Assembly (NCBI RefSeq): GCF_001999905.1
Contig: NZ_CP019640.1
Span: 1,778,001 to 1,842,000, forward strand
DNA from: Planococcus lenghuensis
Lineage (GTDB): Bacteria; Bacillota; Bacilli; Bacillales_A; Planococcaceae
Direction of reading: 5' to 3'
Length of the DNA stretch: 64,000 bases
Numbering within the stretch: the stretch's first letter is position 1; each line of letters begins with the position of its first letter. Below the pieces are notes generated by a model that saw nothing but the letters and a program-made list of their open reading frames with translations, made no database searches and was not told where the DNA came from. Below are positions 1 to 64,000 of the stretch, piece after piece. The position numbers and the translations under genes were made by a program.

Positions 1-606
1 GAGACGATTTCTGAAGACGTTAGCGAGGGTGAAGTTGAAGTGACTGAAGGTGTAGCCGAACCATCTGAGAGTCCTAAAAGTGACACCTCTGAAGCGGAAG
101 CAGAAGAATACGTGGATATCTTCACCGTGACAGGAGAAATAGAACGGATTGAAGACGAGATGATTTATATCGCTCATGAAGAAAGTGCAAGCTGGACGAT
201 CCCTATGGAAGACACGGCTGATCTGGAAGTTGGTCAATTCGTCCATATTGAGGTCGCTGATCATACACCAGAAGATGACTGGGACCCGAGAGATTTTGAA
301 GTTATGAGCTTAGAGGTTATTAGTGAAGCTGCGGATTTTGAATATATCCAGTACGATGGGAAAATCTTTTCTGAAGTTCCTGACAAGGAGATTTCAATAA
401 TTGAAAGCAGATTTGGCGAAAGACAGCTGTTGGGACAAATCACCGAACAGGCAAAAGGCAGTATAGGGATTCAAGATTTTTCGGCTAGTCACTTGCCAAT
501 CGGCACTAAGATTTACGCGCCTGTTTCTGAGGGAGATGAAGTAAGTACAATCGTTGCTGAGATGGAAGGCGCCGATGTGTTTTATCAGCTCGCTTTCGAA
601 ATGTAG
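1..606 (+). CDS. acidic hypothetical protein, 5' end outside window
   Basis: The frame is open from base 1, so this is the C-terminal part of a longer protein; the GTG at 40 is probably internal. The visible 201 residues begin with a Glu/Ser/Thr-rich stretch typical of a linker after a signal or lipobox. Two short beta-rich blocks follow, one around TGEIERIEDEMIYIAHE and one around YDGKIFSEVPDKEISIIE, each like a small OB/SH3-type barrel. No catalytic motif or Cys is visible. A secreted or surface-anchored protein is a reasonable guess, but the N-terminus that would show this is missing and the family is not recognised. Confidence 0.7.
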   Translation, partial: ETISEDVSEGEVEVTEGVAEPSESPKSDTSEAEAEEYVDIFTVTGEIERIEDEMIYIAHEESASWTIPMEDTADLEVGQFVHIEVADHTPEDDWDPRDFEVMSLEVISEAADFEYIQYDGKIFSEVPDKEISIIESRFGERQLLGQITEQAKGSIGIQDFSASHLPIGTKIYAPVSEGDEVSTIVAEMEGADVFYQLAFEM

Positions 607-729
607 ATAAGTTTTTAATGGTTAGTAATAACACAAAGAGAAACTTGATGGATGTTAGACTTTAATCAACAGTTCGACAAAAAATGGCATAAGCGTTCCG
701 AGAATAAAATAAAGTTAATTGGTTGCCAC

Positions 730-761
730 GAATGTAACATAAGTGCAGTTAAGTTACATTC
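730..761. repeat. palindromic repeat copy 1
   Basis: Imperfect inverted repeat with perfect outer arms GAATGTAAC and GTTACATTC. It lies in the leader of the DUF1871 gene and is related to the copies at 1103-1136 and 1903-1936. Confidence 0.75.
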
Positions 762-827
762 AAATAAAGAAAACAAGTCGTTACTAAAAAAGTTAAAGCA
801 AAGTTGTAAATTAAGGAGGGAAGGATC

Positions 828-1073
828 ATGGATGAGTATATATTTGTAAAAAGCATCGTTGATGAATGGGATCCGATTGGTTTATTGAACCTTGGGTGTC
901 CAGGGGACGAATATGACCCTGAAATTAGAGAAATTGTAGCGCTCTTGCCCCATGTAAAATCGGTTGATGAACTCGCATTAAGAATCCGACAAGTTCTCAT
1001 AAAATGGTTTGAGGAGTATTTATCGATCGAAGTGTGCTATCCCGTAGCTTTGAAAATATGGGAAAGCCGTTAA
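828..1073 (+). CDS. DUF1871 family protein
   Basis: 81-residue cytosolic protein starting at an ATG seven bases after a strong AAGGAGGGAAG ribosome site. The pattern VDEWDPIGLLNLGCPGDEYDP, then a helix with ALLP and a C-terminal RIRQVL/WFEEY helix, matches the small DUF1871 family (YugE-like in bacilli), which has no known biochemical role. Length is normal for the family. It stands alone between two palindromic repeats, with no operon partner. The family assignment is fairly good; function is unknown. Confidence 0.75.
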   Translation: MDEYIFVKSIVDEWDPIGLLNLGCPGDEYDPEIREIVALLPHVKSVDELALRIRQVLIKWFEEYLSIEVCYPVALKIWESR

Positions 1074-1102
1074 AAAATCATAGTCTTCTTTTTCAGGAAG
1101 TC

Positions 1103-1136
1103 TGAACGTAACTTAATGGTAATTAAGTTATATTCA
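1103..1136. repeat. palindromic repeat copy 2
   Basis: Arms TGAACGTAACTTAAT and ATTAAGTTATATTCA pair at 13 of 15 positions around a GGTA centre. It lies just downstream of the DUF1871 gene and could act as a stem-loop or as an operator. Confidence 0.75.
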
Positions 1137-1263
1137 CTTTCTTGAAAAATAAGGCTCTGTCAAAGGGCTATATTGACTTTTCTATTTAACTAACAGGCAG
1201 TTTTTAGTTGCAAGAATAGATTGAAATTCTAGTTAGCGTTCTTTTTTGACAGGAGGGAAAATT

Positions 1264-1728
1264 TTGTTTGGTAAATTTAGAAAGATCTTTAAGAAAGAAC
1301 TGCTAGAACAAGAAAAAAATGATCTATATGTGTTCATTCCAGAAACTGAAATAAATGAAAAGTTAAAAAGAAATGTAGTTGAACTAGAGAGAGTAGCTGG
1401 AGAATTGGCTAAAAGTCTTCAAATTAAATATGTGAAAGAATTTGAAAATCAAGGAAAATTAAACCTAAGGATTTGGGTGTCTAGGGACATTGATGGAGAT
1501 GAAGAAGAAGACTTAACTTCAGAACGTTGTTTAGAAAAAGAATACCGATCTCAAATAGCAATAGATTATGATGGCCCAAAATACGATGATGATTTTTATG
1601 CTCGTACATTTGGGTTATGGTATTACTTTGGCGGATATTTTAAAGGTTCAGGAACATTATATGATTTAACTAAAAATGATTTGGAAGCTGATATTGAAGA
1701 GATCTTGAAAAATTTACTTAAGAAATAA
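1264..1728 (+). CDS. hypothetical charged cytosolic protein
   Basis: 154 residues from a TTG at 1264, preceded by AGGAGGGAAA; an upstream TTG at 1246 overlaps this ribosome site and is a poor start. The protein is rich in Lys, Glu and Asp, has no signal peptide or membrane segment, and contains a predicted helical N-terminus followed by an acidic beta region (RIWVSRDIDGDEEED) and an aromatic segment near TFGLWYYFGGYFKG. No family is recognised. It is flanked by AT-rich intergenic DNA, which fits a recently acquired single gene. Confidence 0.6.
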   Translation: MFGKFRKIFKKELLEQEKNDLYVFIPETEINEKLKRNVVELERVAGELAKSLQIKYVKEFENQGKLNLRIWVSRDIDGDEEEDLTSERCLEKEYRSQIAIDYDGPKYDDDFYARTFGLWYYFGGYFKGSGTLYDLTKNDLEADIEEILKNLLKK

Positions 1729-1775
1729 TATCAACTAGTTCCTATTCAACTAATAGGAGCGTTAAATTAACAAGA

Positions 1776-1801
1776 GAATCAACAGCAATATTTAACAGAG
1801 A
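1776..1801. repeat. orphan IS1595-type terminal repeat
   Basis: This stretch matches about 22 of 26 positions of the right end of the nearby IS (AATCAACAGC then ATTTAACA-AG-C) in the same orientation. No transposase lies next to it, so it looks like a solo end left by an older insertion. Confidence 0.45.
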
Positions 1802-1902
1802 CAAAAATGAAGGTGACATAAATTCTGGTTGTTAATTGTATTATAATTTTGTACTTCAACTCGCGGTAGAATCAAAATTAAATAGCTTTTAAATTCAATC
1901 TT

Positions 1903-1936
1903 TGAATGTAACTTAATATCAAGTAAGTTACATTGA
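1903..1936. repeat. palindromic repeat copy 3
   Basis: Arms TGAATGTAACTTA and TAAGTTACATTGA pair at 12 of 13 positions around an 8 bp centre. It lies in the ~410 bp gene-free stretch between the hypothetical gene and the IS element; apart from the orphan IS end and a terminator-like hairpin, nothing else was recognised there. Confidence 0.75.
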
Positions 1937-2106
1937 TTATCCTCATTCCATGCGCTCCATCAGAAAACCCATCGAAGCAAGTTTCCTTAGAAGAAATGAT
2001 ACATTTAAAAGGCTGCGCTATAAGCTTGTAAGCTCCAACATAAAAAAGATCTAGGTTTACATATCTGGACTTATCAGAAGTGAAATATTGAGCAAAATTA
2101 ACAGTG

Positions 2107-2142
2107 GCACAGATGGCTTAATTCAAGCTGCCTGTGCTTTTT
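2107..2142 (+). terminator. terminator-like hairpin before the IS
   Basis: GCACAG (2107-2112) pairs with CTGTGC (2132-2137), with an inner GCTT/AAGC pairing, followed by five T. The IS inserted directly after the T tract. Confidence 0.4.
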
Positions 2143-2149
2143 AAATGAA
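2142..2149. repeat. 8 bp target site duplication, left copy
   Basis: TAAATGAA, identical to 4132-4139 on the other side of the IS. Eight-base duplications are typical of the IS1595 family. Confidence 0.9.
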
Positions 2150-2174
2150 GGCTATGTTAAATGACTCTGTTGAT
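2150..2174 (+). repeat. left terminal inverted repeat of the IS
   Basis: Starts GGCTATGTTAAAT and ends CTGTTGAT; pairs with 4107-4131 with two mismatches. Confidence 0.9.
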
Positions 2175-2223
2175 ATTAAAGTTTAAACGATGTAATAGTG
2201 TGATGCGGTCTCACTCTAATTAT

Positions 2224-2250
2224 AAAAACGGCTTCATCAGAAGCCATTTT
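2224..2250 (-). terminator. terminator of the passenger lipoprotein gene
   Basis: GGCTTC (2230-2235) and GAAGCC (2240-2245) form a hairpin with a T tract on the minus side just after the lipoprotein stop. The plus side also ends in T, so it may work in both directions. Confidence 0.7.
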
Positions 2251-2259
2251 TTGTGCGCA

Positions 2260-2655
2260 TTATTCGCTTTGTTCGATGTTTTCTAGCGCTCCCTCTATTT
2301 TCTCCAATAAACTATCATTCGTTTTGAAAGGGATGACCAAAACAATCGTTTTTTCGGTAACAGTCCATAAAGGGGAAGCGGGCATATCGGCCATCTCAAT
2401 CTGATCCATTAGCTCGGCGAACCCCTTTTCTTTCTTTTCACTTGTAGAAAAGCTGAAAATATCGACTACACCTTCGTCAAAAACATAAACTGTCTTCATA
2501 CTATTATCCACTTCAAAACCTTCTGTTCCCTCAGATTTTGTCAGGACAATTCCTTCCTCTTCAAATAGTTGAATAATTTGATTTAAATCAGGAACTTCAG
2601 CTGGGGAACAAGCGCTTAAAAGTAGAATGGAACACACAAAAAGAAATAATTTCAT
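2260..2655 (-). CDS. small lipoprotein, passenger of the IS
   Basis: 131 residues from the ATG at 2655, chosen because GGGAGG lies 11 bases upstream and it gives a clean lipoprotein signal: MKLFLFVCSILLLSAC with lipobox LSAC. The mature part has about 110 residues and no obvious enzyme motif. It is clearly paralogous to the lipoprotein at 54653-55099: both have a V-E-I-F/Y-SF-S/T block, a helix, then M/V-PASP and a hydrophobic strand ending in a DS-LLEK/ELMER helix. It is inside the IS ends, so it moves with the element. Function is unknown; a role on the outer membrane face is inferred from the lipobox only. Confidence 0.8.
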   Translation of the reverse strand: MKLFLFVCSILLLSACSPAEVPDLNQIIQLFEEEGIVLTKSEGTEGFEVDNSMKTVYVFDEGVVDIFSFSTSEKKEKGFAELMDQIEMADMPASPLWTVTEKTIVLVIPFKTNDSLLEKIEGALENIEQSE

Positions 2656-2985
2656 TCTAGTCATTCCTCCCAGTTCAAATGATTGATTCACCTTAAGATA
2701 ACCCTGCTAAGGGTATAAGTTCTGAAATTCTTCTGAACGGTTAGCTTAAATCATCACTACATTTTGGTTAGTCCACTACCGCTTTATGCGACATTGTGAA
2801 TGAATACTGGTCTCTCAATCATTCTTCGTAAAAGATCGCATGTTGGTTTAGACGGTTGTATAGACTTGAAGTTACATACTTGTAAATTCTAACCTCTATG
2901 GTAAGATCGCTTTCATAAATATTTCTTGAATACCTATTCTTGAACTGCTGATTCTTGTAATGAGCACGTCTTCGAGGAGTAATTA

Positions 2986-4032
2986 TTAATCGAGGACGAG
3001 GAATTTCGACAGTCTTACGGTATCATACGTTTCTTTCATAGAGAACAAACAACTCTCAACCATCATTTTTGAGACGGTGTTCGAATTATTTCGATATCTG
3101 ATGGAATCCAGGAAGCGGAACCAACTTAAATAATGGTCGAGGTACTTCGTGGCGACTCCATTGAAACGCTCCATCCACTTTTTCAGGCGGCTGTGGTAAC
3201 TGTTTACATTCTGAATATGATACAGACCCTTCACCCGTTCCTTACTATCTGACTTGAACGCATAGTGGCCCATCCCTTTTTCTTTCGCATAGCTTTTGAA
3301 GGCGCGCCACGCATCGGTGCATAGGACATTTGTGGAAGACAACTTGGCGCCGATTGCCTGGTCGAGCCGTGTTTTCACGATTCGTCCCTGACCGATGATT
3401 CGTGAGTAGGTGGTCTTCTGGCGGTCTCTAGCCACGAGGACGCACACCTGTTCATGGCTAATGCCACGAAATTGGGAGGAACCGCCTCGTTTACGGGGTT
3501 TCCGACCTTGAATCCCGCGCCTGCCTTTTTCCGAGTACAGGAAATAGGTCTCGTCCATTTCGACGATCCCTGCGAATTTTTCGAAATCCATCTGCTTAAG
3601 GGCAGACAGGACCTTGTGGCGCCAGTAAAACAGGGTGACATGGTGGAGTTCCAGCTTCTCCGCCGCTTTGCGGAGGGAATCGCCATCGATCATGCAGCGG
3701 ATAAAGCCAAGCCATTTATCGGGCTTATGGGTACGGTAGAGAGGGGTGTTAGTGGTGTCAGTGAAGGTTTTACGGCAATCTTTGCAGCGATAGCGCTGGC
3801 GCTCGGTCTTTTTCAATCCTACTTTTACGACATACTTGCCGAATCGGACAGAATTGTGGGAATGGCAATGCGGGCAGGTATATCCGTCTTTGTGCTTCAA
3901 GTCGCGGAGTTCATTGATTACGGGTTCCTGCGGTGACGATGGGGCAACGATTAATGTCAGGCGCTGCAACAGATCTTGTTTGTCTGCATAGGATAGTTTT
4001 TTGAATGCCTGTATGAAGTCGTTCAGCGCCAT
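2986..4032 (-). CDS. IS1595 family transposase
   Basis: 348 residues, full length for the family. An N-terminal zinc ribbon is visible (CPHCHSHNS then RYRCKDCRKTF, residues about 53-90). A helix-turn-helix-like region (DSLRKAAEKLELHHVTLFYWRHK) follows, then the catalytic RNase H-like domain, with the first Asp in VEMDETYF, the second in LCTDAW and the late cluster HIQNVNSYHSRLKKWMERF. It catalyses cut-and-paste or copy movement of its own element. The gene has a slightly higher GC than the surrounding intergenic DNA. No frameshift or stop was seen, so it is probably functional. Confidence 0.92.
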   Translation of the reverse strand: MALNDFIQAFKKLSYADKQDLLQRLTLIVAPSSPQEPVINELRDLKHKDGYTCPHCHSHNSVRFGKYVVKVGLKKTERQRYRCKDCRKTFTDTTNTPLYRTHKPDKWLGFIRCMIDGDSLRKAAEKLELHHVTLFYWRHKVLSALKQMDFEKFAGIVEMDETYFLYSEKGRRGIQGRKPRKRGGSSQFRGISHEQVCVLVARDRQKTTYSRIIGQGRIVKTRLDQAIGAKLSSTNVLCTDAWRAFKSYAKEKGMGHYAFKSDSKERVKGLYHIQNVNSYHSRLKKWMERFNGVATKYLDHYLSWFRFLDSIRYRNNSNTVSKMMVESCLFSMKETYDTVRLSKFLVLD

Positions 4033-4106
4033 GCCATTTACCCACTCTCATGATTTTGCATTTATTATAGAACAAACGTTCCTTCAGTTCAATGGATGCC
4101 AAAAAA

Positions 4107-4131
4107 ATCAACAGCGTTATTTAACATAGCC
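4107..4131 (-). repeat. right terminal inverted repeat of the IS
   Basis: Reverse complement starts GGCTATGTTAAAT and continues to CTGTTGAT; partner of 2150-2174. Confidence 0.9.
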
Positions 4132-4139
4132 TAAATGAA
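4132..4139. repeat. 8 bp target site duplication, right copy
   Basis: TAAATGAA, identical to 2142-2149. Confidence 0.9.
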
Positions 4140-4199
4140 AAGAACCTTGCCAAGGTTCAGCTTAGAAATAAACCGTTACCCAAATAAGCATTGTTGGAC

Positions 4200-4230
4200 T
4201 TGACCATGTACCAACGTACATGGTTTAGAG
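4200..4230 (+). promoter_or_regulatory. MerR-type promoter/operator for merR-merA
   Basis: TTGACC (4200-4205) serves as the -35 and is followed by a perfect dyad CATGTAC-CAAC-GTACATG (4205-4222) and a weak -10 near TTTAGAG. The dyad inside an 18-19 bp spacer is the layout of MerR-family promoters. It directly precedes GGAGGTGAGG and the merR start. Confidence 0.75.
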
Positions 4231-4245
4231 TGGAGGTGAGGTGAA

Positions 4246-4674
4246 ATGGGAATGGTGAGATACAAAATCGGAGAACTGGCCGACGCCTGTGGGATTAACA
4301 GGGAGACCATCCGGTATTATGAACGGAAAAATCTGCTGCAGCAGCCGGAAAAGAACGATTCCGGCTACCGGATCTATTCGGAACAAACGGTAAAACGGAT
4401 TGGGTTCATCAAACGCTTGCAGGAGCTTGGCTTTTCGTTAAGTGAAATTCATCGGTTACTGGGTGTCGTCGACAAAGACGCTGTGCGATGTGCCGACATG
4501 TATGAGTTTGTCGCTGAAAAAGAAGAGGAAGTACAGAAACAGATTGCTGACCTACAGCGCGTGGCGTTCATCCTACATGACTTGAAATGACGCTGTCCCG
4601 ATGAAAAGGAACTGCATGCGTGCCCGGTGATCGATAGTCTCATGGTCGGGGAAGAGAAGACGATTAGGGGCTAG
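4246..4674 (+). pseudogene. merR: merR with in-frame TGA removing two metal-binding cysteines
   Basis: The first 114 codons encode a MerR regulator: winged helix with GELADACGINRETIRYYERK, the long dimer helix, and a Cys in DAVRCADMY corresponding to the first mercury ligand of MerR. A TGA at 4588-4590 stops it after HDLK. The same frame then continues for 27 codons with RCPDEKELHACPVI, the typical MerR tail holding the other two mercury ligands in C-x8-C spacing, and ends at TAG 4672. Relatives have an acidic residue where the TGA is, so a point nonsense change is the simplest reading. The truncated protein can probably still bind DNA but should not sense Hg(II) normally. Sequencing error is the main alternative. 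Confidence 0.8.
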
Positions 4675-4739
4675 TTGCCTGACTGTTGTTGACACGGAAA
4701 TCCAATCGATTCGATTCAAAACAGAAAGGAGTTTAAAGC

Positions 4740-6392
4740 ATGACGAACGGTAAAATCAACGTAACACTCCAGGTGAGCGGCATGACCTGTACAGACTGTG
4801 AGAACCAGGTGACGGACGCACTGGAAAGCCAGGGAGCGGAAAATGCAAAAGCCGATTTCCGCCGCGGGCAGGCGACGTTTAGAATCGAGGAAGATCGCTT
4901 GAAAGCTGCAAAACAGGCCATCGATGAAGCCGGCTATGTCGCGGGGGAAGCGGAGGTCGAAACCGGTGAACCGACAGCATTTTCCGGCAATCCCTCCGCT
5001 GACTATGATCTGCTCATCATCGGTTCAGGCGGGGCCGCCTTTTCTGCCGCCATCAAAGCAGTGGAGAAAGGGGCGAACGTGGCGATGGTCGAACGGGGGA
5101 CCATCGGCGGAACTTGCGTCAATATCGGCTGTGTGCCCTCCAAGACCTTGCTTCGCGCCGGAGAGATCAATCACCTGGCTGACCAGCACCCGTTTGCCGG
5201 ACTGGATACACAAGCAGGGCAGGTGGATCTCGCAGCGTTGACCAGCCAGAAAGACGAACTCGTCGAAGGGATGAGACAGCAGAAGTACATTGATCTTATC
5301 GATGACTACGGTTTCGACCTGATCCGGGGAGAGGCCGCCTTCGTGGATGAGCGGACGGTTGAAGTGAACGGACAACAGTACACCGCTGGCAAGTTCCTGG
5401 TCTCGACGGGCGCCGCGCCATTCGTTCCGCCGATTCCCGGACTGAAAGATGTGGACTTCCTGACCAGCACGACAGCCTTGGAGTTGATGGAAGTGCCGGG
5501 GAAACTGGCCGTCATCGGTTCCGGCTACATCGCCATGGAACTGGGCCAGCTGTTCCGTAACCTGGGATCGGACGTGACGCTGATGCAGCGCAGCGACCGG
5601 CTCCTGAAGGAATACGATCCGGAAATTTCCGAAGCGGTGGATAAAGCCCTGACGAAACAGGGGCTGAATTTCATGACCGGCGTCACGTACAAGAAAGTGG
5701 AACAGGATGGAGAAACGAAGAAGGTCTACCTTGAAGTGAATGGGGAAGAGCGGATCATTGAAGCCGATCAGGTACTGGTCGCAGCGGGCCGACGGCCGAA
5801 CACAGAGACGCTCAACCTAACGGCAGCCGGTGTGGAAACCGGCAAAAGAGGAGAAATCGTAGTTGATGACTATCTGCAGACGAGCAGTCCGACTGTCTAC
5901 GCGGCCGGGGATGTGACACTCGGCCCTCAGTTTGTCTATGTCGCCGCCTACGAAGGTGGTGTCGTGGTTGAAAATGCCTTGGATTCGGCCACTAAGAAAG
6001 TGGATCTGCGTTTTGTGCCGGGTGTGACGTTCACGAATCCGTCCATCGCGACTGTCGGGCTGACGGAACAGCAGGCGAGGAACCGGGGAATCGACGTGAA
6101 GACATCGGTCCTGCCGCTTGAAAACGTGCCGAGAGCGCTCGTGAACCACAAAACGAACGGCGTCTTCAAACTCATCGTCGATAACGGATCGCAGAAAATC
6201 ATCGGGGCCCATGTGGTAGCTGAGAACGCCGGGGATGTGATTTACGGCGCAACACTCGCGGTGCAGTTCGGGCTGACGGCAGATGACCTGAAGAATTCCA
6301 TGGCGCCATATCTGACGATGGCTGAAGGGCTGAAACTGGCCGCCATCACCCTTGATAAAAACGTAAACAAGTTATCCTGCTGCGCAGGATGA
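4740..6392 (+). CDS. merA: mercuric reductase MerA
   Basis: 550-residue NADPH-dependent flavoprotein that reduces Hg(II) to Hg(0) in the cytosol. An N-terminal heavy-metal-associated domain carries GMTCTDC (Cys17 and Cys20). The FAD-binding GSGGAA motif follows, then the redox pair in GTCVNIGC (Cys126 and Cys131), the NAD(P) site [11 protein letters not shown], the second FAD site VYAAGDVT, and the C-terminal Cys547-Cys548 pair that hands mercury to the active site. All diagnostic residues are present. AGAAAGGAG precedes the ATG. It follows the broken merR by 65 bp; no merT, merP or merB is in the window, so this is a minimal detoxification module. Confidence 0.96.
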
Positions 6393-6449
6393 GCTTGTTG
6401 TCAAAAAGGCAACCCATTTTATGGACTTCAATATATCAGAGAATAAAGA

Positions 6450-6479
6450 ATGGACCTCCAATTTACTTTGGAGGTCCAT
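6450..6479. terminator. bidirectional terminator between merA and the thiol-protein gene
   Basis: Perfect 12 bp stem ATGGACCTCCAA (6450-6461) and TTGGAGGTCCAT (6468-6479) with a 6-base loop, between convergent genes. The T runs on either side are short. Confidence 0.75.
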
Positions 6480-6500
6480 CTTTATTACCTTAGATGTGAT

Positions 6501-6779
6501 TTATGAAGCTGATTGACCTAGTCCTGCTTTCTTCAAAGAATCCATATCGATGCCGGTGTTTTTGCAGCAGTCCACCAGTTCACCGTTGATTGCCACAGCC
6601 GGAATCGTCTGAACGCCATATGTTTTCGCTTTTTCTTGGCACTCATTCGTGTCACAGCCCTTATTCAAGTCATAAACCACCACTTCGCAGTTCTCGCAAG
6701 CCAAATCTTTTACTTGCTTCACCGTGTCGTCACATAAATAACAGCCTGCAGTAAAAACTTCAACGAGTCTCTTTGCCAT
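6501..6779 (-). CDS. small thioredoxin/glutaredoxin-like thiol protein
   Basis: 92 residues with a thioredoxin-like beta-alpha core: VEVFTAGCYLCDDT near the N-terminus gives the CxxC active-site pair (CYLC, residues 13-16), and the cis-Pro segment VQTIPAVAINGE is present. Additional cysteines occur at LACENC, the GCDTNEC motif and DCC. Such small Cys-rich redoxins often accompany MerR-regulated metal genes. It is co-transcribed with the MerR2 gene, whose stop lies 2 bases upstream of this start. It probably reduces or carries soft metal ions or thiols in the cytosol; this role is inferred. A decayed second copy is at 13215-13440. Confidence 0.75.
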   Translation of the reverse strand: MAKRLVEVFTAGCYLCDDTVKQVKDLACENCEVVVYDLNKGCDTNECQEKAKTYGVQTIPAVAINGELVDCCKNTGIDMDSLKKAGLGQSAS

Positions 6780-6781
6780 TT

Positions 6782-7180
6782 CTACTTCACTCCTTCAAGT
6801 TGTTGGATGATCGGGCAATCAGCTTTTGCAGCTTGCGCACGAGGACAGTTGATGGCCAGTTCTTCCAGCAGTTTTTTCATGCTTTTCAGCTCCTGGATCT
6901 TCTTTTCCACTTCGTGCACCTTGTCCATCGTGAAATGATATAGTTCCTCTGGATAAAAGGTGGAATTCCGGGAAACGGCCAGCAGTTTTTTAATCTCTTC
7001 CAGACTGAACCCCAATCTCTTTGCCCGTTTAATGAATTGAAGATCTCCGATGACATCAACAAGGAAATCTCGATAGCCGGAACCGGTTCGAGGAGGTGCT
7101 GAAATCAGGCCGTACTTTTCATAGTAACGAATCGTCTCAATGCTCACTCTGGACGCTTTGGCGATTTCCCCAATTTTCAT
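6782..7180 (-). CDS. MerR family metal-type regulator
   Basis: 132 residues. The N-terminal winged helix (GEIAKASRVSIETIRYYEKYGL) is canonical for MerR proteins and is followed by the dimerisation helix. The C-terminal loop NCPRAQAAKADCPII has two cysteines as in MerR/ZntR-type metal sensors, but the upstream Cys used by MerR for mercury is absent (SRNSTFYPEELYHF), so the inducer may differ. It is the first gene of a two-gene operon with the thiol protein and faces its own MerR-type operator (7205-7236), which implies autoregulation by promoter distortion. Confidence 0.85.
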   Translation of the reverse strand: MKIGEIAKASRVSIETIRYYEKYGLISAPPRTGSGYRDFLVDVIGDLQFIKRAKRLGFSLEEIKKLLAVSRNSTFYPEELYHFTMDKVHEVEKKIQELKSMKKLLEELAINCPRAQAAKADCPIIQQLEGVK

Positions 7181-7204
7181 ACCTTTTCCCCTCCTCTTGT
7201 ATAG

Positions 7205-7236
7205 AGCATAAACCCTGTTGCAGACTACAGGGTCAA
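7205..7236 (-). promoter_or_regulatory. MerR-type promoter/operator of the MerR2 operon
   Basis: On the minus strand TTGACC and TATGCT are separated by 20 bp, the long spacer typical of MerR targets. ACCCTGT and ACAGGGT (7212-7218, 7227-7233) form a perfect dyad within it. Confidence 0.82.
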
Positions 7237-7464
7237 GTGATTTAATATATGTTCCTAGTAATGACAGAGAACAAAATGCTTAATTTAGCGAATGTAGCTC
7301 GATAACAAGGTTATGGTTTAACGCCTTTACATGCCCTGAATGTATTGAAACAAATTTAACAGAGGCAGAATAATTCTGCAAATGCGAGCTGAAGTTGTCT
7401 CAGATCCATCCATCTAGAACTTGAGCAGGAAAAACGCAGCACGCATCAATCGATTATGCGGTTT

Positions 7465-7810
7465 CTAGAAATCAATAATATGAAATTGACCGCCAACTCT
7501 TAATGCCCGATGAACTTCCTCGAACGTTTTCTTTTTCATTTCCAGCGTTAAGCGAAAAATAAATAAGCTCATAAAGATATGGTGAAACAAATCACCGGAA
7601 AAGGGAAGCTGATCAGAAAAACCTTCTTCAAAATCGACATGAGTAACGGGGTTTTCTCTTGTTTTTTCTTTGGCGATTAATTAAGGAGTCAGAACCTGCC
7701 TCAATCCCGAATAAGTTGCATATCTGGTTGTGTTTACTGGATTAAAAGTGCAAGTATCCCTGTACCACGACCTAAACCCATTACCATTTCATTTGGTTGA
7801 AGGGCTGCTT
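7465..7810 (-). pseudogene. SAM-dependent methyltransferase remnant
   Basis: Reading the minus strand gives EMVMGLGRGTGILALL, a worn motif I, then several stops around 7680-7740. An open tail follows with VTHVDFEEGFSDQLPFSGD and EVHRALRVGGQFHIIDF, the usual motifs of class I methyltransferases. The start is missing. This fills most of the gene-poor stretch 7241-7840. It is distinct from the intact methyltransferase at 19144. Confidence 0.65.
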
Positions 7811-7841
7811 GCTTAGCCTTTAGGCTTTCTCTGCTTAAAAC

Positions 7842-7871
7842 TAAAAAACAGGTGTACCATTCGTACACCTG
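7842..7871 (-). terminator. asnB terminator
   Basis: CAGGTGTAC (7849-7857) and GTACACCTG (7863-7871) form a perfect 9 bp stem followed on the minus strand by a T6 tract, 10 bases after the asnB stop. Confidence 0.9.
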
Positions 7872-7880
7872 CCGCTATAA

Positions 7881-9701
7881 TCAGTGGAAATATTTTTTAT
7901 ACCAAACCAGGAACATGAAAATCGTCCAGATCTTTCTGGCGTTGTTTGCTTTCTGTTCATAATGGTCCTGCAGCAGTTCTATGATTTTTTTCTGATCAAA
8001 AAATTCGGCTGCAGCTGCACTGTTGAAGGCTTCCTTGATTTGTGTGTAATATTTTTCTTCACGGATCCAGTGACGGATCGGCACTGGAAACCCGATTTTT
8101 TTGCGATTGGCCGACTCTTTCGGAAGCGCACGTCCGGCTGCCAGGCGGAAAGCATATTTCGTGTCAATGTCATTGATTCGGTAATGAGATGGCACTTTCG
8201 CTGCTATATCCATGACTTCCCGGTCCAGAAACGGCACCCGCAACTCGAGGGAATGGGCCATACTCATTTTATCCGCTTTCAGTAAAATATCATCTACAAG
8301 CCAGAGATGAAGGTCGAGGTATTGCATTTTCGTGATATCATCTTCCTGTTTCACTTCTTCATAGTACGGACGAACGATTTCTTTCACGGATGGCCCTTTT
8401 TTGTAAGGAGTCTTCAGAAGCGAGGCTGCTTCCCGTTCCTGAAAGATTTTTGCCTGACCGATGAACCAATCCTCCACGGGACGCCCGCCTTTCACCATCA
8501 GATTCTTCCCCCGCACTTCCGGCAACATCTGAGCGAAACTGCCGAGCGGCTTGCGGAAAAGTGCCGGTAGCTGTTTATACTTTTTCAGCGCAGGGGTTGT
8601 ATCATACTCTGCGTAACCGCCGAATAATTCATCCGCCCCTTCTCCCGACAGCACAACCGTTACGTCTTTTCTTGCTAATCCGGCCAGAAAGTAAAGCGGA
8701 ACAATCGACGGATTGGAATGCGGTTCATCCATCATATACTGGATCTCGTCCAGTTTTTCAAAGCAGGCATCTGAATCCAGCACTTCACTGACATTTTCGA
8801 TTCCTAATTCATCGGAAAGCGCTTTTGCATTATCGATTTCCGAAAAGTTCCGGTCACTGAATCCGACTGTAAAGGTTTTATTCGGCCGGAGAACAGAAGC
8901 GACATAACTGGAATCGACCCCGCTGGACAAGAATGAACCGACCTTCACATCGCTGATCCGGTGCGCTTCGATCGATTGCCGGACAACTTGATCGATTTCT
9001 TCTACAAGCTCTTCGAGCGGCTGTGTCTCCGGCTGGAATTCTGGTGACCAGTAACGCTGGATCGACAATTCCCCGTTCTCATAGGTCATGGAATGGGCAG
9101 CCGGCAGCTTGAATACCCCTTTGAAGAACGTCTCATTCAGCACTGGAAATTGGAACGTTAAATAAGGCTTCAGTGCTTGTTCATTCAGTTCTTTCACAAA
9201 ATGAGGATGTGGCAGAAAACTTTTGATTTCTGAACCGAATAGAAGGGTGCCATTCATCTGGGCATAGTAGAACGGCTTGATGCCGAACATGTCACGGGCT
9301 GCGAACAGCTTTTTCTCCTTACGGTCCCAAATAACGAATGCGAACATCCCCCGCAATTTCTTCACAAGCTCTTCCCCATACTCCTCGTAGCCGTGGATAA
9401 GCACTTCACTATCGGTATGGGTGGCGAATGTATGCCCTTTGGCAATCAGTTCTTCACGCAATTGCATGAAATTATAAATCTCACCGTTGAAAATCAGGAC
9501 CGAGGACTCATCTTCGTTATATAGCGGCTGATGGCCTGCCTCGAGGTCGATAATGCTCAGACGCCGGAATCCGAGTGCTGCTTCGCCTTCTATAAACGTT
9601 CCTGAAGAATCCGGCCCCCGGTGTATGATTCGATCCATCATCTGTTCTAAAACAGCTGGAGTATTCTTAGCTTTTCCAATAAAGCCTGTAAATCCGCACA
9701 A
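7881..9701 (-). CDS. asnB: asparagine synthase (glutamine-hydrolysing)
   Basis: 606 residues; makes asparagine from aspartate, glutamine and ATP in the cytosol. The start is set at the TTG at 9701 because it places the catalytic Cys at position 2 (M-CGFTGF), as needed after Met removal, and because GGAG lies 8 bases upstream; the TTG at 9707 would bury this Cys. The glutaminase domain shows HRGPDSSG, RLSIIDL and FNGEIYN. The synthetase domain shows the ATP loop SSGVDSSYVAS, LSGEGADELFGGY and the KADKMSMAHSLELRVPFLD block. It is a single gene with its own terminator and no metal-related role; regulation was not evident. Confidence 0.95.
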   Translation of the reverse strand: MCGFTGFIGKAKNTPAVLEQMMDRIIHRGPDSSGTFIEGEAALGFRRLSIIDLEAGHQPLYNEDESSVLIFNGEIYNFMQLREELIAKGHTFATHTDSEVLIHGYEEYGEELVKKLRGMFAFVIWDRKEKKLFAARDMFGIKPFYYAQMNGTLLFGSEIKSFLPHPHFVKELNEQALKPYLTFQFPVLNETFFKGVFKLPAAHSMTYENGELSIQRYWSPEFQPETQPLEELVEEIDQVVRQSIEAHRISDVKVGSFLSSGVDSSYVASVLRPNKTFTVGFSDRNFSEIDNAKALSDELGIENVSEVLDSDACFEKLDEIQYMMDEPHSNPSIVPLYFLAGLARKDVTVVLSGEGADELFGGYAEYDTTPALKKYKQLPALFRKPLGSFAQMLPEVRGKNLMVKGGRPVEDWFIGQAKIFQEREAASLLKTPYKKGPSVKEIVRPYYEEVKQEDDITKMQYLDLHLWLVDDILLKADKMSMAHSLELRVPFLDREVMDIAAKVPSHYRINDIDTKYAFRLAAGRALPKESANRKKIGFPVPIRHWIREEKYYTQIKEAFNSAAAAEFFDQKKIIELLQDHYEQKANNARKIWTIFMFLVWYKKYFH

Positions 9702-9707
9702 TTCCAA

Positions 9708-10033
9708 AACTCCATTCGCTTCTGTAGTAAGTGAACCACCTGGTAACTAATTTCACCAGGTACATTCCATCTTCTATTTTTTTGCTTATTTTTGCATTTT
9801 TCATGGTATGTTATCTGACTTACACTTCATTTTACACTTTGAAGTCCGAAAGAATTATATAACTTCATCCCTATTTTTACTAGTCTTGCTTAATTGAGAG
9901 CTCATAAATTTTTCCGTGGGCTCTGAATCTGCTGCTATCCACTGAAATAAGGATTCTCGTTTATTGTGCAAACAAAATTAATCCAAGAGATTGTAACCGC
10001 TCTGGTGCGTTCGTTGGGTATCATTTACAAGTT
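9708..10033. other. intergenic stretch upstream of asnB
   Basis: No gene seen. A short hairpin (ACCTGGT and ACCAGGT on the asnB side, about 9734-9761) lies in the leader. There is no convincing T-box core. Confidence 0.4.
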
Positions 10034-10164
10034 TCAGCCGTTGCCCATACGCCATCTTACACGGATATAAGCTGCTACATCTGCTATTTCATCTTCATTC
10101 ATCGGCCGGTTATCGATAACGAGTGTATAACCACTCAACCCTTTCTTATTTTGTAGATCAAGCT
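10034..10164 (-). pseudogene. cytochrome c C-terminal fragment
   Basis: The minus strand reads GYTLVIDNRPMNEDEIADVAAYIRVRW-MGNG then TGA at 10034-10036. The MNEDEIADVAAYIR block is the typical last helix of class I cytochromes c. No CXXCH haem site remains upstream, where the frame runs into the response-regulator remnant. It is only a fragment. Confidence 0.5.
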
Positions 10165-10670
10165 CTACTTTACTCGTTGAACGGTTAAGCAGGAAACAGG
10201 TGATAGGGACCGCCTGATAGACGGTTGATAAAATGAGTTCTGTTTTTTGGTAGCACTTAATCGCCGATATTCTGCAAGCAAGTAGGGCAGGGCGATTGGA
10301 TGGATATAAGAATGGCCCTGAATGATGACCCCTAATGCTTGGCGGATACTTTTTGCACTCACGCTTTTTAGTAGATAACCGACTGCTCCAGCTTGCAATG
10401 CCTGTGTAACTACTTCAGGGTCTGTATGCGTGGTTAGCACACCAACTCGTGCATTTGGATACATCGTCAGCAAATCCCAGATTGATGTGAAGCCGCCTTC
10501 TTGGATTAAAAACAGGATCTATAACCGCTATACCAGGTTGACGCTCTTCGTGTAGCTCAAGAATTCTTCTCCTGTCGCTCCTTCTGCCACTACTTTTACG
10601 AAGGAGTCTGCTTAGAGGAGGTATTTGAGGGCAGTTCTGAATAGGGGATGACAATCAAAATAGCAACTAC
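10165..10670 (-). pseudogene. NarL/LiaR-type response regulator remnant
   Basis: The C-terminal half of a receiver domain is open for about 100 codons (MYPNARVGVLTTHTDPEVV, then QAGAVGYLLKSVSAKSIRQAL). The first half is recoverable only by joining frames: VVAEGATGEEFL, then ELHEERQPGIAVID, then EGGFTSIWDLL. A stop and at least two frameshifts intervene. The DNA-binding domain is absent and is replaced by the cytochrome c fragment. It is not functional as a regulator. Confidence 0.65.
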
Positions 10671-10735
10671 AGACATGTAATCCTCGCTCCTCAGTGACGC
10701 TTTATTATACCTTTTTGCTATAAGAGTCAAACACG

Positions 10736-11149
10736 TCCTTGATGCTGCTTATCCAATGTATGCAGGGGCTGATTCGGAAGAACTGGCGAAAGGAATCGGC
10801 CATTACTCGAAAAGCGCTCGCCCAGAAATGGATCACAATACTGTGTTGGAAGGCGATCGGGATACAGTATTTCGTGAGTGAGGTTGGAGAAGGAGGTTAC
10901 CTGATCGTAAAGACAGCAGCAGGGGAATTCACCTATCAAGTAAACAAGGTAAGAATCGGTGATGATATGGATAAGACGGTCATTGTTCCAATTGAAGAAA
11001 CAAGGTTGATACTCATTGCCTGTTATCCACTCAATTTTATTGAGAACGCACCTAAACGGTATGTATTGGTCGCTGAGTTAATCAATTTGGCAGCGTATCA
11101 AACAAGTGAACCCCTCTATTTGCACTGTTTCTGTTTTAACTTGGTTTAA
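10736..11149 (+). pseudogene. degenerate class D sortase
   Basis: The last 80 codons (GEGGYLIVKTAAGEFTYQV to AELI) are close to the intact sortase at 15109-15798, including the Cys in IACYPLNF. Upstream, the matching frame reads AAYPMYAGADSEELAKGIG, then GDRDTVFRE and a TGA. The catalytic His of the GHRDT motif is changed to Asp, and the frame is broken at about 10880. The signal/membrane segment is missing. This is a decayed duplicate rather than a separate protein. Confidence 0.75.
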
Positions 11150-11161
11150 AATAAAGGAAGA

Positions 11162-11211
11162 AGGCTATCTCACCCTGAGCGAAAATTATAATCTAGTGAG
11201 ACAGCCTTTTT
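11162..11211 (+). terminator. terminator after the sortase remnant
   Basis: AGGCTaTCTCAC (from 11162) pairs with GTGAGAcAGCCT (ending 11207), followed by T5. Confidence 0.7.
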
Positions 11212-11287
11212 CTGCATTTTAAAAATTAAACGGCATCTTTAATGCATGATTAAAGAAAAGAAAGTGTAATGTTGGCGAATCGGCCAA

Positions 11288-12310
11288 TTATTTGATGATG
11301 ACAGCTTGGCTTCCAAGCGCTTTGTAGCTCTCGAAAAATACATCTTCTGGGTGACTGAGCCGGCCTTTGAGCGGATCCATTACGTAAACCTCCCCATCCT
11401 CCCAGCCATCCAAGACTACGGTATGAAGGTTGATAAACGAAGGATGAAATTCACTCGTTTCTTTAATATACCAGCCCCCACGCTTAATAGGGGGCGATAA
11501 ATCAAGCGTCACCCAAATAGCTACGGGGATATCTTGGTCAATATATGACAAGATTTCCTCGCGCGTACTTCCGCCTACATTTTCCGCTTTCAATCCTTTT
11601 CCTTTTTCAGCAATAATACTATTAGCCGCTTCGACAATTGGATTGGCAAAAACATACCACCCATCGTCCGAATCCCGGGGATTCCCGGCATAGGCGTGAT
11701 AGGGGTTGGGACCTATTTTCACACTATTATGGTAGCCAAGTGATTCTTGTGGTAAGTAATCATCCGCCATTGTTGTTTTTGAAACTTCTATTCCATGATA
11801 GTTTAGAAGGGCCGTCAGCGCAGTGATTTCACATCCGTTCGGAAGCTCGGGCTTTTGGAAGACAGTGGGTACATTTAAATGACTTGCTTTCCGTTCAACA
11901 TAAATCTCTATCGGGAATGAAACAGATGTCGTTTCATGTATGTAGGTTGTTTCCTCCTCAAAAGACGGTGAGTTCGCATCGGGAAAGAGCACCTTTATCT
12001 GATATTCTTTACCGTCTATCAGTCCCTTTACTTTCATTTGTCCTGATTCACCAGACTTTGCTGATGCAACAAGAGAATCATTGCTTTTGTCCAGTACGTG
12101 AATCATGTAATCTGCTAAAGGTTGGCCGTTTCGAGCATTTGTTACTATAAAAATCCGTGAAGATTCTGCTGTTTGCGACTGCTTCCACATAAAAGTTTCA
12201 AGGAAGAAATTATCACTTGAAGCATTTACATGTTTGGAAAAGTAATCGATAGCAAAAAAGGAAATCGAAAATAAACATATGAAACGAAGGAATTTATGGG
12301 ATGTTTTCAA
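11288..12310 (-). CDS. secreted C39-like papain-fold peptidase
   Basis: 340 residues starting with a signal peptide or anchor (KFLRFICLFSISFFAIDYF). Residues about 50-135 form a Cna/SpaA-like beta sandwich (FIVTNARNGQPLADYMIHV). The C-terminal half is a peptidase_C39_2 domain (YvpB-like) with the catalytic Cys in LPNGCEITALTALLNYHG, the His in NLHTVVLDGWED and the Asp in YVMDPLKG. It acts outside the membrane on unknown peptide or wall substrates. It is transcribed alone and diverges from no intact neighbour; the convergent gene is a sortase remnant. Confidence 0.82.
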   Translation of the reverse strand: MKTSHKFLRFICLFSISFFAIDYFSKHVNASSDNFFLETFMWKQSQTAESSRIFIVTNARNGQPLADYMIHVLDKSNDSLVASAKSGESGQMKVKGLIDGKEYQIKVLFPDANSPSFEEETTYIHETTSVSFPIEIYVERKASHLNVPTVFQKPELPNGCEITALTALLNYHGIEVSKTTMADDYLPQESLGYHNSVKIGPNPYHAYAGNPRDSDDGWYVFANPIVEAANSIIAEKGKGLKAENVGGSTREEILSYIDQDIPVAIWVTLDLSPPIKRGGWYIKETSEFHPSFINLHTVVLDGWEDGEVYVMDPLKGRLSHPEDVFFESYKALGSQAVIIK

Positions 12311-12769
12311 AATAGCACCTCCGTCAATAAACCAATTTCAATTAATTCTTTATGGTGAATTGTACAGCGTCACTTTCCTTTACCATGAAGGGCAGGTAAA
12401 GTGAAACTGGCTGGTTAACATCCAAATTATTACATATCATTGTCTTGGTGATCATGCTCCTGCTTTTCAACTGTAAACTTCTCTATGGTATGAAAACTGT
12501 TTTTTTTAAGTGAAGCTTTCTTTTGAACTTATATCCAAAAGATTTGGCAGTAGCTGATTCGGTAGAAGTTAAGATCTCATTTTTCATTGGAAATGTTGTA
12601 ACAAAGAGAACTTGAAATTAAGACATAGTTAAATGCCTATTAATCTACTCGAAATTTTTGATTAGCCAATCCCTAATAGTATCGGCATTTTTTCCGATAA
12701 AGTTAAGAAATATTTTAAAAGTAAATGGTTAATAAATGAAGTGAAATTTGGTTTCTTTAAATAAAGCAT
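12311..12769. other. AT-rich intergenic stretch
   Basis: No gene, repeat or clear operator seen in about 460 bp. It may contain promoters for the flanking divergent genes. Confidence 0.4.
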
Positions 12770-13138
12770 ATGGCAAAGGGAATAGGTGTTGGTATGTTAA
12801 TTTGGAAGTTCATTAAGAAAAGCAGCGATATTTCATTCAGCTATACTGGAGATGAGCTCTCCTATTTACAGACGTTCATCCAAGGCTGTATGTATGATCT
12901 TACCGATTTAGTCACGGCTAAAACAGTCTTTTATGCCCTTTCTTATATCAAAGTCCAAAAAGTATACGTACACCCTGATATGATAAGTAATGTTACAGTA
13001 TGGAAGTTCACAAATGAGGCTGACGAATTAATCAACCATTTTGCAACTGCGCTTCAATTCGATATTTCGACAGGCGATTTGGAAAGGATGCTGTTTTCGT
13101 ATCCGATTGCTGCAATGGACATTATCTATATGGTCTAG
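12770..13138 (+). CDS. hypothetical protein
   Basis: 122 codons from ATG 12770; an internal ATG at 12794 is an equally possible start, as neither has a strong ribosome site. Predicted mixed alpha/beta with no signal peptide or membrane segment; aromatic residues are frequent (SFSYTGDELSYLQTF, VWKFTNEADELI). No family is recognised. It is isolated in a region of gene remnants, so it may itself be a survivor of decay or a spurious frame. Confidence 0.4.
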   Translation: MAKGIGVGMLIWKFIKKSSDISFSYTGDELSYLQTFIQGCMYDLTDLVTAKTVFYALSYIKVQKVYVHPDMISNVTVWKFTNEADELINHFATALQFDISTGDLERMLFSYPIAAMDIIYMV

Positions 13139-13214
13139 CCGAATAAATCGATCGAAAATGGACATCTACCAGACGGCGGATGTCCATGTCTACGAATTCG
13201 TATTTAAACAATAT

Positions 13215-13440
13215 TTACAGAGAAGACTGAGCGAAGCCGCTTTTTCAAGGGCTTTAGGTCAGTCATGATGATCTTGCAATAAGCCACGAGTTTACCGTTG
13301 ATCGCTGTATCCGGAACTGCCTGGCATTATTTGTGATAATCCCTTATTCAAGTTGTAAACAACCGTTTCACAGTTATCGCAAGAAAGGTCGTCGATTTGT
13401 TATACACGATCATCACCTTAATAACAGCTTACCGGGAAGA
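13215..13440 (-). pseudogene. decayed thioredoxin-like gene
   Basis: The DNA aligns over much of its length with the minus-strand gene at 6501-6779. Shared landmarks are the GTTTACCGTTGATCGC segment (matching the VNGE region), CCCTTATTCAAG (Asn-Lys-Gly region), CACAGTTATCGCAAG (CEN/DN-C region) and TAACAGC. Stops and deletions break the frame, and the active-site region is lost. It abuts the end of lgt. Confidence 0.65.
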
Positions 13441-13453
13441 CGTCTATCTTTCG

Positions 13454-14269
13454 TCAGTCGAGATAATGTGCCGGTTTTTTAATTGTCATACGCCGGAAAA
13501 TAATAAGACCTACCGCTACTGCGATAATAACTACCGAAATCACTTGAGCCGCACGCAATCCGCCAAACAGTTCAAGAATCAAGCTGTCTGTCCGCATTCC
13601 TTCAATAAAGAAGCGGCCGAACGAATACCAGATCAAATAGAAAAAGAAGATTTCTCCTCTTACAAGATTCACACGGCGCAGCAGAAGCAGAAGGATGACG
13701 CCAAGGAAATTCCATATGGATTCATAGAGAAAAGTCGGATGATAGTATGACCCCTCTATGTACATCTGATTGATGATCCAGTCAGGCAGCAATAAGCTCT
13801 CTAAGAAATTCCGCGTCACTTCACCGCCGTGTGCTTCCTGGTTAATGAAATTTCCCCAGCGGCCGATTGCCTGACCAAGGAGAAGACTTGGGGCCAGTAT
13901 ATCCGCCACTTTCAGGAACGATGCATTCCGTTTCCGTGTGAACAGGTAAGCAACGATAATCGCCGTAATAATGGCGCCATGAATGGCAAGACCGCCCTCC
14001 CACACCTGAAAAATCTGGGAAGGGTTGGCGCTGTAGTACTCCCACTTAAAGACGACATAGTAAAGGCGGGCACCTATAATGGAGAGCGGAACCGCCCATA
14101 ACAGCATGTCGGTCAGGAAGTCCGGGTCAAACCCCCGTCTGACCATTTCCCGCTGTCCGAGAAGATAGGCCAAGATAATCCCCGTCACAATGATGACACC
14201 ATACCAGCGGACATCAATCGGACCAAGTGAGATGGCAATCGGATCGATTGCGGCAACAACAAAATTCAC
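13454..14269 (-). CDS. lgt: prolipoprotein diacylglyceryl transferase
   Basis: 271-residue polytopic membrane enzyme that adds diacylglycerol to the lipobox Cys of prolipoproteins. The GTG at 14269 is the start, since GAAGGAGGA lies 8 bases upstream and the TTG at 14287 overlaps it. Seven hydrophobic segments are apparent. Signatures are GGLAIHGAI (conserved His), the Lgt motif [18 protein letters not shown] with its Arg and Asn, and the late [12 protein letters not shown] with the second essential Arg and Glu. This is the canonical copy; a divergent one is at 42486. It serves the several lipoproteins in the window. Confidence 0.94.
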
Positions 14270-15108
14270 GTAAAATTCCTCCTTCAATAATTACAGGGGT
14301 TATTAGAAACACGCTATCAAAAACTGATTAGAAAAAACCCTCAGTTTTGATCGGTGATTCACCACTACTTCATAACAATAATTGTATTTCAGCTGGGGAC
14401 CACCGAAAGTGTTACTTTCATGCTTAGCAATCTCTCTGAATCGAACTATACTGCAGAAGTATGTAGATTTGATGAATATCAGTGATAGATTACCCGTAAA
14501 AATGAATTATTTAAAGAGAGCAGTAGGATTCCAAGGTTCCAATAACTTCTTCTTTAGTGCTCGCTTTAAAAAAAGGAAATGACCGTTTCTATTTTGTAAG
14601 ATAACAAGCGAAAATCAACTCTTGATGATACCTCATCAACTGGAGATTACTGTTTTTCATTATGAAAAGTAAACGATATACAATTTTTGTAACTAGGTGG
14701 TACTTTTAACTCTCGACAATTTATTAGTTGAAAAATCTTTTCAAAAAATCAGCAATCTTCACCAAAAGTTCACAAACATCGGGAATAGAGTAACCAATGG
14801 GCAAAAGGGGGATTCGAGAACTTGGAATCAAAAGAGGTGCGGGCACAGAAAGTTGAATGACTGAAAAACTACTGTTAAGAGCAATTGAACGAAAAGCAGC
14901 ACAAAGGGAATGAAATGTCTTCCACTCCTGCTTTTTAGTCAATAAATAGGACGATTCGCTTATCAAAACAGAAAACACGTTTCAGTCCGAGTAATCCTAG
15001 TGATTACGAACGGCTACTGAAAGCGTGTGAAAAACTGAATGATTAGCGTGGATGTTAGACTTTGGTTAAGGTTGGACGAGTATCAAACAGTAATGGAGGT
15101 GAGTATCA
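14270..15108. other. gene-poor stretch with long inverted repeat
   Basis: No convincing gene in about 840 bp. An imperfect inverted repeat at 14975-15028 (ACACGTTTCAGTCCG...TAATC against GATTA...CGG-TACTGAAAGCGTGT) forms a long stem-loop upstream of the sortase leader; it lacks a T tract, so it is not a standard terminator. Confidence 0.45.
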
Positions 15109-15798
15109 ATGAAAAGGACACGGCGAATGACGACAGGCGGAAAGGCGATGTATATATTGTCAATTCTCCTTGTGTTCATTGGAGTAGCGTTTGCTGGTTA
15201 TAATACCTTTGCATTTGCTAAAGGTTACTTAGCAGGAGAAAAGACTGATATCGAAGTCGATCTGCAAGTCCAGCAAGCCCGGGTTGACAACGAACCTGAA
15301 TCGGAAGTTTCTCAAATCATTCCCACAATTCGAAGTGAAGTTGATTTGGATCCGCTTTATAAAACCTATCCGGAAGAAAGAGAAGAGTTCGGCGAACTGC
15401 TGATCCCTAAACTCGATATAGTTTATCCAGTAATCGCAGGATCTGACCCGGAAGAACTTGCGGAGGGAGTCGGCCATTATGCTACAAGTATGCTGCCGGG
15501 AATGAAGGGGAACAGCGTGCTGGCGGGCCACCGAGATACAGTGTTCCGTGAACTTGGAGATGTTGGGGAAGGAGATTACTTGATCGTCAAAACGGCAGCA
15601 GGTGAATTCACCTATCAAGTCAGCGAAGTGAGAATTGTGGATGATATGGATAAAACGGTCATTGTCCCGACGGAAGAAGCACGACTTACACTCATCACTT
15701 GCTACCCGTTTGGTTTTGTTGGAGATGCTCCGGAACGGTATGTCCTAATTGCTGAACTTATCCATTCAGTTAAAGCTGAAAATAGGGAAGCTCTATAA
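15109..15798 (+). CDS. class D sortase
   Basis: 229 residues. A cytosolic basic N-terminus and one membrane segment (MYILSILLVFIGVAFAGY) place the catalytic domain outside. The sortase triad is visible: His141 in LAGHRDTVF, Cys198 in LITCYPF and Arg210 in APERYVL. Sortases cleave LPxT-like signals and attach proteins to the wall or another nucleophile. TGGAGGTGAG precedes the ATG. No substrate lies beside it; the nearest candidates are 34 kb and more away. A degenerate copy is at 10736-11149. Confidence 0.9.
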   Translation: MKRTRRMTTGGKAMYILSILLVFIGVAFAGYNTFAFAKGYLAGEKTDIEVDLQVQQARVDNEPESEVSQIIPTIRSEVDLDPLYKTYPEEREEFGELLIPKLDIVYPVIAGSDPEELAEGVGHYATSMLPGMKGNSVLAGHRDTVFRELGDVGEGDYLIVKTAAGEFTYQVSEVRIVDDMDKTVIVPTEEARLTLITCYPFGFVGDAPERYVLIAELIHSVKAENREAL

Positions 15799-15968
15799 AA
15801 ATGCTGAAAGCGGAGTAATAGCTTCTACAGGTTGATAACAGCAAGTTATTATAATGGAACTGGATGACAGGGTAGTTTGAAGACAGGCCTAAACTGTCAA
15901 AGAGACTCTCGAGAACCGAATGCTTTAAAACAGAGCTAAAGTAAACAAATTACGGAAAATAAGTGAAT

Positions 15969-16001
15969 CTTCACAGATTCCTCAATTTTATTGTCTATAC
16001 T
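15969..16001 (+). promoter_or_regulatory. shared direct-repeat promoter, Met-rich gene
   Basis: CTTCACAGATT CCTCAATTTTA forms an imperfect 11 bp direct repeat starting exactly 27 bases before the -10 TATACT (15996-16001). Same layout as six other promoters in 15.9-42.4 kb. Confidence 0.75.
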
Positions 16002-16030
16002 ACGATTATACGTATGAAAGGGGGGAGAAC

Positions 16031-16306
16031 ATGAAGCTGAAAAAAGCACCGCTAATCTTTTCATTTGCTTTGTCTGCTTTACTCGTAACAGGTACAACCG
16101 GTTTTGCTAGTGGAGGGTCTGGTATGATGAATGCAAATGACAATGGCATGATGAATATGATGGGAAGCGAAGGCATGTCTGGCATGATGGAAAGTGAAGG
16201 AATGTCTGGCATGATGCAGATGATGAATTCACCTGAAGGACAGGAAATGATGAACGCTTGTGGAGATTTCATGGCATCAGTTGCTGATGAAAAAGAAGTG
16301 GAATAG
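16031..16306 (+). CDS. secreted methionine-rich protein, probable copper binder
   Basis: 91 residues: a signal peptide (KKAPLIFSFALSALLVTG to FAS) and a mature part of which about a third is Met, with near repeats GSEGMSGMME and SEGMSGMMQ. One Cys is in MMNACGDF. Met clusters bind Cu(I) or Ag(I) in periplasmic carriers, and the gene lies just upstream of copA. An extracytoplasmic copper-binding role is therefore likely but inferred. The start follows AAGGGGGGAGAAC. It has its own shared-motif promoter and terminator. Confidence 0.75.
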   Translation: MKLKKAPLIFSFALSALLVTGTTGFASGGSGMMNANDNGMMNMMGSEGMSGMMESEGMSGMMQMMNSPEGQEMMNACGDFMASVADEKEVE

Positions 16307-16355
16307 GAAGGCACCAAATCATCCCTGTTGGGTGAGGTATTTTAGTTAAGATGAA

Positions 16356-16402
16356 GACTGCAGATTAAGCCCTGAAATTTCAGGTGATCTGCGGTCTTTT
16401 TT
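16356..16402 (+). terminator. terminator of the Met-rich gene
   Basis: GACTGCAGAT pairs with ATCTGCGGTC, with inner CCTGAAA/TTTCAGG pairing, followed by T6-8. Confidence 0.88.
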
Positions 16403-16575
16403 ATAAAACAACCTCCTAATATCTTAATTTTGTTAGAAGATTCATGTGATTTGGCAAGTCCAGTTCATAAGGGCGGCAAACCAATCAGAGAAGGGACTTG
16501 GGCAATTCTTTCAACTTCTCTCCGATACAACACGACTATGTTCAGAGACGAATGAGTTAGCTGAAGACAAATCTG

Positions 16576-16628
16576 TTGTACATGAAAAATAGCAAGCTTA
16601 TAATTAATTTATACCATATAGGGGTATG
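16576..16628 (+). promoter_or_regulatory. copA promoter with CsoR-like operator
   Basis: TTGTAC (16576-16581) and TATAAT (16599-16604) are separated by 17 bp. ATACCATATAGGGGTAT (16611-16627) over the start site matches the pseudo-dyad with a G4 run bound by the copper repressor CsoR in Bacilli. No csoR gene is in the window. Confidence 0.75.
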
Positions 16629-16648
16629 CTGCGAGGGAGGGAAGACAA

Positions 16649-19057
16649 ATGACTAAACAAAGTCAAGAAATAGGTGAAAGCCAACGGCGAATCACCTTGG
16701 GCATTACCGGGATGACCTGTGCCGCCTGCTCTAATCGGGTTGAAAAGAGCCTGGCAAAAGTGGATGGAGTCCAAAGTGCAGCGGTTAATCCTGCCAATGA
16801 GAGGGCAACCGTCGTGTTCGATGAGTCAAAAACCAATGTTGACGAGCTGATAAAGCGTGTGGAAAAAACGGGCTATGGCGTTACCGAAGAACGGATTGAA
16901 CTTTCGCTCAGTGGTATGACGTGTGCTGCCTGTTCTACGCGAATTGAAAAAGTGCTCAACAAAACGGATGGAGTCATTCAGGCAAATGTAAACCTGGCCA
17001 GCGAAAAAGCGACTGTCAACTATATCAATGGAAAAACGGATGTCGATACACTGATCGGCAAAATTAAGAAGATTGGTTACGATGCAAAACCGGCAGTGAA
17101 GGAAAATGCAGAAGCAGAAAAGGCCGCGAAGGAACAACAGTATAAAAAACAGCGAAATGCCTTTATTGTCGGTGCGGTCATTTCAATTCCGTTCCTGATT
17201 GCTATGATAGGGGAATTCACCGGAAACCACGCACTGATGATGCCGGGGTGCCTCCAGTTCCTTCTGGCTACCATCGTTCAGTTCACCATCGGTTGGCGAT
17301 TCATCCGCGGTGCATATAATGCATTGCGCGGCGGAAGTGCAAATATGGACGTCCTGGTGGCGCTCGGAACGTTGGCTGCTTACTTATACAGTTCTGTTCT
17401 TTGGCTGTTGGGCGCGGAGAGCGGATTCTATTTTGAAGCGTCCGTCATAATCATCACGTTAATCATCCTCGGGAAAGTGCTGGAAGCCCGTGCGAAAGGG
17501 CAAACATCCGAAGCGCTGAAAAAACTTATGGGGCTGCAGGCAAAAACCGCTCATGTGATCCGGAACGGGGAAACAGTGGATGTGCCGGTGGAAGACGTGC
17601 AAACCGGTGACCTGCTCTTAATTAAATCAGGTGAAAAGATCCCGGTAGACGGAGAAATCATTGAAGGCCAGACAACCGTGGACGAATCCATGCTGACAGG
17701 TGAAAGCCTGCCTGTTGAAAAAGAGCAGGGAGATATGCTGATTGGCGCGACCATCAACAAACACGGTTCCGTCAGGATGAAAGCGACGAAAGTCGGCAAG
17801 GATACGGCACTGGCACAAATCATCCGGATGGTCGAAGAAGCGCAAGGTTCGAAAGCGCCGATTCAAGACTTGGCCGATAAGATTTCCGGTATTTTTGTGC
17901 CGATCGTCATCGGAATTGCCATATTGACGTTTCTTGTCACGTACTTTCTGGTCGGATTCTCCCCTGCGCTTATCAGTGCGGTGGCGGTACTTGTTATCGC
18001 TTGCCCTTGTGCGCTTGGCTTGGCTACGCCGACGGCCATCATGGTCGGGACCGGAAAAGGGGCCGAGCACGGCGTCTTGATTAAAGGGGCCGAGTATTTA
18101 CAGTTGGTCCGTGAGATGGATGCGATCGTTTTGGACAAAACCGGAACCATCACAAAAGGGGAACCTGAAGTAACCGATGTAAAAGCATTCGAAACAGATG
18201 AAGAAGAATTACTTCGACTGGTTGCCAGTGCAGAAACGGGTTCTGAACATCCGCTTGGCCAGTCAATCATCCAGAAAGCAAAAGAGCAAGGGATTCGGCT
18301 AAGTAACGCCAGGAATTTTGAGGCGGTTCCGGGGCATGGTATATACGCCACCATAGAGGGCAGAAAAATGTCGGTCGGCAATAAGAAATTGATGGAACGA
18401 GAAAACGTGCTTCTTACTTCGGTTAAAGCAGAGATTGAAGCCTTAGAAGAAAAAGGCAAGACAGTCATGATGGCAGCAGAAGAGGGCCGGCTGCTCGGGT
18501 ATGTTGCAGTCGCAGATACGGTGAAGGAATCCTCCCGCCAGGCAATCAGTGAACTTCGCGCTCTTGATATTGAAGTGATCATGATGACAGGCGATAATGA
18601 GCGAACCGCACAGGCCATTGCTGCAGAAGTCGGGGTAGATCGTGTGCTGGCGGAAGTGCTGCCTGAAGGGAAAGCGGAAGAAGTGGAAAAACTGAAACAG
18701 GAAGGCAAAAAGGTGGCGATGGTCGGTGACGGCATCAATGATGCGCCCGCACTTGCGACAGCTGATGTGGGAATCGCGATCGGGACCGGAACAGATGTCG
18801 CCATCGAAGCGGCAGATATCACGTTGATGAGCGGTGATTTATTGGCCATCGTCGAGACCATTCAATTGTCACAAGCCACAATGCGGAAGATTAAGCAGAA
18901 TCTCGGCTGGGCTTTCGGCTATAATGTCATCCTGATTCCAGTCGCGGCATTTGGATTGTTGAACCCTATTTTGGCGGGAGCCGCCATGGCGTTTAGCTCA
19001 GTGTCCGTTGTCACGAACACCTTGTTCCTAAAACGATGGAAGCCGAGCCACACGTAG
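16649..19057 (+). CDS. copA: copper-exporting P1B-type ATPase
   Basis: 802 residues. Two N-terminal metal-binding domains carry GMTCAAC (Cys24/27 and Cys92/95). Eight membrane segments are expected, with CPC in the sixth ([15 protein letters not shown]), YN in the seventh (FGYNVILIP) and MAFSSVSV in the eighth, the Cu(I) selectivity set. The actuator TGES, phosphorylation DKTGT and hinge GDGINDAPA motifs are intact. It pumps Cu(I) out of the cytosol using ATP. It starts an operon with a methyltransferase and copZ and is preceded by a CsoR-like operator, so copper induction is expected. Confidence 0.97.
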
Positions 19058-19143
19058 ACTTGTACTGTCTTAAAAAGCAGCTAATTAATTGATGAATCAT
19101 CGAATTTACTGGCCTGTTTGGATTAACAAAGGGAGGGAAGTTG

Positions 19144-19806
19144 ATGAGTAGATTATTCCCGCTTATATATGACCGCGCAATGGAACCGCTGGAACGAAAA
19201 AGCTTCCGAAGGCTCAGGAAAAAACTAATTGCTGCGGCAGAGGGAAGTGTCCTGGAAATCGGTTCAGGAACCGGATTGAATTTCCCGCTTTACCGCTCAA
19301 ATATACGGGTTTCCGCTATTGAGCCGAATCCAGCGATGGCCAAGAGATCAAGTGAACGGATAGCCCAATCCCAAGCGAAAATCCAAGTATTTGCTGCAAA
19401 TGGTGAATCGTTGCCTTTCCCGGATAACTCGTTTGATACTGCTGTCGGTACGCTTGTATTCTGTACTATCCCTTATCCGGAAGTGGCACTGCAGGAATTG
19501 AGACGTGTTCTGAAACCAGGCGGAAAACTGCTGTTGCTTGAGCATGTCAAAATGGAGCAATCCGTTTTGGCGGCTGTCCAGCACGTACTGACACCTGCAT
19601 GGAAAGTGCTGGGAGACGGCTGTCACTTAAATCGTGATACGCTGAGTAAGGTAAAAGATTCCGGTTTTAAGGTAACAAATGCAGAAAAGTATCACCGCAG
19701 TCTGATGCTGCTGATTGAAGCAGAAAATCGGAAACCCGCAAGCATAAACCCGGAGGGGTTGCTTGTTGCTGAACACTACGCCGGAGCTGGAATTGTAACT
19801 GAATAA
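19144..19806 (+). CDS. class I SAM-dependent methyltransferase
   Basis: 220 residues from ATG 19144, after GGGAGGGAAG. Motif I is SVLEIGSGTGLNFPLY, the acidic motif II is in SAIEPNPAM, and the SFDTAVGTLVFCTI and LKPGGKLLLLEH motifs are present. This is the UbiE/COQ5-like small-molecule or lipid type; the substrate is unknown. It sits between copA and copZ in the same direction, 86 bp after copA and 82 bp before copZ, so it is probably co-transcribed with copper genes. A copper-related substrate is a guess from context only. Confidence 0.82.
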   Translation: MSRLFPLIYDRAMEPLERKSFRRLRKKLIAAAEGSVLEIGSGTGLNFPLYRSNIRVSAIEPNPAMAKRSSERIAQSQAKIQVFAANGESLPFPDNSFDTAVGTLVFCTIPYPEVALQELRRVLKPGGKLLLLEHVKMEQSVLAAVQHVLTPAWKVLGDGCHLNRDTLSKVKDSGFKVTNAEKYHRSLMLLIEAENRKPASINPEGLLVAEHYAGAGIVTE

Positions 19807-19888
19807 ACAATTGTTGATTCGCACTTTGAGTATCAAAAACACCTGATCAGAAACTGGCAGAAGTAGATTTGGAGGGAGGTGAAGATGA

Positions 19889-20095
19889 ATGGAACAGACA
19901 ACGCTTAAGATCGAAGGGATGACATGCAGTCACTGCGAATCAGCGGTAGACGGAGCTTTAAGAAATCTTCAAGGAGTCCAGGATGTCCAAGTGAATGTAG
20001 CGAAAGGCATTGCTGAAGTGGCGTATAATCATTCGGAAGTCACGACTGAAAGCATGAAGGAAGCCGTTGAAGAGCAAGGATACGATGTGAAATAA
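19889..20095 (+). CDS. copZ: copper chaperone CopZ
   Basis: 68 residues, a single heavy-metal-associated domain with the Cu(I) site GMTCSHC (Cys13 and Cys16) and the ferredoxin-like beta-alpha-beta repeat. It is the right length for CopZ and delivers Cu(I) to CopA or CsoR in the cytosol. GGGAGGTGAAG precedes the start. The start just overlaps the ribosome-site region of a possible upstream ATG; the chosen ATG gives the standard N-terminus. Confidence 0.93.
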   Translation: MEQTTLKIEGMTCSHCESAVDGALRNLQGVQDVQVNVAKGIAEVAYNHSEVTTESMKEAVEEQGYDVK

Positions 20096-20200
20096 AGAGA
20101 AAGGGCTGTTCCACAAGTCGGTAACGAATACCGCTTTGTAGGGATGGCCTTTTAATTTTTTTATGTTCTTTTTCTGGAATTCAACTGATTCATCCGCCAT

Positions 20201-20233
20201 CTTCAAATTTTCTACATAATCATTCGTTATAGT
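20201..20233 (+). promoter_or_regulatory. shared direct-repeat promoter, CcdA-like gene 1
   Basis: CTTCAAATTTT CTACATAATCA lies exactly 27 bases before TATAGT (20228-20233). Part of the seven-member promoter set. Confidence 0.72.
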
Positions 20234-20279
20234 AGCACCAAAGAATAGTAAATAAACAAAAGAAAGTAGGGAAATTTTA

Positions 20280-21065
20280 ATGGGAGAATTCCTCCACGAT
20301 TTAAGTCTGAAATGGTACTCCTTTTTGACGCAATTGGGCGTAAAGGTAGCTGAGCCGATTCTAGCTTTTACTGAACTGTGGAATATCCCAATTCTGACTG
20401 CACTGCTACTTGGACTGGCAGCTACAACGTCTCCTTGCCAAGTGACGACAAATGCCAGTGCACTGGCATTTGTCTCTCGGGATGCGACGAATAAACGAGA
20501 GACACTCGTTCAAACAGCGGCGTTCATTACGGGCAAAACCTTGATGTATACCTTAATAGGCGGGACGGCAATCTATTTAGGTGTGCAATTGACGACAGTG
20601 AATGGGAATACATCGTTCATTGTGCTAATCCGAAAAGCCATCGGACCGCTTATGGTTATTGCAGGTCTTTATTTTCTGGGAGTTGTCCGCTGGCGCCCGT
20701 CCTTTGGAGCAGAGTTGAGTGAACGTTTGAAAAGTAAAATTCCACAGGGCTCTCCGGTTGGTTCTTTCGGATTTGGCATAGCGTTTGCCCTGGCGTTTTG
20801 CCCAACACTGGTCTGGCTCTTTTTTGGTCTTCTCGTTCCACTTGGTATCCAGACAAGCGGTGGTGTCCTGCTCCCTGCCATTTTCGCACTCGGCACTACG
20901 ATTCCGTTGATTTTTTTCGTTCTGATTCTGGTCGATAGTTCAGAACTGATTAAACAGCGGTATTTCAAGAAAACCAAATCATTAAATAGATGGCTTACTA
21001 AATTAGCGGCTATCGTTTTCCTGTTAGCGGGCATTAATGATACCTTTACTTATTGGTTCATCTAA
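20280..21065 (+). CDS. CcdA/TauE-like membrane protein 1
   Basis: 261 residues with about six hydrophobic segments arranged as two repeats. One Cys lies early in ATTSPCQVTTNASALAF and a second in the equivalent position of the second half, ALAFCPTLVWLFFG. This paired Cys-Pro layout is that of DsbD-beta/CcdA transporters, which pass reducing power across the membrane, and it also resembles proteins annotated as sulfite exporter or UreH-like. Close position to copA-copZ and the shared promoter suggest extracytoplasmic thiol or copper work. It is paralogous to the frameshifted gene at 23596-24329. Confidence 0.75.
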   Translation: MGEFLHDLSLKWYSFLTQLGVKVAEPILAFTELWNIPILTALLLGLAATTSPCQVTTNASALAFVSRDATNKRETLVQTAAFITGKTLMYTLIGGTAIYLGVQLTTVNGNTSFIVLIRKAIGPLMVIAGLYFLGVVRWRPSFGAELSERLKSKIPQGSPVGSFGFGIAFALAFCPTLVWLFFGLLVPLGIQTSGGVLLPAIFALGTTIPLIFFVLILVDSSELIKQRYFKKTKSLNRWLTKLAAIVFLLAGINDTFTYWFI

Positions 21066-21640
21066 GAAGTGGTCATGACCTTAGAATCTGCAGGATAAGT
21101 TAAGGTTCTTCTTACATTAAAGTAGCAATGGCGCATGGGATGAATAGAATCTTTGTATAACAAAACGTGTGACTGCTGTAAGGATGTCATGCAGTAGTTG
21201 AAAAGAACTTTCTGGATTTTGTTTTCACTCACTGGCGCTGCAGTCAGAATTTTACTTGTACCGCACTACGCGAGTTAAGTCTTATCTTTGATAATTCATG
21301 GCTGGTCAACCCTTATATTTACAGGATGCATGGCTAGGTCTTTTTCTGCCTTCTGTTCCTAGTGTTTCCCGATTATCTGACAAACCAGATAAAGTGGTCG
21401 AGCAAAAGCAGATACCAGCCCTAACACCAAACTTCTGATTCGGCATAACTGGAATGCTGCTCGGATTAGTGAAGAACAAAATATATCGATTTGCCTCTAG
21501 CCCGTTTGTTTGGTTTAAAACAAAAGCAGAGATAAGTTTATTGATATCTACGTAGACTTATACCTATTATTCACTATACGAATTTTTTGTCAACATCATA
21601 AACAATAGTGTGGTAAAGGAGAGAGAGGAGGGGAATTGAA
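21066..21640. other. gene-poor stretch, possible remnant
   Basis: No convincing gene in 575 bp. A frame from ATG 21298 to TAG 21555 is open except for one TGA (21436) and reads protein-like (LFLPSVPSVSRLSDKPDK; GMLLGLVKNKIYRF), but it has no ribosome site and no recognisable family. Confidence 0.3.
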
Positions 21641-22957
21641 ATGTCAGACTATAAAAAGAACAGTATTACCCTAATTGGTGCAGTCGGACTTGGAACAGGT
21701 GTCATGATCAGCGCCGGAATCTTTGCACTGCTTGGACAGGTGGCAGCACTGGCAGGAAACTGGTTTCCGCTCATTTTTATTGCCGGGGCGATAGTGACGG
21801 CATTCAGTGCCTATTCCTACATAAAATTGAGCAATGAGTATCCATCCGCCGGCGGTATCGGAATGTTCTTAATGAAAGAATATGGGAAAGGGACCATTAC
21901 AGCTTCCGCTGCCCTTCTCATGGGTTTTTCGATGGTCATCAATCAGAGCTTAGTGGCGAGGACGTTCGGAACGTATACGCTCCAGCTGTTTGATTTTGGC
22001 TCGACGGACTTTCTGGTCCCGGCACTTGGGGTCGGGTTGCTGGCGTTTGCATTCCTGGTCAATATTTTAGGTAACAAATTCATCCAGACGTTCACTTCCA
22101 TCATGTCTTTACTGAAAATCCTTGGCCTGACCATCTTAGCGATTGTCGGTCTTTGGCTTGTCGGTTTTTCCTTCACTCCGGCGACAGGCGGATCGGATAT
22201 AGCTGCACCGGGTGCTGTAAGCTATATTGCATCTGTGGCACTGACTGTGCTGGCCTTCAAGGGGTTCACTACCATCACCAACAGCGGTTCGGAAATTGTG
22301 CAGCCGACGAAGAATGTCGGCAGAGCGATTATGATCGCCATTCTGATCAGCCTGGTAGTATACGTATTGCTGGCATGGTCCGTGTCCAGCAGCCTGCCAC
22401 TCAGCCGAATCATTGAAGCACAGGACTATGCTTTGGCAGAAGCAGCGAGACCGGTCTTGGGGAATTACGGGGTAATCTTCACCGTCGCCATCGCCATCAT
22501 TGCGACCGTATCCGGAATCATTGCAAGCGTCTTTGCTGTTTCCCGTATGCTGGCCATGCTGACAAATATGAAATTAATCCCGCATAAACATTTCGGAATG
22601 CCGGGATCCATTCAAAAGCATACCCTCGTCTACACTATTGTTGGCGCGATGGCACTCACTGTGCTGTTCGATTTGAGCCGGATTGCCTCAATGGGCGCCA
22701 TATTGTATCTGGTCATGGATATGATTATCCACTGGGGAGTGCTCAAACGTCTAAAAGGGAAGGTGAAAGCCAATTCGGCTATTGTCTTAACAGCTTTTAC
22801 ACTGGATGGCATTGTACTCGCTGCGTTTCTTTGGATTAAAATCACCAATGACCTCCTCGTCGTCGGAGTCTCGGCTTTATTCATCCTAGCGACTTTTGCG
22901 GGGGAGCGGTGGTTTCTGCGAAATGGCGTTGGTGGACAGATGGAGCATAGTGATTAA
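21641..22957 (+). CDS. APC-superfamily amino acid permease
   Basis: 438 residues with about 12 hydrophobic segments. The first carries the APC signature GAVGLGTGVMISAGIFALLG, and the EYPSAGGIGMFL and GSEIVQPTKNVGRAI motifs also fit amino acid/polyamine permeases. It imports or exchanges small amines or amino acids across the cytoplasmic membrane; the substrate cannot be told. AGAGAGGAGGGG precedes the ATG. It is not obviously part of the copper module, although it sits inside it. Confidence 0.88.
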   Translation: MSDYKKNSITLIGAVGLGTGVMISAGIFALLGQVAALAGNWFPLIFIAGAIVTAFSAYSYIKLSNEYPSAGGIGMFLMKEYGKGTITASAALLMGFSMVINQSLVARTFGTYTLQLFDFGSTDFLVPALGVGLLAFAFLVNILGNKFIQTFTSIMSLLKILGLTILAIVGLWLVGFSFTPATGGSDIAAPGAVSYIASVALTVLAFKGFTTITNSGSEIVQPTKNVGRAIMIAILISLVVYVLLAWSVSSSLPLSRIIEAQDYALAEAARPVLGNYGVIFTVAIAIIATVSGIIASVFAVSRMLAMLTNMKLIPHKHFGMPGSIQKHTLVYTIVGAMALTVLFDLSRIASMGAILYLVMDMIIHWGVLKRLKGKVKANSAIVLTAFTLDGIVLAAFLWIKITNDLLVVGVSALFILATFAGERWFLRNGVGGQMEHSD

Positions 22958-22982
22958 AATCAAAAATCAAATTGAACAGAAA

Positions 22983-23023
22983 AAACAGCTTCAGAGCGAA
23001 AAGCCTTCGTTCTGAAGCTGTTT
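22983..23023. terminator. bidirectional terminator, permease and Cys-rich gene
   Basis: AAACAGCTTCAGAGCG and CGTTCTGAAGCTGTTT form a long stem between convergent genes, with one mismatch and T-rich flanks. Confidence 0.85.
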
Positions 23024-23034
23024 TCGTTAAAAAA

Positions 23035-23367
23035 TCAGGCGATGTTCCGGCAAGCTTCTGCGCACCGTCGACAGGCTTCCGCACAGACTCTGCAATGTTC
23101 ACTATGCGCTGCGTGTTTTTCACATTCAGCTCCGCATGCATCACATACTTCTGCACAGAACTTCAACAGCTGCTCATGGAATTGGGCGTTGCGGGAAACA
23201 GCCTGCTCGGTGAAAGCACATGTATCTGCACATTCCCGGGTAAGCTTGAGACAGTCCGCTATCATCTTCACGTTGTCTTCCTTAAGACAGGCATCGAAAC
23301 AGTAGTTACACGCCATGGCGCAATCATGCAGAATCTGGATCAATTCCTGACGTCGTTCGTGAGCCAT
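23035..23367 (-). CDS. four-helix bundle copper-storage-like protein (Csp type)
   Basis: 110 residues from ATG 23367, which has GGAGGG upstream. It is all-helical with 16 cysteines, mostly spaced CxxxC along the helices (HDCAMACNYCFDAC, RECADTC, KFCAEVCDACGAEC, HCRVCAEACRRCAEAC). This is the pattern of Csp proteins, whose bundles hold many Cu(I) ions inside a Cys-lined core. There is no signal peptide, so it would store or buffer copper in the cytosol. It lies between two CcdA-like genes in the copper island. Confidence 0.9.
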   Translation of the reverse strand: MAHERRQELIQILHDCAMACNYCFDACLKEDNVKMIADCLKLTRECADTCAFTEQAVSRNAQFHEQLLKFCAEVCDACGAECEKHAAHSEHCRVCAEACRRCAEACRNIA

Positions 23368-23527
23368 CTTAAATCCCTCCATTAATAAATTTTGTAGTTC
23401 GCCTTGTACTTCTTTATTTACCAGTTTCCGTTTTTTAAAAACTGAGTATTCTATCTTTACTGCAGCTGATAAAGATGCCAAGTCTCTTATTGCCGTTCCC
23501 GAATTTGTCACAAGAGGAGAAAGCCAA

Positions 23528-23560
23528 CTTCATACTTTCTTCAAAGTTTTCCGCTAAGAT
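23528..23560 (+). promoter_or_regulatory. shared direct-repeat promoter, CcdA-like gene 2
   Basis: CTTCATACTTT CTTCAAAGTTT is the clearest 11 bp direct repeat of the set, 27 bases before TAAGAT (23555-23560). Confidence 0.8.
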
Positions 23561-23595
23561 AGTGTGATTGAATAATAAGAAAGTGGTGCTGTAAC

Positions 23596-24329
23596 ATGTA
23601 TCAGCTATTGAGCCAGCTGAGCAGCTGGCTGTCCGAACCATTTCTGAATATAGCAGCGGGACTTGAAGGTGCACCGGTCATCTTCGCTTTACTATTAGGC
23701 GTGATTGGCGCAATGACACCGTGTCAGTTTACGGGCAACGTAGGGGCGGTCACACTCTACGGTAATAAATCACTGCAGAAAGGACTGGCCTGGAAGGATG
23801 TCCTGTTTTTCAATGCCGGGAAAATCACCGTTTTCACCGGGCTCGGACTCCTCGTTTGGCTGCTTGGCAGCGGAATTGAAAATGAGTTGACCACATACTT
23901 TCCTTGGATCCGAAAAATGACAGGTCCTTTATTCATCGTTGTCGGAATCGTTATGCTCGGGTTCGTTAAAATCAAGGGACTATTCCGGATTCCGAAACTG
24001 CCGAATAATGTATTCCGAAATGAGAAAACCGGCTCCTTTCTTCTGGGGCCGGCTTCTCGCTCGGGTTTTGCCCGACAATGTTCATCCTGTTCTTCTTTAC
24101 ACTCATGCCGGTTGCGCTCAGCACTCCCTATGGCGCCGTGCTGCCGAGTCTGTTTGCACTCGGAACCTCGCTTCCGTTATTCATCGCTATTTTTTTGATT
24201 TGGTACTACGGTGCCGGCGGGACCGTGTTGAAAAAAGGGAGAAAAGTCGGTTTGATTCTCCAACGGGCAGCTGGTGTTGTCCTGGTTGTCATCGGCATCT
24301 TCGACACACTGGTCTATTGGACGATTTAA
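23596..24329 (+). pseudogene. CcdA/TauE-like membrane protein 2, frameshifted
   Basis: The first frame runs from ATG 23596 with the early Cys in MTPCQFTGNVGAVTLYG to about 24043. The second half continues in the next frame with AGFSLGFCPTMFILFFF to FDTLVYWTI. Reading through CTGGGGCC with one more G restores one ~244-residue protein aligned throughout with the gene at 20280. A one-base loss in this G run (five to four) is the simplest cause: a real mutation, a phase-variable switch or a sequencing error. If intact, it would be a second two-Cys CcdA-like thiol transporter. Confidence 0.8.
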
Positions 24330-24435
24330 TGTGAAAACGAAACTGCAATCGGCATCATACGTGCAGACGTCACTATGTATCATGTAACGTAAGAGCAAGT
24401 ACACGAGAAAAATCCGGAAGCAGGGGTGAAGATAA

Positions 24436-25140
24436 TTGGAGACACGAGAAAAGATACTGATCGTGGATGATGAATGGAACATGCGGAATTTACTGAAAGT
24501 GCTGCTGTTTCCGCACTTTGATACGGAAGAAGCGGAGGACGGGGCAACGGCGCTTGCGTTGGCAGAGAAAAAAAGCTACAGCCTCATCATCCTTGATTTG
24601 ATGATGCCTGGTATGGACGGATGGGAAGTGTGCGAAAAAGTCCGGGAGAAGAGACAAGTGCCGATTCTTATGCTGACAGCCCGGGGAGATACCAAAGACA
24701 AAGTGGAGGGATTTTCTGCAGGAGCAGACGACTACCTGGTCAAGCCGTTCGATTCGGAAGAACTGGTTGCCCGGGCAAAAGCCCTCATTCGCCGTTCGCA
24801 AGCCACAGCCAGCCATGCTGTGGAAGAGCTGATCGAAGTGGCGGATCTGAAAATTGACCGAGTGGAGCGGCTTGTCTATGTCGGGGACAAGGTCATCGAA
24901 CTGACACCAAAGGAATTCGACTTAATCGAACTGTTGGCGACAAACGATAAAATCATTTTCACACGGGATATGCTGATGAACCGCATCTGGGGTATCGACA
25001 AAGAGCGGGATGTGCGGACAGCGGATACACATGTCAAGAACCTGCGGGAAAAGTTCCGGAAAAACGAGCTCTCCTTTAACCCGATTCGCACAATCTGGGG
25101 CAAAGGCTATAAATTCCAGCATTCAAATCCGGAGCAATGA
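24436..25140 (+). CDS. OmpR-family response regulator, ResD-like
   Basis: 234 residues from a TTG with GGGGTGAAG upstream. The receiver domain shows the acidic pair at 11-12, phospho-acceptor Asp54 (IILDLMMPGMDG), the Thr in LTARG and the Lys in LVKPF. The C-terminal winged helix has the features of the ResD/PhoB group: LTPKEFDLIELL, TADTHVKNLREKF and IRTIWGKGYKF. It is translationally coupled to the kinase (stop overlaps ATGA). The shared direct repeats upstream of seven nearby operons are of the kind bound by such tandem-dimer regulators, so it is the best local candidate for that regulon; this is not proven. Confidence 0.93.
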   Translation: METREKILIVDDEWNMRNLLKVLLFPHFDTEEAEDGATALALAEKKSYSLIILDLMMPGMDGWEVCEKVREKRQVPILMLTARGDTKDKVEGFSAGADDYLVKPFDSEELVARAKALIRRSQATASHAVEELIEVADLKIDRVERLVYVGDKVIELTPKEFDLIELLATNDKIIFTRDMLMNRIWGIDKERDVRTADTHVKNLREKFRKNELSFNPIRTIWGKGYKFQHSNPEQ

Positions 25141-26540
25141 TGCGGGCAAGTATCGTCGCTAAACTTGTCCTCAGCATTTTGCTATTGGTGCTGACCATTT
25201 TGCTGCCGCTTGGCTTCACATTGAATCAGCTGTTCGCGAGTTTTTATTTCAATGAAGCAGAACAGGAGCTTGACTCGCTGTCAGACCGATACGCAGCCTC
25301 TATTCCTTCCTTGGATTCTGAACAGCTTGATCTGTTTGAGCGACTGTCATCACTGACAGACCGGGAGATTGTTGTTGTAGATGCAGCGGGCGTCGTAGCC
25401 GCAAATTCCGGGATTCCGGGAATATCGGAAGGGCAGTCTCTTAGCGCCGAGGAAGTGGAATTACTGAGCGAAAGTGCCTCTCAGCATAGGGAATACGTGA
25501 ATCCGGTGAATGGGGAGAGGTACTTGAGTACGGGGAAGCCGATTTTCGATGGTGGTGAACTGCTAGGTGTAGTCTTCGTGCTGGATTCCGCAGAAGATCT
25601 TTACCAGTCGCTGAATGCCATAAAACAATCTGTCATACTGGCCGGCGCAGGTGCTGTGTTTCTGGCGCTCGGCTTTGCGTATATCTTATCTCGAAAGCTA
25701 TCCGATCCATTGCTTGACATGGAAAAAGCGGCACGTAAAATGGCAAAGGGTGAACTGGATACAAGAGTAGCAAGCGGCACGGCAGATGAAATCGGGTCTT
25801 TGGCCGTTGCCATTAACGATCTGGCCATCGATTTGCAACAGTATCGGAATAACCGCCGGCAGTTTTTTGCGGACATTTCACACGAGCTTCAGACACCGAT
25901 GACGTATTTGGAGGGCTACGCCCATGCGCTTGAGAACAAGCTGTATAAATCAGAAGAAGAACAGCAGCAGTACGCCCGGATTATCCGGCAGGAAACGGCA
26001 AGACTTTCCCGGCTCGTCCATGAACTATTCGATCTTGCGAAAATGGAAGAAGGTAAAATTTCGTTGACTGTTGAAGATGTGGATCTAATTGAAGTGGCGG
26101 AAAATGCACTGCTGAAGTCACAGATGAAAGCGCGTGAGAAAGGCATCCATCTCGTATTCAGTCCGCCGGATACTGTTCCTTATGTGACAGCCGATGGGAT
26201 GCGAATGGAGCAGGTGCTGATGAACTTGATTGATAATGCAGTGAAATATACGCAACGCGGAGAAATCCGTCTCGAAGTGGAAGCGCGGGCCGGCAACGTG
26301 AAAGTGGCTGTGGAAGATACAGGCATCGGAATTCCGGAAGCAGATCTGCCGCATCTCTTTGACCGTTTTTACCGAGTCGAAAAATCGCGCTCACGGGAGT
26401 TCGGCGGTACCGGTCTCGGTCTTGCCATTGTGAAGCAATTAACCGAGCTTCAAGGCGGAACCATTGCGGTAAGCAGCAAGCCTGGAGAAGGGACACACTT
26501 TGAGCTCACATTTCCGGAAGCAGAGGAGGAAGAAGGGTGA
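25137..26540 (+). CDS. sensor histidine kinase
   Basis: 467 residues: N-terminal membrane helix (IVAKLVLSILLLVLTILLPL), an extracytoplasmic sensor of about 130 residues, a second membrane helix (LAGAGAVFLALGFAYIL), a HAMP linker (DPLLDMEKAARKMAKGELD), the H-box FADISHELQTPM, and the ATPase N, G1 and G2 boxes (NLIDNAVKYT, DTGIGIPEADL, GGTGLGLAIVKQL). It should phosphorylate the adjacent regulator. The sensor lacks Cys or Met clusters, so direct copper sensing is not evident. Overlaps the regulator at the start and the next gene at the end. Confidence 0.94.
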   Translation: MMRASIVAKLVLSILLLVLTILLPLGFTLNQLFASFYFNEAEQELDSLSDRYAASIPSLDSEQLDLFERLSSLTDREIVVVDAAGVVAANSGIPGISEGQSLSAEEVELLSESASQHREYVNPVNGERYLSTGKPIFDGGELLGVVFVLDSAEDLYQSLNAIKQSVILAGAGAVFLALGFAYILSRKLSDPLLDMEKAARKMAKGELDTRVASGTADEIGSLAVAINDLAIDLQQYRNNRRQFFADISHELQTPMTYLEGYAHALENKLYKSEEEQQQYARIIRQETARLSRLVHELFDLAKMEEGKISLTVEDVDLIEVAENALLKSQMKAREKGIHLVFSPPDTVPYVTADGMRMEQVLMNLIDNAVKYTQRGEIRLEVEARAGNVKVAVEDTGIGIPEADLPHLFDRFYRVEKSRSREFGGTGLGLAIVKQLTELQGGTIAVSSKPGEGTHFELTFPEAEEEEG

Positions 26541-26737
26541 CAAAAATTGAATTCACAGTGGCGGCCCTTTTGATTGTAGCCGGTCTTCTGTGTCTCGCAG
26601 CTTCAGGGAGTTGGCTATTCAACCCGGGGGCATTGGAACTTTTGAAAACATTTATCCAAGTTTGCTTGTGGATGGGAATCCCGTTGGTTTTGACCGGTGG
26701 GTTGTATTGGTGGTTTAAGAAAAAGAGGAGGTACTAA
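26537..26737 (+). CDS. small two-span membrane protein
   Basis: 66 residues with two hydrophobic helices (VAALLIVAGLLCLAASG and VCLWMGIPLVLTGGLYWWF) and a basic KKKRRY end. The GTG start overlaps the kinase stop by four bases, and the next gene begins 2 bp after its stop, so it is a true operon member. Function is unknown; it may help the kinase or the exported proteins of the operon. Confidence 0.75.
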   Translation: MTKIEFTVAALLIVAGLLCLAASGSWLFNPGALELLKTFIQVCLWMGIPLVLTGGLYWWFKKKRRY

Positions 26738-26739
26738 CT

Positions 26740-27738
26740 ATGAAGAAAAAAATATTTGGATTATTGATTACCCTTTCTGCGGCAATGCTTGCCGCATGCT
26801 CCGGAGAAGAAGTTGTAGAGAACGAAACGGTTGAAGCAGTTGCAGAAGATGGAACAGGAAATGAAGTCGCAGAAGGAGCTGTAGGTGAGGCTACTGCAGA
26901 GGCGAGCGATGTTGAACTGATGCACATACACGGCCTTGGTTTTTCTGGTGACGGAGCAGGGATTTATGTTCCTTCTCATGACGGATTGAAAGTGTTCGAA
27001 GATGGGGACTGGCGTGAAGCAGCAGTCGCTGCGAATGACTATATGGGATTCTCAATGGTAGATGACGGTTTTTACAGCAGCGGACACCCTGGAGAGGGTT
27101 CCAACTTAGAAAACCCTTTCGGCATCGTTAAATCGACCGATATGGGTGAGAGTTTGGAAACGTTGGATTTATATAAAGAAGTTGATTTTCATCTAATGGA
27201 TGCTGGCTATTATTCGCACGCAATTTATGTGCTGAATCCGCAGCCGAATTCAAGGATGGATGAAACAGGTATCTATTATTCCGTTGATGACACGGAAACA
27301 TGGACGGAAAGCGCTGCAAAAGGATTAGCAGGCGAACATATCATGTCCATTGCCGTCCATCCGAAAGAAGAAGCGGTTGTTGCGATTGCCACAGATCAGG
27401 GCGTTTTCCTTTCTGAAGACTACGGACAGACTTTTGAGACAATTTCAGAGGTGCCCGCAACGGCAGCGGCCTTCTCTCCGGATGGAACACTGTTAGTTGG
27501 AGGCGTTGCTGATTCTTTTACACTGGTGGCTTTCGACCTTGAGACAGGAGAACAGGCGATCCTCCCAATTCCTGAACTGGCCGGGCAAAATGCCATCGGC
27601 TATATCGCGGTAAATCCACAAGATGAACAGATGATCACGTTTGCAACATTCGAAAAGGATGTTTATCTGTCAGAGGACAGTGGCGATTCCTGGAATCAGA
27701 TTGCGGATAAAGGCGCTGGTCTAAACTTAAATGAATGA
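26740..27738 (+). CDS. BNR/sialidase-repeat lipoprotein (F510_1955-type)
   Basis: 332 residues. Lipoprotein signal MKKKIFGLLITLSAAMLAAC with lipobox LAAC, then a Glu/Ala-rich linker. A beta-propeller-like domain begins with MHIHGLGF and carries Asp-box-like repeats (STDMGESLETL, SEDYGQTFETI, SEDSGDSWNQI). Such proteins are annotated as glycosyl hydrolase-like, but no catalytic set is visible; sensor or binding roles are possible. It is in the operon with the two-component genes and copCD. The HIHG segment might bind metal, which is speculation. Confidence 0.8.
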   Translation: MKKKIFGLLITLSAAMLAACSGEEVVENETVEAVAEDGTGNEVAEGAVGEATAEASDVELMHIHGLGFSGDGAGIYVPSHDGLKVFEDGDWREAAVAANDYMGFSMVDDGFYSSGHPGEGSNLENPFGIVKSTDMGESLETLDLYKEVDFHLMDAGYYSHAIYVLNPQPNSRMDETGIYYSVDDTETWTESAAKGLAGEHIMSIAVHPKEEAVVAIATDQGVFLSEDYGQTFETISEVPATAAAFSPDGTLLVGGVADSFTLVAFDLETGEQAILPIPELAGQNAIGYIAVNPQDEQMITFATFEKDVYLSEDSGDSWNQIADKGAGLNLNE

Positions 27739-27785
27739 GCGGGGAAGCGGGCGAACAGGACAGGATAGAAAGTAGGTAATCTCTA

Positions 27786-29687
27786 ATGAAGAAGTGGTTA
27801 TGGTTAGTAATGGCTATAATCAGCATGTATGTGCTGCTCCCTGCAATGGTCGGACTTGCTCATTCTGATTTGGTCAAAACCTATCCCATAGTGAACGAGG
27901 AACTGACGGGAAGCCCGGAAACATTAGAATTTTGGTTTCGGGATCCCGTCGTTGCCTACCCTGGATCCATTCGGTTAGTGAACAGCGAAGGTAAAATCAT
28001 TGATTTGAAAGACACAAAAACAGACCCAGAAAATAGGGGGCATGTGATAAGTGAAATTCCCAGTGAGTTGACACCCGGTGCCTATACCGCGACGGCAAAC
28101 GTAATAGCGCTAGATGGATTTGTTATCGAAGAAGTAATACAGTTCCGGGTTGTAGAAGCAGCTAGCCAGCCAACTGCCTCTGCAGAATCACAGGAAGTCA
28201 AACTGCTCCGCTATTCACCGGCAGATGGCGAGACTACAGAAGGTTCCCCCGGACAACTGGAATTCTGGTTTAATCAGCCGGTGACCCTGACGGCAGTCGG
28301 GGTATTCGGTCATCATCAAGAGGCGATTTCAACAGCTGAACCGGTGATCGATTCTGCAGACCCTAACCATATCACCGTGGAATTGACTGAAGAAGCACTG
28401 CCGGGCACATACCAAGTGACGTGGTATGCACGCCCGGCCAATCCGGAAGGTTTTGCACCTGAAACATTGGATGTTTTCTACTTTGCAGTGGACCATTTTA
28501 CTCCGATTGAAGAGGGCGGGAATACCACTGCCAAGAGTGAGGAGTGGTTTTCGAGTGCAGGTATCAGCCAAGGTGGTTATTGGCTGTGGTTTACAGGTCT
28601 TTCAGCGTTATTCGGATTCCTGTTTTTCAAATCATTCATTTTCCCGTCTTATACTTCAAGGCGGTGGCGGACTGTTTCAACCATTCTATTTGGATTAACA
28701 GCAGTTGGAATAAGTGCCGTGTTGCTAATACTTCATCAAGAGGTGGGGAGTTTACCCATCAGCCAGTTCATATCGTTGAAGTTTGTCTGGATTCCACTTT
28801 TACAGCTTGTACTTCTTCTGGCTGGTTTGTTATTTACTCGCGCAGGAACTGTGTTCGCGGGTGTTGCATTACTGCTGACGCCGTTGGTAACCGGGCATGC
28901 CGCTTACCCACAATACGGCGGCTACTGGTCTATTGCAGCCAGCAGCTTTCACTTACTGGCTGCTTCTGTTTGGATCGGTGGACTAATCGCGCTCATTACC
29001 GTTCCCCAAAAGAAAGAAGTAAAAGAACTGTTAGTTGAAACGCTGCCACGGTACTCTACATGGGCGCTGATCAGTTTAGGTGTGTTAGTTCTAACTGGTT
29101 TCTATATGACGATTGCCTATGTGCCCTCTTTTTCTGTGGAAAGTTTCCTGGAAAGCGAATGGGGAAAAGCGGTGACCATCAAAATGATATTTACTCTTCT
29201 TATTGCAGTCCTTGGTTTTTTTCAACGCAGGACAATTAAGCGATTGGTTATTCAATCGGTTAACGTCGTGGTAAGTCGTGCGAAAGCAGAAGTTGTGTAT
29301 GGTTTCGTTGTTCTACTCGCCGCTGGGTTACTGGTTGTCTCGACACCGAAAGCTGCTGAACAAGGAATTTATCCGACTGCCATGCAGCAACAGGGCTTAG
29401 ACATTGAATTGAATATTTCACCACTGGAGTTAGGGCTTAATGTGCTGACTGTTACGTTCAACGGACACAATGTAAAGGACGCAGAAGTAATAGTATCGAT
29501 GCCCCCGGATTACGAAGTCAGTTACAATGCCTTCCACACTGGAGAAAATGAATTCAAACTCACGGGAAATATTCTGCATGCCGCAGGCACAGTGGACTTG
29601 ACGGTCACAGCAACTATAGTGGACGGAGATGAAGTCACATTCCCCTTTCGTATCGTTGTACCTGGGAAAGTCAGGTATAATGAGTGA
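27786..29687 (+). CDS. CopC-CopC-CopD copper protein (YcnJ-like)
   Basis: 633 residues. Signal sequence, then two tandem CopC-type beta barrels: the first starts at the mature N-terminal His (AHSDLVKTYP, residues ~25-150) and the second around VKLLRYSPADGE (~155-260). About eight membrane helices of CopD type follow (GGYWLWFTGLSALFGF onward, with GHAAYPQYGGYWSIAASSFHLLAASVW split by conserved His). A C-terminal extracytoplasmic beta domain ends it (~500-633). CopC binds Cu(II) through the N-terminal His, and CopD is thought to import it. The doubled CopC is unusual. Last gene of the five-gene two-component operon. Confidence 0.9.
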   Translation: MKKWLWLVMAIISMYVLLPAMVGLAHSDLVKTYPIVNEELTGSPETLEFWFRDPVVAYPGSIRLVNSEGKIIDLKDTKTDPENRGHVISEIPSELTPGAYTATANVIALDGFVIEEVIQFRVVEAASQPTASAESQEVKLLRYSPADGETTEGSPGQLEFWFNQPVTLTAVGVFGHHQEAISTAEPVIDSADPNHITVELTEEALPGTYQVTWYARPANPEGFAPETLDVFYFAVDHFTPIEEGGNTTAKSEEWFSSAGISQGGYWLWFTGLSALFGFLFFKSFIFPSYTSRRWRTVSTILFGLTAVGISAVLLILHQEVGSLPISQFISLKFVWIPLLQLVLLLAGLLFTRAGTVFAGVALLLTPLVTGHAAYPQYGGYWSIAASSFHLLAASVWIGGLIALITVPQKKEVKELLVETLPRYSTWALISLGVLVLTGFYMTIAYVPSFSVESFLESEWGKAVTIKMIFTLLIAVLGFFQRRTIKRLVIQSVNVVVSRAKAEVVYGFVVLLAAGLLVVSTPKAAEQGIYPTAMQQQGLDIELNISPLELGLNVLTVTFNGHNVKDAEVIVSMPPDYEVSYNAFHTGENEFKLTGNILHAAGTVDLTVTATIVDGDEVTFPFRIVVPGKVRYNE

Positions 29688-29724
29688 AAATCTACTAAAG
29701 GTCATTAGTCAATTGGCAGAAACT

Positions 29725-29760
29725 AAGAAGTATCGGATAATTTCCGGTACTTCTTTTTTT
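29725..29760 (+). terminator. terminator of the two-component/copCD operon
   Basis: AAGAAGTATCGG and CCGGTACTTCTT form a stem with a short AT loop, followed by T7. Confidence 0.88.
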
Positions 29761-29829
29761 ATTGTTCACTTATTTTCTCTATGTTTCTTTTCCCACTACT
29801 CTTCATAAAGTCTTGAGAAACATTCATTT

Positions 29830-29862
29830 CTTCACAAGTTCCACAAAAATTTAATTTATACT
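29830..29862 (+). promoter_or_regulatory. shared direct-repeat promoter, ctaG operon
   Basis: CTTCACAAGTT CCACAAAAATT lies exactly 27 bases before TATACT (29857-29862); ctaG begins 40 bases further. Confidence 0.75.
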
Positions 29863-29901
29863 CTCTATGTAAGCCAGAACTTAATTAAAAGAGGTATCGC
29901 G

Positions 29902-30828
29902 ATGAAGACAATCCGTATCAATGCAGTTGGTTTCTTTTCGTTTCTGTTCCTTCTACAGCCGTTACAGGTATTTGCTCATGATCCGAATGCAAAAGCGGAT
30001 GGAGAAGGAACTTTATTTGAGCAGTATGCATGGTGGGAAGTATGGAACCCACTTCTGTTCATTGCTTTAGCGGTGATTTATATTTTTTATTTGCGCGTTA
30101 TGCGACGCATACCAAGTTTCTCAGAAAGTGGAATTCCCTTAAAGAAAAACGCCGCCTTTGCCGCCGGCTTGCTTGCTGTCTATGTAGCCCTAGCCGGACC
30201 AGTAGCGGTAATGTCCAATAACTCGGTGCTAAGTATACATATGTTCCAGCAATCGTTGATGTATGTTGTCATGCCGCCTCTTATTCTACTCGGTATGCCA
30301 ATCGAGTTTTATCGTTTTTTGAACGAGCAGGTCTTCAATATCCGTTTCCTCCGATTTTTACGATGGCCACTGTTGCATTTGTTTTTGTTCAATCTGCTTT
30401 GGTCGTTTTATCATATCCCGTTCATCTATGAATACATCCTAGAGCACGTTCTGCTGCTTGAAGTAGTGCATGTCGTTATTAATATATCGGCGTTCCTTAT
30501 GTGGATTCAGGTCCTTGCGCCAGATGGCCTGATCAACCGGATGTCATACGTCATGAAGATGGGGTACATGTTCGCGAATGGAATGCTAATTACGCCGGCT
30601 TGTGCATTGATTATTTTCTCTGATGTTGTGTTGTATTCATCTGTTCTAGAAGCGCCGGAATTGTTTTTTATAGCGACACCACTTGATGATCAACAACTCG
30701 GCGGGGTCATCATGAAAGTCGTTCAGGAGTTCGCCTATAGTATCGTGATCGGATCGATTTTTTACAAGTGGGTGAAAGCGGAAAAGGAACCAGAGACTCC
30801 TCTGAAGTCCTATCCGGCAGGCCAATAG
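29902..30828 (+). CDS. ctaG: CtaG-type cytochrome oxidase assembly factor
   Basis: 308 residues. A signal sequence is followed by an extracytoplasmic HDPNA segment and about seven membrane helices. The Caa3_CtaG signatures HMFQQSLMYVVMPPLILLGMP, FNLLWSFYHIPFIYEYIL and VVHVVINISAFLMW carry the conserved His residues expected to bind copper or haem. In bacilli CtaG is needed for caa3 oxidase assembly, with a copper delivery role proposed. No oxidase subunit is in the window. First gene of an operon with the redoxin and the RnfD-like gene. Confidence 0.88.
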   Translation: MKTIRINAVGFFSFLFLLQPLQVFAHDPNAKADGEGTLFEQYAWWEVWNPLLFIALAVIYIFYLRVMRRIPSFSESGIPLKKNAAFAAGLLAVYVALAGPVAVMSNNSVLSIHMFQQSLMYVVMPPLILLGMPIEFYRFLNEQVFNIRFLRFLRWPLLHLFLFNLLWSFYHIPFIYEYILEHVLLLEVVHVVINISAFLMWIQVLAPDGLINRMSYVMKMGYMFANGMLITPACALIIFSDVVLYSSVLEAPELFFIATPLDDQQLGGVIMKVVQEFAYSIVIGSIFYKWVKAEKEPETPLKSYPAGQ

Positions 30829-30868
30829 ATAACTCATCAAACAGAAAGCAGAGAAGGGAAACTATGCT

Positions 30869-31465
30869 ATGAATCAAAAGAAAAAGCAACAGCAAAATAA
30901 GACTTGGCTAATGGCTCTCTTTGTAACGGGGATTCTAATTCTGGCATTGACCGTACTGGTGTCCATTCAAAAAGAACAGACAGCAGCCAGTGGGACTGTA
31001 GGGGTAGATCCTGGAACAGCTGCTCCAGAATTTACGCTCGCTTCTACAGAAGGGGATATCTCCCTTTCAGACTATCGCGGAAAGAACGTCCTCTTGTACT
31101 TCTATGAAGGTAACGGCTGACAAGCCTGCCTTGATCAGCTGGTTCAGCTGAATGAAAAAGCAGATGAATATGCCAAAGAAAACACAGAAATTTTAGCAGT
31201 TACGACAGATCCGGTTTCTTTCAGCAAGCAGATCGGCGAGAAGCATGGAATCGTTGTTCCCATCCTTTACGACAAAAACCAACAAATCGGAAAACCCTAT
31301 GGAATAACAGACGTGCCAGGCGGCATGGACATGGGCCCAGTTGATACGCATTCTATCTTCCTGATTGATGCAGTTGGAACAGTTCGTTGGTTCGATATCT
31401 CTGAACGGGAAATGAATGTGCCGATCAAATCCATCGAAGAGGAGCTGCAGCAACTATGGCAGTAA
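30869..31465 (+). CDS. membrane-anchored redoxin with in-frame TGA at the CxxC position (candidate selenoprotein)
   Basis: 198 codons from ATG 30869 to TAA 31463-31465 with one internal TGA at 31118-31120. The N-terminus is basic with one membrane helix (WLMALFVTGILILALTVLV), then an AhpC/TSA-type thioredoxin fold: APEFTLASTEGDISLSDYRG, NVLLYFYEGNG, then TGA-QAC, ITDVPGGMDMGPVDTHSIFL. Relatives have Cys-x-x-Cys here, so TGA stands exactly for the first Cys (residue 84), giving U-Q-A-C with Cys87. The frame is open for 114 further codons, and the next gene starts inside its end by an ATG overlap, which argues against decay. A 7 bp hairpin with G-first loop begins 15 bases after the TGA. A nonsense mutation from TGC or TGT remains the alternative. 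Confidence 0.72.
31135..31151 (+). promoter_or_regulatory. candidate bacterial SECIS-like hairpin
   Basis: T-CAGCTG-GTT-CAGCTG-A forms a 7 bp stem with a GTT loop; the loop G is 22 bases after the TGA. Known bacterial SECIS loops lie roughly 16-37 bases downstream of the UGA and carry a G in the first two loop positions. CAGCTG is itself a palindrome, so chance cannot be excluded. Confidence 0.5.
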
Positions 31466-32250
31466 TACGTGATCCTCGCACGATGCAGATTATTCTGCTC
31501 AGTACGTATGCGGTTCTTGGCCTGTCCTTGCTGCAGTTTTCTGTAACCGTAGTCCAGATTGCGGTAACACTGGTGCTGTGTGTCGTACTTGAAATACTGT
31601 TTGTCTACGCAAAGCAGGGAAAGTTCATTTGGCCTGCGAGCGCATTGATTACGGGACTGGGCATCTCGCTTGCTCTTCGGGCGGAAGCACTCTTTCCGTT
31701 TATGGTTGCAGCTGTAGCAGCCATCGCATTAAAGCACTTGGTTCGCTACAAAGGGAAACATATTTTCAATCCATCCAATAGCGGAATCGTAGCTGTTGCC
31801 CTGCTGGTACCTATAGCAGCGACAGATCCTCTGCAATGGGGGAATTACTTGTGGGTTCTCGCCTTGATGTCTATCGGTGGCTTCTGGTTGGTTTACCGGG
31901 TGCATAAGCTACCGCTCGTCATCACATTCCTGGGAGCGTTTGTCGGTATCCACGCTCTCCGACTGTTCCTATGGCCGGAAATCTGGAACACCCATTTCAG
32001 CAGTTTCATGTGGGGCGGCTTATTCATCTTTACTTTTAACATGATCACCGATCCTGCCACTTCACCGAAGAGCATGAAAAGCCAAGTGGTGTTTGGAGCG
32101 CTCATTGCACTCCTCGCACAAGTACTGATTCACCTAAATGTCCACCATGCGGTGTTCATCAGTCTTGCTGTTGTCTGTGCAGGGTGGTTTCTTATGCGCT
32201 GGCTTAGTACTCAATTTCAACAAAATAAAAGTAGCAGTTTTGCCAAATGA
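31456..32250 (+). CDS. NqrB/RnfD-like membrane flavoprotein subunit
   Basis: 264 residues with about ten hydrophobic segments. GKFIWPASALITGLGISLAL and KHIFNPSNSGIVAVALL match the conserved blocks of the NQR2/RnfD family, and the FNMITDPATSPKS segment is the family's late loop, which often bears covalent flavin on Thr. The ATG overlaps the redoxin stop by 10 bases, showing tight coupling. No other Rnf/Nqr subunit and no ApbE flavin transferase are in the window, so it is a stand-alone copy. It may move electrons between a quinone or cytosolic donor and the exported redoxin; this is inferred. Confidence 0.82.
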   Translation: MAVIRDPRTMQIILLSTYAVLGLSLLQFSVTVVQIAVTLVLCVVLEILFVYAKQGKFIWPASALITGLGISLALRAEALFPFMVAAVAAIALKHLVRYKGKHIFNPSNSGIVAVALLVPIAATDPLQWGNYLWVLALMSIGGFWLVYRVHKLPLVITFLGAFVGIHALRLFLWPEIWNTHFSSFMWGGLFIFTFNMITDPATSPKSMKSQVVFGALIALLAQVLIHLNVHHAVFISLAVVCAGWFLMRWLSTQFQQNKSSSFAK

Positions 32251-32301
32251 TTTACTTGTTGTTGTATAAAAATGACGTTTCTATAACGTCGATTCCTTTT
32301 T

Positions 32302-32330
32302 GGCACTCAGAAGAGTGTCTTTCGTTTTTT
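32302..32330 (+). terminator. terminator of the ctaG-redoxin-RnfD operon
   Basis: GGCACTC and GAGTGTC form a hairpin followed by TTTCGTTTTTT. A smaller GACGTT/AACGTC hairpin precedes it. Confidence 0.75.
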
Positions 32331-32494
32331 CAGGGTCTTAACGCCGCTAACTACAAATAGGTAGAGCGCTAGTGAGAGAGGAGCTTTTAGCTAATAAAAT
32401 TAGAAAGGGACAGATACCAAAAAAATCTGTGATAACCCCATTATTGATTGAAATTACATTAGAAATGAGAAGTTAATTCAACTCGAGGGGATTT

Positions 32495-32527
32495 CTTCAT
32501 ACTTTCCTCAAATTTACTTGCTATGGT
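32495..32527 (+). promoter_or_regulatory. shared direct-repeat promoter, ccm operon
   Basis: CTTCATACTTT CCTCAAATTTA lies exactly 27 bases before TATGGT (32522-32527). The leader to ccmE is about 175 bases long. Nothing else was recognised between 32331 and 32707. Confidence 0.8.
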
Positions 32528-32707
32528 AGAAGCGCACATAAAAATTGGGAAACAAGAACACTAGTTAGAGATATTTCTGTTACGAATGTTTTTTAAGCTG
32601 TCCCAATCAATAATCGAATAACATACACGAGGCTAGTTCCAGTTAGCTGTTTCAAAGAGATTGCAGAAAGAGTAGGACAAAGAAGCAATAGAGATGGGAG
32701 TGCCACT

Positions 32708-33169
32708 ATGAAAACGAAAATGAAAATCATCCTTGCAGCTATTACGTTCCTTGCAGTCATCGGCGGCCTGATGTTGACCAGCATCGGTTCCACCGGAACT
32801 TTTTATCTGACTGTTGATGAATTGCTAGTGGATAAAGCAAAAGCGGCTGGGAAGCCTGTAAAAGTAAGTGGCAATATTGTTGGCGAGTCACTCAAGTGGG
32901 ATCCGGAACAGATTCTGCTTGAATTCGACTTGGAAGGCGAAAACGGAGAGCGGGTCACAGTCCTGTATGAGGGCGTCAAACCCGACACGATGAATGATGG
33001 CTGGGAAGCTATTGTGGAAGGGGAATTGCAGGAAGATGGCACTACCATCATCGCAACCGAGCTGCTTGTGAAATGTCCATCAAAGTATGAGGCGATGGAG
33101 GAAAATGGGGAGGTTCCACCTGAAGGACACGAGCCGACCACTGGGCAACCAGAAGGAGGGTATGAATGA
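32708..33169 (+). CDS. ccmE: cytochrome c maturation haem chaperone CcmE, CxxxY type
   Basis: 153 residues: one N-terminal membrane helix (IILAAITFLAVIGGLMLT), then the OB-fold haem chaperone with TFYLTVDELL, VKVSGNIV and TELLVKCPSKYE. The usual haem-binding His is replaced by Cys123 in a C-P-S-K-Y motif, the CxxxY variant known from archaea, Desulfovibrio and some Gram-positives. It receives haem from CcmC/D and passes it to CcmF/H on the outer face. First gene of the ccm operon; its stop overlaps ccmF. Confidence 0.93.
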   Translation: MKTKMKIILAAITFLAVIGGLMLTSIGSTGTFYLTVDELLVDKAKAAGKPVKVSGNIVGESLKWDPEQILLEFDLEGENGERVTVLYEGVKPDTMNDGWEAIVEGELQEDGTTIIATELLVKCPSKYEAMEENGEVPPEGHEPTTGQPEGGYE

Positions 33170-35157
33170 TGGGTGACATTGGACATTGGGCACTGATTTT
33201 CGCCATTATTGTCATTCCATATGCAATATTCGCGAACGTGGCAGCCGCAAAGACAGGAAGTCATAAGTGGTTTCGAAGTGCGAAATACGCTGCTGCTGTA
33301 CTGGCCGGATTGACAACACTTGCATCTGCGTCACTTGTTTACTTGTTGGTGACCAGTAATTTTGACTATCAATATGTCGCTCAGTATTCCAGTACTGATC
33401 TGCCAGTATTCTATAAAGTTTCCGCTTTCTGGGGCGGAAATGCCGGATCACTGTTACTGTGGCTTTGGATACTGAGCTTATACACAATGTTCGTTGCTTG
33501 GTCTACACACCGGGAAAGCCGGCTCTATCTGCCCTGGGTATCAGCCATTCTGTTGGTAATCAACCTGTTTTTCGCTTTTTTGCTCAATTCGATTGCACAA
33601 CCGTTCGCACTGAATCCGGAACAGGTGAGTGAAGGGAATGGCTTGAACTCCCTTCTGCAGAACCCGGGAATGGCTGTGCATCCGGTCACACTCTATTTAG
33701 GGTACATCGGATTCTCCGTACCCTTTGCATATGCGATGGCTGCATTGATCCTTAAAAAAGTGGATGCGACATGGCTGAAGATCACCCGGCGCTGGACATT
33801 GCTGTCCTGGCTCTTCCTTAGTATCGGCATCCTCTATGGCGCCCAGTGGGCGTATGTCGAACTTGGCTGGGGCGGTTATTGGGCATGGGATCCGGTCGAA
33901 AATGCTTCTTTCCTGCCTTGGCTGACAGCAACCGCCTTCCTTCATTCCATGATGGTGCAGGAAAAGAAAGGCATGCTGAAAAAATGGAATGTGTCTTTGG
34001 TGACCATTACGTTTCTGTTAACGCTTTTTGGGACATTCTTGACCCGGAGCGGGGTACTGTGGTCTGTCCATTCGTTTGCTAATGGACCAATCGGATCCTA
34101 TTTTCTCGGGTTTATCGGATTGATTCTTGTAGGAGCCCTCTATCTAATTATGACTCGGGCTTCTGTATTGAAGGCCGATGCTCCGTTTGAATCAGCTGTC
34201 TCAAAGGAAAGCAGTTTTTTGTTCAATAACTTATTGCTGGTGGGCGCTGCGTTCACTATTTTCTGGGGAACGATCTACCCGGTGATCTCAGAAACGGTCA
34301 CGGGCTCGAAAGTCATGGTAGGCGCCCCGTACTTTAACCGTGTTAATGTGCCAATTTTTCTTGCGATCGTCATCATGATGGGAATCGGACCAATTTTGGC
34401 TTGGAAGAAATCGAGCTTGAAATTAGTCCGTAAAAATCTGACACTTCCTGTGTTTGCCGCTTTGATTGTCGCACTTGCGCTATTTATTAGTGGAGTAAGA
34501 GGCTGGATGGCACTCTCGGCTTTTGCCAGCTCGGTCTTTGTCTTCGTCATTATCACAACGGAGTTTTTCCGGGCAGTAGAGGCACGGAAAAAAGTGACAG
34601 GGGAGAACGCGCTCCGCTCATTCTATATGTTGTTCGTCAAGAATCGCCAACGGTATGGGGGATACGTAGCCCATCTCGGTGTCATCCTGATTGTGATGGG
34701 CTTTACAGGAGCTGGCGCATTTTCAGTCGATACCCAGTACAACGTAACGGAAGGCGAAGTGGTCATGGTAGGAGATTATTCCCTCATGTACCGCGGTCTT
34801 GGTGAATACAGCACGGAAATGACCAATGTCATTTACGGGGAGTTTCTTGTCGAAGAGGATGGGGAATACCTCGGAGTCATCCGACCTGAAAAAGTTACTT
34901 ATTTGAACGGCAATCAGCCGACGACGGAAGTCTCTGTTGTTAGTTCCATTGAAGAAGATCTGTTTGTCATCTTGAACGGTTGGGTGCCGGACTCCGGAAA
35001 CAGTGTCATCCAAGTGAAGATTTTCCCACTGATCTCTGGCATCTGGTACGGAGGCTATGTATTGATACTCGGAACACTTATCTCGCTGTGGCCAGAGAAG
35101 AGACGGCCACGGAAAGCAACAATGAGTGTGAGAAGGGAGATGGTCTATGATGGATAG
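33166..35157 (+). CDS. ccmF: cytochrome c haem lyase subunit CcmF
   Basis: 663 residues with about 15 membrane helices. The WWD-type haem-handling motif WGGYWAWDPVENASFLPWL is intact, with flanking conserved His (FLHSMMVQ, VAHLGVI) and a large C-terminal extracytoplasmic loop (YNVTEGEVVMVGDYSLMYRG). With CcmH it joins haem to apocytochrome c. The start overlaps the ccmE stop by four bases and its end overlaps ccmH, so the three are coupled. Confidence 0.96.
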   Translation: MMGDIGHWALIFAIIVIPYAIFANVAAAKTGSHKWFRSAKYAAAVLAGLTTLASASLVYLLVTSNFDYQYVAQYSSTDLPVFYKVSAFWGGNAGSLLLWLWILSLYTMFVAWSTHRESRLYLPWVSAILLVINLFFAFLLNSIAQPFALNPEQVSEGNGLNSLLQNPGMAVHPVTLYLGYIGFSVPFAYAMAALILKKVDATWLKITRRWTLLSWLFLSIGILYGAQWAYVELGWGGYWAWDPVENASFLPWLTATAFLHSMMVQEKKGMLKKWNVSLVTITFLLTLFGTFLTRSGVLWSVHSFANGPIGSYFLGFIGLILVGALYLIMTRASVLKADAPFESAVSKESSFLFNNLLLVGAAFTIFWGTIYPVISETVTGSKVMVGAPYFNRVNVPIFLAIVIMMGIGPILAWKKSSLKLVRKNLTLPVFAALIVALALFISGVRGWMALSAFASSVFVFVIITTEFFRAVEARKKVTGENALRSFYMLFVKNRQRYGGYVAHLGVILIVMGFTGAGAFSVDTQYNVTEGEVVMVGDYSLMYRGLGEYSTEMTNVIYGEFLVEEDGEYLGVIRPEKVTYLNGNQPTTEVSVVSSIEEDLFVILNGWVPDSGNSVIQVKIFPLISGIWYGGYVLILGTLISLWPEKRRPRKATMSVRREMVYDG

Positions 35158-35641
35158 AATAACCGTCCTGTTGCTTGCATTCGTCATACTGTTGCTGCCA
35201 TTCAGTTTTCCTGATAGCACCTCAGCACAGGTAAATGTCGTTAGTCGAGCCGACATGCTGGAAGTGGCGCGCGAGATTCATCCACCAGGCTGTACTGATT
35301 CGATGACTGCCGATTATTGTACATTGTCAACTGCAACTGAAACCCGTGCAGAAATTTATGAGCTCTTGAAACAAGGAAATAGCAAGGATGAAGTCGTCAC
35401 GATTCTTGTGGATAAGTACGGAGAACGGATACTGGCTTCCCCGGTGAAAGAAGGATTTCATCTCGTGGCCGCTTGGATTCTGCCAATTGTTGGTATCACA
35501 GCAGGAATAACAGGGGTGTTCTTATTGCTGAAAACTTGGCTGCGAAGAAGAAACGGGATGAAAAATGCCCATACAGCTGAACCTGCCGTTTCAATGGAAG
35601 TGGAGAAACGAGTTCAGGCAGAATTACGAAATTGGCTTTAA
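35147..35641 (+). CDS. ccmH: CcmH-like protein with unusual Cys spacing
   Basis: 164 residues. A signal helix (LLLAFVILLLPFSF) is followed by a short three-helix domain and a membrane anchor (VAAWILPIVGITAGITGVFLLL), the CcmH/CycL layout, including the DEVVTILVDKYGERIL segment. The normal LRCxxC site is replaced by PPGCTDSMTADYC (Cys49 and Cys58), so the two Cys are eight residues apart. It probably still reduces apocytochrome for ligation, but the chemistry may differ. The family call rests on layout and context. Confidence 0.85.
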   Translation: MMDRITVLLLAFVILLLPFSFPDSTSAQVNVVSRADMLEVAREIHPPGCTDSMTADYCTLSTATETRAEIYELLKQGNSKDEVVTILVDKYGERILASPVKEGFHLVAAWILPIVGITAGITGVFLLLKTWLRRRNGMKNAHTAEPAVSMEVEKRVQAELRNWL

Positions 35642-35659
35642 GAAAGGCGGGAACGTGAA

Positions 35660-36019
35660 GTGGAAGCAATTTATGTATGGATCGCCGCTATCGGAGTAGG
35701 GAGTCTGCTGTTTATCCTATCCCCGCTTTTTTCAAAAAGCGGCCAGCAAGATATAGAAATCGAAACGAGTGACATCCTTCAAAAGAAGGAACAGGTGTTT
35801 TTGCAGTTGAAAGAGCTCGAGTTTGACTACCACATGGAGAAGATGTCCGATACGGACTACCGAAAAGCAAAAATCCAGCTGACAGTGGTGGCTGCCCAGT
35901 TTGTTGGACTGGAACAGGAAAACCAAAATACAGACAGTGTGGAACAAACAGTCGACCGGGAAATCGCCCAAGTACTTGACACTGTTCCTCCGGTGCAAAG
36001 GAGTGAAACAGGATCTTGA
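35660..36019 (+). CDS. CcmI-like small membrane protein
   Basis: 119 residues from GTG 35660. One N-terminal membrane helix (YVWIAAIGVGSLLFILSPLF), then a cytosolic helical hairpin QVFLQLKELEFDYHMEKMSDTDY, a pattern shared with CcmI and SHOCT-like proteins. It lies between ccmH and the next ccm-cluster gene and overlaps that gene by four bases. It probably aids the CcmF/H complex or apocytochrome handling; the exact role is inferred. Confidence 0.75.
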   Translation: MEAIYVWIAAIGVGSLLFILSPLFSKSGQQDIEIETSDILQKKEQVFLQLKELEFDYHMEKMSDTDYRKAKIQLTVVAAQFVGLEQENQNTDSVEQTVDREIAQVLDTVPPVQRSETGS

Positions 36020-36987
36020 ATAGTGGAATCAGTAAGATACTCGGTTTGATTGTGCTGATCACCACTTCATTTGTTCTCCATGCACATCCAACAGAGGCTG
36101 CAGTAACAGAACCTGTTCGCATTACAGAAGAAAATCTGATGGTGATCCCGCAGGACGCCAACACGCTGACCATCGTTCAAGTCATGACCATTGTGAATGA
36201 CGGCAAAGAAACTGTATCCCAACTGCCGGTTTATTTGCCGGATAATCATTCAGAACTCTCCCTTTTGGGCGACTTGAAAGCAGCTGAAGTAACGGAAACT
36301 GAAAGAGGTGTCATTATTGAAAGCGGACTTGCAGCCGAATCCGAGCGGCAGGTGATGCTATCCTATCAGATGCCGATGGAGGACTTGGCCGCTCAGTTTA
36401 CAATTGAACAAGCATTAATCACCGAAAATCTTCAAGTGATTATTCAGCCGGGTGTCTTGTCTTTTACGGCCAGTGATCTCATGACGCAGTCTGATTTATT
36501 CGAAATGAACGGGCAGGAGTACAGAAGGTTTACCCGACTGAATCTGCATCCGGGGGAGCCTTGGCGGTTATCATTTCAGCTGATAGCTGATCTTTCCGCT
36601 CCGGCAGGTGCTGGAGAAGGTACCAGCCCCTCAGAAGCGGTGAGTGCCGGTGAACAAAAAGTTACTTCAGATGGTTATCCGATCATTGGTCGGGCAGGAA
36701 TCGGATATGGAAAAGCTGCCATAACCATTCTCCTCATTATTACTGCCTTTTCTGCTGCACTAATTGGATTAAAACGGGACATGGCAAGCACTATCAGCAA
36801 AAAGAAATCGAAAAATACGCAGTGGCTGTTAGCGGAAAAAGAACAGTTGCTCTCGGAACTGTTTCAATTAGAGAAAGATTATCAGGGCAATCTGGTCGGC
36901 CGGCAAACGTATGATACGACGAAAGAGCAACTGCGGAACCGGTTGATTCAACTGACAACTGAATTTCAGAAACGGGCGGCTGGCTAA
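36016..36987 (+). CDS. exported beta-domain protein of the ccm operon
   Basis: 323 residues from a TTG coupled to the previous gene. A signal sequence ends near HAHPTEA. A ~190-residue beta-rich domain follows (NTLTIVQVMTIVNDGKETVS; VMLSYQMP), then a membrane helix (AAITILLIITAFSAALIG) and a C-terminal helical hairpin EQLLSELFQLEKDYQGNLVG much like the one in the preceding gene. No Cys or haem motif. Position inside the ccm operon suggests an apocytochrome-binding accessory (CcmI-type role), which is inference. Confidence 0.7.
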   Translation: MNSGISKILGLIVLITTSFVLHAHPTEAAVTEPVRITEENLMVIPQDANTLTIVQVMTIVNDGKETVSQLPVYLPDNHSELSLLGDLKAAEVTETERGVIIESGLAAESERQVMLSYQMPMEDLAAQFTIEQALITENLQVIIQPGVLSFTASDLMTQSDLFEMNGQEYRRFTRLNLHPGEPWRLSFQLIADLSAPAGAGEGTSPSEAVSAGEQKVTSDGYPIIGRAGIGYGKAAITILLIITAFSAALIGLKRDMASTISKKKSKNTQWLLAEKEQLLSELFQLEKDYQGNLVGRQTYDTTKEQLRNRLIQLTTEFQKRAAG

Positions 36988-37676
36988 TGGAATTGAAAGA
37001 CGTCCATGTCCTGCTGAATGACCAGCCCGTTCTGCGTTCCATCAACTTCTCATGGGCTAAGGGTAAGTGCATCGCCATCATTGGAGCCAATGGAGCCGGG
37101 AAGACGACGCTTCTTAAAGTAATAAGCCAGCTCATTAAGCCGGCTTCGGGGGAAATCCAGATAGCCGGACTTAACGAGAAGGAATGGAAACGGCGGCTCG
37201 GACTCGTATTTCCCGCTTCGTTCCTATACGAAGATTTGACCGCCTTGGAAAACTTGGTCTTTTATCAAAAACTATATGGCCAAAAGAATGAAGGGCCTCT
37301 TCTGGGCTTGTTAGAAGAAGTGAATTTACTGCCAGTTAAAGATGAACCGGTCCATACTTTTTCAAAAGGGATGAAACAGCGGCTGTCCATTGCCCGGGCG
37401 CTTGTCCATGGACCGGATTACTTGATATTGGATGAACCGTTCGATGGATTGGATTTGCAATCCAAAAAAACGCTTGAATATCTTCTGGAAAAACGGCGGA
37501 ACCATGGGGTCGGTTATCTGCTCGTCAGTCATGATGTCCGCCATGCATTTGAGCTGTGCGAGAAAGCTGTGCTTCTGAACAGCGGTCGAATTGTTCATGA
37601 AGCGCCGTGTACAAGTGAAGGGTATATCGATTTAATGGCGCGGTACAGCTTTCTGTTGAATGGGGAATCTGCATGA
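36987..37676 (+). CDS. ccmA: haem exporter ATPase CcmA
   Basis: 229 residues. ABC motifs are complete: Walker A GANGAGKTT, signature FSKGMKQRLSIARAL, Walker B YLILDEPFDGLD and the switch His in LLVSHDV. It powers the CcmAB complex that releases holo-CcmE from CcmCD. Starts on the stop of the upstream gene and overlaps ccmB by four bases. Confidence 0.93.
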   Translation: MELKDVHVLLNDQPVLRSINFSWAKGKCIAIIGANGAGKTTLLKVISQLIKPASGEIQIAGLNEKEWKRRLGLVFPASFLYEDLTALENLVFYQKLYGQKNEGPLLGLLEEVNLLPVKDEPVHTFSKGMKQRLSIARALVHGPDYLILDEPFDGLDLQSKKTLEYLLEKRRNHGVGYLLVSHDVRHAFELCEKAVLLNSGRIVHEAPCTSEGYIDLMARYSFLLNGESA

Positions 37677-38350
37677 AGTTCCTCAGTGATGCATTCCTGA
37701 TATTCCAGCGGGACATGCGGATAGAATTTCGGCGCAAATCTCTTCTCTTATCTATGGTCATCTTCGCCATCCTATTCAATGTGGTACTGCAAATTGCTTT
37801 CAATGCCAATACCGAAGCGATGGAACTGGTGGCACCCGGAATCTTATGGCTGCCGATCCTGCTGGCCGCCATGCTGGGGTTTTCCAAATATGGAATCCAT
37901 GAAAAGGAGAACGGGACGGATATAGGGCTGCTTGCATCCCCTGTTGACCGCGGATCGCTTTTTCTTGGAAAACTTGCCGGGAATCTCTTGCTCGTGACCC
38001 TTGTTACTGCAGTTTCTGTCCCTTCATTCTTTTTGTTTTTGAAACAACCTTATCCGGAATCACTGGGCTTGTTGGTGGTCACGGTTCTGCTTGGCAGTTG
38101 GGGATTCACAGCGGTTGGCGTTTTTTTGTCTGTCTTGGCTCAAGCAAGCCGGATTTCCGATTTGCTTCTGCCCATTATGATTTTCCCGCTCACTGTCCCT
38201 CTTCTGCTTTCTGTCATCCAGCTGACAGGACCGGCCCTTTACCCGGTGACAGAGCAGGGAATCGGTCTCTGGCTGCTGATGCTGGTCGGATATAATATTC
38301 TCTTTACCGTCATTCCGCTGCTATTATTCGATTTATTACTGGAGGTGTGA
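37673..38350 (+). CDS. ccmB: haem exporter permease CcmB
   Basis: 225 residues with six hydrophobic segments. The N-terminal FQRDMRIEFRRKSLLLSMVIFA and the ENGTDIGLLASPVDRGSLFLGKL loop match CcmB. It is the membrane half of the CcmAB ATPase. The start overlaps the ccmA stop (ATGA), and ccmC follows after one base. Confidence 0.92.
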   Translation: MKFLSDAFLIFQRDMRIEFRRKSLLLSMVIFAILFNVVLQIAFNANTEAMELVAPGILWLPILLAAMLGFSKYGIHEKENGTDIGLLASPVDRGSLFLGKLAGNLLLVTLVTAVSVPSFFLFLKQPYPESLGLLVVTVLLGSWGFTAVGVFLSVLAQASRISDLLLPIMIFPLTVPLLLSVIQLTGPALYPVTEQGIGLWLLMLVGYNILFTVIPLLLFDLLLEV

Positions 38351-38351
38351 A

Positions 38352-39044
38352 ATGAGTAAGTTCATGAAATTTCTGCATGTTATCAAACTGCCAGTCGCAT
38401 TGCTTGCAACGGCAGCACTCCTGATTCAGTTCTATCTTTCGTTCTTCTACGCACCGACCGAAAGGTTCATGGGCCATATTCAACGGATCATGTATTTTCA
38501 CGTGCCAAGTGCCTTTGTGGCGTTTGCCGCTTTCTTTCTTGTATTCATCGGCGGGGTGCTATATCTGTACACGAAAAATAAAAAATGGGATTACCTTGCT
38601 GTGTCGGCAGCTGAAATCGGCGTCATCTTTACGACCATCGTACTCATCACCGGATCCTTATGGGCACGGCCTGTCTGGAATGCCTGGTGGGTGTGGGAAG
38701 ACCCGCGACTCGTCACATCGCTCATCCTTTGGTTCATCTATATCGCCTATCTGCTAATCCGGGCATCCGTCAAAGGAGACGAACGGATTCGGCGGTTCGC
38801 CGCGATTTTCGGCATCATCGGCTTTTTGGATGTCCCGCTCGTCTATTTCTCGGTGAAATGGTGGCGGACCATTCATCCGAAAGTGATCGATGAACAGGGC
38901 GTCCACATGCCGGCTGAAATGGCGCAGACCTTGTTCTACAGTATATTCGCTTTTCAGCTTTTCTTTGTGGCGCTGCTGATCTACCGCTTCTTGCTTGAAG
39001 TGCAGAAAAATCGTGTCCGGGAACTGAAAGCCGGACAGTACTGA
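38352..39044 (+). CDS. ccmC: haem-handling protein CcmC
   Basis: 230 residues with six membrane helices. The Trp-rich haem motif WNAWWVWEDPRLVTSLILW and the conserved His residues in YFHVPSAFVAF and RTIHPKVI are present. It loads haem onto CcmE together with CcmD. The layout and length match CcmC rather than the related CcsA. Confidence 0.95.
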   Translation: MSKFMKFLHVIKLPVALLATAALLIQFYLSFFYAPTERFMGHIQRIMYFHVPSAFVAFAAFFLVFIGGVLYLYTKNKKWDYLAVSAAEIGVIFTTIVLITGSLWARPVWNAWWVWEDPRLVTSLILWFIYIAYLLIRASVKGDERIRRFAAIFGIIGFLDVPLVYFSVKWWRTIHPKVIDEQGVHMPAEMAQTLFYSIFAFQLFFVALLIYRFLLEVQKNRVRELKAGQY

Positions 39045-39060
39045 GAAAAGGAGAATAGAG

Positions 39061-39186
39061 ATGACTTTTTTAATAACCGGTTTAATTGTGATGTGGCTGA
39101 TCATTCTCCTCTATATCGCCCAAATGACCAAAGAACAGCGCAAGGTCAATAAGCAGTTAGCGAACATCCAAAAACACAGCGACTGA
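39061..39186 (+). CDS. ccmD: CcmD-type small membrane protein
   Basis: 41 residues, ATG at 39061 preceded by AAAAGGAGAATAGAG. One membrane helix (LITGLIVMWLIILLYIAQ) is followed by a charged tail KEQRKVNKQL. Size, topology and position directly after ccmC fit CcmD, which anchors CcmC to CcmE. Sequence conservation in CcmD is low, so the call is mainly positional. Confidence 0.8.
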   Translation: MTFLITGLIVMWLIILLYIAQMTKEQRKVNKQLANIQKHSD

Positions 39187-39225
39187 ATGGAACAGGCAGG
39201 AGCCTGAAAGGAGGTCAGCAACGCT

Positions 39226-39744
39226 ATGAAGAAATTATTGCGAATTTTTCTCCTGCTCGTAATCGCCGGCGGCTTTTTCTATATGGCCGTCAGCTCTGCC
39301 GAGAACTCAACCGCTGCAGTGGCGGGAGACCCGGCACCGGATTTCACATTGGAAGACATGGACGGGAACATGGTGAGCCTCTCCGATTATAAAGGCCAAT
39401 TCGTCGTTCTGAACTTTTTCGCCTCTTGGTGCCCACCTTGCCGGGAAGAAGCACCTGAACTGCAGAAATTCGAAGAGCAGTACGGAGATCAAGTAAAACT
39501 CCTCATCCTGGACCGGGCGGAACCGAAGATTAAGGTACAGGAATTTATCGACGAGTTCAATTCCACGTCGACATACTTGTTGGATTACAATGATTCGATG
39601 GCAAAACCGTATGGCGTCATCGGCCAGCCGGAGACGTTTTTTATTGACGAAGAAGGAATCATCCGGCTAAAGCACTCCGGGCCGATGACAACTGAATTCA
39701 TGGTGGAAACTGTCAATCAATTCATTGACACGCCACTAAAATAG
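39226..39744 (+). CDS. resA: thiol-disulfide oxidoreductase CcmG/ResA
   Basis: 172 residues: N-terminal membrane anchor (IFLLLVIAGGFFYMAV), then a TlpA-like thioredoxin fold with the active pair SWCPPC (Cys69, Cys72) and the cis-Pro segment GVIGQPETFFIDEEG. It reduces the CXXCH cysteines of apocytochromes, or CcmH, on the outer face, receiving electrons from CcdA. GGAGGTCAGC precedes the ATG. Both ResA and CcmG are proper names; context favours CcmG. Confidence 0.92.
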   Translation: MKKLLRIFLLLVIAGGFFYMAVSSAENSTAAVAGDPAPDFTLEDMDGNMVSLSDYKGQFVVLNFFASWCPPCREEAPELQKFEEQYGDQVKLLILDRAEPKIKVQEFIDEFNSTSTYLLDYNDSMAKPYGVIGQPETFFIDEEGIIRLKHSGPMTTEFMVETVNQFIDTPLK

Positions 39745-39791
39745 AGGGAAGTTGAACAGTGAATAATGGAGAAGGGAAGGAGGGATGTCAG

Positions 39792-40016
39792 ATGATGATG
39801 GGCGGAGGAGGTCTTTTAATGATGCTGTTGTGGATTGTGATTGTCGGGATCGTTATATATGGAATTGTGCTGTTGATCATGAAACCCTTTGAGCGGAAAG
39901 GGAACAAAAATGAACAAGAAGACAGAGCGCTAGATGTATTACGGGAACGGTTCGCCAGAGGGGAAATTGATGAAACAGAGTATGAAGAGAAAAAAAGAGT
40001 ATTGCTGAAAGGCTAA
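39792..40016 (+). CDS. SHOCT-domain small membrane protein
   Basis: 74 residues from ATG 39792, six bases after AAGGAGGG; an upstream GTG at 39759 lacks a good site. It has a Met/Gly-rich start (MMMGGGG), one membrane helix (LLMMLLWIVIVGIVIYGIVLLI) and a C-terminal SHOCT hairpin ALDVLRERFARGEIDETEY. It closes the ccm operon. SHOCT proteins are often oligomerising accessories of membrane complexes; the role here is unknown. Confidence 0.8.
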   Translation: MMMGGGGLLMMLLWIVIVGIVIYGIVLLIMKPFERKGNKNEQEDRALDVLRERFARGEIDETEYEEKKRVLLKG

Positions 40017-40138
40017 GTCATAAAGCAAAATAAAACTGATCTGTAACTAATCCGCCTTTTCCTAATCTTGGTTTTATATCAGTTGAGCCATAGGAAATTT
40101 AAGTATCTAAGTTGAAACAGTTCGGAATAGTTAGCCGC

Positions 40139-40177
40139 CTCTGAAGCGAATAAAAACTTTTCAGAGCCGGTCTTTTT
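40139..40177 (+). terminator. ccm operon terminator
   Basis: CTCTGAA and TTCAGAG form a stem with flanking G-C pairs, followed by T7. Confidence 0.78.
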
Positions 40178-40216
40178 TTATGGAATAACCCGCTAATGCA
40201 AGAATAAAGTTAAAAT

Positions 40217-40249
40217 CTTCAAACTTTCTACAAACTTATTTCGTATACT
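40217..40249 (+). promoter_or_regulatory. shared direct-repeat promoter, DUF2933-like gene
   Basis: CTTCAAACTTT CTACAAACTTA lies exactly 27 bases before TATACT (40244-40249), about 30 bases before the gene start. Confidence 0.78.
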
Positions 40250-40277
40250 ACAGGTAAATCGAATGGAGGTGGAGTGT

Positions 40278-40547
40278 GTGAACTGGGAATTTCTATTATT
40301 ACTTGCGTGTCCGTTGATGATGCTTTTCTGTATGAAAGGAATGTTCACCGGGAATAAGGACAAGGAAAACAAAAAAGAAGTCCAACTTCCTGAGAAAGAA
40401 GGTCTTCAGTCAATTCAGTTACAAATGGCAGAGCTGCTAGAGCAAAACCGTAAGCTGACAGAAGAAGTGAATGCGTTGAAGGGATCGAATTCTTCTGGAC
40501 AGAAGGTCATCCAGCTTGAAAAAGAGCGAGAGAGAGTCAACGCCTAA
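40278..40547 (+). CDS. DUF2933-like small membrane protein with coiled coil
   Basis: 89 residues from GTG 40278, which has GGAGGTGGA upstream; an ATG at 40263 overlaps that site. One membrane helix holds Cys and Met residues (LLLLACPLMMLFCMKGMF) as in DUF2933 proteins, followed by a coiled coil (LQSIQLQMAELLEQNRKLTEE). Cys/Met in the helix and the location suggest a copper or haem role, but this is not established. The Rieske gene follows after 142 bp and may be co-transcribed. Confidence 0.68.
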   Translation: MNWEFLLLLACPLMMLFCMKGMFTGNKDKENKKEVQLPEKEGLQSIQLQMAELLEQNRKLTEEVNALKGSNSSGQKVIQLEKERERVNA

Positions 40548-40689
40548 AATTTCCTAGCATGAGCTGATAAAGCTCGGATAATAAAAAGCGGTACACCTAA
40601 TCCATTAATTCCACAGTATAGATTATAAGTATGGACGGCGGCATTTCTTTCTAATATTTTAAATGGTAGATGAAAGAAGGCGGGGTAAC

Positions 40690-41184
40690 ATGGGAAAAAA
40701 GATAAGCAGAAGGTCTTTTCTCGGTACAACCGTAAAAGGAGCGCTTGGTCTTGTCACCGTTGCCATTGTCCCTTTGAATTTGCTAACTGCGTGTGGTGAA
40801 GAGTCGGTTGATACGAGTGCCATGGCAAATTTAGGCCCCTTGGACAAACTTAAAGAAGGCCCGTTTCCGAAACCCGTTAACTATGAGGTCACGGTACAAG
40901 ATGCTTGGGTGGAACAGGAACTTATAGGTTCTGTTTATGTAAATTTAGTAGAAGGTGAACTGCTGATCCTGTCTCCGATTTGTACTCATTTGGGCTGTAC
41001 GGTCAGTCCTAATGAGAATTTGGAGGTTGGTACTTTCCGTTGCCCTTGCCATCTCGGAATATATGATGAGTACGGTGTTAACATATCAGGTCCGCCTCCG
41101 CGTCCATTGGATATATTTAAACCTTACTTGGTTGATGGGAATGTGCTCATCCCAATCCTAGATCCAACCATAAGAGAGGCATAA
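40690..41184 (+). CDS. Rieske [2Fe-2S] lipoprotein
   Basis: 164 residues from ATG 40690, seven bases after AAGGCGGGG. The N-terminus has a Tat-like twin-Arg SRRSFLGTT and a hydrophobic stretch ending in a lipobox-like LLTAC, so it may be exported folded and lipid-anchored. The Rieske cluster ligands are CTHLGC and CPCHLG, each with Cys and His, and the Pro loop GPPPRPL is present. It is QcrA-like in its core but lies with no cytochrome b or other bc-complex gene. It could pass electrons among exported redox proteins of the island. Confidence 0.88.
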   Translation: MGKKISRRSFLGTTVKGALGLVTVAIVPLNLLTACGEESVDTSAMANLGPLDKLKEGPFPKPVNYEVTVQDAWVEQELIGSVYVNLVEGELLILSPICTHLGCTVSPNENLEVGTFRCPCHLGIYDEYGVNISGPPPRPLDIFKPYLVDGNVLIPILDPTIREA

Positions 41185-41328
41185 ATAAAGGGGACAACCC
41201 GCGGAAGAGACCACGCTGGGACTCTCTCTAAAAATCAGAGCTGTTTGGTCCAGTCCCGTTAACGCCCTGAACCGGCTTTGCAAGTTTTTGTTGTTCAAAA
41301 AGCTATTTGTCTCATCATAGTCCCGTTC

Positions 41329-41355
41329 ACCCGGCTTCTTAAAAAGCTGGGTTTT
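41329..41355 (+). terminator. terminator after the Rieske gene
   Basis: ACCCGGCTT and AAGCTGGGT form a 9 bp stem with one G-T pair, followed by TTTTA. Confidence 0.65.
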
Positions 41356-41487
41356 ATTATGGGTTTTGTTTATTCTCGATTTTTTATTAGGACAAGATAT
41401 GAATTAAATATTTTTCAGAAGAAGTTAGGAAAGGAGTGAAAAGAAAAGGAACTAGAGAGACTATCCACAAGAAAGAGGTACGCTATC

Positions 41488-42195
41488 ATGAGTATCAATC
41501 TGCTTCTGTCCTTTGCAGCCGGTTTTTTGTCATTTGTTTCCCCATGCTGTCTTCCACTCTATCCTGCTTTTCTATCCTACATAACAGGTGTATCAGTTGA
41601 AGAATTGAAAGTGAAAAACGGGATGATGCAAAAACGGGCAATTCTACATACAGCCTTTTTCTTACTAGGATTTTCGATCATCTTCCTAGCGTTAGGTTTT
41701 TCAGCTACAGCCATTGGTCATTTATTTTTGAGCCACAGTGATGTAATTCGGCAGATAGGTGCTATTACTGTATTTATACTGGGATTGATTTTACTAGGTG
41801 TTTTCAAGCCGAAATTTCTAATGCGAAACCACACCGTTGAACTTCGTAGCCGACCCTCGGGCTATATTGGTTCAATAGTTATTGGAATGGGATTTGCTGC
41901 CGGCTGGACACCTTGTACAGGTCCCATTCTCGCAGGGGTCATTGCATTAAGTATATCAAATCCAAATGCAGGCATGGGTTATATGCTCGCTTACGTTCTC
42001 GGTTTCTCCGTCCCATTCTTCCTGATGGCTTTTTTTATCGGAAAAGTTCAGTTCGTGAAAAAGTATAATCGGGTGATGATGAAGGTGGGGGGATACGGAA
42101 TGATCGTTATGGGTGTCTTTCTCTACATGGATTGGATGACAAAAATCATTGCGTTTCTTACCGAAAGATTTTTTAACGGGTTCACTGGATTCTAA
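41488..42195 (+). CDS. ccdA: thiol transporter CcdA
   Basis: 235 residues with six membrane helices in two repeats. The redox Cys pair lies in FVSPCCLPLYP and GWTPCTGPILAG, the CcdA hallmark. It moves electrons from cytosolic thioredoxin to the exported ResA/CcmG. The closeness to the ccm operon and Rieske gene supports the cytochrome c role. It is distinct from the two CcdA-like proteins at 20280 and 23596, which have different Cys contexts. Confidence 0.94.
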   Translation: MSINLLLSFAAGFLSFVSPCCLPLYPAFLSYITGVSVEELKVKNGMMQKRAILHTAFFLLGFSIIFLALGFSATAIGHLFLSHSDVIRQIGAITVFILGLILLGVFKPKFLMRNHTVELRSRPSGYIGSIVIGMGFAAGWTPCTGPILAGVIALSISNPNAGMGYMLAYVLGFSVPFFLMAFFIGKVQFVKKYNRVMMKVGGYGMIVMGVFLYMDWMTKIIAFLTERFFNGFTGF

Positions 42196-42323
42196 TCTTG
42201 AAGTTGCCGAATGCTGGGGGCACCTTAATCCGTTCTTCTTTAGAAGATAACTAGAGGATAAGATTTCCTATGGCTCTCCATAATAAAAATTAGTCTTATA
42301 TAATAATAACGAAAAGAATACTT

Positions 42324-42356
42324 CTTCATAAAAACCCTACATTTACCGTCTATAAT
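42324..42356 (+). promoter_or_regulatory. shared direct-repeat promoter, second lgt
   Basis: CTTCATAAAAA CCCTACATTTA lies exactly 27 bases before TATAAT (42351-42356); the repeat is the weakest of the set. lgt2 begins 130 bases downstream. Confidence 0.6.
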
Positions 42357-42485
42357 GAAGATGCGTGCGAGTCTTTGCTTTTAAAGGGGATTCCTTAATC
42401 CGTTCCAAGTAAGTTTAATCATTATTGCAGATTTCATTGCCGGGATACTCCCGCTGTTATTTTATAGAGAAATGAGGAACAGAAC

Positions 42486-43316
42486 ATGTTACCGTTATTT
42501 AGTGTTGGACCCTTCACTGTATACTTTTTTGGATTAATGATAGCGATTGGAGCCTTAGCTGGCTATCTCTTATTGATACAAGAGGCAAAGCGCCGAAACA
42601 TGGACCATGATACGCTGTCGAATGGAATTTTTTACTCCTTGATTGGCGGCATCGTCGGTGCACGGATTTTTTACGTTGTCGTCTATAATCCTGCGTATTA
42701 CTTAGCGAATCCTATGGACGTCTTTTTTATTCATAATGGAGGACTGTCCATTCATGGCGGTATTCTAGGCGGCCTGCTGGTAGGTTACTTATTTTTGAAA
42801 AAGCACAATTTTCCAGTATTGCATACGCTGGATTTAGCCGCTCCAGCGCTTATACTGGCTCAAGGTATCAGCCGGATCGGCTGTGATGTTTTCGGCGGAC
42901 CGATTTCAACATCTCTTCCTTGGGGGATTGATCGAGCAGGAGAGATTCTACATCCTGCCCAAGCCTATGAGTTCTTGCTGGACTTTCTTTTATTCGGCTA
43001 TTTATGGCTGAAATTGAAAAAACGGGACTATACTGGGCAGATTTTCCTTCATTACCTCATCGGCTATATGATTATTCGGGCAGTGGTGGAATTTTCACGA
43101 ATTAACCCAATGGTTATTGGGCCCTTCAGTGTCAGTCATGTCATGAGCCTGATAGGTGTCGTGATTGGTCTCCTTCTGATCAGATACCGCAAAGCGCGCG
43201 GGAAAATCAATGAACAGCAAAAGATTCAACCGAAGGATTGGATGATAACAGTTGGTTCGGTAGCTATGCTGATAATTGCTGCGTTATCCATTTATTTTGG
43301 CGTACGTGCCTTGTAA
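42486..43316 (+). CDS. lgt: divergent second Lgt-type transferase
   Basis: 276 residues with seven membrane helices. The His block HNGGLSIHGGILGG is canonical. The Lgt signature region reads AQGISRIGCDVFGGP instead of G-R-x-GNFIN-E, so the Arg remains but the usual Asn is lost. The later RAVVEFSRINP keeps Glu and Arg. It probably still acts on diacylglycerol and a Cys but may be specialised, for example for the adjacent Rieske lipoprotein. A canonical lgt is at 13454. The extra C-terminal membrane helix (WMITVGSVAMLIIAALSIYF) is also unusual. Confidence 0.85.
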   Translation: MLPLFSVGPFTVYFFGLMIAIGALAGYLLLIQEAKRRNMDHDTLSNGIFYSLIGGIVGARIFYVVVYNPAYYLANPMDVFFIHNGGLSIHGGILGGLLVGYLFLKKHNFPVLHTLDLAAPALILAQGISRIGCDVFGGPISTSLPWGIDRAGEILHPAQAYEFLLDFLLFGYLWLKLKKRDYTGQIFLHYLIGYMIIRAVVEFSRINPMVIGPFSVSHVMSLIGVVIGLLLIRYRKARGKINEQQKIQPKDWMITVGSVAMLIIAALSIYFGVRAL

Positions 43317-43380
43317 TGTTATCTGAATTCAGTATTAGAAGGAAGACAAACAAAGTATCAGGAACCAGTTAACCAAGAGG

Positions 43381-43406
43381 CCAGTAACAGAGCACTATGT
43401 TACTGG
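43381..43406 (+). terminator. terminator-like hairpin after lgt2
   Basis: CCAGTAACA and TGTTACTGG form a perfect 9 bp stem; the following tract TCTTAG is T-poor. Confidence 0.55.
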
Positions 43407-43590
43407 TCTTAGCCATTATCTATAGCTTGGAAGGGATAGTGCAACACTAATTATAGGAAGAATGTATTGAACAATAGAAGAGCGGATTTTTCTTAGATGC
43501 ACTTAATATTGAACAATCGGAAACACTACTGATCGAATTTGAAAACACTCATTGTCACGATCTCGGAATGTCAGAAAGGAATAGTATCAA

Positions 43591-44049
43591 ATGAAGAGTT
43601 CTTCTGAAAAACAAGTAAGAGACTTGCAAGAACATCAATGGGTCATTCGCTATGACGGAAACAGCGAGACAATAAAATTAATAAACGAACAAGGCGAAGA
43701 AATGGATTTAAAAACAATGACTTTCCTCTTGGATGAGTTGCAAAATGAAATTTATGACCAAAACACAAGTAAGTACGGCAGACCCAGAACAGAACCACTG
43801 GACGAACTGGCTCGTAAAAGAAGAGGTATCCAAGATTATCGACTGATTACGGATAGGGTCGGTATCGATAGCAGAGAAATTTTTGAAGTCTATAGCGATC
43901 CCAATGGCATTTTTACGCTAAATTCATATAGAATGTATAAAGGACGAAAACGCTATGATGATGGATTTTTAGCATACTTAACCGAATTGGAAGTCCAAGA
44001 AGTATTAGGACCACTGAAAGAGTTTGCAGATAGACATCGAAAGCGATGA
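43591..44049 (+). CDS. hypothetical cytosolic protein
   Basis: 152 residues, ATG preceded by AGAAAGGAATAG. Soluble, charged, mixed alpha/beta with a Arg-rich central region (DELARKRRGIQDYRLI) and an aromatic stretch (FTLNSYRMYKGRKRYDDGFL). No signal, membrane helix or known motif was recognised. It stands alone after the redox island. A genuine gene is likely from length and ribosome site. Confidence 0.6.
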   Translation: MKSSSEKQVRDLQEHQWVIRYDGNSETIKLINEQGEEMDLKTMTFLLDELQNEIYDQNTSKYGRPRTEPLDELARKRRGIQDYRLITDRVGIDSREIFEVYSDPNGIFTLNSYRMYKGRKRYDDGFLAYLTELEVQEVLGPLKEFADRHRKR

Positions 44050-44433
44050 CTAAAAGTTTTTCCGTATGAAAACTAGAATAAATCCCGCTTTTAATGGCTT
44101 GAATGGAGAACTATAGAATTGGAAATCAGCTATTTGTGCATAATTCTTGATACCCTTTTAGTAAACATATGATTGCTTATAGGAAGTTATACGGCAATGA
44201 AAATCACCCTTTATTAAAAAGTGGAGAAGCTTGTCATAGAGTATGCTGTCTCTCTTTTATTTTTGATAAGGGGTTTTTCAAAATCTTCATAGTAGAGTTT
44301 TCATAGACTAATCTGGATATGAGCTCTCTATGGTAAGATTTGTATACGGACATCAGGGAATCTGGGAAGAGAATAAAGGGAAATCAAACTCACTGGTATC
44401 GAAATTCAATTAACCTATTTCAATTAAGAGGAG

Positions 44434-44612
44434 GTAGAGAGAAATCTTAAAGAAAAGTACTTGGCCGTTATAAGTCAGCAATTCAAGCATTTCAAAGAAC
44501 GAGCAGAAAAGGGAATCACCCAGCTATCAGAAGAGGAATTGCATTGGAGACCGGGCCAAGAGTCCGACAGTATCACCATACTGATCTAGCAACTAAGCGG
44601 GAATACGTGTTA
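44434..44612 (+). pseudogene. DinB-like (DUF1572) remnant
   Basis: After GAGGAGG the frame reads LKEKYLAVISQQFKHFKERA then GITQLSEEELHWRPGQESDS and stops at TAG in SITILI-stop. This matches the first third of DinB-superfamily DUF1572 proteins. The start codon is missing and the rest of the domain is gone. The stretch 44050-44433 holds nothing else recognised. Confidence 0.6.
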
Positions 44613-44714
44613 ATTCCACCGAGTTTTCTTAAGGAGCTAGTTAAAGCTCTCCAATATTTTGTTTGTAATAAAAGAGAAATAACAATGCCGTAAACCGAAA
44701 AAAGGGGATTCAAA

Positions 44715-45142
44715 ATGACCAATCATGTGATTTATAGAAAAGCAGTTGAAGAGACAAAAAAGAATTGTATCCGTTAGCAAAAAGTTTGGCGACAAGTTTT
44801 GAAGTGAATGAGGTAGACTTTTCATCTGTGTTCAATGCTCTATTAGAAGATAACAATACAGATTTGCTCGTTGCTGAATTGAATCAACAGCTTATCGGAT
44901 ATGTTTTTATTCTCCATCACTCCGCTTTTTATGCGAATGGTGTGATTGGCTGGGTTGAAGAATTGTTTGTGTTAGAGGAATATAGAGGCCGGCACATAGG
45001 AAAACGATTAATGGAAGAAGCGGAGAACTTGTCAAAAGAACGAGGGGCGAAATTAGTGGCTTTAGCTACAAGAAGAGCCGCTGAGTTTTATAAGGCACTT
45101 GGCTACAGTGAATCTGCCACATACTTCAAAAAGAATTTTTAA
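44715..45142 (+). pseudogene. GNAT acetyltransferase with homopolymer frameshift
   Basis: ATG 44715 opens with MTNHVIYRKAVEETKKN and hits a stop after 20 codons. The main domain continues in another frame from 44765: ELYPLAKSLATSF, VEELFVLEEYRGRHIGKRLMEEAE (the acetyl-CoA R/Q-x-x-G-x-G/A loop) and ALGYSES. Adding one A to the A6 run near 44755 joins the frames into a normal ~142-residue GNAT protein. Either a recent frameshift or a sequencing error. The substrate is unknown. Confidence 0.72.
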
Positions 45143-45151
45143 TGAAGAGGT

Positions 45152-45188
45152 AAAGAAGCAGAAGCGATTAAGTGCTAACTGCTTCTTT
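45152..45188 (+). terminator. terminator of the GNAT gene
   Basis: AAAGAAGCAG and CTGCTTCTTT form a 10 bp stem with a 17-base loop. Confidence 0.65.
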
Positions 45189-45250
45189 CTACATTGGGTG
45201 CAACGCCCGAAAAGAAGTACTTACATACGAACACGGATTACTATGTAATT

Positions 45251-46468
45251 TCATATCCTTTTTTTATTCGGCATTAACGGTTCCTTGAGTTGAAAGGAAG
45301 CGATGAGATAATATAGCCCTGGCAGGACAATGATAAAGCCAATTCCAGCATAGACATGCCGAATCGGTAATGTTAAGAAAGGCAAAGAGGCAAACAGGAT
45401 TCCGATCGGCATGGTGACCCGGAAGAACAGCAAGCGGACAGCGCTCAGCTGTGCAAGTCGGTCTCTCGGCGCTTCGCGCTGGAAAATGGCTGCGCTTTGG
45501 GCATTGAAAAGAGGAAATAAGATGCCACCCATCAATTCACACATCCATGCTGTCGGGACGGAGTAAACGAAAAATAACAGCATGAAAGAAAGTCCGCCGC
45601 CCATTAAACCGATGTACATCGTTTTAGGGTTTTTCGGCAGCTTGGTCAAAAGAAGCATGCCCAACACATACCCGATGGGGAAAGCTCCTTTAAAAAGACC
45701 GTATTCCCATGCTTCGGCTCCGAGTTCTCCCCGGATGAATGGAACGCTCAAGACGAGTGTCGCCCCTACTGCAAATTGAACAGTGGAAGACAAGAGAGTT
45801 AACTGAAGAAGTTGCGGGTGACTGAAAAAACTCCGGTATCCCTCTTTCATTTCAGACCACCAGAATTTCCTGGACCAAGCCGATATCTTTTCTCTGCTGG
45901 TCGCCGGAATCCGGGACAGTGCCAGGAAGCTGATAAAGAACAGAAATGCCGAAAAACCGTAAATCCAGTGCATAGGTAGGAGCAGCAGCAAAAGCGAGGT
46001 GATACCTGGAGCAAGAAAACTCATCAGCCGGAGCGTCCCGTCCAGTAAGCCATTTGCATCCGCCAATTCGTCTTCTGTGCAGATTTCCGGCAGCAGTGAA
46101 AACGAGAGACTGGCGAAAATCGGCTGGAGCAATCCTAAGATACATTGCAGGATCACTAAACCGCTAATGATCACGGTATCCGTTCCAATCCAAACACCGA
46201 TTAAAGGCAGCAGGTAAGCACCGGCACGGATCAATTGGATATTCCTAAGCATCTTCTCTTTCACAACATAATTAAGAAAAGGAGAGCTGATGCCTTGCAG
46301 CACGATCGAAGGCAGGAAATAGACGAGCCAAAGAATTCCCATCCACTCCCGAGAACCTGTCAATTCATATAACAGCAACCCGTTGATGATGGCACCTGCT
46401 GCGCCGCCAAATTCGGAAACGATTTCGCCGGTCCATAGTGATTTGAAAGAATCCGAGTACTTCTTCAC
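45251..46468 (-). CDS. MFS transporter
   Basis: 405 residues with about 12 hydrophobic segments and a short basic C-terminus. The FKSLWTGEIVSEFGGAAGAI start and the R-rich loop REAPRDRLAQLSAVRLLFFR fit multidrug/macrolide-type MFS exporters. Substrate unknown. The ATG overlaps the stop of the upstream ArsR-type regulator, so the pair is one operon, likely drug- or stress-induced. Confidence 0.85.
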   Translation of the reverse strand: MKKYSDSFKSLWTGEIVSEFGGAAGAIINGLLLYELTGSREWMGILWLVYFLPSIVLQGISSPFLNYVVKEKMLRNIQLIRAGAYLLPLIGVWIGTDTVIISGLVILQCILGLLQPIFASLSFSLLPEICTEDELADANGLLDGTLRLMSFLAPGITSLLLLLLPMHWIYGFSAFLFFISFLALSRIPATSREKISAWSRKFWWSEMKEGYRSFFSHPQLLQLTLLSSTVQFAVGATLVLSVPFIRGELGAEAWEYGLFKGAFPIGYVLGMLLLTKLPKNPKTMYIGLMGGGLSFMLLFFVYSVPTAWMCELMGGILFPLFNAQSAAIFQREAPRDRLAQLSAVRLLFFRVTMPIGILFASLPFLTLPIRHVYAGIGFIIVLPGLYYLIASFQLKEPLMPNKKRI

Positions 46469-47508
46469 AGATTGGTTCCCAAATATTGTGACAGCTGGCC
46501 TGAAAAATTTTCAATTTTGCCGGGGTTAATGGAATAGACGCCTTTCTCAACCCTTATGAACTTTGCGGCTTTTAATAACGCTAGCTGGTGGTGGAGAGTC
46601 GTTTTCGAGATATTGAATTGGGCACTCAATTCCTGCAGCGACAGAGGGCCTTTCTGAAGCTGGAAAAGTAGTTTCAGACGCAGCTCATCTCCTAACGCCT
46701 TATGGCCCCGGATCAGATCACTTGATGGTTTTCCGGGTTCCAATAAATAATCTTCCCTTACTGGGTAAAAGAACAGTCTGGTATCGGAAGTGCGAATGGT
46801 CAGTACCCAAGGACGGTAAGAGACCTGCGGAATGAGTTTGACCGACCAAATGGAGGGCTCCGGCAAATAATCAACGCCCCCTGTCACCCGGTCGATCTCC
46901 GTTGATGGCTTTTTATCGTCCAAATGCTTGTGCTGATTCTGTTCGAACGCGAGTGCCTGCAGCCATTTTCCCCAGTCCTCTTTAGCCGACATCCAATCTT
47001 CCCATTCTTTAATTACCTGAATGATCAAATCACAGATTTCTGACTGGTCCAGCTGATACAAATGACGAATATAACCCGCTAAATAATTATGGCCGTCAAA
47101 CAGGCTGGCATATTCCTCCCACACTTCTGTATAGCCCGGACTTTGCGCTGCCTCTTTCCGCAGCGATTCAGATTGCCGGTCATGATAGGGAAGCAGCCAA
47201 TCATAAAAAGTTTCTTGTTCGGGAGCGACAAGGAAATTCGAAAATTCTTGAACGGAAGCAGCGCTGAATTGATTTTGCAACAGGAGCATCCCATACCAAA
47301 GATTCGTTTCTTCAATTCTTTCAAGCATTTTGACCAATGAAGCAGGCATAGTTTCTTTGTCGGCTGCCCATTCTTCATCCATTTCAAATGTATGCCTCAG
47401 CTGTTTGTAGGTATATCCGGCAATCCCCATGATCAGTTCCCAAACCGGTGACTGTTCCACTTCTATGGAAATGGTCTCTTCAGGTATTGTGGAATTCATT
47501 ACTTTCAT
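46465..47508 (-). CDS. ArsR-type winged-helix regulator with long N-terminal domain
   Basis: 347 residues. The C-terminal ~75 residues are an ArsR/SmtB-like winged helix (HKALGDELRLKLLFQLQKGPLSLQELSAQFNISKTTLHHQLALLK). The first ~260 residues are a helical/beta domain of unknown ligand, much larger than in metal sensors, and have no Cys motif. AAAGGGGGAAA precedes the ATG. It is the first gene of an operon with the MFS exporter and probably represses it until a compound binds. Confidence 0.8.
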   Translation of the reverse strand: MKVMNSTIPEETISIEVEQSPVWELIMGIAGYTYKQLRHTFEMDEEWAADKETMPASLVKMLERIEETNLWYGMLLLQNQFSAASVQEFSNFLVAPEQETFYDWLLPYHDRQSESLRKEAAQSPGYTEVWEEYASLFDGHNYLAGYIRHLYQLDQSEICDLIIQVIKEWEDWMSAKEDWGKWLQALAFEQNQHKHLDDKKPSTEIDRVTGGVDYLPEPSIWSVKLIPQVSYRPWVLTIRTSDTRLFFYPVREDYLLEPGKPSSDLIRGHKALGDELRLKLLFQLQKGPLSLQELSAQFNISKTTLHHQLALLKAAKFIRVEKGVYSINPGKIENFSGQLSQYLGTNL

Positions 47509-47979
47509 TGCGTTTCCCCCTTTTCTAGGTGTTTTAATTCTATATCATTAGAATTGTATATTCAATAAAAATAGAATTTTTAATGCCAAATAAAACGAAA
47601 TACCAGAAAGGCTTTTAAAAAATAGCAAAAACATCAGGAAAGAGTTTTGAATCCAACACGTGGTAATAAGTCGGAGGTTAAAATTAGTAAGGTATGGTAG
47701 TAAGTGTGGATATTTTCATGGCAGGAATGATTAAATAAGAAGAAAGATAAAGGGGTAATCCGAAAAACAACGGATTGATCACTTTGTTAATCAAGGCCGA
47801 CTTAATAGTAATGCCATAAAAAGAGTAGAGGACATTAGTTATTGAAGTGACAGATACAAACCAAGGAAACTGAGAAGGTCCATATGAAAGATGAAACCGC
47901 GATCAACGATGTAACGAATTCAAGACGAAATTAACGGATAAAGAAAAAGAGAAACAGAATAAGAGGAACAGGAAGGAAG
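47509..47979. other. AT-rich intergenic stretch
   Basis: No gene seen in about 470 bp. It should contain the promoters of the divergent regulator and Nudix genes. Confidence 0.4.
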
Positions 47980-48456
47980 ATGAAACCCTTGGATTACATC
48001 AATAAATTAAGGTCAATGGTTGGAAAAGAAAGAGTCATCATGGTAGTGGCTGGTGTGTTCGTTGTGGAACACGAAAATCGGCTCCTCTTGCAGCAGCGCA
48101 CTGATACGGGAACATGGGGAATCCCAGGCGGCTTCATGGAATTGGATGAGAGTATCCAAAACACGGCCAGAAGAGAAGTCACTGAAGAAACAGGTTTGCG
48201 TCTGGAACAGCTCGAGTTATTCGGTATCTATTCCGGCCCGGCATATGACAAAACGTTTGCTAATGGAGATGAAGTTTCATTGGTTCAAGTATTATTTACT
48301 TGCACAGCATACTCCGGAGACTTAATCAGAGAAAATGAAGAGTCATTGAATAACCGGTTCTTCGGATTAAATGAGCTTCCTGAAAACATTTTTTCCGATC
48401 ATAAGATTTTCCTTGAAGATTTCCTCTCGAAACCCGGGTTTCCGATCGTAAAGTGA
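47980..48456 (+). CDS. Nudix hydrolase
   Basis: 158 residues. The Nudix box is complete: GGFMELDESIQNTARREV then TEETG, matching G-x5-E-x7-R-E-U-x-E-E-x-G-U with its Mg-binding Glu residues. A beta strand with LLLQQRTDTGTWGIPG precedes it. It hydrolyses a nucleoside diphosphate-linked substrate in the cytosol; which one cannot be told. GGAAGGAAG precedes the ATG. Single gene. Confidence 0.9.
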   Translation: MKPLDYINKLRSMVGKERVIMVVAGVFVVEHENRLLLQQRTDTGTWGIPGGFMELDESIQNTARREVTEETGLRLEQLELFGIYSGPAYDKTFANGDEVSLVQVLFTCTAYSGDLIRENEESLNNRFFGLNELPENIFSDHKIFLEDFLSKPGFPIVK

Positions 48457-48539
48457 AAATGATGAAAGACTGCACTAGAATTTCAGCGGTTTGGTTCCAG
48501 AAAGTTACACACAAGGCAAGGAAGAATAAAGAGGATGTG

Positions 48540-48888
48540 TGTAGTTCTTATTTCCTGATCGCTGTCACCACTTCGCTTCCGGAAGCGATTTCGGTATTGG
48601 TGGCACTCAGGCTCAACAACGCTAATGTTGCCCTTAGTTCTATTTTAGGAAGCGATATCTTCAACATGGTCATTCTCACGGTTGCCAATCTGTTTACCTG
48701 TAAGCCCTGTTCTTGCAGCTGCATCAGAAACGCATCTTACCATTGCGATTGGTGTAATTGTCATGTCCTTACTCGCATTGTAAACGTTGCGCAGAAAAAA
48801 GACATTTTCTGCTTGGAAGTATGCACTTCCGGCAGTTCTGATTCTGCTGGTATACTTCACGGCTTCTTATTTGAATTTCATTTACTGA
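48540..48888 (+). pseudogene. CaCA-family Na+/Ca2+ exchanger remnant
   Basis: The frame shows VTTSLPEAISVLVALRLN and GSDIFNMVILTVANLF, the second alpha-repeat of YrbG-like cation exchangers. It then shifts frame near 48700 to VLAAASETHLTIAIGVIVMS, meets a TAA, and ends with a hydrophobic helix (YALPAVLILLVYF) at TGA 48886. The N-terminal half is absent. Confidence 0.68.
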
Positions 48889-49011
48889 AAAACACCGGGT
48901 GAAAAACCGGAAAGTGAAGGGAAGGTTATGCTCTGTACAGATTTATGTATTCTTCATACGGAAAGAGGTGTGTGTTCGCGGGCATGAATTTGGATGACTG
49001 TTTCCACCCAA

Positions 49012-49048
49012 AAGAAGAAGCCAGCTATGTTGCAGCTGGCTTCTTCTT
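49012..49048. terminator. terminator of the sortase operon
   Basis: Perfect 15 bp stem (49012-49026 with 49034-49048), 7-base loop, downstream of the minus-strand sortase. Confidence 0.9.
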
Positions 49049-49061
49049 TCTTCTTTGGTAT

Positions 49062-49682
49062 TTACTTCTTGGCAACGAGTTCAGCTTGGATGATGTAGCG
49101 ATCCGGTGCAGGACCAATATAGTCAAAGGGGTAACAAGTCGATAAAGTAAGAGTAGCTTGTTCTTTTTCGACGATTACCGTGCGGTCTTCTTTATGAGTG
49201 ATCCACGTCTTTCGGACCTGGTAGTCATAAGTGATACCTTCGTATTCAACATATAAATGGTCTCCGGTTTCAATTTCATCCAAGTTTTTAAAGACCGTAT
49301 CCCGGTGACCAGCCAGAACGACATGTCCATTTTCAGGAGGTGTTACCGTCCAGGTACTGTCATACATTCCGACACCTTTTGTTAAAGTGTCTTCATCTGT
49401 ACCCCAGAATACCTCGTATTGACTGCCGATTTTCGGGATTTCAAGTTGCCCGACAGTTTCACCCGTTGTGTGATTAGGCTGTACCGCTGGCTGTACGGGT
49501 TTTTCTTCTGCAGCAGAAAAGCTGATTGTCTTTTTGGCAGCGGTGCTATCCCATCCAGGATGGTCCTGTTTAAGCACTTCCGGCTGGTAGGAGACCGCTT
49601 CGCTTTGCTTACTCCAGGCAAGACTGCTGAACAGAAGGATGAATAGGCCGCACACAATAAGAAGATAACCAGTCTTTCTCAT
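49062..49682 (-). CDS. class D sortase
   Basis: 206 residues: one N-terminal membrane helix (GYLLIVCGLFILLFSSLAW), a Pro/Gln linker, and the sortase barrel with His126 in LAGHRDTVF, Cys183 in LSTCYPF and Arg195 in APDRYII. It acts outside the membrane. Directly upstream (20 bp) is a protein with an LPET-type sorting signal, which is likely its substrate. It shares the catalytic blocks with the sortase at 15109 but has a different linker. Confidence 0.92.
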   Translation of the reverse strand: MRKTGYLLIVCGLFILLFSSLAWSKQSEAVSYQPEVLKQDHPGWDSTAAKKTISFSAAEEKPVQPAVQPNHTTGETVGQLEIPKIGSQYEVFWGTDEDTLTKGVGMYDSTWTVTPPENGHVVLAGHRDTVFKNLDEIETGDHLYVEYEGITYDYQVRKTWITHKEDRTVIVEKEQATLTLSTCYPFDYIGPAPDRYIIQAELVAKK

Positions 49683-49701
49683 ATTTTCTGTCCTTTCTTA
49701 A

Positions 49702-50283
49702 TTACAGAGCCGATTGTTCTTTTCTGCCAAATACCAGTAATCCGCCAATCAGCATTAAAGCTCCGCCAATAAGTATGAAAAGTGGAAGCGATGTAGATGT
49801 CTCTGGCAATTCACCACCGACGTCTTCAATTACGTTCATTCTGTCGGCAAATACCCATTTGTCTGCTTCGTACTTATAATGGATGGTGAGCGTTTCATCT
49901 CCGTAAAGTTCGCTTTCAATATCTTGTGTCAGTTTGTAATGATCATCAGTGATTTTCGTCAAAGTATAGTCCCGGTCCGTATCAAGTCCGGGCGGGCCAT
50001 CCTTTGGTTCTAAGTATAATTGGCCGTTTTCCTCGAAATACCATGTGTCCACATAATAATCAGCGAGCGGCCAGGTCATGATGGAGCGGAGCTCAAAGTT
50101 CAATGCACTTTTTGAATCATAGTTAACCACTTCCCAATCGTCAGTTGTCTCCTGATACAAAAGCTCTTCAAATTGCTGCTCGAGTTCAATTACCGGGGGT
50201 TCACCATGTGATTCGGCAAAGGCCGGGATTTGGAACACCGTGAACAGCAGCAAGGCAACGAGCATTGAAGAAAGCGCTTTCAA
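49702..50283 (-). CDS. exported protein with LPETS sorting signal
   Basis: 193 residues. The signal peptide ends near AFAES. A ~130-residue alpha/beta domain follows (FEELLYQETTDDWEVVNYD; YYVDTWYFEENGQLYLE), then the C-terminal sorting signal LPETSTS, a hydrophobic helix (LFILIGGALMLIGGLLVF) and the basic tail GRKE. Ser follows Thr where most sorting signals have Gly. It is the first gene of the operon with the class D sortase, which supports a substrate-enzyme pair. No known domain. Confidence 0.82.
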   Translation of the reverse strand: MKALSSMLVALLLFTVFQIPAFAESHGEPPVIELEQQFEELLYQETTDDWEVVNYDSKSALNFELRSIMTWPLADYYVDTWYFEENGQLYLEPKDGPPGLDTDRDYTLTKITDDHYKLTQDIESELYGDETLTIHYKYEADKWVFADRMNVIEDVGGELPETSTSLPLFILIGGALMLIGGLLVFGRKEQSAL

Positions 50284-50908
50284 ATATAAAACCTCCTTTT
50301 GTGTAATACTTTACCTCTACCACTGTAGCCATACGTTAAACATAAATTATAATAAAACTTGTTTTTTTATAGAAAGAGAGGAGGGACCTTAATTAAATAC
50401 CACTTTTTAATTTACCGCATATGAAAGTGAACTGGCGCATTAAGAAAATTTTGGATATAGTAGAGAGAAATACAGGTTGTATAAAAGTTTCGGAACGGGA
50501 GTTTAAGACAAGAGACCCTGATGGAATCCAACTTTCATAGACAAACAGCTTATGCTTTCAAAGAGATTAACTTGCCGTTCAGGAAACCGCTAAAGCCAGG
50601 TGGGTAGATTTGCTCCGTTAAGAGTCGTACGGAATACATAGACGGGGATGTGGAGATGAAAAAAGTACCGGGGATTGTCCGGTACAAAGGGATTGCGTGC
50701 TTAACCGTCGCTGAGAATGTTGCAGCTGGAAAAACGAGAGTTAATGGCGGCCTGAGAGGTATCAAAAAAGCGGTGAAACCGTTCAATAGACTGAATTACG
50801 TTTAAATGACGGGAAGAAGCGCGGTTTTTCGTGTAAAGGCAGCAATCAGGACTGAGTGCAATCACACTACTCATTAAGACGGGAAACTAAGGAATGGAGA
50901 GAGCCCGA
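50284..50908. other. gene-poor stretch with a possible short remnant
   Basis: Between the divergent genes only one short frame stands out: 50656-50805, 49 codons after GGGGATGTGGAG (MKKVPGIVRYKGIACL...). The same frame extends upstream without a start (RTEYIDGDVE). It may be a remnant or chance. Confidence 0.3.
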
Positions 50909-51457
50909 GTGGAAGAAAGTAAAATCGATGAACTTATTGCATGGATGAAATCGATCCTGTTCGCTCTGCTGGTTGTGCTGATTTGTCAGGAATTTTTCTT
51001 TACGCCGGTTATAGTGGAAGGCAGTTCGATGCTGCCGACATTCCAGGATGACAACCGGCTGATCATCGCAAAGACCACGACAATCGACCGGTTTGATGTC
51101 ATCGTGTTTCACCCGACGGGATCAGAAGAACTTTATATAAAGCGCATAATTGGCATTCCCGGCGATCATATAGCAGTGAAAGACGGCAGTTTATTCGTTA
51201 ACGGGAAGCTGCAGGAAGAACCTTTTGTAAATTTGGCTAATGAAAACGTGATTGCAGGCAAAGCGACAGGCGATTTCTCACTGGAGCAGCTGACAGGAAA
51301 AATGGAAGTGCCTGCGGATCATTTCTTTGTGTTGGGAGATAACCGATTCGACAGCACAGACAGCCGGATAATCGGATTTATACCGGAACAATCCGTTGTT
51401 GGAGAAGCCAAGCTGACATTTTTTCCGTTTCCGGAAGCAGGCTTTATAAACCGCTAA
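50909..51457 (+). CDS. lepB: type I signal peptidase
   Basis: 182 residues from GTG 50909, chosen because GGAGAGAG lies at normal spacing, whereas the ATG at 50894 abuts its AAGGA. Single N-terminal membrane helix (MKSILFALLVVLICQEFFF), as in Gram-positive Sip enzymes. The catalytic Ser is in EGSSMLPTF, the Lys in LYIKRIIGIPGD, and the FVLGDNRFDSTDSR block is intact. It removes signal peptides outside the membrane. A single gene with a terminator, near exported proteins and sortases. Confidence 0.92.
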   Translation: MEESKIDELIAWMKSILFALLVVLICQEFFFTPVIVEGSSMLPTFQDDNRLIIAKTTTIDRFDVIVFHPTGSEELYIKRIIGIPGDHIAVKDGSLFVNGKLQEEPFVNLANENVIAGKATGDFSLEQLTGKMEVPADHFFVLGDNRFDSTDSRIIGFIPEQSVVGEAKLTFFPFPEAGFINR

Positions 51458-51476
51458 AATCAGAATGGACGAATTG

Positions 51477-51503
51477 CGCTTGGGTATTTTACAAGCGTTT
51501 TTG
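51477..51503 (+). terminator. lepB terminator
   Basis: CGCTTG (51477-51482) and CAAGCG (51492-51497) with a T5 tract. Confidence 0.72.
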
Positions 51504-51583
51504 TTTGTTTTTTTAATTATTTTTGGAAAAACCGATACATCAGTTTAATTTGTTCGTCTGTTGAAGTGAGAGGGGGCGGCGTG

Positions 51584-52105
51584 ATGGAAGAGGAGATCGA
51601 ACAACTGTACAGGGAACACAGTGATGCAGTTTATCGTTATTTGTTCCTGCTTGTCCGGAATAAGGAAACGGCTGAGGATCTGACGCAGGACGCGTTCTTC
51701 AAAGCATTCAAACGCCTCAGCAGCTACCGGGGAGAGGCGTCGGAAGCGACATGGCTGATGCGGATCGCCCGCAATGTAACGTATGACCATTTCAGAAGAA
51801 AGCGGATTATCCGGTTTTTCAGCTTTGAAGAAGACCGGCATGATACGGAAGATCTCGAGACGCCTGAATTCTCAGCACTCCGGAAGGAAGAGGCGGAAGA
51901 ATTATACGCTGCAATCAGCACACTGAAACAGGATTATAAAGATGTAATCATCTTGCGTAAGGTTCAGGAATATTCCATTAAAGATACCGCGTTTATTCTG
52001 GGCTGGACGGAAGCGAAAGTGAAAACGAAGCAGACGCGCGCACTCGACGCTTTGAAGAGAGCGTACGGGAGGAAGGGGGAATTTCTGAATGAGCCGGTCA
52101 AATAA
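51584..52105 (+). CDS. ECF-type sigma factor
   Basis: 173 residues from ATG 51584, after AGAGGGGGCGG. Region 2 is visible in YLFLLVRNKETAEDLTQDAFFKAF and ATWLMRIARNVTYDHFRR, and region 4 in LKQDYKDVIILRKVQEYS and FILGWTEAKVKTKQTRAL. It directs RNA polymerase to a small regulon, probably envelope related. It overlaps by 17 bases a membrane protein that looks like its anti-sigma factor. Target promoters cannot be deduced here. Confidence 0.92.
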   Translation: MEEEIEQLYREHSDAVYRYLFLLVRNKETAEDLTQDAFFKAFKRLSSYRGEASEATWLMRIARNVTYDHFRRKRIIRFFSFEEDRHDTEDLETPEFSALRKEEAEELYAAISTLKQDYKDVIILRKVQEYSIKDTAFILGWTEAKVKTKQTRALDALKRAYGRKGEFLNEPVK

Positions 52106-52958
52106 ACCCGATGAGTTATTCAAGGAACTGAAGAATGTGGAACGGTCGCCACAGGCACGGGCGGATACACTTGCGCGGCTCCAGCGCCGAATCGCCCACC
52201 GGAACCGGCGCCATTTTGTGCCGGTATTCATGACAGGAATTCTCGTGCTGGCCGGGATTCTGTTCCTGACACTGACGCTTACAGATAACGGTTACCCAGG
52301 AACAGGAACAATGGGGGAAGACGGGGAAGATGTCCATTTCGACTTTATCGGAAGCGGTGACGGATGGACAGTTGAGTATGAAGTAACGCATACCGAAGAC
52401 GATGACGGACGTGTGCGGGAATCATGGCGATACATCCTCACGTACCAAGGTTTTGACAGACCTGTAGAGATCGATTATGAGATCCGGCTGCCACAGAACA
52501 GGACAAGCAATGGTGAAGGCGTGGAAGTCGGATTGGATGGAACTGTCACCAGATCAGGGAGTTGTGTATGCGATCTGACCTCTGAAGAAGATCCTCTTGA
52601 GATTACCATTTCATGGAATGATCAGACGGCAGACTTTGATCTGACGCCGCATTATGTCGACCCGCTGCCCCTTGCAGGTAACGGAGAGAATTGGTCATTC
52701 GAATATACGCCGGATGATTTCGGGGAAGAAGACCGTATGGTATTTACGTATATCGGCGAAGGAGAACCGCCTGAAGAGTTTAATTATCAAATAGGAGAAG
52801 GTGGAACTTCCGGGAATGGCATTTGGCTGACGGATGGTCAGTACAGCAGCGGAGGCGGTTGCGGAGCATGCGAAGTCTATAACCAGTCCAACGAAGTGGA
52901 AATTAAGGTCGATTGGAACGGGAAAACCGAGTCGTTCAGAGCCTTAACACAACAATGA
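52089..52958 (+). CDS. probable anti-sigma factor with two CxxC-type beta domains
   Basis: 289 residues. The cytosolic N-terminus (~50 residues, ELFKELKNVERSPQARAD) would bind the sigma factor; one membrane helix follows (VFMTGILVLAGILFLTLTL). Outside are two related beta domains (about 80-185 and 195-289). Each begins with a GW/NWS-hEY block, has an F/VTYxGxxxPxExxY strand, and carries a Cys pair (SCVCD; GCGAC) near the end. The lipoprotein at 55263 has the same domain with TCGNC. It probably senses envelope signals through these domains; the pairing with the sigma gene is clear from overlap. Confidence 0.78.
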   Translation: MSRSNKPDELFKELKNVERSPQARADTLARLQRRIAHRNRRHFVPVFMTGILVLAGILFLTLTLTDNGYPGTGTMGEDGEDVHFDFIGSGDGWTVEYEVTHTEDDDGRVRESWRYILTYQGFDRPVEIDYEIRLPQNRTSNGEGVEVGLDGTVTRSGSCVCDLTSEEDPLEITISWNDQTADFDLTPHYVDPLPLAGNGENWSFEYTPDDFGEEDRMVFTYIGEGEPPEEFNYQIGEGGTSGNGIWLTDGQYSSGGGCGACEVYNQSNEVEIKVDWNGKTESFRALTQQ

Positions 52959-53025
52959 GAGAGGGGCAGCCAAAAGAGCGACCACTTATCAAACCTGGAA
53001 TATCAGTCGATTCGTGTACCCATTC

Positions 53026-53052
53026 AGCACCGCGTTCGGCGGTGCTTTTTTT
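53026..53052 (+). terminator. terminator of the sigma/anti-sigma operon
   Basis: AGCACCGC and GCGGTGCT with a GTTCG loop and T7. Confidence 0.9.
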
Positions 53053-53115
53053 ACACTGCTAAAACAATAGATCTCGCAGTGTAATTATTTTGCTTCACGT
53101 TGAGAAAACCTTTGT

Positions 53116-53217
53116 TTATCGTTTGGCTTTCAATTTTGCCAAGAAATACACGACACCTGCCACAACTACTACCGGTATAACAGCAAAAGCAATCGCAATA
53201 ATAAGAACTGTTTCCAT
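53116..53217 (-). CDS. 33-residue single-span membrane protein
   Basis: ATG 53217 is preceded on the minus strand by AAAGGAGGTAATT, a near-ideal ribosome site. The product is almost one membrane helix (VLIIAIAFAVIPVVVVAGVVYF) with a KLKAKR tail. Too short for routine gene finding. Function unknown; such small proteins may bind membrane complexes. Confidence 0.7.
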   Translation of the reverse strand: METVLIIAIAFAVIPVVVVAGVVYFLAKLKAKR

Positions 53218-53358
53218 ATAATTACCTCCTTTATCTTATCCTACTATAGGACAGGAGGGTTTTTAGGGAATATTCTAATATTTTTTTGGGTTTTCCCTTA
53301 AAAAGGAAGTTTCCATATGTTAGGATGAAATTACCATAAGCCTGAGGGGGAGAAAAAT

Positions 53359-54036
53359 TTGAGGAAAATAATATTTGCCCTTACATTGACTGCTGGTGTG
53401 CTCGCTGGATGTTCAGCTGGAGCCGATGAGACAGCCACAAATGAAGAGAATGATACTGTTGATGTAACCCAGGAAACGGCCTCTGCGGAGGTGGCAGGCA
53501 CTGGTAATGACGAAATAGAGACAGAAGATGAGGAAGTAACCGATGAGCAATCTGGAGACGAAGAACCCTTAGAAGAAGCAGAGTCAGAGAAAGAACTGTT
53601 TTCCCATGAGACCACTTATTATCGGCCGGCCATTCCGGATAACAGCATTACACCGGAACAATGGCAAGATTTGAATAGTGTGGCTTACCTAATGCCGGAA
53701 AAAGTGGAAGATGCGCAAGTATTTGCTTCATTGGAGGACTATTTGGCATCATTGAGAAAATCGTGGCAGCCGGAATCGGATTTCCGGCAGGAATTGCCGA
53801 ACAGCCAGTTTGAGGAAGATTCCAATCTTGCCTTATCGGCGAATGTGTATTTAAATCATTTTGCGGAGGAAGCCGCAAATTTAGGCATCAAAAACGAAAT
53901 CGACGCATTGAAAGAAGCGGCGTTTACTCTCCACCGGAATTTCTATGGATCTCATCAGGAGAAACTGAACGAAACCCTTCGCCAGGATTTTGAACAGCGC
54001 TTAAACCACGTCACAGATCTATTGGAAATAGAATAA
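53359..54036 (+). CDS. acidic lipoprotein
   Basis: 225 residues from a TTG after GAGGGGGAG. Lipoprotein signal with lipobox LAGC, a ~60-residue Glu/Thr-rich linker, then an all-helical domain of about 140 residues (ITPEQWQDLNSVAYLMPEKVEDAQ; ALSANVYLNHFAEEAANLGIKNEI). No catalytic or metal motif. A binding or structural role on the outer membrane face is likely. Family not recognised. Confidence 0.78.
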   Translation: MRKIIFALTLTAGVLAGCSAGADETATNEENDTVDVTQETASAEVAGTGNDEIETEDEEVTDEQSGDEEPLEEAESEKELFSHETTYYRPAIPDNSITPEQWQDLNSVAYLMPEKVEDAQVFASLEDYLASLRKSWQPESDFRQELPNSQFEEDSNLALSANVYLNHFAEEAANLGIKNEIDALKEAAFTLHRNFYGSHQEKLNETLRQDFEQRLNHVTDLLEIE

Positions 54037-54084
54037 CTTCTGATTTGTCGCCGAGTTATCTAAGCACTGGACAAATTCTTGAAC

Positions 54085-54120
54085 AGACCGTTAATTCAAA
54101 TTCGAGTTAACGGTCTTTGT
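54085..54120 (+). terminator. terminator of the acidic lipoprotein gene
   Basis: AGACCGTTAA (54085-54094) and TTAACGGTCT (54107-54116), then TTGTTTATT. Confidence 0.78.
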
Positions 54121-54296
54121 TTATTGGAAAGGTTTTTACTTTTCCAAGTACCTGTGATGCTGTCAAAAGACCAAATGGAATTTAAGATTGGGGACGGTAC
54201 AATCGTAGGATGAACTTTTGTGGAATAAAGAGCAACCTCCTCTTGATGAAAATTGCTCCTTGTTTTCCACTGAAACTCCTATCTCAAGCTCAACAC

Positions 54297-54428
54297 TTAC
54301 TTGTCTAGTCTTTTTTCCAATTGATTTACCTTTTTGAATAAGATTACCAATGCAATGGTTATTCCAATCGGTAGAATCCAAGCGAAAATAGAACCAGCAA
54401 TCATCATAATAATGGCTAAAGAATCCAT
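54297..54428 (-). CDS. 43-residue membrane protein with charged tail
   Basis: ATG 54428 on the minus strand follows AAAGGAGGGTGAAC. One long hydrophobic helix (LAIIMMIAGSIFAWILPIGI, continuing to VILF) is followed by the amphipathic tail KKVNQLEKRLDK. The layout resembles CcmD-like or other small anchor proteins. It stands alone; function unknown. Confidence 0.72.
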   Translation of the reverse strand: MDSLAIIMMIAGSIFAWILPIGITIALVILFKKVNQLEKRLDK

Positions 54429-54652
54429 TGTTCACCCTCCTTTATTTAGCATTTCCGTTCATTGTGAAACGATGAGTCACTTCTTTGGAAGACTCAGGTA
54501 TCTCCTGATTTAGTTATTTTTTACAATCTGAGCTTACCATACACATGAAGTAATTTAATAGAAACATATTCACTCATCTTTCGTCTGATGTAAACAACTG
54601 GTGCATACAGAATGAACTGAGAGTCCTGTGTCGATTCTTAGGAAAAGAAAGG

Positions 54653-55099
54653 ATGAATTTATTGAAAAAAATCATTCCCCTAATTTTCGTTTTGCTATTG
54701 ACCGCTTGTTCAGAAACATCAGATATCCGTTCGACACTTGAGGAACTTGAAGACGAAAACCTTGAAATGATTTTCAGTGAATTTGAAGTACAAGGTCTTC
54801 ACTTGTCTGAAATCGAAACAATGGAGGGAATAAAACTTAAAAACAGCAATAAAAAAGTATTTGAATTTGAAGGAGGACATGTAAATATATACAGCTTTCC
54901 ATCCACTCACCAAAAAGATGCGGGAATGGAACAATTGAGAGAAGAATTATTGACGGTTGACGTGCCCGCTTCGCCAAAAGATGCGGAGCTTCCAATGACG
55001 ATTGTATTTATCCTACCTCACTTCACGGACTCAGAACTTATGGAGAGATTAAATGCAATTGTACAGGGTCTTGAATCGGAGGCAGAAAAAGAATCTTGA
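54653..55099 (+). CDS. small lipoprotein, paralogue of the IS passenger
   Basis: 148 residues from ATG 54653. Lipoprotein signal (KKIIPLIFVLLLTAC, lipobox LTAC). The mature part aligns with the IS-borne lipoprotein at 2260-2655: GGHVNIYSFPST, then DVPASP, then MTIVFILPHF and DSELMERLNAIV. Both are alone without enzyme motifs. This one has no IS ends nearby, so it may be the chromosomal form of the family. Confidence 0.78.
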   Translation: MNLLKKIIPLIFVLLLTACSETSDIRSTLEELEDENLEMIFSEFEVQGLHLSEIETMEGIKLKNSNKKVFEFEGGHVNIYSFPSTHQKDAGMEQLREELLTVDVPASPKDAELPMTIVFILPHFTDSELMERLNAIVQGLESEAEKES

Positions 55100-55262
55100 A
55101 CAAGTTTTTGCCAAAGCTGACTCGTAGTGCTTAATAAGGAGAGTCACAAACCCTTTACGAAAATCCAAGCGAATAGTTAATATCTTCGGCATAATAAAGT
55201 GGAGCAGTTAGTAAGAGGAAAACGAAGAATAGTGCTTGTCAAATAACAAGGGGGGAAATGAG

Positions 55263-55667
55263 TTGAGATCGATTTTCCTGGTGATTGCTTCGGTTCTGTT
55301 GGTGAGTGGATGTGCGAATGGTGAAAAATATAGTTTTTCAGGGAGTGATGAGAATTGGAGTGTCGTTTATACAGTAGAAGTATCAGACGGAGTTGAGCAA
55401 CAAACTTCAGGTGTCATTGAATATATAGGGGAAGGTAAAGCTCCAGAAACGATTGATTACAAGATTGAATATAAAATTGAACAAAGCGACTATCAATCAT
55501 ATACAGCAGGTGACCGTGGCGAGACGTCTCCTTTAAAAGGAGGAGTTTTGAAATTTGAAGGTACAACGTGCGGGAACTGCGCAATCATTCAGAAGGATGA
55601 AGAGATTCTGGCGGAAATAGGGTGGAGCGGGAAAAGTGAGGAAATGGCATTAATAAATATTCAATGA
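55263..55667 (+). CDS. lipoprotein with one CxxC beta domain
   Basis: 134 residues from TTG 55263 after AAGGGGGGAAATG. Lipoprotein signal RSIFLVIASVLLVSGC. The mature part is one copy of the beta domain found twice in the anti-sigma-like protein at 52089: GSDENWSVVYTVEV, VIEYIGEGKAPETIDYKIEY and TTCGNCAII, ending in EIGWSGKSE. The Cys pair could form a disulfide or bind metal. It may compete with or feed signals to the anti-sigma factor; this is inference. Confidence 0.78.
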   Translation: MRSIFLVIASVLLVSGCANGEKYSFSGSDENWSVVYTVEVSDGVEQQTSGVIEYIGEGKAPETIDYKIEYKIEQSDYQSYTAGDRGETSPLKGGVLKFEGTTCGNCAIIQKDEEILAEIGWSGKSEEMALINIQ

Positions 55668-56160
55668 TATCGCCTTTGATGCTATCTTTTTTGCATGATA
55701 TGACAAGATTCTTTCGAGTTTACTGACAATAGTTCAAGACATTTTACCAAACAATGTCCCAGAAGAAAGAACGCAAAGAAAGGTAGTTCCCTTCTGCTCC
55801 TAAAAACAAAAATCCCCATACCATCAGAGAGAATTGGATTTGGAAGAACGCAAGAACACCTTTGCAGAAGATGAGTGTGATCCATACATTCCAAAGAGAA
55901 TGCAGAACCAACGTGCTGTGCGCTTTTTAGTCATCTTATGTCTGCGATATATGAAAAGGGATCAACGTTATATCTGTAAATCGGTTTTGCCAGATACAGA
56001 TTCCGGTAACCATCAGAAGCCTTTTTTCAGCTATGGATTTGTTGAACCAGGTGAAACATGGGCTTGAAGTGCTTTATAAAGATTGATAGTCTATACGCCT
56101 CATCTCGGAGAGGGGAAAGGGGAGCAACTGTTTTCTGGTTCAGCTAACGTCCCCCAGTTG
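55668..56160. other. stretch without a supported gene
   Basis: A 77-codon frame from TTG 55834 has no good ribosome site and no recognisable family. Otherwise nothing is seen in about 490 bp. Confidence 0.35.
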
Positions 56161-56513
56161 CTAGCGCGTCCAATCGAATTTCCCTGTTTCATTTTCCCCG
56201 CCTGCATGTTCAATGGCTGTAAGGATTATTGGTTCATCGCCCCTTTCTCCATAGGAGGCAAAATATTCTTTGTCCTCTTCGATCAAGTTCCAGACCATAA
56301 CGTCTCCTACTACTATTTTATAGCGATCAGCTTCGGTTCCAACTCGCGAGTGCGGATTGTAAGCTTTAATCCAGTACTTTTCATAATCTGGAGAATGTCC
56401 TTTTTCCGTTATGAAAAGCATGGAACTATGGGATATATATATGATTCTCTGCTGAAAATCACCAGTACTAGAAGAAGTGAGATGAAGAGAAACAGAAACA
56501 AAAATTTTTTCAT
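56161..56513 (-). pseudogene. exported hypothetical protein with frameshift
   Basis: ATG 56513 follows GGAGGAAAATA and begins with a signal helix (KKFLFLFLFISLLLVLVIF). After about 30 codons the frame runs to a TAA at 56409; the next frame continues with MLFITEKGHSPDYEKYWIKA to FDWTR at 56161. One base change near 56420 would give a single ~117-residue secreted protein. Family not recognised. Confidence 0.6.
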
Positions 56514-56746
56514 TATTTTCCTCCTTATTACTTAGTGGATGTCGTTTAGGTTTGATATAAATGCCTTATATGCATGGTGGTTAAGTAGAAGGGCTATGGC
56601 TTCTGAAGGTAACAACCGGTTAATTGACTGCAATATTTACTATAAAAACGCAGGGTGCCTTGGAAGAACAATCCCCGTTATAAAGCCTTCTGTCTTGGAA
56701 GGCTTTGCCCGGCTTAAATTTTAAAATACAACATTCATTCCTTGGG

Positions 56747-57175
56747 TTAAGCGATTCCCCAAAAGTCAGTCGCATATAGAGAAACAAGCAGGAAAGTAAA
56801 GAAGACCAATTGGCTGGCTGTGAGAATGTAGGCTCTCGGATTTTTTGCATATTTCCATTCCATGACAGCTTGTACAACACCGGAAGCAAAACCGAAAATG
56901 ACAATCAAAACAAATGGCTGTAAAAATAAGATGGGCTCTTGGGGCAGCCTAATGATAGTAATGATATATCCGACTATAAGCATAACAATACCAATCCATC
57001 TAATGGTCCAATCGATTTTTGCGTGTGTATCATTCGCGTGATTATAAGAAAAGACTTTTGCTTTTTCCACACCTAACCACTTTCTCATGACTGCATTGAA
57101 TATGAGCATGAGCAATACAACAACAGCCAGCAAGAGGAATAACTCCCCTAGGAACGCGGAGTCAGCTCCATACAT
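56747..57175 (-). CDS. DUF4181 family membrane protein
   Basis: 142 residues with four hydrophobic segments. The RKWLGVEKAKVFSYNHAND linker between helices one and two and the WTIRWIGIVMLIVGYII block are typical of DUF4181 proteins of bacilli, which have no known function. TGGAGGAGATTAT precedes the ATG. Confidence 0.78.
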   Translation of the reverse strand: MYGADSAFLGELFLLLAVVVLLMLIFNAVMRKWLGVEKAKVFSYNHANDTHAKIDWTIRWIGIVMLIVGYIITIIRLPQEPILFLQPFVLIVIFGFASGVVQAVMEWKYAKNPRAYILTASQLVFFTFLLVSLYATDFWGIA

Positions 57176-57421
57176 ATAATCTCCTCCATTTACGTGGTCG
57201 TTAAGTTGGAACCCTGATCTTTCTGCTTTTTGTATATATCTAATAATTTCTTGCTGATTCGAAAAACATGTAAAAGACCAATTGTCTGGCTATAGCTATT
57301 ATGCTACAGTGAATGGAAACAAAATACCAACTATCAAGCGATACGGGACACCATAGACAGAAAATGTGACTTTCGAAGAACAAAACCATGCAATGAAACG
57401 AGCATAGCAGGGAGGAGATGT

Positions 57422-57982
57422 ATTATCCGGAGTATCACTGTACTAGCAGTTATTCTGTTGCTGGTTGCAGGTTCTTATTTCTTGTTTTGGAACCATACCA
57501 GCGTTCCTGAAACGAGTGATGTATCTGCAACCATCCAGAGTTTTTCGACTGAACCGATGGAAATCATGGCAATTGAAGAAGTGGAAGAGGATTGGGTAGC
57601 TTTCTTCAAGGATGATAAGCGGATGTATGTCGGTTTGCTGAAACGAAATCTGATCGGTCAATGGCGATTGGCAGACGGACTCGGAAATGAAGGGCCGATT
57701 GGTGAAGTGCTGCTGAAAAAAGATAATCAGGCAAACGGCATTTCATGGGGGGTCTCCGGATTATCCAAGGGAGATGAACGGTTATACAGTTTTTACTACG
57801 GCTCCATTTCGAATCCGGAAGTGGATGAAGTGCTTCTTTCTGTCGGCGGACGCAAGGCTGAAGCCGTTCAGTTCATCGAAGGTGAAAAAGACCGTTTTTT
57901 CTTTTTGAGAGAGACCGAAAAACCGGTGCCCTATGAATTCACAGCGATCGCAGACGGGGAAATCATTGATACTGAAAGCTGA
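57422..57982 (+). CDS. anchored hypothetical protein with unusual start
   Basis: The body is clear from the TTG at 57458, but the hydrophobic anchor begins earlier: IRSITVLAVILLLVAGSYFLF. The frame upstream has no ATG, GTG or TTG at a sensible distance; an ATT at 57422 sits six bases after GGAGG, so an ATT start is the best fit. The alternative is a frameshift after ATG 57418. The ~150-residue exported domain (VEEDWVAFFKDDKRMYVGLL; ISWGVSGLSKGDERLYSFYY) is beta-rich and of unknown function. Confidence 0.6.
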   Translation: MIRSITVLAVILLLVAGSYFLFWNHTSVPETSDVSATIQSFSTEPMEIMAIEEVEEDWVAFFKDDKRMYVGLLKRNLIGQWRLADGLGNEGPIGEVLLKKDNQANGISWGVSGLSKGDERLYSFYYGSISNPEVDEVLLSVGGRKAEAVQFIEGEKDRFFFLRETEKPVPYEFTAIADGEIIDTES

Positions 57983-57990
57983 CCATAACA

Positions 57991-58024
57991 AAAAGGAGCT
58001 CGGGAAACCAAGCTCCTTTTTGCT
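57991..58024. terminator. bidirectional terminator
   Basis: AAAAGGAGCT and AGCTCCTTTT, 10-base loop, between convergent genes. Confidence 0.85.
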
Positions 58025-58041
58025 GTTTCATTCCTTGACTA

Positions 58042-58275
58042 TTAATCATGGAAGTCATCCGCATTCGGTTCATCTCCTTTGCGGGTGTAAATATGATAAA
58101 CAGTATCAAATCCGCCTGCACCGCCGTACCCGCCGCCAAAGTTCAATCCCTTCGTTTTGAATTCGACGCCATCGTTTCTCAGTTTTTCCAGCATGGCAAA
58201 ATGTTCATCGACGCTGGGGGTTGTGTGGAATAACTCCCAGCGGAACAGTGAAAATTTCTTTAATGCATTTAACAT
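58042..58275 (-). CDS. hypothetical small protein with Gly-rich segment
   Basis: 77 residues from ATG 58275, after AAAAGGAGGAACC; a longer upstream frame lacks such a site. The N-terminal helix (LKKFSLFRWELFHTTPSVDEH) is followed by a Gly-rich loop GLNFGGGYGGAGGF and YHIYTRKGDEPNA. Soluble, no signal. Family not recognised. Confidence 0.65.
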   Translation of the reverse strand: MLNALKKFSLFRWELFHTTPSVDEHFAMLEKLRNDGVEFKTKGLNFGGGYGGAGGFDTVYHIYTRKGDEPNADDFHD

Positions 58276-58457
58276 CTCGGGTTCCTCCTTTTCAGAAAAG
58301 AATGGGTACGGTACTATGCAGTTTCTATATTTTTTGATTGTCATCCTGTTCGGGTTTTTCTTTAATTTTAGTATACACGTTTATTTGAATTTTTTGTAAA
58401 TATACTCCCGGAAGATAAAGGGGTATGTTTCCGGCCCGCTGCAGAAGGTAACACAAA

Positions 58458-58493
58458 AACAGCCGCCCATCCGTAGTTGGATTGGCGGCTGTT
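58458..58493. terminator. terminator of the PepSY gene
   Basis: AACAGCCGCC and GGCGGCTGTT form a 10 bp stem; on the minus strand TTTTTGTG follows. Confidence 0.82.
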
Positions 58494-58512
58494 ATTTCAG
58501 CATTGATGGAGT

Positions 58513-59106
58513 TTATTCGGTACCTGTGTCTTCGTCATCGTCGTTCTCTTCGTCTTCCGTCCCGAGCACTTCGCCGGTATCGCCGTCGACTTCCACTTCT
58601 GTGACGCCTGTGTCGGTCGTGATGTCAAATGTGAACACGACAACGCCGTTTTCTTCATCGACATCCACTGCTGTTACATCACCGGCAACTTCTTCGAGTG
58701 CGATTTCCTGAGCGTCAGCTTCAGTCAGTAGAGCCTGTTCAATCAGCTATTCTTTTGTCGCTTCGGATTCCTCATCGTCTTCGCCGTCTTCGTTTTCTGT
58801 CCCGACGATTTCACCGGTATCGCCGTTGACTTCCACTTCTGTGACGCCTGTGTCCGTCTTGATTTCAAATTCGAATATGACGGCGCCGCCTTCTTCTTCG
58901 ACTTCCACTTCCGTTACATCGCCAGCAGCTTCACCAAGTGCGATTTCCTGTGCCTCGGCTTCAGTCAATTGGGCCTGTTCGATCAATTGGGACTGCGATG
59001 CGGCCTGGGCGCTGCCCGGCAATTCGGTCCCTAGGTAGAAAAAGGCCCCTCCTGCTACTACTGCTGCGACGCCACCGGCCATCAATGGTTTTTTTGTGAT
59101 TTTCAT
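58513..59106 (-). pseudogene. exported tandem PepSY protein split by an amber codon
   Basis: The frame from ATG 59106 to TAA 58513 is continuous except for a TAG at 58747-58749. It has a signal/anchor (LMAGGVAAVVAGGAFFYLG) and two near-identical PepSY-like repeats. Repeat one runs LIEQAQLTEAEAQEIAL to GDTGEIVGTENE, and repeat two LIEQALLTEADAQEIAL to GDTGEVLGTEDE. Each ends in an acidic tail. The amber falls between the repeats, so a one-repeat protein of 119 residues is still made. It diverges from a two-component system, a common PepSY context. Confidence 0.8.
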
Positions 59107-59288
59107 AATGAAATTACCTCCTGATTTAGATTGAGCATTTGTACATTTCCTATGATACGTTTTAAAAATGAAAGAAAAAGGATAACCCCATGAGAACTTG
59201 ATGTGGATTTCTCATGAAACTCTCATGTTCATTTCGTGTCAGGGAACACCGGAAAACGATAGAATAAAGAAAGAAGAGATTGGAGCTG

Positions 59289-59984
59289 ATGAAAGTGAAT
59301 CCGGAAAAGGTATTGCTTGTGGAAGACGAAGCGAATATCGCGCGTTTCGTGCGCCTGGAATTGGAGCACGAAGGATACGCAGTTACGCTCGCGGCAGACG
59401 GGGAGGAAGCGTTGGAACGATTCAATGAACAGGACTGGGACGTTATTTTATTGGATTGGATGCTACCCAAACTGGATGGACTGGAAGTATGCCGACGGAT
59501 CCGCAAGACGAGTGACGTACCTGTGATCTTGCTGACGGCCCGGGATTATATCGGCGATAAGATTGCGGGGCTTGACCGCGGAGCGGATGATTACATCACA
59601 AAGCCATTCGAAATCGAAGAATTATTCGCCCGGATGCGCGCAGTGAGCCGCCGCCACCGCGCCGCAATAGAAAAGAACCGGGAAGAAAAACTGAAAATCG
59701 CAGACCTGGAAGCCGATTTGCGCAGCCGGCAAGTCGTCCGGGGGGGAGATTCCATTGAATTGACGCAACGGGAATTTGATCTACTCGTGTTCCTGATGCG
59801 CCATCAAGGGGAAGCACTCAGCCGGGACTGGCTATTGTCAGCTGTCTGGGGCTATGATTTTGCCGGGGAAACGAACGTTGTCGATGTCTATATCCGGTAC
59901 TTGCGCAATAAACTTGACCGGGATTACGAACCGAAATTGATCCATACTGTAAGAGGAATCGGCTATATTCTCCGCACCTCTTAA
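59289..59984 (+). CDS. OmpR-family response regulator
   Basis: 231 residues from ATG 59289; a GTG at 59295 has better spacing from GGAG and is a fair alternative. Receiver domain with acidic pair (LVEDEANI), phospho-Asp in DVILLDWMLPKLDG, LTARD and the Lys in ITKPF. Winged helix with LTQREFDLLVFLMRH, VVDVYIRYLRNKLD and IHTVRGIGYIL. Pairs with the kinase 26 bp downstream. Possibly regulates the divergent PepSY gene. Confidence 0.93.
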   Translation: MKVNPEKVLLVEDEANIARFVRLELEHEGYAVTLAADGEEALERFNEQDWDVILLDWMLPKLDGLEVCRRIRKTSDVPVILLTARDYIGDKIAGLDRGADDYITKPFEIEELFARMRAVSRRHRAAIEKNREEKLKIADLEADLRSRQVVRGGDSIELTQREFDLLVFLMRHQGEALSRDWLLSAVWGYDFAGETNVVDVYIRYLRNKLDRDYEPKLIHTVRGIGYILRTS

Positions 59985-60010
59985 CCACGATAGAAACGGA
60001 GGAACGCTGC

Positions 60011-61387
60011 ATGCCCCGGAAGCAAAACCGAAAACAGAAAAGAGGAACACTCGTCTATCAAGTGACGTCGTGGTATATCTGGTACTTTGTGATCGTCTTG
60101 TTCATGATCGGCCTGATTGTGCTTGGCTCAGTCGGTTTTTTCTTGTACGAGCGGATCCAGCAGGAACAGGAATTGCTGGAGGCCCGGCTTACTGAGCTGA
60201 CTGCAACTGAAGAAACGGTGAACTTACAGGAACGGCTCGATGCCGTATTGTACCCGGAATATGCGGAATATGCCGTGGAGATCCGGCTGGACGATGAAGT
60301 GCTGGCCCGGTCCCGGGGCTGGGAAGATATCGAAGAGGACGGGGAACGGCTGAATTTTTTCGGACTGAATCAATTCGTGCTGCAGGAAAGAGACGACCTG
60401 TTTTATACCGACACGTTTCAGCTGGAAGTGAACGGGGCGCTTGCACTTGTGGAAACGGGCAGTGAAGCGGATGACGAAATGGAATTTTTCGTGTTATTGT
60501 TTCAGATCTTGCTTTATACAGGAATCATCAGTCTGCTTATCGGCTCGTTCGTGATTTACCGGCTGACAGCAAGAAGCCTGAAGCCGTTATCGACAATCAC
60601 AGCTGCTGTTGCTGCACTGGGAGGGACGGACGATTTGGAAAAGCGGATTCCGGTTCCGGCAAAACCGGGCGAACTGACGGAACTCGCAACGGTCTTCAAT
60701 CGGCTGCTGCATCAATTGCAGCAGCAATTCGAGCGGGAGCAGCGCTTCGTATCCGATGCGTCCCATGAACTCCGGACACCGCTGACCGCGTTCCGCGGCC
60801 ATTTGAAGCTTTTGAAACGCTGGGGCAAAGATGACCCGGAGATATTAGTTCAAGGCCTTGAAGCGATGGACCAGGAAAGCACCCGGATGGAGCGGATGGT
60901 CGTGCAATTGCTGACGCTCGCCCGCACCGGCCATACAGAAACAAAAAAAGAGCCGTTGAATTTGAGTGCACTTGTGAAAACGGTCATCGCACAATGGCCG
61001 GCTTCAGAAGATGTCAGCGTGGCAGCGGAGGTTGGGGAAGGCATTACGGTAACGGGGGATGCGGAGCAGCTCCGGCAGGTTGCCGTGATTTTGCTGGAAA
61101 ACGCCCAGCGCTATACGGAAGCAGGCAGCATAACCGTCCGGTTGATAGAAGACGGGACAAGTGTCCGGCTTGAAGTGAAAGACACCGGCATCGGCATCGC
61201 ACCGGCCGATCAAGAGAAAGTATTCGACCGCTTCTACCGGGTCGACAAAGCCCGCTCCCGCGTATCCGGCGGTACAGGACTCGGGTTGTCGATCGCGAGC
61301 GAATTAGTCGATCACCACCAGGGGGACATCCGGCTCGAAAGCGAGCTTGGCAAAGGCAGCACCTTCACGGTCGTGCTGCCGAAATGA
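60011..61387 (+). CDS. sensor histidine kinase
   Basis: 458 residues: two membrane helices (YFVIVLFMIGLIVLGSVGFF and LLYTGIISLLIGSFVIY) around a ~110-residue acidic sensor, a HAMP linker, the H-box FVSDASHELRTPLTAFRG and ATPase boxes (LLENAQRYTEAG, DTGIGIAPADQE, GGTGLGLSIASEL). Partner of the preceding regulator. The acidic sensor could bind cations or peptides; no specific ligand is visible. Confidence 0.94.
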   Translation: MPRKQNRKQKRGTLVYQVTSWYIWYFVIVLFMIGLIVLGSVGFFLYERIQQEQELLEARLTELTATEETVNLQERLDAVLYPEYAEYAVEIRLDDEVLARSRGWEDIEEDGERLNFFGLNQFVLQERDDLFYTDTFQLEVNGALALVETGSEADDEMEFFVLLFQILLYTGIISLLIGSFVIYRLTARSLKPLSTITAAVAALGGTDDLEKRIPVPAKPGELTELATVFNRLLHQLQQQFEREQRFVSDASHELRTPLTAFRGHLKLLKRWGKDDPEILVQGLEAMDQESTRMERMVVQLLTLARTGHTETKKEPLNLSALVKTVIAQWPASEDVSVAAEVGEGITVTGDAEQLRQVAVILLENAQRYTEAGSITVRLIEDGTSVRLEVKDTGIGIAPADQEKVFDRFYRVDKARSRVSGGTGLGLSIASELVDHHQGDIRLESELGKGSTFTVVLPK

Positions 61388-61410
61388 CTTATCTATAGAA
61401 GAAATTTACT

Positions 61411-61442
61411 GACGGCTCTGCATATTGCAGCCGTCATTTTTT
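61411..61442 (+). terminator. terminator of the two-component operon
   Basis: GACGGCT and AGCCGTC with inner GCA/TGC pairing, then T6. Confidence 0.85.
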
Positions 61443-61679
61443 CATTAATGGGGTCCAGAAGAATAGTTAGCCGAATACGTTTAACCGGATAGCTGCTGAG
61501 GGAAGTAGATAGAGACTCTACTATAGGGCTTTGCGCATGACCGCAAATTAAGTCGTCTGTACTATTTAGAAATAAATTTTGCAAAAAGTGATCTAAATTC
61601 ATCGCCCTTGCGTTTTGTAGGTGTAAGACAGTCACAGGCAGATAAATAACACCAAAAAACGCGAGGAGGAATTTTATTC

Positions 61680-63086
61680 ATGAATATTAAAAAAGCGAAG
61701 AAAACAGCGGTAGCCGTCCCATTGAGCTTGGCATTACTGGCATCAGCCGGAGCAGGTGCGGCCGGTGCAGCAGGAAACGATGATGCAGCGAAGATGACAG
61801 CGCCGACAGTCGAGACACCGGCGACGGAATTGCGGTCGACATTGAGCCAGCTGCTCTCCACGCATTTCATCTACCAGACAGAAGTGGCAGTTGAAGCGTA
61901 TCATCACACGAAAGAAGGCGGCCCGGATGGCGCAGGACTTGAGGAAGCGGAAGCTCAGCTTGAGATGAATTCCGAACAGCTTACTGCCGCAGTTAAATCC
62001 GTTTATGGCCAGGAAGCGGCTGATGCATTCGCGAAAATCCTTGACGGTCAATATGACGACAGTGCGGCATACGGCATGGCGGTAGCGAATGAAGATGCAG
62101 AAAAAATCGCCGAGCTCAAAGAGCAGTTGCTCGTGACGTTCCCGACGAATCTTGGCACATTGCTGAGTGATGCAACAGGCGGCAACCTGCCGAAGGAAAC
62201 CGCGATTTCCACCTTGAGCGAACATGAGAAAGACGTTATCGAATTCCTGAACTATTCAATTGAAGGGAATTACGATGAAGCGTACGCGGAATTCAGTGAA
62301 GGTTATGACCGAATGTTCCAGACCGGCACAGCACTTGCCAGCGCGATCGTGACCCAGATGCCGGAGAAATTCAATAACACAGAAGCGGTAACACCGGCTG
62401 CCGATCTGCGCGCGACATTCAGCCAGCTGCTCGGCGAACACTTCTATTATCAGGCAGCGACTTCCGTTGAAGCATTTGAAGCAGCCGATGGGGAAGGCAG
62501 AGAAGCTTTTGAAGCGGTCCAGGAAATGCAGGAAGCGAATGCAGAGAAAATGGTTGCCGCAGTGAAGTCACTGTACGGTGCTGACGCAGCAGCCGCATTC
62601 CAGGAAATTTTCTCGACCCAGTATGAAGACAGTGCGGCACTCGGTGAAGCAGTCGCTGCCGGCAATACGGAAAAAGTGGAAGAAATCACGGATCACCTGC
62701 TGAACACGTTCGCAGTTGACCTTGGCACACTCCTGAGTGATGCAACAGGCGGCAACCTGCCGAAAGAAACGGCGATCCAGGTATTGCAGCAACATGAACA
62801 AAGCACGATCGATATCTTGAACAGCTATGCGGCTGGCGATTACGAAGCGGTATACAGCACATTGACTGAAGGCCATGCGCTGATGTTCGCCATCGGAAAA
62901 GCATTGTCCGGCGCAATCGTGACGCAGATGCCGGAGAAATTCTCGGCTGATATGCCGACTATGCCGGAAACGGGCATGGGCGGAACTGCCGATTCGGCTG
63001 AAATGGCGTGGCTGCTGTGGGCGCTTCCGGTACTTGCCCTTGCTGGCGGTCTTGTTGTTACACGCAGAAAAGAAGAAGCACAGTAA
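61680..63086 (+). CDS. surface protein with two helical repeats and MPETG sorting signal
   Basis: 468 residues. The signal peptide ends in an Ala/Gly stretch. Two ~165-residue all-helical repeats follow (about 40-220 and 225-420). Each starts TELRSTLSQLLSTHF or ADLRATFSQLLGEHF, shares LGTLLSDATGGNLPKETAI and ends AIVTQMPEKF. The sorting signal is MPETGMGG, a hydrophobic helix (WLLWALPVLALAGGLVV) and TRRKEE; Met replaces the usual Leu. The function of the repeat is unknown; conserved His/Glu residues could bind metal. The class F sortase just downstream is the likely partner. GAGGAGG precedes the ATG. Confidence 0.85.
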   Translation: MNIKKAKKTAVAVPLSLALLASAGAGAAGAAGNDDAAKMTAPTVETPATELRSTLSQLLSTHFIYQTEVAVEAYHHTKEGGPDGAGLEEAEAQLEMNSEQLTAAVKSVYGQEAADAFAKILDGQYDDSAAYGMAVANEDAEKIAELKEQLLVTFPTNLGTLLSDATGGNLPKETAISTLSEHEKDVIEFLNYSIEGNYDEAYAEFSEGYDRMFQTGTALASAIVTQMPEKFNNTEAVTPAADLRATFSQLLGEHFYYQAATSVEAFEAADGEGREAFEAVQEMQEANAEKMVAAVKSLYGADAAAAFQEIFSTQYEDSAALGEAVAAGNTEKVEEITDHLLNTFAVDLGTLLSDATGGNLPKETAIQVLQQHEQSTIDILNSYAAGDYEAVYSTLTEGHALMFAIGKALSGAIVTQMPEKFSADMPTMPETGMGGTADSAEMAWLLWALPVLALAGGLVVTRRKEEAQ

Positions 63087-63102
63087 AGAATGCAGGAAGG
63101 AG

Positions 63103-63126
63103 GAGGGGAATATTCCCCTCTTTTTT
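63103..63126 (+). terminator. terminator after the surface protein
   Basis: Self-complementary GAGGGGAATATTCCCCTC followed by T6. The sortase may be read by run-through or from its own promoter. Confidence 0.82.
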
Positions 63127-63145
63127 CTAATAAGGAGTGGACTGG

Positions 63146-63859
63146 ATGAATCGATTTGCCAAAAAGTTATTCCTTGTCTATTGTTTATTTCTTCTGACCA
63201 CTCTCACTGATAACCCCGGATTTGCAACAAATTTCTCCCCGATAGAAAATGGGCCCACCCATGAATTTGTTCAAGCGGAAAATTCTGAAGAACTGCTGCA
63301 ACCGGCATTGCCTGTAAAGGAGCACCCGGATGAGACAAAGACCGATGCGCTTGAATCGGCTTCGAAAGGACAGCCCGAAACCCGCGCTGAACCTGAAACG
63401 GTCTATTCGGGCGTTACACCTGCAAGCATTGAACTCCCGGCGATCGGTGAAGAGGCTGAAGTGATTGAAGTGGGGCTAACCGAGGAAGGGGCGATGGAAG
63501 CCCCGTCGAATATCTACCAGATCGGCTGGTTTGCGCCTGGCACGAAACCGGGAGAGCAAGGGAATGCGGTGATGGCCGGCCATGTCGACGGTGAGACAAG
63601 CCCAGGCACATTTTACAACCTGAAAGAATTGGAGCCGGGAGATGAAATCCGCATCACCGGAACAAACGGAAAAGAGCTGACATTCATCGTCACCGACAAA
63701 GAATCCTATGTGCCGGATAAAGCGCCGTTGGAAAAAATATTCGGGGCCAGTTCAAAAGCGCAATTGAATCTGATTACCTGCACTGGTGTTTTCAACAGCC
63801 GCACCGGTAATTATGAGGAACGGCTTGTTATTTACACAGAGTTGTCTTCAGACCCATAA
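63146..63859 (+). CDS. class F sortase
   Basis: 237 residues from ATG 63146, eight bases after AAGGAG. Signal/anchor (LFLVYCLFLLTTLTD), a Glu/Pro linker, then a class E/F-type sortase barrel: ASIELPAIGEEAEV, the His in MAGHVDG (146), Cys in LITCTGVF (212) and Arg in EERLVIYTEL (226). The GWFAPGTKPGEQGNAV segment fits class F enzymes. It is probably the partner of the MPETG surface protein. Confidence 0.9.
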   Translation: MNRFAKKLFLVYCLFLLTTLTDNPGFATNFSPIENGPTHEFVQAENSEELLQPALPVKEHPDETKTDALESASKGQPETRAEPETVYSGVTPASIELPAIGEEAEVIEVGLTEEGAMEAPSNIYQIGWFAPGTKPGEQGNAVMAGHVDGETSPGTFYNLKELEPGDEIRITGTNGKELTFIVTDKESYVPDKAPLEKIFGASSKAQLNLITCTGVFNSRTGNYEERLVIYTELSSDP

Positions 63860-63903
63860 AGAGGATTCTGTCCGGTTCGAACAAAAATGAAAGAAGGTTA
63901 TTT

Positions 63904-63927
63904 CGTTTCCTGGTTTTTCAGGAAACG
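63904..63927. other. perfect hairpin after the class F sortase
   Basis: CGTTTCCTG and CAGGAAACG, 6-base loop, no T tract. Could be a weak terminator or a leader element of the next gene. Confidence 0.45.
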
Positions 63928-63960
63928 CCTACTAGAAATCCGGAAAAAAGGAGATGTGCA

Positions 63961-64000
63961 ATGGAAAGGGTTTCGGATACTCAACTCTATCAACGAATCC
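63961..64000 (+). CDS. start of a gene cut by the window end
   Basis: ATG 63961 is preceded by AAAAAGGAGATGTGCA, and the frame MERVSDTQLYQRI stays open to the last base. Only 13 residues are visible, so no family can be named. Confidence 0.55.
   Translation, partial: MERVSDTQLYQRI

Follow-up and report, generated by a model that had tools for sequence, protein, structure and literature searches.

A UxxC redoxin of Planococcus lenghuensis, probably membrane anchored, with an in-frame TGA that very likely encodes selenocysteine

Introduction

The closest described counterparts of the gene analyzed here are two selenoprotein families listed in Table 1 of PMC13188914. One is a "Prx-like thiol:disulfide oxidoreductase" (PF00578; UxxC/UxxU; representative WP_010940744.1), and the other is a "Redoxin family protein" (PF08534; UxxC; HEU0032618.1). 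A Prx-like UxxC family is also described in PMC1088965, and the selenoprotein count given for Firmicutes/Bacillales in PMC1794560 is three. Our literature searches found nothing on selenocysteine (Sec) in Planococcaceae and nothing on selenocysteine together with selB in Bacillaceae, while the titles returned for selenocysteine and Sporosarcina dealt with other subjects. The redoxin gene considered here lies in a 64,000-nucleotide stretch (the window) of the P. lenghuensis genome (4.15 Mb, 4 contigs), where a first-pass annotation made from the sequence had proposed that an in-frame TGA encodes Sec.

Redoxin gene and its in-frame TGA

The gene occupies positions 30869 to 31465 on the forward strand and reads as 198 residues, with a single internal TGA at codon 84 (31118 to 31120) and a terminal TAA stop. 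Residues 48 to 174 match the Pfam AhpC-TSA domain (E = 6.1e-26), and the match spans the TGA; the protein scored 91.2 bits against PF00578 (cut-off, 26) and 69 bits against PF08534 (gathering score, 26.6). Both the frame and the domain match agree with the first-pass description of one in-frame TGA in an otherwise intact 198-codon redoxin. The 114 codons reported to remain open 3′ of the TGA were borne out (chance by base composition alone, ~0.0013), as was an overlap with the following gene, for which the next open reading frame begins at 31456. Residues 13 to 33 form a hydrophobic stretch, as judged by eye, ahead of the AhpC/TSA domain. This stretch suggests an N-terminal membrane anchor, and the protein is probably membrane anchored.

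Read as Sec, the UGA places U84 in the motif EGNG-U-QAC, with Cys87 (TGC, 31127 to 31129, forward strand) as the second residue of UxxC. The closest relative that we found, WP_098797083.1 from Metabacillus sp. B2-18 plasmid pB218 (50% identity), has Cys at this site (EGNNCQAC), in line with the earlier claim that the TGA stands where relatives have the first Cys of CxxC. Identity to this homologue is about equal on the two sides of the TGA (38/80 before and 57/112 after).

Thirteen NCBIfam models were listed for the redoxin, and it scored below the cut-off of every one. Scores of 51.4 bits against the PrxU model NF040737 (cut-off, 270) and 63.7 bits against the ResA model NF002854 (cut-off, 170) place the protein outside both families as those models define them. 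Because no listed model reaches its cut-off, the gene is at risk in standard annotation, which could truncate it at the TGA or label it a pseudogene.

Hairpin downstream of the TGA

A 7-bp stem with a G-first loop had been noted from the 15th base after the TGA, and we recovered it as a candidate bacterial SECIS hairpin at 31135 to 31151 on the forward strand (stem, 31135 to 31141 with 31145 to 31151; loop GUU, 31142 to 31144), with a spacing of 21 nt and a folding energy of −8.3 kcal/mol. The bSECIS model in PMC13188914 specifies an upper stem of 4 to 16 bp, a loop of 3 to 9 nt with a G at loop position 1 or 2, an MFE of ≤ −7.5, and a spacing of 16 to 37 nt, and the window hairpin lies within every constraint printed there. 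The two strands of the window contain 2,574 TGA triplets, of which 3, counting the redoxin TGA, show the same exact geometry with a G at loop position 1 or 2, and 39 (again counting this one) are followed by a bSECIS-like 7-bp stem at ≤ −7.5 kcal/mol. A 7-bp stem also arises in 8% of synonymous recodings of the protein. The hairpin of a single sequence is therefore only moderately unusual, and so the weight is carried by conservation in other genomes. An Rfam scan of positions 30800 to 31500 returned no SECIS family, with matches only far below gathering scores.

Conservation was consistent across all 18 TGA-bearing redoxins examined. With the TGA numbered as positions 0 to 2, each has a stem at 17 to 23 and 27 to 33 and a 3-base loop at 24 to 26 with G in the first two positions; all seven pairs form in 16 of them, and six of seven form in the other 2. 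The hairpin was not formed in any of the 16 Cys homologues examined (1 to 5 of 7 pairs). In an alignment of 16 distinct rows, 98.2% of cells were paired, and sliding the partners by 1 to 3 columns lowered pairing to ≤54%. Double-sided changes occurred at 3 of the 7 stem pairs versus a shuffled mean of 0.7, with 2 of 500 shuffles as high, although the TGA rows in this test are related to one another and the shuffle figures are not probabilities. Two of these double changes come from the window sequence, in which the basal pair is U-A in place of G-C and the pair beside the loop is G-C in place of C-G. The earlier suggestion to ask whether homologues keep the hairpin thus has a positive answer, as its position is retained with compensatory changes in distantly related TGA-bearing redoxins.

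Selenocysteine machinery and other TGA-containing genes

A search for the sel genes had been proposed as a check on the Sec reading, and selA (556 bits; cut-off, 268), selB (383 bits; cut-off, 242), selD (427 bits; cut-off, 125), and tRNA-Sec (63.1 bits; gathering score, 47) were all present above curated cut-offs in the genome. ARAGORN also calls the tRNA-Sec, with anticodon TCA. These four genes are grouped within ~7 kb.

In three further genes of the genome, a redox site is occupied by an in-frame TGA, and inspection by eye shows a stem after each one, closed by a 3-base loop with G in the first two positions. One is selD itself, with the TGA near its N terminus (SSKGG-U-GCK; L009:11678-12736, + strand). 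A ResA-like gene beside selA (WASW-U-RC; L009:5376-6161, − strand; contig C1 near 2005307) has a hairpin with 7/7 pairs at an offset identical to that of the window redoxin gene. The best NCBIfam match of its product was NF041054 (117 bits; cut-off, 300), and it is a probable second selenoprotein. The other gene, on a separate contig, encodes a PrxU-like peroxiredoxin (FTPG-U; L024:1426-1935, − strand; contig C2 near 82733) that scores under every NCBIfam cut-off listed. Its TGA is followed by a GGA-loop hairpin with a bulged U in the stem, and it is a probable third selenoprotein.

Homologues and distribution

The Metabacillus locus on pB218 shares the gene order of the window, with the redoxin followed by an RnfD-like gene, but differs in having Cys for Sec and in its unformed hairpin (4/7 pairs; fold energy, 0). 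Redoxins with a TGA in the same column were recovered from Chloroflexota metagenome-assembled genomes (MAGs) CF_106 and CF_121 (L060, L061, and L062; 31 to 35% identity). Their hairpins have the same offset as that of the window but a different sequence, and no RnfD-like gene was matched in the surrounding DNA examined. selB was found in both MAGs (351 to 352 bits).

A wider alignment search of Chloroflexota gave matches in 91 of 400 genomes at E ≤ 1e-20. We read 30 listed loci (L153 to L182), of which L153 and L154 duplicate L060 and L061, leaving 28 distinct loci. Among these listed matches, 14 carry TGA at the site, 11 carry Cys, and 3 carry Thr or Ser. Whether homologues have varied stops or decay at this site had been raised as a check, and neither TAA nor TAG was seen at the aligned site in the 28 distinct loci. 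Overall, at least 17 further redoxin loci, all in Chloroflexota, share the TGA position of the window gene. A second Chloroflexota group of UxxC redoxins (FYRAFW-U-xxC; L163, L165, L167, L168, L169, L171, L174, L175, L177, L180, and L182) was also observed, with the same hairpin offset. selB was above the cut-off in 13 of the 14 TGA-bearing Chloroflexota genomes, the remaining one (G665) having no match, and in 9 of the 11 genomes with Cys versions, several of them by partial matches. Since the cut-off is also passed where the redoxin has Cys, we dropped selB as a discriminator between Sec and Cys within Chloroflexota.

Closer to P. lenghuensis, searches returned only the window's own gene, both among 261 genomes of its order (E ≤ 1e-25; no other member of the subfamily) and among 398 genomes of its class (E ≤ 1e-20). 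Relaxing the family-level search to E ≤ 1e-15 gave matches in 27 of 200 genomes, the window's own gene among them. All 26 others lack an internal TGA (a TAA is present in one), and where aligned, they are of the PrxQ or ResA type. An alignment search of viral contigs and a search of genome contigs with P0001 alone gave nothing useful.

A tree of 30 rows places the window gene with the Metabacillus Cys gene (support, 94/81), and this pair lies next to a Chloroflexota group of six Sec rows and one Cys row (94/71), both supports falling under the starred level of the tool. The tree omits L165, L168, L169, and L175 (TGA rows similar to others), the duplicates L153 and L154, and the Thr/Ser rows L164, L170, and L178. 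At least three changes between Sec and Cys are needed on it. Horizontal acquisition of the redoxin gene would likely account for the lack of any other member in the order- and class-level genomes despite selB being above the cut-off in 27 of the 261 genomes of the order (3 of 19 genera).

Genomic neighborhood and proposed function

The redoxin gene is flanked on its upstream side by CopCD, CtaG, and F510_1955-type genes, including forward-strand genes for a protein with CopC and CopD domains (27786 to 29687) and for a CtaG-like caa3 oxidase assembly factor (29902 to 30828). The gene overlapping its end (31456 to 32250, forward strand) encodes the RnfD/NQR2-like membrane protein found in the same order on Metabacillus pB218. 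On the other side lie forward-strand genes for CcmE, CcmF, CcmH, an ABC ATPase, CcmB, a CcmC-like protein, and a CxxC redoxin (39226 to 39744). This region, from 32708 to 39744, resembles a System I cytochrome c maturation cluster. DsbD/CcdA-type membrane proteins are encoded in the window at 20280, 23596, and 41488.

An RnfD-like neighbor was matched in only 1 of the 15 homologue loci tested (L059), which indicates that the RnfD-like protein is not a general partner. On five Actinomycetota plasmids, the Cys homologue directly follows ccdA, and the next gene is of the glutaredoxin or thioredoxin type in three of them, annotated with a GST N-terminal domain in one, and hypothetical in one. By eye, the redoxin at L061 is followed first by a glutaredoxin-like and then by a CcdA-like gene, but in Pfam the former scored 21.7 bits (cut-off, 26) and the latter had no match, and adjacency to ccdA is therefore claimed only for the annotated Actinomycetota plasmids.

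Judging by these neighbors, the protein may reduce thiols outside the cytoplasm, in the setting of cytochrome c and copper maturation genes. As established for Sec decoding in bacteria, SelB carrying Sec-tRNA-Sec would bind the hairpin and insert Sec at UGA 84. Given the fold, the anchor, and the neighbors, the protein may act outside the membrane as a thiol-disulfide reductase in which Sec84 is the nucleophile and Cys87 resolves the selenenylsulfide, with electrons coming from a CcdA/DsbD-type or RnfD-like membrane partner. Its substrates would most likely be cysteines of the cytochrome c or copper-site proteins served by the flanking maturation genes. We give this proposed role roughly an even chance of being correct.

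Alternative explanations

The in-frame TGA, the Sec machinery, the TGA in Chloroflexota homologues, and the conserved, SECIS-fitting hairpin together indicate that the TGA almost certainly encodes selenocysteine and that the gene specifies a thioredoxin-fold selenoprotein with a U-x-x-C active site. The first-pass annotation had named two outcomes that would speak against Sec, a genome lacking the sel genes and homologous strains with varied stops and decay after the TGA; neither turned up in this genome or in the distant Chloroflexota relatives read here, and its reading is supported. It is very improbable that the gene is instead a pseudogene, in which a TGC- or TGT-to-TGA mutation leaves only a dead 83-residue N-terminal piece. 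The TGA is one base away from Cys codons, and the closest homologue found has Cys, with no other close copy in the 261 order-level and 398 class-level genomes. However, 17 other redoxins, all from Chloroflexota, retain both the TGA and the hairpin offset, there is no decay downstream of the TGA, and the genome encodes the full Sec machinery along with three further Sec-type genes. Bacteria do show read-through of UGA, and a near-cognate tRNA could decode the codon, inserting Trp for instance, or the codon could serve as a regulated truncation point without Sec. Alignment of the site with a redox-motif Cys, a hairpin kept only with the TGA codon among the homologues examined, and a dedicated tRNA-Sec in the genome make this scarcely credible.

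The activity of the selenoprotein is a separate question. AhpC/TSA is its best curated domain, and its top PDB profile matches are peroxiredoxins, as might be expected if it were mainly a peroxidase rather than a thiol-disulfide reductase. We consider a mainly peroxidatic role unlikely, though quite conceivable, since the aligned counterpart of U84 in a ResA/CcmG-like redoxin of the window is the first Cys of CxxC, while PrxQ-type relatives have Thr in line with U84 and their Cys in line with Cys87, and since Cys homologues adjoin ccdA. The alignment of U84, together with the ccdA, Ccm, and copper context, favors a thiol-disulfide reductase over a peroxidase.

Comparison with known systems

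With this gene, a lineage in which Sec decoding is partial (selB in 27 of 261 genomes) gains a UxxC selenoprotein that is probably exported. The window gene and the Cys version found in the same arrangement in Metabacillus also provide a clean pair for asking what keeps Sec at a redox site outside the cytoplasm. As a tentative synthesis that is less likely than not, these redoxins may form a distinct, unnamed subfamily of anchored UxxC proteins (EGxxUxAC) that has spread between phyla partly on mobile DNA. Sec would then drive extracytoplasmic thiol reduction for the maturation of cytochrome c and copper enzymes, the SECIS offset would be fixed by an overlapping QLVxL motif, and the window/Metabacillus pair would represent a Sec/Cys exchange inside one operon type.

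PrxU (NF040737) has the AhpC/TSA fold and Sec in common with the window redoxin but differs in its TxxU motif (Table 1 of PMC13188914) from the UxxC found here. The Prx-like oxidoreductase selenoprotein WP_010940744.1 shares an AhpC/TSA domain and UxxC, and the redoxin family selenoprotein HEU0032618.1 shares PF08534 and UxxC, both likenesses being drawn from the domain and motif listed in that table. Of these two classes, the HEU0032618.1 group may belong to the same subfamily as the window gene. The P. lenghuensis redoxin thus joins the already known UxxC Prx-like and redoxin selenoproteins, as a new example of a principle that is not itself new.
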